Shown here in pieces: positions 1 through 31,813 of a stretch of 31,813 nucleotides of DNA. The position numbers and the translations under genes were made by a program. Origin of the DNA: a virus; the IMG/VR virus record IMGVR_UViG_3300038738_000032, positions 1-31,813 of that record; one strand, 5' to 3'. Positions within the stretch are counted from its first letter, which is position 1; each line of letters starts with the position of its first letter. Under the pieces are notes generated by a model. The model saw nothing but the letters and a program-made list of their open reading frames with translations. It was not told where the DNA came from and searched no databases.

Positions 1-279
1 GAGCTAAACTATAGATACCTTACATCAGAGGAGCATAGAGGTATCAACGGACCTCATCAGAACAAGAAAACAGATCTAAAATATAAAAGAGAAATGCAAG
101 CACAACTAGAGAACATACTTACACATAAATATTACACCATAGAGGAATTGATTGAGATTCTGGGACTTAAAGAGAGACAAGCTAATAAGGCATTTAAGAA
201 GTTAGTTACAGTAAAAGGGATTAAGAAGGATGCAGCTATATTCAGGTTGATGGGAAATAAGAATTATTTGGAGGAATGA
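1..279 (+). CDS. C-terminal part of an unrecognised phage early protein (5' end outside window)
   Basis: The reading frame is open from base 1, well upstream of the first ATG at 94, so this is the last 92 residues of a longer protein whose start lies outside the window. The visible part is basic. Its end (T-I-E-E-L-I-E-I-L-G-L-K-E-R-Q-A, about 15 residues after Met94) reads like a helix-turn-helix or winged-helix segment. Nothing catalytic is visible and I do not recognise the family. The stop is followed at once by the next gene, whose ribosome site (GGAGGAA, 270-276) lies inside this frame, so the two are co-transcribed. A start at ATG 94 is possible, but it has no good ribosome site and the coding signal continues upstream of it. 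Confidence 0.6.
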   Translation, partial: ELNYRYLTSEEHRGINGPHQNKKTDLKYKREMQAQLENILTHKYYTIEELIEILGLKERQANKAFKKLVTVKGIKKDAAIFRLMGNKNYLEE

Positions 280-283
280 GTGA

Positions 284-637
284 ATGAAAAAGTGTATAGA
301 TTGTATTCATTATAAAGAAAATTTAGATTTTGATATTTATGACACTAGCCAAGGACCTTATGCAGAATGTTTAATAGGTTCAATAGAATTTAGTGAGTTT
401 GGAGCAGTATTCCAAGAAGTTGAGGATATAGAAATAGATTGTGAGTTTTATGAATTAGCGATATGCCATGACTCATTAGATAAAAAGGTCAATGGAAAAG
501 AAACATTAAGAGACTTTATTAAAAATTCATATAAAGATTTTTATGGAACAGAACTAACTGATAAAGAAATAGAATCACAAGATGAAGAAAGTTTAAGAGA
601 GTTAGTGGAACATTTAGATTATCTATGGACTAAGTAG
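284..637 (+). CDS. Hypothetical acidic phage protein, 117 aa, N-terminal CxxC
   Basis: Acidic 117-residue protein starting at an ATG 7 bases after a GGAGGAA ribosome site. It opens with a cysteine pair (C4, C7) followed by further cysteines and acidic residues, which could form a small metal-binding N-terminal part. The last 45 or so residues (from D-F-I-K-N-S-Y onward) are predicted helical and read as a separate small helical module. There is no signal peptide or membrane segment. I do not recognise a family. It sits between the partial early gene and the NinB-like gene with 4- and 8-base gaps, so it belongs to the early/middle operon. Confidence 0.6.
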   Translation: MKKCIDCIHYKENLDFDIYDTSQGPYAECLIGSIEFSEFGAVFQEVEDIEIDCEFYELAICHDSLDKKVNGKETLRDFIKNSYKDFYGTELTDKEIESQDEESLRELVEHLDYLWTK

Positions 638-645
638 GTGATTAA

Positions 646-1194
<549 letters not shown>

Positions 1195-1199
1195 ATTAA

Positions 1200-1538
1200 A
1201 TGGTAATGCCAGCAGGGGTTGAAGTAAAAGCTGATAAAATTGGAAATTACAAAATAGAACCAATGAAAAAAGTTATGGAAGTACCTTATGAAAAAGCACC
1301 AAAAACAGCTTTGTCAAAAAAGCAAATACAAGATGATCTACTAGAAGTAGGAAAAGAATACAAAATTATAATTCCATATAAAAAAGAAAAGGGAAGACAA
1401 CATAAGACAATAATTAAAACTTTGACACTTAAAGCTTCTTATCCATATCATTATCTATTTATAGACTCCAAGGAAAATAAATTCACTTTAAATAAAATTG
1501 ATTATTACCTGGGAGAGTGGGATTATGAATGCTCTTGA
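1200..1538 (+). CDS. Hypothetical basic phage protein, 112 aa
   Basis: Lysine-rich soluble protein of 112 residues. The ATG at 1200 is 9 bases after a GGAAAGGAG ribosome site that lies in the end of the NinB-like gene; a second in-frame ATG at 1206 is possible. The C-terminal half alternates hydrophobic and polar residues (Y-P-Y-H-Y-L-F-I, Y-Y-L-G-E-W-D-Y) and is probably a small beta domain. There are no cysteine clusters or membrane segments. The family is not recognised. Its end overlaps the start of the next gene by 14 bases, which suggests translational coupling. Confidence 0.55.
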   Translation: MVMPAGVEVKADKIGNYKIEPMKKVMEVPYEKAPKTALSKKQIQDDLLEVGKEYKIIIPYKKEKGRQHKTIIKTLTLKASYPYHYLFIDSKENKFTLNKIDYYLGEWDYECS

Positions 1539-1701
1539 TAGTGTTAGTATAAACGTAGCTGAAGCTATACCTTATAAGAATTTCAAAGAACGATGTAGGT
1601 TAGTAAATCAGGAATTAAAGAAGAACAGACATGTTGAAGTGTTGGACAAGCCAAAGGTTATTTACTCTACAAAGAAATGGGAGGATGAAAAAAATGGATA
1701 A
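1525..1701 (+). CDS. Hypothetical small phage protein, 58 aa
   Basis: The open frame reaches back to 1498, but the ATG at 1525 follows a GGGAGAGTGGG ribosome site and is the better start. That gives a 58-residue basic protein beginning M-N-A-L-D-S-V-S. It overlaps the preceding gene by 14 bases and the following gene by 8 bases. No motif is recognised. The tight overlaps on both sides and the good ribosome site support a real gene. Confidence 0.5.
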   Translation: MNALDSVSINVAEAIPYKNFKERCRLVNQELKKNRHVEVLDKPKVIYSTKKWEDEKNG

Positions 1702-1879
1702 AAAGTTAGAAGAAATAATAAAAGCTAAAAAGTTCCTGGAAGGTGAAGGGTTCAAAGTAATTAAAATAAATGAGTTAATGAAAAGAGATATGGATGAATG
1801 TGTTGAAATGGACTCTAACGGAGAATATAAGGATTGTATTGGTTGTCATTGTTCTATATGTTTAATGCAAAGCTATTAA
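1694..1879 (+). CDS. Hypothetical small cysteine-tailed protein, 61 aa
   Basis: Start chosen at ATG 1694, nine bases after a GGGAGG ribosome site (1679-1684); the longer frame back to 1631 has no ribosome site. It encodes a 61-residue protein with a lysine-rich helical N-terminal half and a C-terminal cysteine cluster (D-C-I-G-C-H-C-S-I-C), i.e. CxxCxCxxC, which probably binds a metal ion. The family is not recognised. It overlaps the previous gene by 8 bases. Confidence 0.5.
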   Translation: MDKKLEEIIKAKKFLEGEGFKVIKINELMKRDMDECVEMDSNGEYKDCIGCHCSICLMQSY

Positions 1880-1923
1880 TGAACATAATGTTTTTTATGT
1901 GAAGTAAGAAGGGATGGGAAACT

Positions 1924-2109
1924 ATGAGAATAGATAAAAAAAGATTCTTTGAAGGGACTTGTAAAAAATGCAAACAATACACTGGAGATAAGCCTACATT
2001 CGGCAAGTGCTTAGGGGACAAAATATATACTTGTGCAAGAATGAGGTTGTTTAATAGTAAAGAATTTGAAGATTATACTGGGATTAAAATAAGTGGAGGG
2101 AATGGATGA
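1924..2109 (+). CDS. Small cysteine-rich (zinc-ribbon-like) protein, 61 aa
   Basis: 61-residue protein with a first knuckle C-K-K-C near residues 13-16 and further cysteines at about residues 29 and 37, spaced as in a small zinc-binding fold. It is preceded by an AAGAAGGGATGGGAAA ribosome region. Small proteins of this type are common fillers in clostridial phage early regions. No function can be assigned. Confidence 0.5.
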   Translation: MRIDKKRFFEGTCKKCKQYTGDKPTFGKCLGDKIYTCARMRLFNSKEFEDYTGIKISGGNG

Positions 2110-2117
2110 TTAACTAA

Positions 2118-2138
2118 ACATTACAAGTATTATATGCA
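2118..2138 (+). repeat. Intergenic gene-boundary repeat, copy 1
   Basis: The segment ACATTACAAGTATTAT-ATGCA between two genes recurs at 3346-3364 as ACATTCCAAGTATTATGCA. Both copies lie between a stop codon and the next ribosome site. Related shorter GAACAT(T/A) motifs follow the stops at 1881-1887 and 3038-3044. Confidence 0.5.
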
Positions 2139-2159
2139 ACAGTGAAAGGAGATTATACA

Positions 2160-2486
2160 ATGAATTTAAACGAATATCAAAGACTAGCACAAAGAACAAG
2201 CAATAAAAAAGCGGATAATATAGACCACATTTTAAATGGGCTCATGGGGTTAAATGGTGAAGCTGGAGAGTGTATAGATATATTAAAAAAATATTTCTTT
2301 CAAGGGCATGAATTGGACAAGGGAAAACTCATAGATGAGCTGGGGGATGTACTTTGGTATATAGCAGAAACTTGCGAAGGTATTGGGGTAACAATGGAAG
2401 AAGTGGCGATAAGGAATATAGAAAAGTTAAAAAAGAGGTATCCTAACGGGTTTGAAACCGAAAGGAGTGTTAAACGTAATGAATAA
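2160..2486 (+). CDS. MazG-type nucleotide pyrophosphohydrolase
   Basis: 108-residue all-alpha protein of the MazG / all-alpha NTP pyrophosphohydrolase superfamily. The metal-binding pattern is visible: G-L-N-G-E-A-G-E-C near residues 31-38 followed about 30 residues later by L-I-D-E-L-G-D-V-L-W-Y, i.e. the ExxE(12-28)ExxD signature. Such enzymes hydrolyse (d)NTPs to NMP and pyrophosphate; phage versions may alter nucleotide pools or (p)ppGpp-type signals. The start is ATG 2160, placed by an AAAGGAG ribosome site at 2144-2150, rather than GTG 2142. The next gene (DUF1599) overlaps it by 8 bases, so the two are probably translated together. Confidence 0.85.
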   Translation: MNLNEYQRLAQRTSNKKADNIDHILNGLMGLNGEAGECIDILKKYFFQGHELDKGKLIDELGDVLWYIAETCEGIGVTMEEVAIRNIEKLKKRYPNGFETERSVKRNE

Positions 2487-2751
2487 ATATGAAAAACATA
2501 TGGAGATATGCAAACAGCTTAATCAAATATACAGAGATAAAAACCATGACTATGGGGATAGCTTTGGAGAAACATTTGAAAAACTAGGGATAATATCGGC
2601 AGTTACAAGGATAACTGATAAAGTAAATAGATTACAGAGTTTATGCACTAAAGAAAATAAAGTTAAGGATGAAAGTATTATTGATACATTAAAAGATTTG
2701 GCTAACTATACAATAATGACTTTGATTGAGTTAGATAGTGACGCAATATGA
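2479..2751 (+). CDS. DUF1599 (nucleotide-modification-associated) protein
   Basis: 90-residue protein starting at ATG 2479, 11 bases after AAAGGAG. The pattern K-N-H-D-Y-G-D-S-F, then G-I-I-S-A-V-T-R-I-T-D-K-V-N-R-L and D-T-L-K-D-L-A-N-Y matches the DUF1599 family, which is common in phages and predicted to be linked to nucleotide or DNA-base modification. The conserved Asp/Glu/Arg residues suggest a MazG-like helical, metal-dependent fold. It overlaps the MazG gene by 8 bases, so both probably work on the nucleotide pool during phage replication. The biochemical reaction is not established. Confidence 0.75.
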   Translation: MNKYEKHMEICKQLNQIYRDKNHDYGDSFGETFEKLGIISAVTRITDKVNRLQSLCTKENKVKDESIIDTLKDLANYTIMTLIELDSDAI

Positions 2752-2784
2752 TTATTTATGTGAAAGAAGGAAAGGGGAGTTAAG

Positions 2785-3036
2785 ATGAATAAACAAGTAG
2801 AAATGGCAATAGCAGTAGCAGATGGAATATTATCATTATTCAGAGATGAAGAAGATGGCGGGAATCCAAATTTTCATTACAAATTAGAGGATATAGACGC
2901 TACTGAATTTTTCACTGCTATGGTAATAGGATGCAATCTCGTATATCGCCAGTTAACCAAAATAGAAAAAAACAATCTAGAATTCACCTATTTATGCAAC
3001 CAATTAATAGTACAAGATATGCTTAAAAATAAATAA
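2785..3036 (+). CDS. Hypothetical phage protein, 83 aa
   Basis: 83-residue soluble acidic-to-neutral helical protein with a good ribosome site (AAAGGGGAG, 2771-2779). The first 30 residues (M-N-K-Q-V-E-M-A-I-A-V-A-D-G-I-L) look like one long helix. No cysteines form a cluster and there is no membrane segment. The family is not recognised. Its stop is followed by the GAACATT boundary motif seen after several genes in this region. Confidence 0.55.
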   Translation: MNKQVEMAIAVADGILSLFRDEEDGGNPNFHYKLEDIDATEFFTAMVIGCNLVYRQLTKIEKNNLEFTYLCNQLIVQDMLKNK

Positions 3037-3093
3037 TGAACATTAAAGTGTAGTCTGTATCCTTTTTTTATTGAGGAAAGGAGATGATGTCAA

Positions 3094-3342
3094 ATGATGC
3101 TAGACAAAATGCAAATAGAAAAGATTATAAACTTAAACAACCAGTTAAATAAAGATATAGGAAAATTGCAAATAAAAAACGATGTATTATTAGCTAAAAA
3201 TAATCTATTACAAAAAGAAAATGAAAAGCTAAAATCAGAACTTAGAGGTAAAGACAATGAGATAAATGACTTGAAAGAAAGAATAGCATATTTAGAACAA
3301 TTTAAACCTAAAGAAAAAACCATACCAATTAAGCAAAAGTGA
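3094..3342 (+). CDS. Coiled-coil small protein, 82 aa
   Basis: 82-residue protein that is almost entirely a predicted coiled coil: leucine/isoleucine/asparagine heptads run from about residue 5 to 68 (L-N-N-Q-L-N-K, L-Q-K-E-N-E-K-L, L-K-E-R-I-A-Y-L-E) and a lysine-rich tail follows. The start is ATG 3094 (or 3097), ten bases after GGAAAGGAG. It is likely a dimeric scaffold or DNA-binding accessory factor, but no specific function can be assigned. The opposite-strand open frame across this gene is a shadow of it. Confidence 0.5.
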   Translation: MMLDKMQIEKIINLNNQLNKDIGKLQIKNDVLLAKNNLLQKENEKLKSELRGKDNEINDLKERIAYLEQFKPKEKTIPIKQK

Positions 3343-3345
3343 TGA

Positions 3346-3364
3346 ACATTCCAAGTATTATGCA
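3346..3364 (+). repeat. Intergenic gene-boundary repeat, copy 2
   Basis: ACATTCCAAGTATTATGCA lies between the stop of the coiled-coil gene and the ribosome site of the HNH gene. It matches 2118-2138 except for one substitution and a 2-base indel. Confidence 0.5.
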
Positions 3365-3376
3365 CAGGAGGTAAAA

Positions 3377-3676
3377 TTGGATAAAAAGATAGTACAAGCA
3401 GTATTAGAAAGGTCAAAGGGGCTATGTGAGGTATGCTATGCCCCTGGGGCTGAACTACATCACATCATTTATGGCAAAGGTAAGAGGAAACAACATGAAA
3501 CTGTAGAGAGTGTAGCATTACTATGCTGGGATTGCCATAGAGGGACATATGGAGTACATGGCAGAGAAGGAAGGGAATTAGATTTAGAATTAAAAAGAAA
3601 ACTACAACACGAATATTGGAAACAAGGCTATAGCTGGGAAAGCATTAGGGAAATGATGGGAGGAAAACTGTATTAG
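3377..3676 (+). CDS. HNH-type nuclease domain protein, 99 aa
   Basis: 99-residue protein starting at TTG 3377 six bases after AGGAGG (3366-3371). It carries a compact HNH/zinc fold: L-C-E-V-C at residues 16-20, E-L-H-H-I-I near 26-31 and L-L-C-W-D-C-H-R near 48-55, giving two CxxC knuckles around the catalytic His pair. HNH proteins nick or cut DNA. This one lies in the early region, away from the packaging genes, so it could serve replication/recombination or be a stand-alone mobile endonuclease. The domain call is firm, the role is not. Confidence 0.75.
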   Translation: MDKKIVQAVLERSKGLCEVCYAPGAELHHIIYGKGKRKQHETVESVALLCWDCHRGTYGVHGREGRELDLELKRKLQHEYWKQGYSWESIREMMGGKLY

Positions 3677-3686
3677 GAGGGATTGA

Positions 3687-4013
3687 ATGGAATTAAGGGA
3701 TATAACTAGAGAGCTATATCATGGTAGTAAAAGGCTAGAAGAAAGTAGCAAAGAAATATTTAATTTAGCTAAGGCTATGGCAGAAAAGGAAAGAGACTAT
3801 AGAAAAGCATTAGCGGTAGAAAAGCTTAAATTAAGAGACGAAGGAATGGCAGTAGGCATGATCGATGATGTAGCGAGGGGAAATCTAGCAGATTTACGAT
3901 TTGAGAGGGATTTGGCAAGAGAGACATATATAGCAGCGAAGGAAGCTATGAAAGCCATACAGGCACAGATAAATGCGTTGCAGAGCATACTGAGAATGCA
4001 ACAAGAGGTGTAA
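3687..4013 (+). CDS. Coiled-coil phage protein, 108 aa
   Basis: 108 residues, highly charged and helical, with long stretches of Ala/Glu/Lys/Arg heptads in both halves. There are no cysteines or membrane segments. It starts 7 bases after an AGGAGGG ribosome site and ends one base before the late-regulator gene (4015). Proteins of similar size and composition often precede ArpU-type genes in clostridial phages. No function is known. Confidence 0.55.
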   Translation: MELRDITRELYHGSKRLEESSKEIFNLAKAMAEKERDYRKALAVEKLKLRDEGMAVGMIDDVARGNLADLRFERDLARETYIAAKEAMKAIQAQINALQSILRMQQEV

Positions 4014-4014
4014 T

Positions 4015-4476
4015 ATGAAGATTAAGGACAAGTATTATAAAAGCGTTGAAAAGCTACTTTACAATTACAATATGCTTAAAATCAATATAGAGATATTAAA
4101 TCAGCAACTAGAAGAACTTAAAGAGGAAGAAGGAATGAAGGGGGTTGCTTATGATGATGTGAAGATAAGTGAAACAAATAAATTTCATAGTCAAACAGAA
4201 GATACAGCTATAAATAACATTGAACTAGAAGAACTGATTAATAAGAAAAAAGAAAAGCTACAAAGTAAACTAGATATGCTAAATAAACTAACAGAAGGAC
4301 TTAATGAAGTAGAAAGAGAGATAATAAGAATGTACTACATAGAGGGTAAGCAATGGTGGCAAATAGCTTATGAAGTGAAATATAGTGAAAGACATTGCAG
4401 AAGAATAAGGGCGGAAGCAATAGGAAAATTAGCAGTAGGCTTGTATGGTGAAGAAGTATTAGAAATGTCCGTTTGA
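4015..4476 (+). CDS. ArpU/RinA-type late transcription regulator (sigma-70 region 4-like HTH)
   Basis: 153-residue protein. The N-terminal two thirds is coiled coil. The C-terminal 50 residues form a sigma region-4-like helix-turn-helix: L-N-E-V-E-R-E-I-I-R-M-Y-Y, then W-W-Q-I-A-Y-E-V-K-Y-S-E-R-H-C-R-R-I-R-A-E-A-I-G-K-L. This matches the ArpU/RinA/LtrC class of Firmicutes phage late regulators, which activate packaging and morphogenesis genes. Its position supports the role: last gene of the early/middle block, directly before a strong promoter-like sequence (4482-4511) and the terminase region. Whether it acts as activator or antiterminator is not shown by sequence. Confidence 0.75.
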   Translation: MKIKDKYYKSVEKLLYNYNMLKINIEILNQQLEELKEEEGMKGVAYDDVKISETNKFHSQTEDTAINNIELEELINKKKEKLQSKLDMLNKLTEGLNEVEREIIRMYYIEGKQWWQIAYEVKYSERHCRRIRAEAIGKLAVGLYGEEVLEMSV

Positions 4477-4481
4477 TGTCC

Positions 4482-4511
4482 TTAACATAGCATAAAATAG
4501 TGTGATATAAT
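4482..4511 (+). promoter_or_regulatory. Candidate late promoter with extended -10
   Basis: TTAACA (4482-4487), an 18-base spacer, then TATAAT (4506-4511) preceded by TGA, i.e. a TGnTATAAT extended -10. It lies just after the late-regulator stop. The predicted transcript would start near 4518 and meet an intrinsic terminator about 45 bases later. Confidence 0.65.
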
Positions 4512-4563
4512 TAAAATGTAGAAGTGTATAAATAGACAAGGACTTATCAAAATCGGTTGTTGG

Positions 4564-4601
4564 AATCTCACCTTTCCCCTTTCAGGTGAGATTTTTTATT
4601 T
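4564..4601 (+). terminator. Intrinsic terminator in the late leader
   Basis: A perfect 10-bp stem (AATCTCACCT at 4564-4573, AGGTGAGATT at 4584-4593) with a 10-base pyrimidine loop is followed by TTTTATTT. It stands between the candidate late promoter and the late genes, so late expression would need read-through or antitermination. Confidence 0.8.
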
Positions 4602-4612
4602 GGGGGGTAACT

Positions 4613-4774
4613 ATGATTAAAGTAAAATGCAAATATTGTGGTTATAAAGTGGAGAAACCTAGATGGGAACATATAATTTACACTGTACGAAAGCAGGGTG
4701 GCCATGTAGGAAAGAATATTTGTCCTAGTTGCAAGAAAGAAGGATTAAGGCTTGATTGGGGTGAAGAGGAATGA
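4613..4774 (+). CDS. Zinc-ribbon small protein, 53 aa
   Basis: The ATG at 4613 follows GGGGGGTAACT; the upstream part of the open frame (from 4586) lies inside the terminator and is not coding. The 53-residue product has two knuckles, C-K-Y-C (residues 6-9) and C-P-S-C (about 37-40), so it is a classic two-CxxC zinc ribbon. Such proteins may bind nucleic acid or other proteins. It overlaps the next small gene by 4 bases (ATGA). Confidence 0.6.
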   Translation: MIKVKCKYCGYKVEKPRWEHIIYTVRKQGGHVGKNICPSCKKEGLRLDWGEEE

Positions 4775-4947
4775 AAATAGGAGAATATTTAAGGAAAAAT
4801 GATATAGATACTTACAAGAAACTTAAAAAGATAGGGGAGAAACAGCAGAGGAAAAAGATTAAACTAGGGGATAGGCCAGAGAATCTTATGAAGCATAGAA
4901 GTTATAAGAGGATAGGCAGAAGAATTAGGCAGATAAAGTGGGGATAG
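4771..4947 (+). CDS. Small, very basic phage protein, 58 aa
   Basis: ATG 4771 overlaps the stop of the zinc-ribbon gene (ATGA). It encodes 58 residues with many Lys/Arg, ending R-I-G-R-R-I-R-Q-I-K-W-G. The strong positive charge suggests nucleic-acid binding. Translational coupling to its neighbour and its clean length support a real gene. The family is not recognised. Confidence 0.5.
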   Translation: MKIGEYLRKNDIDTYKKLKKIGEKQQRKKIKLGDRPENLMKHRSYKRIGRRIRQIKWG

Positions 4948-4955
4948 AAATTTGA

Positions 4956-4981
4956 AAAGGAGCTATAGAGGCTCTTTTTTC
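4956..4981 (+). terminator. Weak intrinsic terminator
   Basis: AAAGGAGC (4956-4963) pairs with GCTCTTTT (4971-4978) around a 7-base loop; eight pairs include one G-U, and the T-run is part of the stem. This is weaker than the hairpins at 4564 and 5563. Confidence 0.45.
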
Positions 4982-5005
4982 TTGCAGTAAAAAGGAATGA
5001 TGTAG

Positions 5006-5302
5006 ATGGCAAGAGAATTTGCAAGGAAGTTTTATAACAGTAAAGCATGGAAGAAGTGTAGAGAAGCATATAAGCAATCAGTATATGGATTATGTGAGAG
5101 ATGCGGACAACCAGGAGATGAAGTACACCATAAGATATATTTAACTCCAGAAAATATAAATGATCCTTACATTACTTTATCATTTGAAAACTTGGAACTT
5201 CTTTGTTCATCATGCCATTCCATCGAACATAATGAGAAGTATAGTCCATTAAGAGAAGGATTTGGATTTGATGAGAATGGGGATTTGATAAGGAGTGAGT
5301 GA
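5006..5302 (+). CDS. HNH endonuclease (packaging-associated type)
   Basis: 98-residue HNH protein. It opens with R-K-F-Y-N-S-K-A-W-K-K-C-R, typical of phage HNH proteins, then L-C-E-R-C (residues 31-35), D-E-V-H-H-K-I-Y-L near 40-48 and the closing L-E-L-L-C-S-S-C-H-S-I-E-H. Both zinc knuckles and the catalytic His are present. Small HNH proteins encoded next to terminase genes in cos-type phages are part of the packaging machine and stimulate cos cleavage, and this position, about 0.8 kb before terS, fits. The third HNH gene at 5603 is even closer to terS, so which of the two serves packaging is open. Confidence 0.85.
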   Translation: MAREFARKFYNSKAWKKCREAYKQSVYGLCERCGQPGDEVHHKIYLTPENINDPYITLSFENLELLCSSCHSIEHNEKYSPLREGFGFDENGDLIRSE

Positions 5303-5304
5303 TT

Positions 5305-5484
5305 ATGATTGTAACTTATAACAAGAACGGAAAACCAACATTCAAGCTAAATAAAAATGCAACTGATATATTAGTATTTGAATGTCTTGAATGTGGTGGA
5401 GAGATGTTTATTGAAAATGGGATTGACAGTCTAAAATGCTATAAGTGTGATGGAATGATTAGACCTGTTGGAAGGGCAAAATAA
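5305..5484 (+). CDS. Zinc-ribbon small protein, 59 aa
   Basis: The start is ATG 5305, about ten bases after an AGGAGTGAG ribosome site that lies in the end of the HNH gene. The 59-residue product carries C-L-E-C-G-G-E near the middle and C-Y-K-C-D-G near the end, a two-knuckle zinc ribbon. It starts two bases after the HNH stop, so it is co-translated with it. No function can be given beyond probable metal binding. Confidence 0.55.
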   Translation: MIVTYNKNGKPTFKLNKNATDILVFECLECGGEMFIENGIDSLKCYKCDGMIRPVGRAK

Positions 5485-5562
5485 CAGAAGACATATCGGA
5501 TCAAAAAATAGAGAAAGTAGTAAACGAATTAATTATGAAAGCATTAAGTTTATAGTTGTTAA

Positions 5563-5591
5563 GACATCCTCATTAGGGTGTCTTTTTATTT
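5563..5591 (+). terminator. Intrinsic terminator
   Basis: GACATCC (5563-5569) pairs with GGGTGTC (5576-5582, one G-U) around a 6-base loop, followed by TTTTTATTT. This is the third terminator-like hairpin between the late promoter candidate and the terminase genes. Confidence 0.7.
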
Positions 5592-5602
5592 GGAGTGATT
5601 TA

Positions 5603-6040
5603 ATGGCTTTAAAAAAGTTATGTAAATGTGGGAAAGTAATAGATTATAAGCAAAAATATTGCGAACAGTGTAGCATAAAACACAAGCAAGAAAGAGCAGA
5701 GTACTATAGATACTATGATAAGCATATAAGAGATAGGCAGTCAGCCACATTTTATAATAGTCCAGAGTGGATAAAGACAAGAGAATATGTATTAGCAAAG
5801 TATAAAGGATTAGATCTTTATGCTTTTTTTATTGAGAGGAAAATTATATATGCTGATACTGTTCATCACATAGAAGAGTTGAAAGAGAAATGGAATAGAA
5901 GATTAGAAATAAGTAATCTAATACCATTAAGTAGTAGTAATCACAATAAGATACACAACATGTATGAGAAGGATAAAGAAGGCACACAAAGGCTGTTATT
6001 CAGCTTATTAGATAGATGGAACAAGGAGTACGAGGGGTAG
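5603..6040 (+). CDS. HNH endonuclease family protein next to terminase
   Basis: 145 residues from ATG 5603, which follows TGGAGTG; the longer frame back to 5468 runs through the terminator and is not coding. An N-terminal zinc finger (C-K-C-G-K at residues 7-11, then C-E-Q-C-S) is followed by F-Y-N-S-P-E-W-I-K-T-R and the HNH core A-D-T-V-H-H-I-E-E-L, then I-S-N-L-I-P-L and S-N-H-N-K-I-H. This form, with L-Y-A-F-F in place of the first CxxC of the core, resembles a clostridial phage family encoded just before terS. It probably assists the terminase at the packaging site. Confidence 0.75.
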   Translation: MALKKLCKCGKVIDYKQKYCEQCSIKHKQERAEYYRYYDKHIRDRQSATFYNSPEWIKTREYVLAKYKGLDLYAFFIERKIIYADTVHHIEELKEKWNRRLEISNLIPLSSSNHNKIHNMYEKDKEGTQRLLFSLLDRWNKEYEG

Positions 6041-6132
6041 GGGGAGGCCAATAATTTTTCAGCACATAGCTCAAGACCGCCGCCCCAATCACGCGTGAGA
6101 ATTTTTGTAATTTTTGAGGAGGGGGGGTTTAA
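6041..6132 (+). other. GC-rich palindromic patch before terS: candidate cos site
   Basis: This 92-base gap differs from the surrounding DNA. It holds a GC-only core GACCGCCGCCCC (6075-6086), three bases later the perfect palindrome TCACGCGTGA (6089-6098), and TTTTT-rich flanks on both sides. Its location, between a packaging-type HNH gene and terS in an HK97-type terminase system, is where cos sites of Firmicutes phages usually lie. The exact cut positions cannot be read from sequence. The region also contains the GAGGAGGGGGGG ribosome site of terS. Confidence 0.45.
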
Positions 6133-6522
6133 ATGAGTGATGATAAAAAAATTGATATACCTAAACCACCATCTATTTTATTAAAAGCAGGAAAAGAAAA
6201 ATATTATTCAATTGCTAAGATGTTAATTGAAGAAGGAAAATGGAAAGCTGGAGACGAGATAGCATTATTAGCTTTATGCATGAATTATCAAAGGTGGATA
6301 CAAGCAGAAAAAGAGATAAAGAAATTCAAGGAGCTGACGTTCCAAACAGATAGTGGATATAGACAACAGATTCCTGAAATCTCTATTGCAAACAATGCTA
6401 TGTCTAATATGCTAAGTTATATAAAAGAGTTTGCTCTCACTCCTAGAGAACGAGCTAAATTAAAAGAATATATTATACAAAATATAGAAGACCCTGAGAT
6501 GGAAGCTATGATTGTTAAGTAG
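6133..6522 (+). CDS. terS: Terminase small subunit, P27 family
   Basis: 129-residue protein of the P27-type small terminase family. Typical features are the proline-rich start (I-P-K-P-P), a helical core with A-L-C-M-N-Y-Q-R-W-I-Q-A-E, and the E-I-S-I-A-N-N-A-M-S-N-M-L segment followed by F-A-L-T-P-R-E-R-A-K-L. The small subunit recognises the packaging site and hands the DNA to the large subunit. It starts after a very strong purine-rich ribosome site and is followed 8 bases later by terL. The candidate cos patch lies directly upstream. Confidence 0.9.
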   Translation: MSDDKKIDIPKPPSILLKAGKEKYYSIAKMLIEEGKWKAGDEIALLALCMNYQRWIQAEKEIKKFKELTFQTDSGYRQQIPEISIANNAMSNMLSYIKEFALTPRERAKLKEYIIQNIEDPEMEAMIVK

Positions 6523-6530
6523 GTGGTGAT

Positions 6531-8201
6531 GTGAATCAATTAAAAGAAAAGCATATTAGAGAGCAAACCCAATATTGCTTAGACGAATTAATAGAAGAAC
6601 TAAAAGAAAAATGGGAATCTGATAAATACTATTATGACGAGGAAGAAGCTAGAAAGTTTTATAAATTTATAACCAAGCTAGAACTTGATAAAGGTATTAA
6701 AGGTCAAAAGATACAACCTTTAAAATTCCAATTCATTCATGCATCAGAAATATTATGTGTAAAAGATAAGGAAACAAAGAAAAGAAAGCATAGAGAAGCC
6801 TTATTAGATATACCTAGAAAGAATGGTAAAGGTTCTTTAGTATCTTGGATAGGGGTATATGAGTATTTTACTAACCCAACATTTGGTGCTGAGTATATTA
6901 TAGTGGCTAATGACAAAAAACAGGCTACAAACCTATTTAATACTATGAAATTAATGATTGAAAGAAATTCTACTCTTTCAAAACATGTAAAAATAACAGA
7001 ATCACAAAGGCAGATGTATAGGAAGGCCACGAATAGTTATCTAAGAGTATTAGCTAATGATGGAGCAAACCTTGACTCATATGCCAGTTATATAGTTATA
7101 CTTGATGAAATCCATGAATACAAGAACAGTGATGCCTATACCAAACTTCGTACTGGTATGGGACTATGGGATGATCCTTTATTATTTATGACTACAACAG
7201 CAAGCTCTGGAGAAGACCCTCATAATTTAGAAATGCAAATGTATAACTATGCTAAGGACATTGAAAACGGAGAAGTTGAAGACGATGCTTTTTATTCTGC
7301 AATTTATGAAGCAGATAAAGATTGCGATTTAATGGACGAGGAACAATGGTATAAATCGAATCCAGCATTATCTATATTTAGAAAATTTGTGGACTTAAAG
7401 GACTTTATGCTTAAAGCTAGTAGAATAAAGACATTAGAACCAAAGGCTAGGAGGTTATATTTAAACCAGCATGTTGCATTAGATGGCGAAGGTGCTATTG
7501 ATATGGAACGCTGGAGAGCTTGTCTACAAGAAGTAGATTTAGAAGATTTAAGAGGAAAGTCTTCTTGGTGTGGTCTAGATATGGCATATATTCAAGATAT
7601 TATAGCATTTGTAATGACATTTTATGATAGCGATAGAGATAAATACATTATATATCCATTACTATTTACACCTAAAGAAACATTGTTTGAAAGGTCTGAA
7701 AGAGATGGCGTTAGATATGACATTTGGGTGAAAAACAAGCAATTAATTGAGTTGAATGGATATTATGTTGATAATGAAGAGTTATTTAATACTATTGATC
7801 ATATTATAAATACTTATCAAATAAATGTTGAAGAAATAGCATTTGATAGATGGGGAAGTGGTGACATAAGAAGTAGATTAGAAAAGAAATATACAGTATT
7901 TGGGTTTGGACAAGGTTATAAATCTATGTCGCCAGTAATAAGAGACTTAGAAATTTTGTTATTAGATGGTAGATTAATTATTGCAAAAAACGAAGTATTA
8001 ACATGGATGGCTCAAAACGTTGTAGCAACAGAGGACCCAGCAGGCAATATAAAATATGACAAGTCTAAAGCTAAAAACAAAATAGATGGGATTATTGCAA
8101 TGTTAATGGGTTTATCAAGAGCAATATTTGCAAGAGGTGAAGTTATATTTGATATTAATAAATATTCAGATGAAGAAACTTTAGACAAGCTCTGGGGGTG
8201 A
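6531..8201 (+). CDS. terL: Terminase large subunit (ATPase/nuclease)
   Basis: 556-residue motor of the HK97-type Terminase_1 family, starting at GTG 6531. The ATPase part has a Walker A-like P-R-K-N-G-K-G-S at residues 95-102 and a Walker B I-V-I-L-D-E-I-H-E-Y with the acidic pair at 192-193, followed by the coupling segment M-T-T-T-A-S-S-G. The C-terminal nuclease part begins at W-C-G-L-D-M-A and contains F-D-R-W-G-S-G-D and a final K-N-K-I-D-G-I-I-A-M Asp, giving the RNase H-like metal site. It cuts concatemeric DNA and pumps it into the prohead through the portal. Full length for the family; it overlaps the next gene by 4 bases. Confidence 0.95.
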   Translation: MNQLKEKHIREQTQYCLDELIEELKEKWESDKYYYDEEEARKFYKFITKLELDKGIKGQKIQPLKFQFIHASEILCVKDKETKKRKHREALLDIPRKNGKGSLVSWIGVYEYFTNPTFGAEYIIVANDKKQATNLFNTMKLMIERNSTLSKHVKITESQRQMYRKATNSYLRVLANDGANLDSYASYIVILDEIHEYKNSDAYTKLRTGMGLWDDPLLFMTTTASSGEDPHNLEMQMYNYAKDIENGEVEDDAFYSAIYEADKDCDLMDEEQWYKSNPALSIFRKFVDLKDFMLKASRIKTLEPKARRLYLNQHVALDGEGAIDMERWRACLQEVDLEDLRGKSSWCGLDMAYIQDIIAFVMTFYDSDRDKYIIYPLLFTPKETLFERSERDGVRYDIWVKNKQLIELNGYYVDNEELFNTIDHIINTYQINVEEIAFDRWGSGDIRSRLEKKYTVFGFGQGYKSMSPVIRDLEILLLDGRLIIAKNEVLTWMAQNVVATEDPAGNIKYDKSKAKNKIDGIIAMLMGLSRAIFARGEVIFDINKYSDEETLDKLWG

Positions 8202-8395
8202 ATAAGATAATCAAGTACATTTTAAAATATATTGAAGATATTCTCATATTTAGTGGCTTAATTTTAATAGTTATAGCTACTTTTTTATTGTCTAAAATAA
8301 TAGGTTTATATGTTTTAGGTTTAATATTATTTGGTTTAGGGATATTTTTCTCAAGGCATCCACCAATAAGAAGTAATAAAGATAAAGAGAGGTGA
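8198..8395 (+). CDS. Small membrane protein between terL and portal
   Basis: 65 residues from GTG 8198, overlapping the terL stop (GTGA). Two adjoining hydrophobic segments (about 14-32 and 35-50) are flanked by lysines, and the C-terminus is charged (R-H-P-P-I-R-S-N-K-D-K-E-R), i.e. a helical hairpin in the membrane. Small membrane proteins often sit here in Firmicutes phages. Their role is unknown; superinfection or membrane effects have been suggested only by analogy. Confidence 0.65.
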   Translation: MNKIIKYILKYIEDILIFSGLILIVIATFLLSKIIGLYVLGLILFGLGIFFSRHPPIRSNKDKER

Positions 8396-8402
8396 TCAAT
8401 AA

Positions 8403-9632
8403 TTGTTATTTAGAAATAGCGTATCAAAAGAAATCAGTACAGTTTCGTTGCAAGACAAAGAATTATTAGAGTGGCTTGGCATTGATGTAGGGACTATAAA
8501 TGTTAAAGGTAAAAATGCATTGAAAGAGGCTACAGTATTTGCCTGTATAAGAATTTTAAGTGAAGCGGTAGCCAAATTGCCTATAAAGGTTTATCAAGAC
8601 ATAAATGGAATAAAAAAAGCAACAGATCATCCTCTTTATTCATTATTAAAAACAAGGCCTAACCCTTATATGACCAGCTTCAACTTTTTCAACTGTCTAG
8701 AAGCTCAAAGAAATCTAAGAGGCAATAGTTATGCTAGTATAGAATATGACAGATACGGAAATATAAAAGCTATATGGCCTATTGATAGTGAAAGAGTTGA
8801 AATATGGGTAGATGACAAGGGTCTTTTTAATACTAAAAATAAACTTTGGTATGTAATTAATCTACCAAATGGAGATAAAGTAAAGCTAAAGTCAGATGAA
8901 ATATTACATTTCAAAGGTTTTACTTTAGATGGGATTGTAGGCATTACCCCGTTAACTTATTTAAGGACCCTAATTGAAAATGGGAAAGCATCAGAGGAAT
9001 ACATTAATAAGTTTTTTCAAAATGGTATGCAAACGAAAGGTATTGTTCAATATGTTGGAGACTTAAATAAAGAAGCAGAAGCAACTTTTAGAGAAAAGTT
9101 TGAGCAAATGAGTAATGGACTTAAAAATGCACACAGAATTAGCTTGTTGCCTTTAGGATATCAGTTTCAACCTATTAGCTTGTCAATGGCAGATGCTCAA
9201 TTTTTAGAGAATACCGAGCTTACTATAAGACAAATAGCAGCAGCCTTTGGTATAAAAATGCATCAACTTAATGACCTTGAGAGAGCCACACATACAAATA
9301 TATCAGAACAGCAAAGACAATTTTATATTGATACTTTAATGGCCATTTTGACAATGTATGAACAGGAATTAACTTATAAATTGCTATTAGATAGTGAGTT
9401 AAATAGTGGATATTACTGCAAGTTTAATGTTGATGCGATCACTAGAGCAGATATTAAATCTAGATATGAAGCTTATAGAATTGGTATACAAGGTGGATTC
9501 CTACAGCCAAATGAGGTTAGAGCAAAAGAGGAAATGGAATCTGTTGAAGGTGGAGATGTATTGCTTATAAATGGCAATATGGTTCCTATAACGGAAGCTG
9601 GAGTTGCTTATAAGAGGAAAGGTGGTGAATAG
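8403..9632 (+). CDS. Portal protein, HK97 family
   Basis: 409 residues from TTG 8403 after GAGAGGTG. Family hallmarks are the early segment A-T-V-F-A-C-I-R-I-L-S-E-A-V-A-K-L-P, then H-P-L-Y-S-L-L, P-N-P-Y-M-T, R-N-L-R-G-N-S-Y-A and the late R-Q-I-A-A-A-F-G-I portal signature. Twelve copies form the ring at one capsid vertex through which terminase pumps DNA and to which the neck binds. It lies in the usual order terL-portal-protease-capsid and ends directly before the protease gene. The last 20 residues are basic and variable. Confidence 0.93.
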   Translation: MLFRNSVSKEISTVSLQDKELLEWLGIDVGTINVKGKNALKEATVFACIRILSEAVAKLPIKVYQDINGIKKATDHPLYSLLKTRPNPYMTSFNFFNCLEAQRNLRGNSYASIEYDRYGNIKAIWPIDSERVEIWVDDKGLFNTKNKLWYVINLPNGDKVKLKSDEILHFKGFTLDGIVGITPLTYLRTLIENGKASEEYINKFFQNGMQTKGIVQYVGDLNKEAEATFREKFEQMSNGLKNAHRISLLPLGYQFQPISLSMADAQFLENTELTIRQIAAAFGIKMHQLNDLERATHTNISEQQRQFYIDTLMAILTMYEQELTYKLLLDSELNSGYYCKFNVDAITRADIKSRYEAYRIGIQGGFLQPNEVRAKEEMESVEGGDVLLINGNMVPITEAGVAYKRKGGE

Positions 9633-10367
9633 ATGCCAAAAAAGATAAACATTAAAGGGCCAATCATACCTAGTAGTTATCAACGTGTCTATGACTGGTT
9701 TGGTATAGAAGCAACCAGTCCCAAAAGAATTAATGAGCTGATAGATGAGGCGGATGGTGATGATCTAGAAGTAGAAATTAACTCAGGCGGTGGAAGTGTA
9801 TTTGCCGGAAGTGAAATTTACACAGCTTTAAAATCTTATAAAGGCAATGTAACAGTAAAAATAGTAGGTTTAGCAGCAAGCGCAGCATCTGTTATCGCCA
9901 TGGCAGGTAAAAAAATAATGATGTCACCTACTGGACAATTAATGATTCATAATAGTAGCACATGGACAGAGGGTGACTATAGAGAGATGCAACATACAGC
10001 TGAAGTCCTAAAAACTATCAATGAAACCATTGCAAATGCCTATAGACTTAAGACAGGTAAGACCAAAGAAGAATTGCTTGAGTTAATGGATAATGAAACA
10101 TGGATGTCAGCTAATAAGGCACTCGAATTAAATTTTATTGACGAGATCATGTTTGAGGACAGTAATCAGTATGTCGCTAACTTAAATAATTCAGAATTAC
10201 TACCACCTGAAGTTATTAATAAAGTGCTAAATATAATAGCTAAAGAAAATACTAGCAACGAAGACGAGACAGAGACAAATGAAGTAGAAAATGAAATAGA
10301 GTTATCAAAAGCAAAACTAGCTCTTGAAATAGAGGCTAGTTATTTTAATTTAGAGGAGGAATTTTAA
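9633..10367 (+). CDS. ClpP-like prohead maturation protease
   Basis: 244-residue S14/ClpP-fold protease. The catalytic Ser is in G-L-A-A-S (Ser83), the His in Q-L-M-I-H (His106) and the likely Asp in E-L-M-D-N-E (about 153); I-N-S-G-G-G-S-V-F-A-G near 50-59 is the family glycine loop. The C-terminal 50 residues are acidic and low-complexity. It cleaves the scaffold (delta) domain of the capsid protein during prohead maturation. There is no separate scaffold gene, which fits the HK97 plan in which the capsid N-terminus is the scaffold. It ends just before the capsid gene. Confidence 0.9.
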   Translation: MPKKINIKGPIIPSSYQRVYDWFGIEATSPKRINELIDEADGDDLEVEINSGGGSVFAGSEIYTALKSYKGNVTVKIVGLAASAASVIAMAGKKIMMSPTGQLMIHNSSTWTEGDYREMQHTAEVLKTINETIANAYRLKTGKTKEELLELMDNETWMSANKALELNFIDEIMFEDSNQYVANLNNSELLPPEVINKVLNIIAKENTSNEDETETNEVENEIELSKAKLALEIEASYFNLEEEF

Positions 10368-11546
10368 ATGAGTAAAGAAATGAGGGAATTACTAAACCAA
10401 TTAAAAAATAAGCAAAATACAGCTAAAGAATTACTAAACAAAGAAGGAGTAACAAAAGAAGAGATAGATGCAGCTAAAGAAGAAATTGCAACTATAAAAG
10501 CTAAAATTGAAGCATTAAAAGAAATTGAAGACGAAAAAAACTTCGATGATGGTGCTCAAGTAAACAATGTTAATGAAGAAGTAGAAGCAACTAAAGAAGG
10601 TGCTTTTGTAAATGCAATAAAATCTGTGGGTGGCTATGCAAAAGTATCAGCTGAGGAAAAAGAAATACTTAATGCTACTACTATGACTGAAGGTGTTCCT
10701 GAAGATGGTGGTTTAACTGTACCTCAAGACATAAGAACTAGGATTAAAGAATTAAGAAGAAGTTATCCTGATGCATTAGAGAACTACGTAAACGTTGAAA
10801 CAGTAACTACTTTAAGTGGTTCTAGAGTAATTGAGAAGGAAGCAGATTATATACCTTTTGATAACGTAGATGAAGCAGCGGATTTCCCAGAAATGGAAGG
10901 TCCACAATTCGAGCAAATCGAATACAAAGTAAAGAAAAAAGGTGGAATCCTGAAATTCTCAAGAGAATTGCTTCAAGATACAGCGGAGAACATACTAAGA
11001 TACATTGAAAAATGGACAGCTAAAAAAGGGAAAGTAACAAGAAATGCCTTAATTCTGAAAGTGCTAGACGAAGTATTTGGTGTTGAAAAAGTTCCAGTAA
11101 CATCATTAGATGATTTAAAAGACATTTTCAATGTTGAATTAGATCCAGCATTTGAATTAACTTCTATAGTAATTATGAACCAAGATACTTTTAATCACTT
11201 TGACAAGATGAAAGATAATGACGGTAAATATGTTCTGCAACCAGATCCAACACAAGCAACTAGAAAACTATTATTTGGTAAGTATCCAATTGTAAAAGTT
11301 TCAAATAAGACTTTACCGACAGACACAGATACAAATAAGGCTACTATTTACTGTGGAGACTTGAATGAAGGTATAACAATATTTGATAGAGAAGCTTTAG
11401 GGCTAGAATTCAACGATAAGAGTGACAGTACTTGGAATAAAGATTTAATAGCAATGAAAGCTAGGGAAAGATTAGACATAAAAGCAGTAGATAAGAAGGC
11501 TGTAGTTGTTGGTGAAATTGATTTAACAGTAGTACCAGAGGTTTAA
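10368..11546 (+). CDS. Major capsid protein, HK97 fold
   Basis: 392 residues. The first 75 or so form a coiled-coil, Lys/Glu-rich delta (scaffold) domain that the upstream protease would remove. The mature shell protein begins near residue 90-105, with the typical T-M-T-E-G-V-P-E-D-G-G-L-T-V-P-Q-D-I and R-S-Y-P-D-A-L segments, then V-I-E-K-E-A-D-Y-I-P (E-loop region), L-K-F-S-R-E-L-L-Q-D and later V-I-M-N-Q-D-T-F. The ribosome site is GAGGAGGAA. A hairpin follows the gene (11548-11567), probably helping set its high expression over downstream genes. Confidence 0.95.
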   Translation: MSKEMRELLNQLKNKQNTAKELLNKEGVTKEEIDAAKEEIATIKAKIEALKEIEDEKNFDDGAQVNNVNEEVEATKEGAFVNAIKSVGGYAKVSAEEKEILNATTMTEGVPEDGGLTVPQDIRTRIKELRRSYPDALENYVNVETVTTLSGSRVIEKEADYIPFDNVDEAADFPEMEGPQFEQIEYKVKKKGGILKFSRELLQDTAENILRYIEKWTAKKGKVTRNALILKVLDEVFGVEKVPVTSLDDLKDIFNVELDPAFELTSIVIMNQDTFNHFDKMKDNDGKYVLQPDPTQATRKLLFGKYPIVKVSNKTLPTDTDTNKATIYCGDLNEGITIFDREALGLEFNDKSDSTWNKDLIAMKARERLDIKAVDKKAVVVGEIDLTVVPEV

Positions 11547-11547
11547 T

Positions 11548-11578
11548 AGAGGGGGAGTAACCCCTCTTTCCCCTTTTA
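11548..11578 (+). terminator. Hairpin after capsid gene (partial terminator)
   Basis: AGAGGGG (11548-11554) pairs with CCCCTCT (11561-11567) around a 6-base loop, followed by TTCCCCTTTT. The tail is not a pure T-run, so partial termination or mRNA 3'-end protection is more likely than a full stop, since the connector genes downstream need read-through. Confidence 0.65.
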
Positions 11579-11591
11579 AGGGAGGGATATA

Positions 11592-11891
11592 ATGATAGTT
11601 GAAATTGATGAAATGAAAGAATACCTGAGGATTGATAGCGATGATAATGATTTAGAAATAGCCAATTTTATAGAAACTGCTGAAATTTATTTAACAAACG
11701 CTGGATGTGTATTATTAGGTCCTGATGAAAAAGCTAACAATCTTGCAAAATTGGCAGTTAAAATATTAGTGTCACACTGGTATGAAAATAGAGAAGTAGA
11801 GAAAATAGGTACGAGTGTCGCAAAACTAGGGTTTAGTTTAGACAGCATAATTACACAACTTAAGTATTGCTATGGAGGTGAAAATATATGA
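11592..11891 (+). CDS. Head-tail connector, HK97 gp6-like
   Basis: 99-residue all-helical protein. I-D-E-M-K-E-Y-L-R-I-D-S-D-D-N-D at the N-terminus, then I-E-T-A-E-I-Y-L and A-V-K-I-L-V-S-H-W-Y-E-N-R, match the gp6-like connector (adaptor) family. It forms the ring below the portal. It is first in the usual connector series after the capsid and overlaps the next small gene by 4 bases (ATGA). Confidence 0.88.
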   Translation: MIVEIDEMKEYLRIDSDDNDLEIANFIETAEIYLTNAGCVLLGPDEKANNLAKLAVKILVSHWYENREVEKIGTSVAKLGFSLDSIITQLKYCYGGENI

Positions 11892-12058
11892 TGTATTTAG
11901 TCAAAGAAGCCTTTATAGATAAGGAAACAAAGAAAATGTATGGAATAGATTCAATATATAATACAGAAAAGAAAAAGAGAGCCGAAGAGCTCATAAAAGG
12001 TGGTTTTTTAGGTCCTGAATTAGTGATTAAAGAGGAAAAGAAAAAGGGTGATAAATAA
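11888..12058 (+). CDS. Small connector-region protein, 56 aa
   Basis: ATG 11888 overlaps the gp6-like stop, and the TAA at 12056-12058 overlaps the next ATG at 12058, so the gene is translationally coupled on both sides. The 56-residue product starts M-M-Y-L-V-K-E-A-F-I-D-K-E-T-K and contains R-A-E-E-L-I-K-G-G-F-L-G. That pattern (short beta part, then a 'residues of the form R-A-x-E-L-I-x-x-G' helix) is seen in small proteins of Firmicutes phage connector regions. No specific role is known. The C-terminus is very Lys-rich. Confidence 0.6.
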   Translation: MMYLVKEAFIDKETKKMYGIDSIYNTEKKKRAEELIKGGFLGPELVIKEEKKKGDK

Positions 12059-12393
12059 TGAACCCTGGAGAATTAAGAAATAGAATAACTATATTAGATC
12101 CTTGTGGAGAAGAAGAAAATGAACTAGGGGAAATTGTTCCTTCTCTTGTGGAGGTAGCTACTGTATGGGCTAAAGTAATACCTATCAGAGGTAAAGAATA
12201 CCTTGAAATGCAGAAACTAAGACCAGAACTCAACTATAGAGTGACAATTAGATACAGAAAAGATATTCATCCGGCTATGATAATAAGGTTTGAGGATAAG
12301 GAGTTAGAAATAGAATCAGTAATTGATATTGCCAGTAGAAAAACCTACCTAGAGTTAAACTGTGTAGAGAAAAGAGTGAAAACTAATGGCTGA
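12058..12393 (+). CDS. Head-closure / head-tail adaptor (SPP1 gp16-like)
   Basis: 111 residues. M-N-P-G-E-L-R-N-R-I-T-I-L at the start, W-A-K-V-I-P-I-R-G-K-E-Y-L near the middle and Y-R-V-T-I-R-Y-R after it are typical of the head-tail joining family that includes SPP1 gp16. It is a small beta-barrel ring that closes the connector below gp6. It overlaps the following gp10-like gene by 8 bases. Confidence 0.85.
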   Translation: MNPGELRNRITILDPCGEEENELGEIVPSLVEVATVWAKVIPIRGKEYLEMQKLRPELNYRVTIRYRKDIHPAMIIRFEDKELEIESVIDIASRKTYLELNCVEKRVKTNG

Positions 12394-12787
12394 TTTCAAG
12401 GTTGAAGGCATAGAAGAATTTCAAGAGAAGCTCAGATTAGTTGAAAGAAGAGCACCTGATAGAATATTAGATAAATTAGACGAAGAAGGCAAGAAACTTA
12501 GAGTTGCTACTAGAAATAATACACCTAAAGTAACTGGGAAGCTTAGAAAAAGTTATAGATTAACTGAAGTTGAGAAAATACAAGGCGGATACCAAAAAGG
12601 ACTATACAATAAAGCACCTCACTTTCATCTTGTAGAAAAAGGGCACAGAAAAGTATCTCCAAGTGGGGAAGAGTTAGGCTGGACAGACGGACTATTTATG
12701 GTAGAGAAAACAGTAAAACAAGAGGAAGAGCCAATGATGGAAGAGTTGCAAAATTGGCTAGATGAACTCTTTAAGGAGTTGAGTTAA
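12386..12787 (+). CDS. HK97 gp10-like tail-completion protein
   Basis: 133 residues of the HK97 gp10-like family: N-T-P-K-V-T-G-K-L-R-K-S-Y, then A-P-H-F-H-L-V-E-K-G-H-R. The His-Gly and the 'G-x-L-R-x-S' pattern are the common signature. It acts at the head-tail interface during tail joining. It overlaps the adaptor by 8 bases upstream and the terminator-like tail gene by 1 base downstream (TAATG). Confidence 0.85.
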   Translation: MADFKVEGIEEFQEKLRLVERRAPDRILDKLDEEGKKLRVATRNNTPKVTGKLRKSYRLTEVEKIQGGYQKGLYNKAPHFHLVEKGHRKVSPSGEELGWTDGLFMVEKTVKQEEEPMMEELQNWLDELFKELS

Positions 12788-13218
12788 TGACAACTTTAAT
12801 AGATTTAAAAAAATCAATAAATCAAGTCTTAAAAGATAACTTTCCTAATATAAAAATCTATCCTAGTGAAACTAAAGAAGGTTTTCAAAGACCAGCCTTT
12901 TTTACACAAGTAATTCCAGTTACTACAGAATATGAAACAGTAAATTTCAGTTCTAACATAGTAATGATAGTAATTAATTATTTCAGTAAGAATGGAACAG
13001 AGATAGAAAATTTAAAGATGGATGATGAGCTAAGAAAAGCCTTTAAAATGACATTAAAAGTCAACCAAAGGTCTTTATTATTAAAGAATATTAGAAGTGA
13101 GATAGTAGACGAAGTGCTGCAGTTTCGATTTGACTTAAATTACTTTGTTGATATAGAAAAGATAGACGAACATGAAATTATGCAAGAATTAAATACAGAA
13201 ATTATTAAGGAGGAATAA
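12787..13218 (+). CDS. Tail terminator family protein (DUF6838-like)
   Basis: 143-residue protein with the tail terminator pattern of Firmicutes contractile phages: N-terminal helix, then N-I-K-I-Y-P-S-E-T-K-E-G-F-Q-R-P-A-F-F and alternating strands (I-V-M-I-V-I-N-Y-F). It probably caps the tail tube and sheath at the head-proximal end. Its location directly before the sheath gene matches the PBSX-type order. The family name is from pattern recognition, not a search. Confidence 0.7.
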   Translation: MTTLIDLKKSINQVLKDNFPNIKIYPSETKEGFQRPAFFTQVIPVTTEYETVNFSSNIVMIVINYFSKNGTEIENLKMDDELRKAFKMTLKVNQRSLLLKNIRSEIVDEVLQFRFDLNYFVDIEKIDEHEIMQELNTEIIKEE

Positions 13219-13222
13219 GAGA

Positions 13223-14308
13223 ATGGGACTACCTAATATCAATATTACCTTTCGGGAACACGGTATAACAGCTATTAGTAGAAGTCAAAGAGGAATAGTT
13301 GCTTTGATTTTAAAAGATACTGTACCTGAAGAAAACCCAGTAACAGTTTTAACTCCAGCTGATATTCCAAAGACTTTAAATGATTTTAATAAAGAACAAA
13401 TAGAATTAGCTTTAAAAGGGTATCAAACACCACCTAAAAAGGTGATTGTATATGTAATACCAAAAGATGCAGAGGATTATTCAGAGGTACAAAACTACCT
13501 TGAAACTATTAGATGGGACTATGTTGCAGTACCAGAAATAAAAGATACAGAAGTAAACTCATTTGCAACCTGGATAAAAGCTCTAAGAGATACTAAGAAG
13601 AAAAAAGTCAAAGCAGTATTACCAAATACACCAGCAGACCACGAAGGAATTATAAACTTTGCTACAAATAGGATAGTTACAGCTAATAAGGAATACACAA
13701 CAGCTGAGTATTGCTCACGAATTGCAGGGCTTATTGCTGGAACACCATTGACAATATCTTGCACATTTGCTCCACTTCCGGAGGTTATAGACTGCGATAA
13801 AATGACTATAGAAGAATTAGACACTGCTATAGATGAAGGCAAATTAGTCCTTTATAATGATGGCGAAAAGATTAAAGTTGCAAGAGGTGTAAACTCGCTT
13901 AAAACTACTACTGAAGGTAAATTAGATAGCTTTAAGAAAATCAAAATTATAGAAGCTATGGACCTTATGCATGATGATATAAAGAAAACCGCAGAGGACA
14001 ACTATCTAGGTAAATATTCTAACAGTTATGACAATAAATGCCTACTTATTGTTGCTATACAAGGATATTTAGAAGGTCTAGAAATAGATGGTATTCTAAG
14101 CAGAGGTAAGACTGAAGTAGGAATAAACCTAGAAACACAGGCTAATTATTTGAAGTCTACTGGCTATAAAACAAATGATGGTAGAACAGTAGAAGAAATG
14201 AAAGAATTAGAAATTAAACAAGCTGATACAAGGGACAAGGTATTCTTATATGCTAAGTGTAAGATACTTGATGCTATAGAGGAAATAGACTTACCTATCA
14301 CTATTTAA
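13223..14308 (+). CDS. Contractile tail sheath protein (XkdK family)
   Basis: 361 residues. It opens M-G-L-P-N-I-N-I-T-F-R, followed by R-S-Q-R-G-I-V-A-L-I-L, the characteristic start of Firmicutes sheath proteins, and ends with the conserved C-terminal domain (T-R-D-K-V-F-L-Y-A-K-C-K-I-L-D-A-I-E-E-I-D). This is shorter than sheaths of T4-like phages but usual for PBSX-type tails. It marks the phage as a myovirus. Sheath subunits contract to drive the tube through the cell wall. The ribosome site is AAGGAGGAA. Confidence 0.93.
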   Translation: MGLPNINITFREHGITAISRSQRGIVALILKDTVPEENPVTVLTPADIPKTLNDFNKEQIELALKGYQTPPKKVIVYVIPKDAEDYSEVQNYLETIRWDYVAVPEIKDTEVNSFATWIKALRDTKKKKVKAVLPNTPADHEGIINFATNRIVTANKEYTTAEYCSRIAGLIAGTPLTISCTFAPLPEVIDCDKMTIEELDTAIDEGKLVLYNDGEKIKVARGVNSLKTTTEGKLDSFKKIKIIEAMDLMHDDIKKTAEDNYLGKYSNSYDNKCLLIVAIQGYLEGLEIDGILSRGKTEVGINLETQANYLKSTGYKTNDGRTVEEMKELEIKQADTRDKVFLYAKCKILDAIEEIDLPITI

Positions 14309-14322
14309 AGGAGGGATAGTTG

Positions 14323-14757
14323 ATGAGAGAAATAAGACCTGAACAAGTCATTAATGGTAGCTGGGGAGAAGTTTGGATTGATGGAGATTATGTAGCAGAA
14401 GTAACAGGGTTAACTGCTACATTAGAAATAGAATACGAAGATGTAAATAGACCTAGAAAATTAGGTACAGCTAAGAAAATGATGGGATATAGTGGTACTG
14501 GAAGCGTAAAACTAAACAAGGTTACTTCTAGATTTATAAAATTATTAAGTGATAATTTGAAAAATGGTAGACAAACATCGGTTGATATAATTTCTAAACT
14601 AGATGATCCTGATGCTGTAGGTGCTGAAAGAATTGTTATAAAAAATGCTACATTTGAGAATCTAAGTTTGGCTAATTGGGAAGCTAAGACAAAAGGTGAA
14701 GAAGAAGTAAACTTCTCATTTGACGATTGGGAACCATTGGATTTAATTGAGGACTAG
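14323..14757 (+). CDS. Tail tube protein (XkdM family)
   Basis: 144 residues from ATG 14323, eight bases after GGAGGG; a TTG three bases upstream is less likely. It matches the XkdM tube family: E-V-W-I-D-G-D-Y-V-A-E-V-T-G-L-T-A, then R-K-L-G-T-A-K-K-M-M-G-Y-S-G-T-G-S and a final F-D-D-W-E-P-L-D-L. The inner tube lies inside the sheath. The stop is part of a strong hairpin (14749-14768), perhaps tuning expression of this highly used protein relative to the chaperone. Confidence 0.92.
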   Translation: MREIRPEQVINGSWGEVWIDGDYVAEVTGLTATLEIEYEDVNRPRKLGTAKKMMGYSGTGSVKLNKVTSRFIKLLSDNLKNGRQTSVDIISKLDDPDAVGAERIVIKNATFENLSLANWEAKTKGEEEVNFSFDDWEPLDLIED

Positions 14758-14778
14758 CAATAGTCCTCTTTAGTTTTA
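14749..14778 (+). terminator. GCAA-loop hairpin after tube gene (partial terminator)
   Basis: GAGGACTA (14749-14756) pairs perfectly with TAGTCCTC (14761-14768) around a GCAA tetraloop of the GNRA class, followed by TTTAGTTTT. The stem includes the stop codon of the tube gene. Read-through must occur, so it is probably a partial terminator or mRNA stabiliser. Confidence 0.65.
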
Positions 14779-14791
14779 AGGAGGGAATCTT

Positions 14792-15211
14792 ATGAGTTTA
14801 GTAGATAAATTATTGCAATTAGATGCGAATAAAGTTATAGAAAAGCCAACCAAGGAGTTTGAAATTGAAAGACTTTCAAATTTACTTGGAGAAAAGGTAA
14901 TATTTAAGTGCAAGGCACTAGATGGAGAAACCTATGCAGATATACAAAGAAAAGCAATAGATATATCTAAAAAAGGCAATATAAGAGATATGAAAATATT
15001 TGAAATGCAAGTAATGACATGTTTAGAGGGTATAATAGAGCCTAATATGAAGGATAAAAGGTTAATGGAACATTACAGTGTACCAACACCAAAAGAGCTC
15101 ATTAAAAAGATGTTATTACCTGGAGAGATTGCTGATTTATATAACATAATAAATGAATTATCAGGTTATGAAAAAGATGAAGATGAGGATGAGGATGATA
15201 TAAAAAACTAA
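14792..15211 (+). CDS. Tail assembly chaperone, short form (XkdN-like)
   Basis: 139-residue protein of the XkdN-type tail assembly chaperone family (M-S-L-V-D-K-L-L-Q-L-D-A-N-K, then E-F-E-I-E-R-L-S, and F-E-M-Q-V-M-T-C-L-E-G-I). It coats the tape measure during tube assembly and is absent from the finished virion. The end is a run of Asp/Glu followed by A_AAA_AAC and an immediate TAA stop. A -1 slip there yields a 197-residue long form ending at 15384. Two-product chaperones made by frameshift are the rule in long-tailed phages. Confidence 0.88.
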   Translation: MSLVDKLLQLDANKVIEKPTKEFEIERLSNLLGEKVIFKCKALDGETYADIQRKAIDISKKGNIRDMKIFEMQVMTCLEGIIEPNMKDKRLMEHYSVPTPKELIKKMLLPGEIADLYNIINELSGYEKDEDEDEDDIKN

Positions 15212-15384
15212 TTGAAACAGATGCAGAAACGCAAATGATGTATCTGTTATTTAGATTTAAGGATTGGGAACCTAGTAAATATTATTGGATGCCTGCGGGA
15301 GAACGCAAAATAGTTAGAGCATTCATGAAAAAAGAAATAGAAGATAGAAATAAAGAAACAGAGGTCCTAAATAATATTAAATAA
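14792..15384 (+). CDS. Tail assembly chaperone, -1 frameshift long form (XkdN-type GT fusion)
   Basis: Reading 14792-15208, then continuing in the -1 frame from base 15208, gives a protein of 139 + 58 = 197 residues. The extension reads L-I-E-T-D-A-E-T-Q-M-M-Y-L-L-F-R-F-K-D-W, then E-P-S-K-Y-Y-W-M-P-A-G-E-R-K, and ends with a charged helix at the stop 15382-15384. It has no start codon or ribosome site of its own, is clearly protein-like, and links to the short form exactly at the slippery site. In lambda the equivalent G and GT proteins must be made in a fixed ratio. The ratio here cannot be read from sequence; no obvious stimulatory pseudoknot was found by eye. Confidence 0.8.
15202..15208 (+). 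other. -1 ribosomal frameshift site A_AAA_AAC
   Basis: The heptamer is in the correct X_XXY_YYZ phase for the chaperone frame (codons AAA 15203-15205, AAC 15206-15208) and is followed at once by TAA. The -1 frame is open from here to 15384. Confidence 0.85.
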
Positions 15385-15405
15385 CCCTTTTCCATATGAT
15401 ATAAT
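15377..15405 (+). promoter_or_regulatory. Promoter with extended -10 upstream of moron gene
   Basis: TTAAAT (15377-15382), a 17-base spacer and TATAAT (15400-15405) preceded by TGA form an extended -10 promoter. It overlaps the end of the chaperone frameshift extension and lies 28 bases before the 15433 gene. The -35 match is weak, the -10 is perfect. Confidence 0.6.
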
Positions 15406-15432
15406 GATAGGTAAAATATGGGAGGGGATATA

Positions 15433-15714
15433 ATGGCATTATTTAAGAGTAAAGAAGAAAGAAAACAAGTAAAAGAGGAACGTCAACAACAATGGTTCGA
15501 CAACTTTATAAATAATACTAATTTACAAGCATTAAAAGAAGAAGATAAAGAATATGCCTTTAAAGTTAATGAAAATTTGGAGCAATTGCAAAGATTTACA
15601 ACAAGAGCATCCGAAGGTGAGGTTGCCCAATTGGAAATGATGTCAACATTAATAGACCAAAATTGGTTAATAATAAAACTACTAAGTGAAATAAATCAAA
15701 AACTAGATAAGTAA
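15433..15714 (+). CDS. Moron-like small protein with its own promoter and terminator, 93 aa
   Basis: 93 residues from ATG 15433 after GGGAGGGG; the ATG at 15418 lies upstream of the ribosome site. The protein is soluble and helical. It starts M-A-L-F-K-S-K-E-E-R, has a Gln/Glu-rich N-terminal helix and a C-terminal coiled segment ending I-I-K-L-L-S-E-I-N-Q-K-L-D-K. It is inserted between the tail chaperone and the tape measure, genes that normally touch, and is flanked by a near-consensus promoter and an intrinsic terminator. That is the definition of a moron, a gene expressed independently, often in the lysogen. The function is unknown. Confidence 0.65.
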   Translation: MALFKSKEERKQVKEERQQQWFDNFINNTNLQALKEEDKEYAFKVNENLEQLQRFTTRASEGEVAQLEMMSTLIDQNWLIIKLLSEINQKLDK

Positions 15715-15718
15715 ACTG

Positions 15719-15747
15719 AGCACTCTGATATAGGGTGCTTTTATTAT
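15719..15747 (+). terminator. Intrinsic terminator after moron gene
   Basis: AGCACTC (15719-15725) pairs with GGGTGCT (15733-15739, one G-U) around a 7-base loop, followed by TTTATTATT. It closes the moron transcription unit and lies just before the tape measure. Confidence 0.7.
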
Positions 15748-15761
15748 TGCCAAAAAGGCAG

Positions 15762-17579
15762 GTGAGAACTATAGCGCATATATTAGATGCAGTGATACAA
15801 CTTAAAGATAATTTCTCAGATACACTCCGAACTGTAGAGAAAAACATTGGTGGATTCTCCAGAACAGCTAAGAGGATGGGAAAAGAAATACAAAGTGTAG
15901 GTAAAGAGGTAGATAAATTAGGGAGTACACTAACTGTAGGATTAACTCTACCTTTAGTAGCAGCTGGCACCGCATCCTATAATTTTGCAGCTGATTTAGA
16001 AGACGCAATAGGAGCTAGTGAGCAAATTTTTAAGAGTGCTGCTGGAGATATACAAAAATGGGCTGCTACTCTTGATAGTGCATATGGTATAGCAGAAACT
16101 GAAGCGTTAACCTATGCAAATACTATGGGAGCAATGTTAAAAAATATTGGAGGATTAACAGAAAAAGAAGCTGCAAAACAAGCTCAAACATTAATAGAAT
16201 TAGCTGGTGACCTGACCGCTATGTTTGGTGGTACAACGGATGATGCTATTAGAGCTTTGACAGGTGCATTAAAGGGCAATAACTCCATGCTTGATAATTA
16301 TGGAATGGGTGTAAATGAAGCAGTTATCAAGTCAAAGGCTTTAGAAATGGGACTGGTTAAAGAAAAAGAAGAGTTGAGCCTTGCAGCTAAACAAGCGGCT
16401 ACATTAGCTTTAATAATGGAACAGACAGCAGATGCACAAGGACAAGCAGCAAGAGAAGCAAACGGAGCAAGTGGTACTCTTAGAGGATTAGGAACAGAGA
16501 TTAAAAATCTTGCAACAGATATAGGTGAAGTATTGTCGCCTACAATAACTCCAATAATTCAAAGTGTAAGAGATACAGTAAAAGTATTTGGTGAACTAGA
16601 TCAAGAAACAAAGGAAACTATTGTAAGATTTGCAATGATAGCAGCAGTAGTAGGACCGTCATTAATGGTTGTAGGCAAAATGACAACAGGTGTAGGCAAG
16701 TTAATATTTAATTTTGGTAAATTTGCCGGAACAGTTAAAAAGCTAGGGTTAATAAAAGCGATATTCAGTCCAGGCGTGATAGTAGTCGGTATAATATTAG
16801 CATTGATTGCAGCAGGGATACTACTATATAAAAATTGGGATAAGATTAAGGCTAAGGTTATAGAGGTATTCCCAAATATAGCACAGAACATTGCAACTAC
16901 TATGGAGCACGTACGGAATATCTTTGATGCTACATCTAAAGTCTTATCGATAGCACTTTTACCAGTTATAACAGCATTGAGCATAGGATGGGAGACAATT
17001 AAGAATATATTCTGGGTTGGATTAGAGCTTATAGGTAGTGTTGTAGCAAATATAATAAAAGTGCTAAGTGGGATTATAGATTATATAGTTGGTATATTTA
17101 CTGGAGATTGGGAACGTGCTTGGAAGGGATTATCGGATATACTTAGTGGGTTTTTGGGAGTACCTTTGGCAGTAGGAAAGGCTACAATAAATGGACTAAT
17201 CGGTCTAATAAATGGCTTGATAGGTGGACTTAATAAAATAAAACTTCCTAAGTGGATACCAGGTATAGGCGGAAAGGGTATTAATATACCTTTAATCCCT
17301 AAACTGGCTAAAGGTACGGACTTTTGGAAGGGTGGAATAGTACAAGTCCATGAACGTGGCGGAGAAATAATAGATTTACCTCGTGGCTCTAGAGTATTTC
17401 CGCATGATAAGTCAGTACAAATGGCGAGAGAACAAGGAAGAAAAGAAGGTAGTAAAGTAACTAATATAACCCTATCAAAATTAGCTGATACGGTTGTAAT
17501 AAGAGAAGAGGCTGATATAGACAAATTAGCAAATGCGTTTGTAAGAAAACTAGAAAAAGCCGGCCTTAATATGGCATAG
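15762..17579 (+). CDS. Tail tape measure protein
   Basis: About 605 residues from GTG 15762. The open frame extends to 15735, inside the terminator. The codon at 15771 is ATA, well placed behind AGGTGAG and at the spot where a start M-A-H-I-L would be expected, so the true start is uncertain. The N-terminal region is helical; the middle is Ala/Gly/Thr-rich with T-E-K-E-A-A-K-Q-A-Q-T-L-I-E-L-A-G-D-L; a hydrophobic segment lies near residues 337-357 (G-V-I-V-V-G-I-I-L-A-L-I-A) and more follow. The protein sets tail length and enters the host membrane on infection. At about 1.5 angstrom per residue it predicts a short tail near 90 nm. Confidence 0.9.
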   Translation: MRTIAHILDAVIQLKDNFSDTLRTVEKNIGGFSRTAKRMGKEIQSVGKEVDKLGSTLTVGLTLPLVAAGTASYNFAADLEDAIGASEQIFKSAAGDIQKWAATLDSAYGIAETEALTYANTMGAMLKNIGGLTEKEAAKQAQTLIELAGDLTAMFGGTTDDAIRALTGALKGNNSMLDNYGMGVNEAVIKSKALEMGLVKEKEELSLAAKQAATLALIMEQTADAQGQAAREANGASGTLRGLGTEIKNLATDIGEVLSPTITPIIQSVRDTVKVFGELDQETKETIVRFAMIAAVVGPSLMVVGKMTTGVGKLIFNFGKFAGTVKKLGLIKAIFSPGVIVVGIILALIAAGILLYKNWDKIKAKVIEVFPNIAQNIATTMEHVRNIFDATSKVLSIALLPVITALSIGWETIKNIFWVGLELIGSVVANIIKVLSGIIDYIVGIFTGDWERAWKGLSDILSGFLGVPLAVGKATINGLIGLINGLIGGLNKIKLPKWIPGIGGKGINIPLIPKLAKGTDFWKGGIVQVHERGGEIIDLPRGSRVFPHDKSVQMAREQGRKEGSKVTNITLSKLADTVVIREEADIDKLANAFVRKLEKAGLNMA

Positions 17580-17590
17580 GAGGTAGGATA

Positions 17591-18277
17591 ATGGAATTAT
17601 GGTTAAGTTTTAATAACAATGAACAAAGACTTAGATTGCCTATTCTACCTTCTAGTTTTCAAGTAGAAGTTGGCAATCTCAATACAAGAGTAAATATTAA
17701 TGAGATAGGAAATATCAATTTAATTGGGAAATCTAATTTAAAAGAAATAGTTATAGAATCATTTTTCCCAGCACAAGAATATTATTTTGTAGAATATACT
17801 GGATTTCCTAGACCTTATGAATGTGTAGAAATAATAGAGGCTTGGAGGAAGTCAGGGAGGCCTATAAGGCTAATTATAACTGAAACAAATATAAATCTAC
17901 CGATAGCCATAGAAAACTTTTCATACAGAGAAAAGGATGGCACTGGGGATGTATATTACTCATTGGAATTAGCAGAGTATGTATTTGTTGGAGTGAAGCA
18001 AGACAGTAAGTCGTATGGGTATGTACAAAATCACATTAGACCAGCAAAAGAAATCCCAAAGACATATGTTCCAAAACCTAATGACACTTTGATTACTGTT
18101 GCTAAAAAGACGACTGGGAATAGTGCCAATGCTAAAATTATAGCTGAAAGAAATCAATCCGTAGTAAAAAAGAATACAATTGTAAAACCTGAAGCTGGAA
18201 GCACTATAAGTGCAATTCTTCAACTTCATAACACCCCACCTAAACCTAAACAAGTTCAGAGAGGGCGTACAATATGA
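17591..18277 (+). CDS. LysM-containing tail/baseplate protein (XkdP-like)
   Basis: 228 residues of the XkdP type. The N-terminal half has L-P-I-L-P-S-S-F-Q-V-E-V-G-N-L-N-T-R-V and E-I-G-N-I-N-L-I-G-K, common in this family. The C-terminal half carries a LysM-like segment (Y-V-P-K-P-N-D-T-L-I-T-V-A-K-K-T-T-G-N-S-A-N-A-K-I, written here in pieces: start Y-V-P-K, then T-L-I-T-V-A). It lies directly after the tape measure and probably connects the tube to the baseplate hub while binding peptidoglycan. It overlaps the next gene by 4 bases. Confidence 0.87.
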   Translation: MELWLSFNNNEQRLRLPILPSSFQVEVGNLNTRVNINEIGNINLIGKSNLKEIVIESFFPAQEYYFVEYTGFPRPYECVEIIEAWRKSGRPIRLIITETNINLPIAIENFSYREKDGTGDVYYSLELAEYVFVGVKQDSKSYGYVQNHIRPAKEIPKTYVPKPNDTLITVAKKTTGNSANAKIIAERNQSVVKKNTIVKPEAGSTISAILQLHNTPPKPKQVQRGRTI

Positions 18278-19218
18278 AACTATATTGCAGTGGTAAGGAT
18301 ATAACTGAAATAGTAACTTCTGTAACGTGGAGTGGAGGTTACAAGCAAGCAGCAAGAATACTTGAGTTTGGAATTGCAGTATCTCCTAATGATTATTACT
18401 TACCAAAAATAACAATAAAAATGGGTGATATGGTTGGATTAGTAGATGATGAGGGCAAAGAATTATTCCAAGGATATGTATTCTTTAAAGAAAAGTCTAT
18501 CAACAGTAACGAAATGACAGTTACTGCTTATGATGGACTTATTTATTTGCTTAAATCTAAAGGAACATATAATTTTAAAAATATGACACCACAAGCAATA
18601 ACACAAAAAGTATGTAGTGATTTTGGAATACCTATAGGGAATTTAGCAAGTGGTAGTCCTTTAAATAGGATATTTGATGCTGAAACCATATATACCATAA
18701 TAATGACAACTTACACTATTGAAAGCAATAAATCAGGTAAATTATATATGCCTAGGATGGATAAAGGAAAGCTAAATGTAATAGAAAAAGGAAGTATAAT
18801 AACTAAATTTGTATTAGATGCAAAGACTACAATAATAAATTCAACTTACAGTGAAAGCATGGAAAATGCAATAAATGTAGTTAAGATATATGACGAAAAT
18901 GGCAATTATAAAGGCCAAGTAACATTAGATGGTATCCCTGGAATATTGCAAGACATTTACAAAACTGAGAAAGGTCAAGATGCACAGGTACAGGCGAGAG
19001 GAATGTTAAGAGGAATTGAAAGGACGGCGGAGATAGAAGCGATAGGAGATGTAGAGTGCATAACTGGGAATGCAGTAGTAATTAAAGAACCATATACAGG
19101 TCTTAATGGTTTGTTTTACATTGATAATGATGAGCATACTTTTAGCAATGGACAACACACAATGCGGTTAGGTTTGAGTTTTAAGAATATGATGGACAGA
19201 CAAGAAGGAGGGGAGTAG
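18274..19218 (+). CDS. Baseplate hub protein (XkdQ/gpD-like)
   Basis: 314 residues. M-K-L-Y-C-S-G-K-D-I-T-E-I-V opens the protein; W-S-G-G-Y-K-Q-A-A-R-I-L-E-F, V-G-L-V-D-D-E-G-K-E-L-F-Q-G and A-Y-D-G-L-I-Y-L-L-K-S-K follow, all typical of XkdQ. The family is related to the gp27/gpD hub that sits at the tip of the tube. It is full length and starts within the ATGA overlap with the LysM gene. It ends directly before the DUF2577 gene. Confidence 0.88.
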   Translation: MKLYCSGKDITEIVTSVTWSGGYKQAARILEFGIAVSPNDYYLPKITIKMGDMVGLVDDEGKELFQGYVFFKEKSINSNEMTVTAYDGLIYLLKSKGTYNFKNMTPQAITQKVCSDFGIPIGNLASGSPLNRIFDAETIYTIIMTTYTIESNKSGKLYMPRMDKGKLNVIEKGSIITKFVLDAKTTIINSTYSESMENAINVVKIYDENGNYKGQVTLDGIPGILQDIYKTEKGQDAQVQARGMLRGIERTAEIEAIGDVECITGNAVVIKEPYTGLNGLFYIDNDEHTFSNGQHTMRLGLSFKNMMDRQEGGE

Positions 19219-19602
19219 ATGAAAGAAAATCCATATAGTAAGATGATTGAAATAATGAAAAGACAAGGAGCAAGTTTAAATCCTCCTTCTGCTCAGATAG
19301 GTACAGTAGTTTCTTCTAATCCTTTAGTAATAAAAATTGGTGATTTACAAGTAGATAAAGATAATATTCTTGTCGCTGATTATTTATTAGAGGGATATAA
19401 ACGTAAAATTAAAATTCCCAAAGTAGCAGCAATAGGAGAAACAGGAGTTGATAATGAACACAAGCATAGTGTAGATAGTATTGGCATAGATGAAGTCGAA
19501 ATAACTTTTTTGGACACCATAAGACAGGGTGACAGATTGACAGTGTTACCTACAGAGGATAAACAAACCTATATAATCCTGGCAAGGGTGGTGAGCCTCT
19601 AA
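19219..19602 (+). CDS. DUF2577 baseplate protein (XkdR-like)
   Basis: 127 residues of the DUF2577 family (XkdR in PBSX): M-I-E-I-M-K-R-Q-G-A near the start, then P-P-S-A-Q-I-G-T-V-V-S-S-N-P-L-V-I-K-I-G, and a closing beta segment R-Q-G-D-R-L-T-V-L-P. It is a small OB-fold-like spike/hub component placed between XkdQ and XkdS as in PBSX. Its start follows the XkdQ stop with no gap and its stop shares one base with the next ATG. Confidence 0.85.
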   Translation: MKENPYSKMIEIMKRQGASLNPPSAQIGTVVSSNPLVIKIGDLQVDKDNILVADYLLEGYKRKIKIPKVAAIGETGVDNEHKHSVDSIGIDEVEITFLDTIRQGDRLTVLPTEDKQTYIILARVVSL

Positions 19603-20030
19603 TGGATAGCATATTTCCTTTCATAGACCCTCAAGAGATAGAAGTACAACCTAGTGAACTACCTATAGCTAAAGAATGGGCTTGGGATTTTGAAAAAATG
19701 GACTTTAAAATTAAAGATGGGAAAATGTATTTAGTAGAAGGGAAGGAAGCAGTAAAGATATGGATATGGAAATTATTTATGACTACAAGATACAGAGAAG
19801 TTATATTTAATTGGGATTATGGCAATGAATTAGAAAATCTTATAGGGCAAGGATATACTCAAGGGTACCTAAACAGTGAAGCAGAAAGATATGTTAGGGA
19901 GGCAATAGAATATAACCTAAAAGACTATGTAACAGATGTAAGAAATGTAAATGTTAGCTTTGATGAAGGAACTTTAACAATAGAATTTATTGCTATTACC
20001 CCTTATGGGGAGGTGGAAATAAGTGTTTAG
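19602..20030 (+). CDS. Baseplate wedge protein, DUF2634 / gp25-like (XkdS)
   Basis: 142 residues. The segment W-D-F-E-K-M-D-F-K-I-K-D-G-K, then E-A-V-K-I-W-I-W-K-L-F-M-T-T-R-Y-R and W-D-Y-G-N-E-L-E, is the usual DUF2634 signature (XkdS). The fold is related to T4 gp25, which links the hub to the wedges and starts sheath assembly. It overlaps the next gene by 8 bases. Confidence 0.87.
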   Translation: MDSIFPFIDPQEIEVQPSELPIAKEWAWDFEKMDFKIKDGKMYLVEGKEAVKIWIWKLFMTTRYREVIFNWDYGNELENLIGQGYTQGYLNSEAERYVREAIEYNLKDYVTDVRNVNVSFDEGTLTIEFIAITPYGEVEISV

Positions 20031-21072
20031 AAGCCAAGAAGAGATACTACAAGAAATGTTGGAAAATATTCAGAATACAATAGATAAAAGCCAAAATTCA
20101 CTAGTTCATGATGCTTTAGCTCCAGCTGCAATGGAATTTGCTAATTTTACTCTACAGTTAGAGGAACTTAAAGACAAAATGGATGTAGAAAACCTTGAAG
20201 GTGAAGAACTTGAAAGATATGTTAATCAAAGAACTGGTATAGTAAGAAAACTTGCAACTAAAGCGACTACAACAGTTCTAATAGCAGGACAAGAAGGAGC
20301 AAGAATTTCTAAAGGTGATCTTGTAGCTTCAGATACAATAAAATTTGTATCGCTTGAAGATAGAACTATAGGCTCTACTGGTGAAGCGACTGTATTAGTT
20401 GAGTGTGAAGTAGCTGGAACTATAGGCAATGTACCCGCAGGAGCTATAAAATATTTTCCAGCATCAATACCTGGATTAACTTCTGTGACTAATTTAGAGC
20501 CTGTGGTAAATGGCTATGATGCTGAAAGTGACGAAGAATTAAGAGAAAGGTATTATGAGAGGATTCGCACACCTGCGACATCAGGAAATAAGTATCATTA
20601 CTTGAACTGGACAAAAGAGGTAACAGGCGTTGGAGATGCAAAAGTAATCCCCCTTTGGAATGGGCCTGGAACTGTAAAGGTGGTTATAGTCGATAGCAAT
20701 AAAAATCCAGCTACAGAGGATTTAATCACTAATGTATTTCAACATATAGAAGAAGAAAGGCCGATAGGGGCTACAGTAACGGTTGTAAGTGCTGTAGCTA
20801 AGAATGTAGAAATAACAGCTAAGGTAAGTCTAGCAGAAGGCTATACAATTCAACTGGTGCTAGATAAGTTTAAATCCGATTTAGAGCAATACAGAAAAGA
20901 TGTAGTCTTTAAAGATAGCTATATAAGTTATGCAGCTATAGGAAATATTTTATTTACTGTAGATGGAGTACTTGACTATACAGATTTGAAACTAAATGGG
21001 GAGATGAAAAATATAGCATTAGGAACAGAGGAAATACCCATATTTGATACTGTTGCCCTGGAGGTGATATAG
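20023..21072 (+). CDS. Baseplate J-like protein (XkdT)
   Basis: 349 residues from GTG 20023. It contains the baseplate J signature: Y-V-N-Q-R-T-G-I-V-R-K near residues 66-76, G-A-R-I-S-K-G-D-L-V-A, E-C-E-V-A-G-T-I-G-N-V-P-A-G and the E-S-D-E-E-L-R-E-R-Y segment followed by P-A-T-S-G-N. The protein is the main wedge component and opens when the tail contracts. In PBSX it is followed directly by XkdU; here a fibre-like gene (21074) stands between. Confidence 0.9.
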   Translation: MFRSQEEILQEMLENIQNTIDKSQNSLVHDALAPAAMEFANFTLQLEELKDKMDVENLEGEELERYVNQRTGIVRKLATKATTTVLIAGQEGARISKGDLVASDTIKFVSLEDRTIGSTGEATVLVECEVAGTIGNVPAGAIKYFPASIPGLTSVTNLEPVVNGYDAESDEELRERYYERIRTPATSGNKYHYLNWTKEVTGVGDAKVIPLWNGPGTVKVVIVDSNKNPATEDLITNVFQHIEEERPIGATVTVVSAVAKNVEITAKVSLAEGYTIQLVLDKFKSDLEQYRKDVVFKDSYISYAAIGNILFTVDGVLDYTDLKLNGEMKNIALGTEEIPIFDTVALEVI

Positions 21073-21073
21073 A

Positions 21074-22288
21074 TTGTTTGTGGAGAAATTAAATAAGAAA
21101 CAGGAAGGTGTATATGTAATAGAGGAAGAAAAAGATGTAGCAAATGGAATATGGGAAGGATATTTAAATCATGACAATGTAAATCATGAAACTATATACA
21201 TCTATACAGGACCTAAACTAACGGGAGAAAAAGTAGAAAATTATTTTATTTCTACACCGTCTGAAACGCCATGGAAAACGCACTTAAAAGTCTTTTCTAA
21301 TAGCGAAAAAATCTATATCACCTACGAAACCACAGGCGATCAGGTAGAGGCAGAAGATATAAACTTATTGCAAGACAGTTTAGTAGAAGAAATAGACAGA
21401 GCTATATCAGAAGAAAATAGAATAGATAAAAAATTAGATAATGAAATAGTGAGGGCTATTACAGAAGATGAAAAATTAAATGAAGAAGTAGAAGATTTAA
21501 AAGAAACAAAGGCTGATAAAACTTATGTAGATACCGAACTAAACAAAAAATACAACAAAGATGAAGTATTCACGAAAGAGGAAGTATTACAGAAAATAGA
21601 GGAAATAATAGATGCTGCACCTGAAGCATTGGACACCTTAGGTAAATTGGCAGAAGCATTAGATAATGACCCAAATTTCGCTACTAATATAATTAATTTA
21701 TTGTCTGCAAAAGTAGACAAGGTTGCTGGGAAAGGGCTAAGTACCAATGATTATACTAATGAAGAAAAACAAAAATTAGCGGGAATAGAAAAAGAAGCTA
21801 ATAAATACACTCACCCTACTACTCATAGTGCAAATATGATTGTAGAAACCTCCAGCAAAAGGTTTGTATCTGATGTAGAAAAGGCTGAATGGAATGATGC
21901 AGTAGAACATATAGAGGATAATATTAGGCATATAACAGAGGCGGAAAGAGATAAATGGAATACAGTTGAGAGCAAGGCAGAATTATCAGATATTCCAACA
22001 AAAATATCTCAATTAACTAATGACAAAAACTATGTAACACAGGATGACTTAGGTAGTGCTGGATATGGTGATATGTTAAAAAGCATATATGACACCAACA
22101 ATAATGGTAAAGTGGATATAGCAGAACTAGCTGATAAAGTACCATGGAATGGAGTAACTAATAAACCAAACACATTTACACCTTCAAGTCACACTCATTC
22201 AATATCAAATGTTACCGGGCTACAAAATGCTTTAGACAATAAGATGGAAAAAGGCCCTCTAACCTGGAATGACTTAAAGGGGGTGTAA
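21074..22288 (+). CDS. Tail fibre / baseplate fibre protein
   Basis: 404 residues from TTG 21074, seven bases after GGAGGTG; GTG 21080 is an alternative. The N-terminal 100 residues form a beta-rich attachment domain. The middle is helical with short fibre-type repeats (K-A-D-K-T-Y-V-D-T-E-L-N-K-K-Y, A-L-D-T-L-G-K-L-A-E-A-L, N-D-Y-T-N-E-E-K-Q-K-L-A-G-I-E, I-S-Q-L-T-N-D-K-N-Y-V). It ends with S-S-H-T-H-S-I-S-N-V-T-G-L and W-N-D-L-K-G-V. These are phage side-fibre repeats. It probably binds the cell surface or carries the second fibre. Its place between XkdT and XkdU is unusual. Confidence 0.8.
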   Translation: MFVEKLNKKQEGVYVIEEEKDVANGIWEGYLNHDNVNHETIYIYTGPKLTGEKVENYFISTPSETPWKTHLKVFSNSEKIYITYETTGDQVEAEDINLLQDSLVEEIDRAISEENRIDKKLDNEIVRAITEDEKLNEEVEDLKETKADKTYVDTELNKKYNKDEVFTKEEVLQKIEEIIDAAPEALDTLGKLAEALDNDPNFATNIINLLSAKVDKVAGKGLSTNDYTNEEKQKLAGIEKEANKYTHPTTHSANMIVETSSKRFVSDVEKAEWNDAVEHIEDNIRHITEAERDKWNTVESKAELSDIPTKISQLTNDKNYVTQDDLGSAGYGDMLKSIYDTNNNGKVDIAELADKVPWNGVTNKPNTFTPSSHTHSISNVTGLQNALDNKMEKGPLTWNDLKGV

Positions 22289-22291
22289 GCT

Positions 22292-22909
22292 ATGTATGGG
22301 CAATATCAATATGGTGAGTATAGATATGGTGAAGAAGATTTACCAAGTGGGCAAGAAATAGAAGAGTTTATACCTAATTTGATGAAGTATTTGCCTATAT
22401 ATTATCAAAATTCTAGCACAACCAAAGAAATCCAAGATGCAATAGCTAGAGAATTTGGAGTACTAAATTACAATATAATTGATTTAGAAAAACAGTTCTT
22501 TATTGATTCTGCAACTTGGGGATTATCAATCTATGAAAAAGAATTAGGACTACAAACAAATATGAGTCTAACTTATGAGGAAAGGCGAGAGATTATAAAA
22601 GCTAAATTAAGAGGGTATGGAACTACAACTAAAGAGATGATTAAAAATACTGCCGAAGCCTTTTCGGGGGGTGAAGTTGATGTAATAGAACATCCTGAGG
22701 AATACAGGTTCGTAGTCAAATTCATTGGGGTTCTAGGTATTCCTAGAAATATGCAAGGTTTTATTGAAATGTTAGAACAGATTAAGCCTGCACATTTAGC
22801 TTATTCTTTCAAGTATACCTATACTATATGGAACCACTTAACAGATTTTACATGGGAACAAGCTAATAAAATGACTTGGGATGACCTAAGAGTATATGAA
22901 GGAGAGTGA
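22292..22909 (+). CDS. Tail protein XkdU/YmfQ-like (DUF2313)
   Basis: 205 residues. After a Tyr/Gly-rich start (M-Y-G-Q-Y-Q-Y-G-E-Y-R-Y-G), the body has L-M-K-Y-L-P-I-Y-Y-Q, T-W-G-L-S-I-Y-E-K-E-L-G, E-E-R-R-E-I-I-K-A-K-L-R-G and later A-H-L-A-Y-S-F, the pattern of XkdU/YmfQ. These proteins sit at the wedge tip and attach the fibres (like phage P2 gpI). It is complete, and the following fibre gene starts 6 bases after its stop. Confidence 0.87.
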   Translation: MYGQYQYGEYRYGEEDLPSGQEIEEFIPNLMKYLPIYYQNSSTTKEIQDAIAREFGVLNYNIIDLEKQFFIDSATWGLSIYEKELGLQTNMSLTYEERREIIKAKLRGYGTTTKEMIKNTAEAFSGGEVDVIEHPEEYRFVVKFIGVLGIPRNMQGFIEMLEQIKPAHLAYSFKYTYTIWNHLTDFTWEQANKMTWDDLRVYEGE

Positions 22910-22915
22910 TAGACA

Positions 22916-24139
22916 TTGAAATATACAGGTAATTATAACTTAAAAAAGCCTGAGGGAACAGATACGGTCAATATCGAGGATTTTAACGATAATGCTGATA
23001 TTATTGATGCTGAATTGAAAAAATTGAACGATGCAATAAAGGATTTGGATGCAGATGGCATAACTCTACCAGATGGTAAAACAATATCAGAAAAATTTGA
23101 AGAGATAGAAACTGAAATAGGCAATATAGAAGAATTAGATACAGATACAAAATTAAGTTTAGTAGCAGCAATAAATGAAATAAATCAAGCTTTAGTTGCA
23201 CATAAGGCAGATTATGCGAAAGATAAGCAAAACTTAACATTTACAAATCCAGATCTAGTATTAACAAATTCATATTATTTTGGTGATACACAAAAAAATG
23301 GGCTAGTATACGACGGTAATTTTTTATATATGAGTGATAGAAATAAAGTTTATAAAATAAACATTGATGACTTTACAATTGTTGCTACTTTTACCGATGA
23401 TAGCAGATATACTATAGGGCAATTAATTAGTGATGATAACTATTTATATATATCACTATTTGCATCTACAAGCACACCTATTCCATGTATAAGAAAACTA
23501 AATAAATCGAATTTAAGTGTAGCATCAACATCACCTGCCCTTACAATTAGAGCCAATGATATGTGTCAAGATGCAAATTTTATTTATATAGTTACAACTA
23601 CGCAAAGATATATCGAAAAATATAGTAAATCTAATTTAGCTTTATCGGCATCAGTGCAACTCGATACAAACGTTGGAAATCTAAAAGGAATAGCCGTTGA
23701 TAGTGAATATGTATATACTAGTGGTGCTACGAATAAGTGTATACAAATGTTTAATAAAAACACTCTAGAGTATTATAACCAATTTCCATCAAGCACTAGT
23801 ATGGAAGCTAGGGCAATAATAACTGATAACAATTACGTTTATGCTGGTAGTGCATTGGGGGTTATTGTAAAATACAATAAAAACACAAGACAAATAGTGA
23901 GTCAATATGATTTCAAAAATACAATAACTGATATGGTGATTTATCAGGATTTACTTTACGTTAGTTCATTAAATGGCTTAGGCATATTCAATCTAAGTGA
24001 TTTATCCTTATTATTTAGGTCACAAGAAGTAGAGGCATCGAGGGTGACAATAAACAATGACAAACTCTATGCGTCGGATTACTCAGGTGTCCATGAGTTT
24101 GAGGTCTTGAAAAAAATATTTGGGAAGAAGGTGGTTTAA
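22916..24139 (+). CDS. Receptor-binding tail fibre with predicted seven-bladed beta-propeller
   Basis: 407 residues from TTG 22916. The first 40 (N-Y-N-L-K-K-P-E-G-T-D then V-N-I-E-D-F-N-D-N-A-D) are the conserved clostridial fibre attachment segment, followed by a coiled coil to about residue 105. From about 130 to 402 there are seven similar units of 35-45 residues, each with a D-x-x-[YFL]-[LIV]-Y-[SATV] strand and a second strand ending in K-[IFLY]-[ND]-[KI]-x-[NDT]-L: VYDGNFLYMS, SDDNYLYIS, QDANFIYIV, VDSEYVYTS, TDNNYVYAG, IYQDLLYVS, NNDKLYAS. Seven units make a closed beta-propeller, the likely receptor-binding head. Confidence 0.8.
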   Translation: MKYTGNYNLKKPEGTDTVNIEDFNDNADIIDAELKKLNDAIKDLDADGITLPDGKTISEKFEEIETEIGNIEELDTDTKLSLVAAINEINQALVAHKADYAKDKQNLTFTNPDLVLTNSYYFGDTQKNGLVYDGNFLYMSDRNKVYKINIDDFTIVATFTDDSRYTIGQLISDDNYLYISLFASTSTPIPCIRKLNKSNLSVASTSPALTIRANDMCQDANFIYIVTTTQRYIEKYSKSNLALSASVQLDTNVGNLKGIAVDSEYVYTSGATNKCIQMFNKNTLEYYNQFPSSTSMEARAIITDNNYVYAGSALGVIVKYNKNTRQIVSQYDFKNTITDMVIYQDLLYVSSLNGLGIFNLSDLSLLFRSQEVEASRVTINNDKLYASDYSGVHEFEVLKKIFGKKVV

Positions 24140-24397
24140 ATGCTATGTGTATTTGAAAATGGGGCAATAGTATATGATGTAAGCACCCTTACCGAAGAAG
24201 AAAAATCTCGGGCTGTGGTAGTGAGTAGTTTACCAGAACCCGAACAGGTTGAGGGTAAAATTCCATTATTAAGAGCAAACAAATTAGAAGAAAGAGTATA
24301 TTATGCGTATGTTGATAAGCAGTTGCCCACTCCTACTCAAGAAGATTATTTACTAGACTTAGATTTCAGAGTATCAATGATAGAATTAGGGTTTTAG
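24140..24397 (+). CDS. Small tail-end protein, 85 aa
   Basis: 85 residues, starting directly after the fibre stop. It is acidic with short beta-like stretches (F-E-N-G-A-I-V-Y-D-V-S-T) and ends D-F-R-V-S-M-I-E-L-G-F. The sequence L-L-D-L-D-F-R-V-S-M-I-E-L resembles the end of XkdW-like and similar small proteins that follow fibre genes in Firmicutes phages. It may be a fibre accessory or chaperone. This assignment rests on position and composition only. Confidence 0.6.
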   Translation: MLCVFENGAIVYDVSTLTEEEKSRAVVVSSLPEPEQVEGKIPLLRANKLEERVYYAYVDKQLPTPTQEDYLLDLDFRVSMIELGF

Positions 24398-24411
24398 AAA
24401 GGAGAATATAA

Positions 24412-24564
24412 ATGACAACTTATACATTATGTAAAAAGGTGATACAGAATAAAACTTATGGAACTAAGGAAGAGATGTTGTTGAAATTAGATGTTTTTCT
24501 ATTGAACAATAGAATCACACAAGAGCAGTATAATGAGCTAGTAGATTTATTAGATGTACAATAG
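24412..24564 (+). CDS. XkdX family small protein, 50 aa
   Basis: ATG 24412 follows AAAGGAG. It encodes 50 residues: an N-terminal strand, then Y-G-T-K-E-E-M-L-L-K-L-D-V-F-L and R-I-T-Q-E-Q-Y-N-E-L-V-D-L-L. The helix 'x-R-I-T-x-E-Q-Y-x-E-L' is the mark of the XkdX family, whose members close the tail operon in PBSX-type phages. The role is unknown. Confidence 0.65.
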   Translation: MTTYTLCKKVIQNKTYGTKEEMLLKLDVFLLNNRITQEQYNELVDLLDVQ

Positions 24565-24587
24565 GTTTCAAGTATGCAGCATCAATA

Positions 24588-24632
24588 ACACCTAAGCAGG
24601 GTGTATTTTTTATGCCCTGCTTTAATACTTTT
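24588..24632 (+). terminator. Two overlapping, mutually exclusive hairpins between tail and lysis genes
   Basis: Hairpin A: ACACC (24588-24592) with GGTGT (24600-24604), followed by ATTTTTT, a weak intrinsic terminator. Hairpin B: AAGCAGGG (24594-24601) with CCCTGCTT (24615-24622), 8 pairs around a 13-base loop, followed by TAATACTTTT. They share the GG at 24600-24601, so only one can form at a time. Confidence 0.55.
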
Positions 24633-24643
24633 GGAGGTAGGAT

Positions 24644-24850
24644 ATGGAACAAAAACTAGTTGAATTGGGGGCAGCTAATGGGATATGGGCATTATTATTT
24701 GTAGTATTATTTTTATACACAATATATGACAGTAGAAGAAGAGAAGCGAATTATCAAAAAATTATTAATGATTTATCAGACAAGTTTGGGATAGTTGAGG
24801 ATATTCAAAAAGATGTTAGTGATATTAAAACCGAATTAAATAGGCGGTGA
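24644..24850 (+). CDS. Holin-like protein, BhlA/UviB family
   Basis: 68 residues. One transmembrane helix (A-N-G-I-W-A-L-L-F-V-V-L-F-L-Y-T-I, about residues 10-27) is followed by a basic stretch (D-S-R-R-R-E-A) and a coiled-coil tail (D-L-S-D-K-F-G-I-V-E-D-I-Q-K-D-V). This is the BhlA/UviB plan: extracellular or membrane start, then cytoplasmic coiled coil. Members act as holins or bacteriocin-release proteins. It overlaps the lysin start by 4 bases (GTGA). A second holin-like gene follows the lysin. Confidence 0.85.
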   Translation: MEQKLVELGAANGIWALLFVVLFLYTIYDSRRREANYQKIINDLSDKFGIVEDIQKDVSDIKTELNRR

Positions 24851-25911
24851 ATTCAGTGCTAAAACAAAACGAAAGTATTTTTAAAAAATCTAATCTAAAA
24901 GTATTTCTTGATAAAGGATATGAGGGGCAAAACGTAACTATTTTAATATTAGATGATAAAGGGATGCCTTTTGATTCGACTAATGTAGAAACTCCATTTA
25001 GAGAGTTTCATAAAAATGATACCGACCATAATACTTATATGTGTGCAGTAGCAAGGGAAGCAGTATCTAAAGTTAGGATTATAACTATACCTTGGAATGG
25101 TTTAACTACTCCAAATAGAAAAATTGCTATTGACTGGATAGAGGAACATAAAGATGAAATAGATATTATTAGTTGCAGTTGGGGAGGAACAACGGGTAAA
25201 GAGGAATTTGAAAGATTAAAAGATTTTGATATTCCTATTTTATGTGCTACCGGCAATGATTATAAAGTAGATAGTATTCATAGACCTGCTAGGTATGATT
25301 ATACTATAGCTATTGGTGCTGCTTCAGCAAGTAATGATTTACCTACACCTATAAGCAATGGCGGTCCTGAGGTGGATGCAATAGCCTATACTAATGTAAA
25401 TATTAAAAAAGCTAATGGTAGTTTGTTTGCAATTTCTGATACAAGTGGAGCAACAATATTTGCATCAAGTATGTTGGCTTGTTATCTATCATGGAGAAAA
25501 GCGAACAATTTACCACGATTAGGCAGAGAAGAAATAAGAAAATTCATACATGACAATTGTATTGATGTACTTCAAAAAGGACACGATTACAAATCAGGTT
25601 ATGGATTATTTGTATTACCTAAAGAAATTCCGCCAATAGAAATAAATGATGTACCGACACCAGATGAACCTATTGAAGAACCAAAAGAAGGGGATGATAA
25701 TATGTCAGGAAAAGATTACTTTAAAGATGATAATGGCAGATGGAGTGAACAATTTAATAATAAGTTAGCAGAATTAGGAATATTAAGTGGAGATGGAAAA
25801 GGAAATATCCGCCCAACTGATCCAATTACTAGAGAAGAAGTTTCTAAAATAGCAGTTGTATTAAGAGAAACTATAATGGATGAGGTAAAGGCCTTATTAG
25901 GAAAAAAGTAA
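24847..25911 (+). CDS. Subtilisin-like (S8) protease with SLH domain, lysis cassette
   Basis: 354 residues from GTG 24847. Residues 1-260 form a subtilase domain with all key residues: Asp36 (or 37) in L-I-L-D-D, His61 in D-H-N-T, oxyanion Asn137 in A-T-G-N-D and nucleophile Ser200 in D-T-S-G-A-T. No signal peptide or propeptide is visible, so a holin would have to release it. A Pro/Glu linker (about 261-288) leads to one SLH repeat (289-345; Y-F-K-D-D, L-G-I-L-S-G-D-G-K-G, I-R-P-T-D-P-I-T-R-E-E), which binds wall polymers. The frame ends G-K-K-stop at A_AAA_AAG TAA, and the -1 frame continues into an amidase. Lysins rarely carry a protease, so both the short form and the fusion deserve testing. 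Confidence 0.85.
   Translation: MNSVLKQNESIFKKSNLKVFLDKGYEGQNVTILILDDKGMPFDSTNVETPFREFHKNDTDHNTYMCAVAREAVSKVRIITIPWNGLTTPNRKIAIDWIEEHKDEIDIISCSWGGTTGKEEFERLKDFDIPILCATGNDYKVDSIHRPARYDYTIAIGAASASNDLPTPISNGGPEVDAIAYTNVNIKKANGSLFAISDTSGATIFASSMLACYLSWRKANNLPRLGREEIRKFIHDNCIDVLQKGHDYKSGYGLFVLPKEIPPIEINDVPTPDEPIEEPKEGDDNMSGKDYFKDDNGRWSEQFNNKLAELGILSGDGKGNIRPTDPITREEVSKIAVVLRETIMDEVKALLGKK
25902..25908 (+). other. Candidate -1 frameshift site A_AAA_AAG in the lysin
   Basis: The heptamer lies in X_XXY_YYZ phase (AAA 25903-25905, AAG 25906-25908), the same sequence as the well-known dnaX slippery site, and is followed directly by TAA. The -1 frame is open from 25884 to 26501 and encodes an intact amidase. 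Confidence 0.65.
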
Positions 25912-26501
25912 AAAGCGATATTACAGTCGTAATAGATCCAGGCCATAGGGAAGATACTCCTGGTAAGCAAGGTAATGGGTTAAGAGAATATGAGTTCAAT
26001 GATGATGTAGCTCATAGACTTGCAAAATTACTAGAACCTTATGTAAATGTAGTATTTACAATAACTACTGAAAATCATCCTTATTCAGAATACACCGAAA
26101 AAGGAAGAAGGTTAAATTTATTAGAACGGTGTAATATCGCAAATAAAATAAAAGGTAAAGTAATATTTGTATCTATTCATGCTAATGCAGCAACTAATCC
26201 TAATGCTTCAGGTTATGAAATATTTGTGTACAAGCATGGAAGTGAAGCTCATGAGATTGCTAAATGTGTATTAGAAGCTGGAAGAAATATTCTAGGTATA
26301 GGTACTGAGATAAAGAATAGAGGCATCAAAGAAGCAAATTTTGTTGTACTAACTAACACAAAGATGCCTGCGGTATTAGTAGAGCATGAATTCTATACTA
26401 ATAAAGAAGCTGCAGAAAAACTGAAAGACAATAATTTTAGACAACTTTGTGCAGATCATATAGCTGAAGGTTTATTAAATTATTTAGGGAGTGTGAAATA
26501 A
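25908..26501 (+). CDS. N-acetylmuramoyl-L-alanine amidase domain (Amidase_3), expressed by -1 frameshift fusion
   Basis: 197 residues in the -1 frame of the protease gene. In fusion numbering (total 551 residues, 24847-26501) the zinc site is complete: His367 in I-D-P-G-H, Glu381 in G-L-R-E-Y-E-F-N, His445 in V-S-I-H-A-N-A, and catalytic Glu513 in L-V-E-H-E-F. It cleaves the amide bond between muramic acid and L-Ala in peptidoglycan. The frame has no ATG, GTG or TTG from its opening at 25884 until 26226, already inside the domain and after the zinc His/Glu, and no ribosome site. So it can only be made whole by slippage at 25902-25908. A lost base in the A6 run (assembly error or recent mutation) is the alternative. 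Confidence 0.8.
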   Translation, partial: VKSDITVVIDPGHREDTPGKQGNGLREYEFNDDVAHRLAKLLEPYVNVVFTITTENHPYSEYTEKGRRLNLLERCNIANKIKGKVIFVSIHANAATNPNASGYEIFVYKHGSEAHEIAKCVLEAGRNILGIGTEIKNRGIKEANFVVLTNTKMPAVLVEHEFYTNKEAAEKLKDNNFRQLCADHIAEGLLNYLGSVK

Positions 26502-26813
26502 ATGATAGGTAATGAAATATTAAGTTTTATAAGGCCAGAGATCCTGATATTAATCCCAGTGCTCATAATACTAGGGCTAGTGCTAAAGAAGATTACTTTT
26601 ATTAAAGATTGGACCATACCTATTATTCTTGGAGTGTTAGGTATTTTATTTGCAGTATTAATTCTTGGCTTTGCTGAAGGATTCTATGCCCCAGTAATAG
26701 TAACTGGAATCCTACAAGGAATACTTGCAGCTGGAATGGCAGTATATGTCCATCAACTAAAAATACAAACTACTAAAAAGAGAATAGAAGATGAAGAAGA
26801 TGCCCTGGAATAA
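26502..26813 (+). CDS. Holin, Hol44 / superfamily V type
   Basis: 103 residues with three hydrophobic segments (about 11-29, 38-58 and 63-83), starting M-I-G-N-E-I-L-S-F-I-R-P-E-I-L-I-L-I-P-V-L and containing I-K-D-W-T-I-P-I-I-L-G-V-L-G-I. This matches the phage holin family Hol44. The C-terminus is charged and cytoplasmic. It starts directly after the amidase stop. Holins form the membrane holes that let the lysin reach the wall; with the BhlA-type protein the cassette has two such proteins, possibly a holin/antiholin pair. Confidence 0.83.
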   Translation: MIGNEILSFIRPEILILIPVLIILGLVLKKITFIKDWTIPIILGVLGILFAVLILGFAEGFYAPVIVTGILQGILAAGMAVYVHQLKIQTTKKRIEDEEDALE

Positions 26814-26833
26814 AACCAGGGCTTTTTTTATTT
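26801..26833 (+). terminator. Late-operon terminator
   Basis: GCCCTGG (26802-26808) pairs with CCAGGGC (26816-26822), loop AATAAAA, followed by TTTTTTTATTTTT. The stop codon of the holin lies in the loop. This is the strong end of the late operon. Confidence 0.88.
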
Positions 26834-26993
26834 TTGGCGTGCGGCATGATAATATAGGTAAAGGCATAATAATAAACCAAATGTCGAATAAAGTCGATAA
26901 ATACTTATCCACAGTTTTTACAAAAAAAGAAGGATATTGAAAAAAGATATTGAAGTATTAAAACAAAATATTATACAACTAGGGGGATGTATT
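26834..26993 (+). promoter_or_regulatory. Intergenic leader with TGTCGAA motif, GTCGA repeat and one DnaA-box match
   Basis: Within this gap are TGTCGAATAA (26882-26891) and AGTCGATAAA (26891-26900), a direct repeat of GTCGA(A)TAAA at 10-base spacing, then TTATCCACA (26905-26913), an exact match to the DnaA-box consensus. TGTCGAA is also the Spo0A-box consensus. From 26926 a leader (AAAGAAGGATATT ... TATTGAAGTA) matches that before the XRE gene. No clear -35/-10 pair was seen. The motifs are direct observations; their function is not. Confidence 0.4.
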
Positions 26994-27278
26994 ATGTCTG
27001 AAGTAAGAGAAAATTTGGAATTAGAATTAGATGATGTTATAATTAAGGACATGCCAACATATTATGCAAATTATGCTGTAGTAAATATGAGTACATATGA
27101 CTTAATTATTAACTTTTTCATGAGAATTTCTGATGCTACACAAGAGCAGGCAAAGGTTGTAATGAGTCCACAGTATGCAAAATCATTAATAGAGTTATTA
27201 AATTCTGCTCTTAAAGACTACGAAGATACTTTTGGTGAAATAAATATAGAACCAAATACTCAAGAACATATGGAGTAA
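26994..27278 (+). CDS. DUF3467 family protein
   Basis: 94 residues from ATG 26994 behind AGGGGGATG; the frame extends to 26937 without a better start. The pattern Y-Y-A-N-Y-A-V-V-N-M-S-T-Y-D-L-I-I-N-F-F, then V-V-M-S-P-Q-Y-A-K-S-L-I-E-L-L and Y-E-D-T-F-G-E-I, is the DUF3467 signature. The family is widespread in bacteria and its role is unknown. It opens an accessory block after the lysis terminator and is followed by a possible toxin-antitoxin pair, 33 bases downstream. Confidence 0.8.
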   Translation: MSEVRENLELELDDVIIKDMPTYYANYAVVNMSTYDLIINFFMRISDATQEQAKVVMSPQYAKSLIELLNSALKDYEDTFGEINIEPNTQEHME

Positions 27279-27311
27279 AAATAATTGTAATTCTTTTAGG
27301 AGTGCATACAT

Positions 27312-27731
27312 ATGATGTTTATTAAGAAAGACCCTTTTAATAGGGAAATTAAGTTGAAAAAATCAACTTGGGAGTATAAAATATGTAATTATCACAATAC
27401 TAATAATAATGGAGAGTGTGGTAACAGCCATCCCGAAATGTCTAACTATTATAATGAAGTAGAGAATAGTGTTGAACATCCACATTATATTTTGCAGGAT
27501 ACTAAGTTAGTATGTGATGACTATGGTAATGAAATCGAAATACCTAATGAGAAAAGAGAAGAATATTATAGATTTTTCTTTGATAAGGAAGATAAATTGG
27601 GTATTATTAAAACAATAGTGGATTTTGATCAAAAAAATAACGGCGACATAGTAACCACACATAAAATGAATGGTAGGATTAGAGGTGTAAGGAAAGGAGG
27701 TAGGATTATATATGATAGTTCAAAAAAATAA
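27312..27731 (+). CDS. Putative RNase toxin, PBECR/RelE-like
   Basis: 139 residues. The segment W-E-Y-K-I-C-N-Y-H-N, then S-H-P-E-M-S-N-Y-Y-N-E-V-E-N-S-V-E-H-P-H, and later I-K-T-I-V-D-F-D-Q-K-N-N-G-D-I-V-T, followed by G-R-I-I-Y, follows the plan of phage-type PBECR (barnase-EndoU-colicin-RelE-like) nucleases: a conserved H-P-E helix, N-P-like turn, then a sheet ending in a charged segment. It overlaps the DUF2283 gene by 20 bases. That arrangement suggests toxin then antitoxin. The family call is by eye and moderately sure; activity is unproven. Confidence 0.5.
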   Translation: MMFIKKDPFNREIKLKKSTWEYKICNYHNTNNNGECGNSHPEMSNYYNEVENSVEHPHYILQDTKLVCDDYGNEIEIPNEKREEYYRFFFDKEDKLGIIKTIVDFDQKNNGDIVTTHKMNGRIRGVRKGGRIIYDSSKK

Positions 27732-27945
27732 TATATCCTATTATTATGATCCTATCGCTGATAGTTTGAATCTTTATTTAGGTAGGGCTGAAAAAATATA
27801 TTCAAATGAAGAGTGTAAGGGTGTTTATTTTATAAGAGATGAAATCACAGACAATTTAATCGGTGTCGAAATTTTATATTATTCTACTAGAAATAAATTG
27901 AAATTAAAGGAAACAATACCAGTAGAATTTGATTTTGTAATCTAG
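27712..27945 (+). CDS. DUF2283 protein, probable antitoxin partner
   Basis: 77 residues from ATG 27712, behind AAAGGAGG (27693-27700). Y-Y-Y-D-P-I-A-D-S-L-N-L-Y-L-G, then V-Y-F-I-R-D-E-I-T-D-N-L-I-G-V-E-I-L-Y-Y-S, match the DUF2283 family. Such small beta proteins are often encoded next to RelE-like or DUF4258-type toxins. Here it starts 20 bases inside the preceding nuclease-like gene, so translation is coupled. It is followed by a strong terminator, making 26994-27945 a possible small transcription unit. Confidence 0.7.
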   Translation: MIVQKNNISYYYDPIADSLNLYLGRAEKIYSNEECKGVYFIRDEITDNLIGVEILYYSTRNKLKLKETIPVEFDFVI

Positions 27946-27967
27946 ATAAAATAATCCAATAATAGAT

Positions 27968-28001
27968 ACCAGGACTAACCATCCTGGTCTTTTTTATTTT
28001 T
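27968..28001 (+). terminator. Intrinsic terminator after DUF2283 gene
   Basis: ACCAGGA (27968-27974) pairs with TCCTGGT (27982-27988) around a 7-base loop, followed by CTTTTTTATTTTTT. Strong and unidirectional. Confidence 0.85.
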
Positions 28002-28147
28002 TGATAATGTAATTACAAATGCAGATTAAATTAACTTAAAAAACAAGGGTATACAAGAGGCTTTATATATTTAATGATTAATTGCTATACTAACATATAA
28101 AATCGTGCCACAATGGCAAATAAGAGGTCATAAATTAATTTATACAT

Positions 28148-28174
28148 AAAGAAGGATATTTTAGTATTGAAGTA
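28148..28174 (+). repeat. Duplicated leader motif before the XRE gene
   Basis: AAAGAAGGATATT (28148-28160), then TATTGAAGTA (28165-28174), repeats the leader at 26926-26938 and 26948-26957 before the DUF3467 gene. The 200 bases between the terminator and the XRE gene show no other confident feature; several -10-like strings occur but none has a convincing -35. Confidence 0.5.
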
Positions 28175-28202
28175 GAATAATTCCTCATACGGAGGGGATA
28201 AA

Positions 28203-28406
28203 ATGGTTAAAAATAGGTTAAAAGAAATTAGAATGAGAGAGTATATGATGAATAAAACACAATTTGCTGATATGTTAGATATAAATTATAAACAATATAT
28301 AAAATATGAAATTGATACTGTACCTTCTTTAGAAATAGCATTAAAAATATCTGACAAACTAAATAGGTCTGTAAATGAAATATTCTACCTAGAATTAATT
28401 TTCTAG
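28203..28406 (+). CDS. XRE/Cro-type transcriptional regulator
   Basis: 67-residue single-domain helix-turn-helix protein: R-L-K-E-I-R-M-R-E-Y-M-M-N-K-T-Q-F-A-D-M-L-D-I-N-Y-K (start and helices 1-3, written in the order seen) then Y-E, and P-S-L-E-I-A-L-K-I-S-D-K-L. It lacks a dimerisation tail, as in Cro-like or plasmid-copy regulators. The stop codon lies inside a terminator stem, so it is the only gene of its transcript. The 22-bp palindrome at 28444-28465 is a likely operator for it or for the neighbouring RHH-like protein. Confidence 0.82.
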   Translation: MVKNRLKEIRMREYMMNKTQFADMLDINYKQYIKYEIDTVPSLEIALKISDKLNRSVNEIFYLELIF

Positions 28407-28417
28407 GTATTTTTTTA
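28386..28417 (+). terminator. Intrinsic terminator overlapping the XRE stop
   Basis: TACCTAGAA (28386-28394) pairs perfectly with TTCTAGGTA (28401-28409), 9 pairs and a 6-base loop, followed by TTTTTTTATTTTT. The stop codon is at 28404-28406 in the stem. Confidence 0.85.
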
Positions 28418-28443
28418 TTTTTATTTCAGCTAGGACAGACATA

Positions 28444-28465
28444 TTGTATGCTATATAGCATACAA
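28444..28465 (+). promoter_or_regulatory. Perfect 22-bp palindrome, candidate operator
   Basis: Each half reads TTGTATGCTAT and the two are exact reverse complements with no spacer. It lies between the XRE terminator and the next gene, 37 bases before its start. A size of 22 bp with dyad symmetry fits a dimeric HTH or RHH operator. It is not followed by a T-run, so it is not a terminator. Confidence 0.65.
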
Positions 28466-28501
28466 ATTATTAAAAGTTAAAAAATGTTAAAGGAGGTCTA
28501 T

Positions 28502-28732
28502 ATGAAAAAGTTAAAAGGTTTTTACTTTGACATTAAAGAGGATAAAGATTTGTTAGAGTTCTTAGAAACTAAAGGGAATCAAACTAATTATATAAAAGAA
28601 CTGATAAGAAAAGATATGAAAAACGTTGATATTAGCGAGATTGTAAGAAAAGAGGTTAATAAATATCTTAGAGAAACAGCAGAACAAATAAAAAATATCG
28701 GTGCAAAGAACACCGATAATAATAGACAATAA
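28502..28732 (+). CDS. Ribbon-helix-helix-like / ParR-type small DNA-binding protein
   Basis: 76 residues from ATG 28502, behind AAAGGAGG; the frame to 28484 begins before the ribosome site. The order is a basic strand (M-K-K-L-K-G-F-Y-F-D-I), then D-K-D-L-L-E-F-L-E-T-K, then N-Y-I-K-E-L-I-R-K-D-M, and a helical tail. This matches small plasmid proteins of the ParR/CopG-like ribbon-helix-helix class that regulate partition or copy number. No ParM/AlfA filament gene is seen beside it. The palindrome upstream is its most likely target. It hints at plasmid ancestry of this region. Confidence 0.55.
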   Translation: MKKLKGFYFDIKEDKDLLEFLETKGNQTNYIKELIRKDMKNVDISEIVRKEVNKYLRETAEQIKNIGAKNTDNNRQ

Positions 28733-28745
28733 GTATGCCAGGTAG

Positions 28746-28790
28746 CTAGGAGTAAGTCTCTTCGCTATGCTTCAAAGCCTTTACTCCCAG
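28746..28790. other. Long imperfect hairpin, function unknown
   Basis: CT-A-GGAGTAA (28746-28755) pairs with TTACTCC-C-AG (28781-28790), nine pairs with one mismatch; inside it CTTCG (28760-28764) and CAAAG (28773-28777) pair with one G-U. No T-run follows on either strand, so it is not an intrinsic terminator. It could be a structured RNA or a DNA element such as a transfer or replication origin hairpin. The 207-base gap 28733-28939 holds only this and the tiny reverse frame at 28825-28893. Confidence 0.5.
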
Positions 28791-28824
28791 CATATGAAAT
28801 GAAACTGAAAAAAATGCTAGTACA

Positions 28825-28893
28825 TCATGAAATTCTCATAAAAAATTCAACTATATCTATTAAAACTATAACTCCAAATGCTGCCCATTCCAT
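28825..28893 (-). CDS. Possible tiny hydrophobic peptide gene on the reverse strand, 22 aa
   Basis: On the minus strand an AAAGGAA ribosome site is followed after eight bases by ATG (28893-28891) and a 22-residue frame: M-E-W-A-A-F-G-V-I-V-L, then I-D-I-V-E-F-F-M-R-I-S. This is one short membrane helix with an acidic face and a basic end, like small type I toxin or membrane-active peptides. It is the only reverse-strand candidate with a proper ribosome site in this region. The length is small and chance is possible. Confidence 0.35.
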   Translation of the reverse strand: MEWAAFGVIVLIDIVEFFMRIS

Positions 28894-28939
28894 TTAGTTC
28901 ATTCCTTTCGGTTTAATTATTAAGAAGGAGGTTGTCAAT

Positions 28940-29230
28940 TTGAAAAAGATATTGGTTCTTATGATTATTATGAGCATTCTGTTTTCTTTTTATACAGTTT
29001 CTTTTGCAGGCAATTTAGATAAATTAGATTCTGCCGGAAATAGAATACTTTCTATCTTTAGAAGGATTGCTTACTGGGTTATCTTAATTAAAGCTATACA
29101 AGACATTATGAAAGCTGCAATGTCAGGTGATACTCATTCATTAGGTGGAATAATCACAAAGTATCTATTGATGTATGGAGCTTTATTCATGATTCCATGG
29201 TTATTACGATTAGTGGAAGGAGTGTTTTAG
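28940..29230 (+). CDS. VirB2-like small secreted membrane protein of a conjugation-type module
   Basis: 96 residues from TTG 28940, behind AAGGAGG. A clear signal peptide (M-K-K-I-L-V-L-M-I-I-M-S-I-L-F-S-F, cut near A-G at 23-24) precedes a mature protein of about 72 residues with two hydrophobic helices (I-A-Y-W-V-I-L-I-K-A-I and Y-L-L-M-Y-G-A-L-F-M-I-P-W-L-L). Signal peptide plus two short helices is the plan of VirB2/TrbC pilin-like proteins. It is followed with no gap by another small membrane protein and then the ATPase, a type IV secretion gene order. The pilin role is inferred. Confidence 0.55.
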   Translation: MKKILVLMIIMSILFSFYTVSFAGNLDKLDSAGNRILSIFRRIAYWVILIKAIQDIMKAAMSGDTHSLGGIITKYLLMYGALFMIPWLLRLVEGVF

Positions 29231-29485
29231 ATGGTTGGTAGATTGCAAGAAATATTCCAAAGCCTACAAGAAACATTAGCACCGATTAGTAAGTTCTTTT
29301 ATGTTATAACACATCCTATAGTTATATTCAATTGGTTAGTAGATGTAAGTTATTGGTTAGCAGTTTTAATATCTATAGCTTGTTTAATTTACTATATAGG
29401 CACTAAATCACGTAAGCCATTAAGAATAATGAATTTTACCATAATAACTTATGTTCTTATAAAAGCTATATCGGTGGTGATATGA
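29231..29485 (+). CDS. Small membrane protein of the conjugation-type module, 84 aa
   Basis: 84 residues with a hydrophobic region at about 23-57 (F-Y-V-I-T-H-P-I-V-I-F and W-L-A-V-L-I-S-I-A-C-L-I-Y) and another at the end (M-N-F-T-I-I-T-Y-V-L-I-K-A-I), so probably two or three membrane helices with a basic loop between them (T-K-S-R-K-P-L-R). It follows the VirB2-like gene without a gap, and the ATPase starts on the base after its stop. By position it could fill a VirB3- or PrgI-like role, but the sequence does not prove it. Confidence 0.5.
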   Translation: MVGRLQEIFQSLQETLAPISKFFYVITHPIVIFNWLVDVSYWLAVLISIACLIYYIGTKSRKPLRIMNFTIITYVLIKAISVVI

Positions 29486-31813
29486 TTGAAAACCTTAAAA
29501 CTAACGGAATATTATAAGATAATTAATCCTGAATATGTTTATCTAAAACTTACTCCAAACAACTCTATTAGAAATTACAATTCGGATAAAATAGCAAAGG
29601 CAATTAGCTCACTTTATATGAATCTTAGAGCCAGAATAAGAAAAGTAGATAAACAGAGACTTATTTATAAACCATCTAAAGTAGTTTACTTTATGTATAT
29701 TGAGAAAAAGCGAGTTGAGTTTTACTTTATTATACCAAAACAACATTTAGGATTAATCAAAGATAAAATAGGAGATACCTGGAAGGGAATAACAATTACA
29801 GAGGTTGATCAGTTACCTACTTTTTCTGACGAAGCAGTTAAATACTATCTAACATATAAGAATGAAGATGCTTTATCTTTGGCAGTAGATAGAAGGACCA
29901 ATACTTTATTAACATCTTCAATGAATGTAATTGATGTAATGGAAGAAGGGGATAAAGTTGGAATACTGTATAATTTTATGCCTACCACTCAATTTACCTG
30001 GAGAGCGAATTATGATAATACCATGAAGAAATTAAAAGAAAACAAACCAATAGATAGAGAAAAATTTAATGCTGCATATATTGGGAAAATGCTATTAAAT
30101 CTTGTAATTGCAGTAATGAGTATAATAACCGATACAGCAAATGATGTATTAGGGGTAGTAGCAAATACAAACGTAAAAGAAGATAGTTTAGTAGATCTAT
30201 TAGCTGCAAGGCTAAACTCTAAAGAACTAAGTTCTGCAACTAGAAATAAAAAGGAGCAAACTGTACTAGATACTCAAATAGCAATTATTTCAGAGAGTAC
30301 AGATAAGAATAGAAAAGATAATAACGCTATGGCAGTTATACAGAGTTTTAAAAGCATTTCAGAGGATAACGAACTAATACATAAGAAACAAAAGAAAAGT
30401 TTCCAAATAAACGATTATAGATGGCAAAATACTGATTCAATTAAAGTCAGTACACTTGAATGTCAAAACTTTATAGCACTACCTGGTAGAGAACTATTAG
30501 AACAATATAACTTTATTGATAAAATAGATACTTTTGAAAGTCAAGTTCCTGAGGAACTCCAACAAGGTGTAATGTGTATAGGTGACAATACGTTTAAAGG
30601 GCAAGTGACGAAATCATATTTAACTGAGGATAAAGATTTAAGAAACTTAACTTTAACTATTATAGGCCCTACAAGAGCTGGTAAAACAAAGCTAATTGCT
30701 AACTTATCAAATGATAGTATTAAACATGGAGAATGTACGATTTTATTTGACTTTTGTGGCAATGCAGAGCTATCTGAAGAAGTAGCTAGTGTAATTAATC
30801 CAGATAAGGTATTAAATATTGATTGTAGTGATTTTAATAACCTACAAGGATTAGGATATAATGAGGTTACACCTATGAACAATAATGTATTTGAAGTATA
30901 TAGGTGTGCAAAAGCAAAAACAAGTCAATTAATGACGTTGATAAATTCTATAAACAGCGATGACGGAGAACTTCGCGCTAGAATGGAAAGATATTTAGAA
31001 GCTGCAGCTGTAGTAGTATTTATTCAAGATGGGCCTATTAAAGATGTATTTGAAATCCTGCAAAATCATTTATCGAGAAAATACTATATAGATAATATTC
31101 CCGAAAACCAAAAGGATAACTTGAAAGAATATATATTAGCTTTACAAGAACTTGACGAATGGTCTAAAGCCACTAAAGATACTCCATCAGAAATAATCGG
31201 GACTAAACTAAGCTATGTACAAGGAATATTAAACAGGGTTAATAAACTAAAGCAAAATACATACATGGAGCTTATGCTAAAAAAAGACTGTAGTAATAAT
31301 ATTAACTTGATTGATGAAATGCAAAAAGGTCAATTAATCTGTATTAAAATGCCTGAAATAATGTTTAATACAGAAACAGAGAAAGATATATATGCAACTT
31401 ATTGGTTAACTAAAATATGGGGAGCATTGCAAAAGAGAAAATGGGATATACCAGAGGAAGATAAAAGGGTGAAAGTTAATATAGTATTTGATGAATTATA
31501 CCAGGTACCAAATTGTCAGGAATTTTTAAGAAGTAAGTTATCTCAAATTGCTAAATTCACTTGTAAGCCTATAATCAGTTGTCATTACTTAGGTCAGATA
31601 GGTATTATAAGGGATGAATTAAAGGCTGCTAATAGTTCTTATATGTTAATTAGTGGATGCGATAAAGACAATTATAAAGAATTAAAGGACGAATTATATC
31701 CTTATGAGGTAGAAGATCTATTGAATCTAAAGAGATACCATAGCCTTAATCTGATTAAGTATGAAAAAGGTTGGGCAAAGTTTATAACTAAATTACCTAA
31801 ACCTATAAAATAG
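29486..31813 (+). CDS. Conjugation-type ATPase (VirB4/TraG/HerA-like), 775 aa
   Basis: 775 residues from TTG 29486 to the last base of the window. A 390-residue N-terminal domain with patches such as P-E-Y-V-Y-L-K-L-T-P-N-N-S-I-R-N, Y-F-M-Y-I-E-K-K-R-V-E-F-Y-F-I-I-P and A-V-D-R-R-T-N-T-L-L is followed by a RecA-type motor: Walker A G-P-T-R-A-G-K-T at 394-401 and Walker B V-N-I-V-F-D-E with Asp669-Glu670. The same N-terminal plan is known to me from Gram-positive conjugation-type ATPases, often called TraG- or VirB4-like. It would drive DNA or protein transfer. Its two small membrane neighbours support this. What follows is outside the window. Confidence 0.75.
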   Translation: MKTLKLTEYYKIINPEYVYLKLTPNNSIRNYNSDKIAKAISSLYMNLRARIRKVDKQRLIYKPSKVVYFMYIEKKRVEFYFIIPKQHLGLIKDKIGDTWKGITITEVDQLPTFSDEAVKYYLTYKNEDALSLAVDRRTNTLLTSSMNVIDVMEEGDKVGILYNFMPTTQFTWRANYDNTMKKLKENKPIDREKFNAAYIGKMLLNLVIAVMSIITDTANDVLGVVANTNVKEDSLVDLLAARLNSKELSSATRNKKEQTVLDTQIAIISESTDKNRKDNNAMAVIQSFKSISEDNELIHKKQKKSFQINDYRWQNTDSIKVSTLECQNFIALPGRELLEQYNFIDKIDTFESQVPEELQQGVMCIGDNTFKGQVTKSYLTEDKDLRNLTLTIIGPTRAGKTKLIANLSNDSIKHGECTILFDFCGNAELSEEVASVINPDKVLNIDCSDFNNLQGLGYNEVTPMNNNVFEVYRCAKAKTSQLMTLINSINSDDGELRARMERYLEAAAVVVFIQDGPIKDVFEILQNHLSRKYYIDNIPENQKDNLKEYILALQELDEWSKATKDTPSEIIGTKLSYVQGILNRVNKLKQNTYMELMLKKDCSNNINLIDEMQKGQLICIKMPEIMFNTETEKDIYATYWLTKIWGALQKRKWDIPEEDKRVKVNIVFDELYQVPNCQEFLRSKLSQIAKFTCKPIISCHYLGQIGIIRDELKAANSSYMLISGCDKDNYKELKDELYPYEVEDLLNLKRYHSLNLIKYEKGWAKFITKLPKPIK

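Follow-up and report, generated by a model that had tools for sequence, protein, structure and literature searches.

Endolysins have been studied as enzymes that cut the bacterial cell wall, yet many Firmicutes bear an S-layer that is able to shield this wall. Several endolysins, among them Lys170, LysIME-EF1, CTP1L, and CD27L, consist of two polypeptides that are made from one gene with the help of an internal start (PMC9430671; PMC4777826). LysBT1 combines an amidase with an SLH domain, and for this enzyme it has been proposed that the S-layer blocks access to the wall (PMC12285257). Programmed changes of reading frame are known from other phage genes: many phages make their tail chaperones by -1 frameshifting, and A_AAA_AAG is the most slip-prone heptamer of those compared in Escherichia coli, where the strength of the slip has been tied to the presence of a sole tRNA-Lys (reviewed in PMC5009743).

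Here, we describe a lysis locus of a Clostridia-type prophage in which these themes meet. The window, i.e., the whole stretch of DNA that was analyzed, comprises the 31,813 nucleotides of the IMG/VR virus record IMGVR_UViG_3300038738_000032. A preliminary description proposed that a -1 frameshift fuses a subtilisin-SLH protein to a zinc amidase. The parts of this proposal stood: protease, SLH domain, and amidase are intact and lie between two holin genes (Table 1), and S8-amidase fusions in relatives, one of them with all three domains, support a functional link among them. The fusion by recoding is itself plausible rather than established, and we give an even chance to the locus encoding a subtilisin-headed, wall-anchored lysin whose amidase is made by -1 slippage.

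Table 1. Features of the lysis locus and of the tail-chaperone site of the same phage (window coordinates).
Feature	Position	Strand	Remarks
Second slippery heptamer, A_AAA_AAC before TAA	15202..15208	+	End of XkdN-like tail chaperone gene
BhlA-type holin	24644..24850	+	Directly upstream of S8-SLH; Pfam Holin_BhlA, E 6.6e-22
S8 protease-SLH, 0-frame product	24856..25911	+	351 aa; start GTG 24856
Shine-Dalgarno AGAAGGGGA for internal ATG 25702	25686..25694	+	-8.4 kcal/mol, spacing 7
Predicted internal ORF from ATG 25702	25702..25911	+	SLH domain alone; SLH-amidase upon -1 shift
GAGGT, SD-like	25882..25886	+	Possible slip stimulator or ribosome site; upstream of ATT 25896
ATT, rival start codon in amidase frame	25896..25898	+	SD-like -7.0, spacing 8
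Slippery heptamer A_AAA_AAG	25902..25908	+	Exact phase; codons GGA AAA AAG TAA
0-frame stop TAA	25909..25911	+	Immediately 3' of heptamer
Amidase_3 zinc amidase, start-less -1 frame	25911..26501	+	196 aa plus stop
Hol44-type holin	26502..26813	+	Directly downstream of amidase; Pfam Phage_holin_5_2, 6e-18

The Subtilisin-SLH Protein

The start of the S8-SLH gene had been placed at GTG 24847, but a Shine-Dalgarno sequence is present at GTG 24856 (-9.6 kcal/mol) and absent at the longer-reading codon, which makes GTG 24856 the most likely start. The product matches Peptidase_S8 (Pfam, E 4e-16) and SLH (E 8.5e-8, ~9e-8), the latter with the ITRxE-type motif ITREE, and 23 SLH repeats or matches are found in the host, FC7. 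The AlphaFold model, which covers S8-SLH only, has a pLDDT of 80.6 and matches subtilisin BPN' in Foldseek (E 8e-15), while the viral structure match ranked best is a phage protein named after the S-layer homology domain. The catalytic residues D36/D37, H61, N137, and S200 (fusion numbering) are intact, as described before, and the D, H, N, and S positions are kept across 10 relatives; the GTSMAxP motif is degenerate and reads DTSGATI. With the subtilisin fold, the Asp-His-Ser triad, and the oxyanion Asn, the protein is by its sequence a peptidase S8 (subtilase). Its end coincides with that of the stand-alone S8-SLH proteins L003 and L013, a resemblance by which the S8-SLH protein made in the 0 frame is judged complete.

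The Amidase Frame and Neighboring Genes

The -1 frame matches Amidase_3 (Pfam, 3.6e-40), PDB entry 5emi (9e-19), and a PHROG endolysin family (4e-41), and leads into an intact domain with H367, E381, H445, and E513 (fusion numbering) in place. It is open from 25884, preceded by a TGA at 25881, to the TAA at 26499-26501, and ATG, GTG, and TTG are absent ahead of GTG 26226, so that the description of this frame as start-less was correct. The accompanying statement that it has no ribosome site was not fully right: GAUGAGGUA (-7.0 kcal/mol) lies 8 nt upstream of an ATT codon at 25896, although a Shine-Dalgarno sequence as good as this one precedes 4.6% of positions. Another ATT is found at 25920 and an ATA at 25932. 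The frame switch falls between the domains, 22 residues past SLH and 6 ahead of the amidase core.

Elsewhere in the window, a LysM-like tail protein (17591-18277) matches phrog_380, which is filed under endolysin in PHROGs; its position suggests a tail protein of the XkdP type, and we do not regard it as a second lysin. The end of the window (29486-31813) encodes a large protein with no Pfam match that belongs to phrog_5156 (unknown function, E 4e-96), and in the related prophage L005, FtsK-like and relaxation-like proteins are located close to the lysis genes. A plasmid or conjugation link is possible for these proteins.

The Slippery Heptamer at the Junction

Re-reading of the sequence confirmed that the S8-SLH frame ends in A_AAA_AAG TAA (25902-25911) in slippery phase. 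The junction has the layout of a frameshift site, with an X_XXY_YYZ heptamer in phase before the 0-frame stop and an open, start-less -1 frame. In-phase A_AAA_AAR occurs at 12 of the 9525 codons of the window, so that the 28-nt overlap, with its 9 codons, has a chance of ~1% of containing one; for X_XXY_YYZ of any kind (Y = A/T), the chance is ~6%. A_AAA_AAG itself is found in phase 7 times in the window. Of the listed window genes, the one at 27312-27731 has a comparable end, A_AAA_AAA TAA, and lacks a -1 partner. In the host, A_AAA_AAG followed by a stop was not seen at the end of any of 298 ORFs, and avoidance of the heptamer within genes is only mild (42 occurrences versus 57.3 ± 6.9 expected; 111,475 codons, synonymous shuffles). 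A search of viral contigs with a pattern in which the A run could be replaced by 4-9 bases returned no second copy. The slip motif alone is thus unusual and suggestive, but not decisive.

Frameshift stimulators are common but not obligatory. At the lysin site, the 3' structure is not significant (folding z -0.5 to -1.4; matched 54 nt z -0.84), and GAGGT lies 15 nt before the heptamer, just beyond the 10-14 nt at which an upstream Shine-Dalgarno sequence is counted as a stimulator. The host has two tRNA-Lys genes of the CUU type and one of the UUU type, which is interrupted by an assembly gap, and no tRNA genes were found in the phage. With two tRNA-Lys types in the host and no significant structure 3' of the heptamer, the earlier suggestion of a set ratio as in dnaX is weakened.

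The same phage has a second site of this kind where its XkdN-like tail chaperone gene (phrog_389, 1e-37; locus at window 14792-15384) ends. The -1 extension of this gene is start-less, continues for 58 codons past the slip, ends at about 15384, and matches phrog_2722 (1.7e-15). It is accompanied by a 10-bp 3' hairpin at 15216-15248 (-11.3 kcal/mol, z -2.84), and the site is probably a conventional tail-chaperone frameshift. Both sites share the layout of a slip heptamer before TAA, whereas a significant hairpin is present at the chaperone site only.

The Host and a Second Prophage

The same A6 run and TAA are present in scaffold JAKELU010000004.1 of Firmicutes bacterium FC7, with 9062 of 9062 nt identical. 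The remaining differences between the window and the FC7 assembly are N gaps and contig ends only, and given the same run in FC7, an assembly slip is unlikely; as both copies represent one strain, the match says nothing on evolutionary conservation. FC7 probably belongs to the Illumina-sequenced F1RT consortium (PMC9647946), with which it was matched by name only. The prophage occupies the end of a scaffold in FC7, where the window's end is followed by ordinary bacterial genes.

In a second FC7 prophage (L008:1869-2570, contig C11), the lysin is an Amidase_3 enzyme whose tail is SLH-like and is preceded by an internal start. This amidase is 37% identical to that of the window; Pfam does not score the tail as SLH. 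The flanks of the lysis genes of this prophage contain short stretches that match the window at 82-89%. An SLH-linked amidase therefore fits this host, given this lysin and the 23 host SLH repeats.

A Probable Internal Start Before the SLH Domain

The start at ATG 25702, just before the SLH domain, was absent from the preliminary description. Its Shine-Dalgarno sequence is the strongest among the internal start codons between 25000 and 26480. An in-frame start, a good Shine-Dalgarno sequence, and a position at a domain boundary are the marks of internal-start endolysins, and ATG 25702 has all three; initiation at this codon is predicted to be likely. In 15 family members, in-frame starts with a Shine-Dalgarno value of -8 or below are enriched in the linkers (13/494 codons versus 9/5215 elsewhere; odds ratio 15.6, p 3e-9), where the p-value is optimistic because the limits of the linkers were set after a first look. 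Two such boundary sites, at ATG codons 260 and 444 (-11.7 and -12.6), are found in the single-frame lysin L085.

Relatives of the Subtilisin-Headed Lysin

Profile searches revealed the same S8 protease at about fifteen loci, mostly in phage or prophage lysis cassettes. The S8 protein is rare: it had no match among phage records at E 1e-5, and no close relatives turned up when viral contigs were scanned with the proteins P0001 and P0002 singly. The relative with an 86% identical terminase (L002/L005) differs in its lysis module, and the host matches of the S8 profile L021-L030, L032, and L012, which have no lysis context, were set aside as ordinary bacterial subtilases.

Stand-alone S8-SLH proteins are encoded by L003 (a Tepidibacter phage-like plasmid), L013/L034, and L020, the SLH-like tail of the latter being unscored by Pfam. 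Downstream of the gene in L020 lies a separate lysin that has an ATG of its own, and the lysins of L013 likewise have their own starts. The S8 domain is joined to Cu_amine_oxidN1 in L040, L047, L049, and L079, with similar tails in L082 and L084. In-frame fusions to amidases comprise S8-Amidase_2 (L033, L041), S8-Amidase_2-Cu_amine_oxidN1 (L050), S8-Amidase_3 (L036), and L085:1498-3003, a single-frame S8-Amidase_3-SLH lysin located after a holin gene. Cu_amine_oxidN1 occupies the SLH position in the phage lysins L040, L047, L049, L050, and L079, where it may act as a wall-binding domain. An S8-Cu_amine_oxidN1-like gene on a short contig (L048, G837) is broken by a TGA.

None of the relatives found has an ortholog of the S8-SLH/Amidase_3 junction. 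A comparison of relatives had been suggested as a check of the recoding: two of the suggested signs against recoding are seen in the wider family, with frames joined in L033, L036, L041, L050, and L085 and separately started lysins in L020 and L013, whereas conservation of the A6 run and TAA has no orthologous junction to be read from, so that recoding is neither conserved nor excluded. As the relatives are stand-alone or fused in frame, the sequences give good support to the modular subtilisin-headed lysin as a real, little-described family, of which recoding is not a conserved feature. In the open-access literature, searches for recoded endolysins or for S8 proteases within lysis cassettes were without a match, which is weak evidence of absence. 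The earlier claim that such a lysin lacks a precedent agrees with these text searches, but the combination of proteins occurs elsewhere without recoding.

Possible Explanations for the Junction

Slippage is favored by the start-less amidase, the inter-domain switch, the complete 0-frame product, and the similar chaperone site, and through it the amidase would gain an SLH domain, as in L085 and apparently also in the host's other prophage. Against it stand a junction shared by none of the relatives found, the lack of a significant hairpin, the two tRNA-Lys types, the fact that in-phase A_AAA_AAG is not rare, and the alternative of reading the amidase N-terminus from ATT 25896 or 25920. The latter would be the case if the amidase were started separately, from one of these AUU codons and maybe coupled to termination, or from a former ATG that was lost, with the slip motif as a coincidence of lysine codons. 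The Shine-Dalgarno-like sequence ahead of ATT 25896 fits this explanation, as do the good boundary starts that are common in relatives, the separate lysin of L020, and the position of ATT 25920, which aligns with the ATG of the free-standing amidase encoded by the second FC7 prophage. However, AUU is very rarely used as a start codon and is a weak one, equally good Shine-Dalgarno sequences precede 4.6% of positions, the free amidase would have no wall-binding domain, and a slip motif in such a phase has a chance of only about one in a hundred. We consider a separate start improbable.

Alternatively, an ancestral in-frame S8-SLH-amidase may have lost one A through a recent indel in the prophage, with incidental slippage still making some amidase. 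In-frame S8-amidase fusions are known in relatives, one extra A joins the frames, and A runs are the usual sites of indels, the junction run being one of three A6 in the ORF. Such an indel must nevertheless have landed by chance in a short inter-domain linker and before a codon that happens to be a stop, in a frame where stops have a density of 12%, while the halves are otherwise intact, the 0-frame product has a natural stand-alone form, and the A count is the same in both assemblies. This explanation is unlikely, if worth keeping in mind. Slippage of RNA polymerase on the junction's A6 run could produce some transcripts with an extra A and joined frames, but six A are short for this process, which makes it very improbable. 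An error of sequencing or assembly in the run is the most doubtful explanation of all, as the run is identical in a second assembly and FC7 and its consortium were Illumina-sequenced. Taken together, programmed or functional -1 slippage at 25902 is plausible, with the arguments read from the sequence about evenly poised.

Proposed Lysis Mechanism and Comparison With Known Systems

In the proposed mechanism, the two holins would open the membrane before the lysin acts. The SLH domain would tether the S8 protease to the host wall polysaccharide, the protease would clear S-layer or other surface proteins, and Amidase_3 would cut the peptidoglycan. A ribosome slip on A_AAA_AAG before TAA, at a presumed rate, would produce S8-SLH-amidase as a -1 extension, and a slip after internal initiation at 25702 would give SLH-amidase. 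We infer the target of the protease by analogy, from the SLH domain, the SLH proteins of the host, and the barrier proposed for LysBT1; the protease could remove such a block. Frameshifting and the internal start would together allow one gene to give S8-SLH, S8-SLH-amidase, SLH, and SLH-amidase in a ratio set by the phage, within a wider subtilisin-headed family aimed at protein-coated (S-layer) Firmicutes. This combined reading is tentative and falls somewhat short of even odds. A lysin family with its own subtilisin and boundary ribosome sites would show a phage route through the protein coat, and the -1 junction, if it works, would be a recoded endolysin, for which the open-access literature gave no example.

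Like the dnaX A_AAA_AAG and the G/GT site of phage tail chaperones, the lysin site has an in-phase heptamer and a start-less downstream frame; it differs from these bacterial -1 sites in its lack of a significant 3' hairpin and in a host with two tRNA-Lys types. With LysBT1, the locus shares a zinc amidase, a single SLH domain, and its location in a prophage of an SLH-bearing host, whereas LysBT1 has another type of amidase, no protease, and no frame switch. In the fused relatives (L033, L036, L041, L050, and L085), which lie within or next to a lysis cassette, the same S8 domain is linked to a zinc amidase, but they are encoded in one frame that needs no slip motif, and the domain order of L085 is S8-Amidase_3-SLH instead of S8-SLH-Amidase_3. 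In two-polypeptide endolysins, a ribosome site at the domain boundary yields a long and a short product, and the window and its relatives have such sites by sequence; the window differs in that its head is a subtilisin, its amidase lies in another frame, and its internal start is a predicted one.
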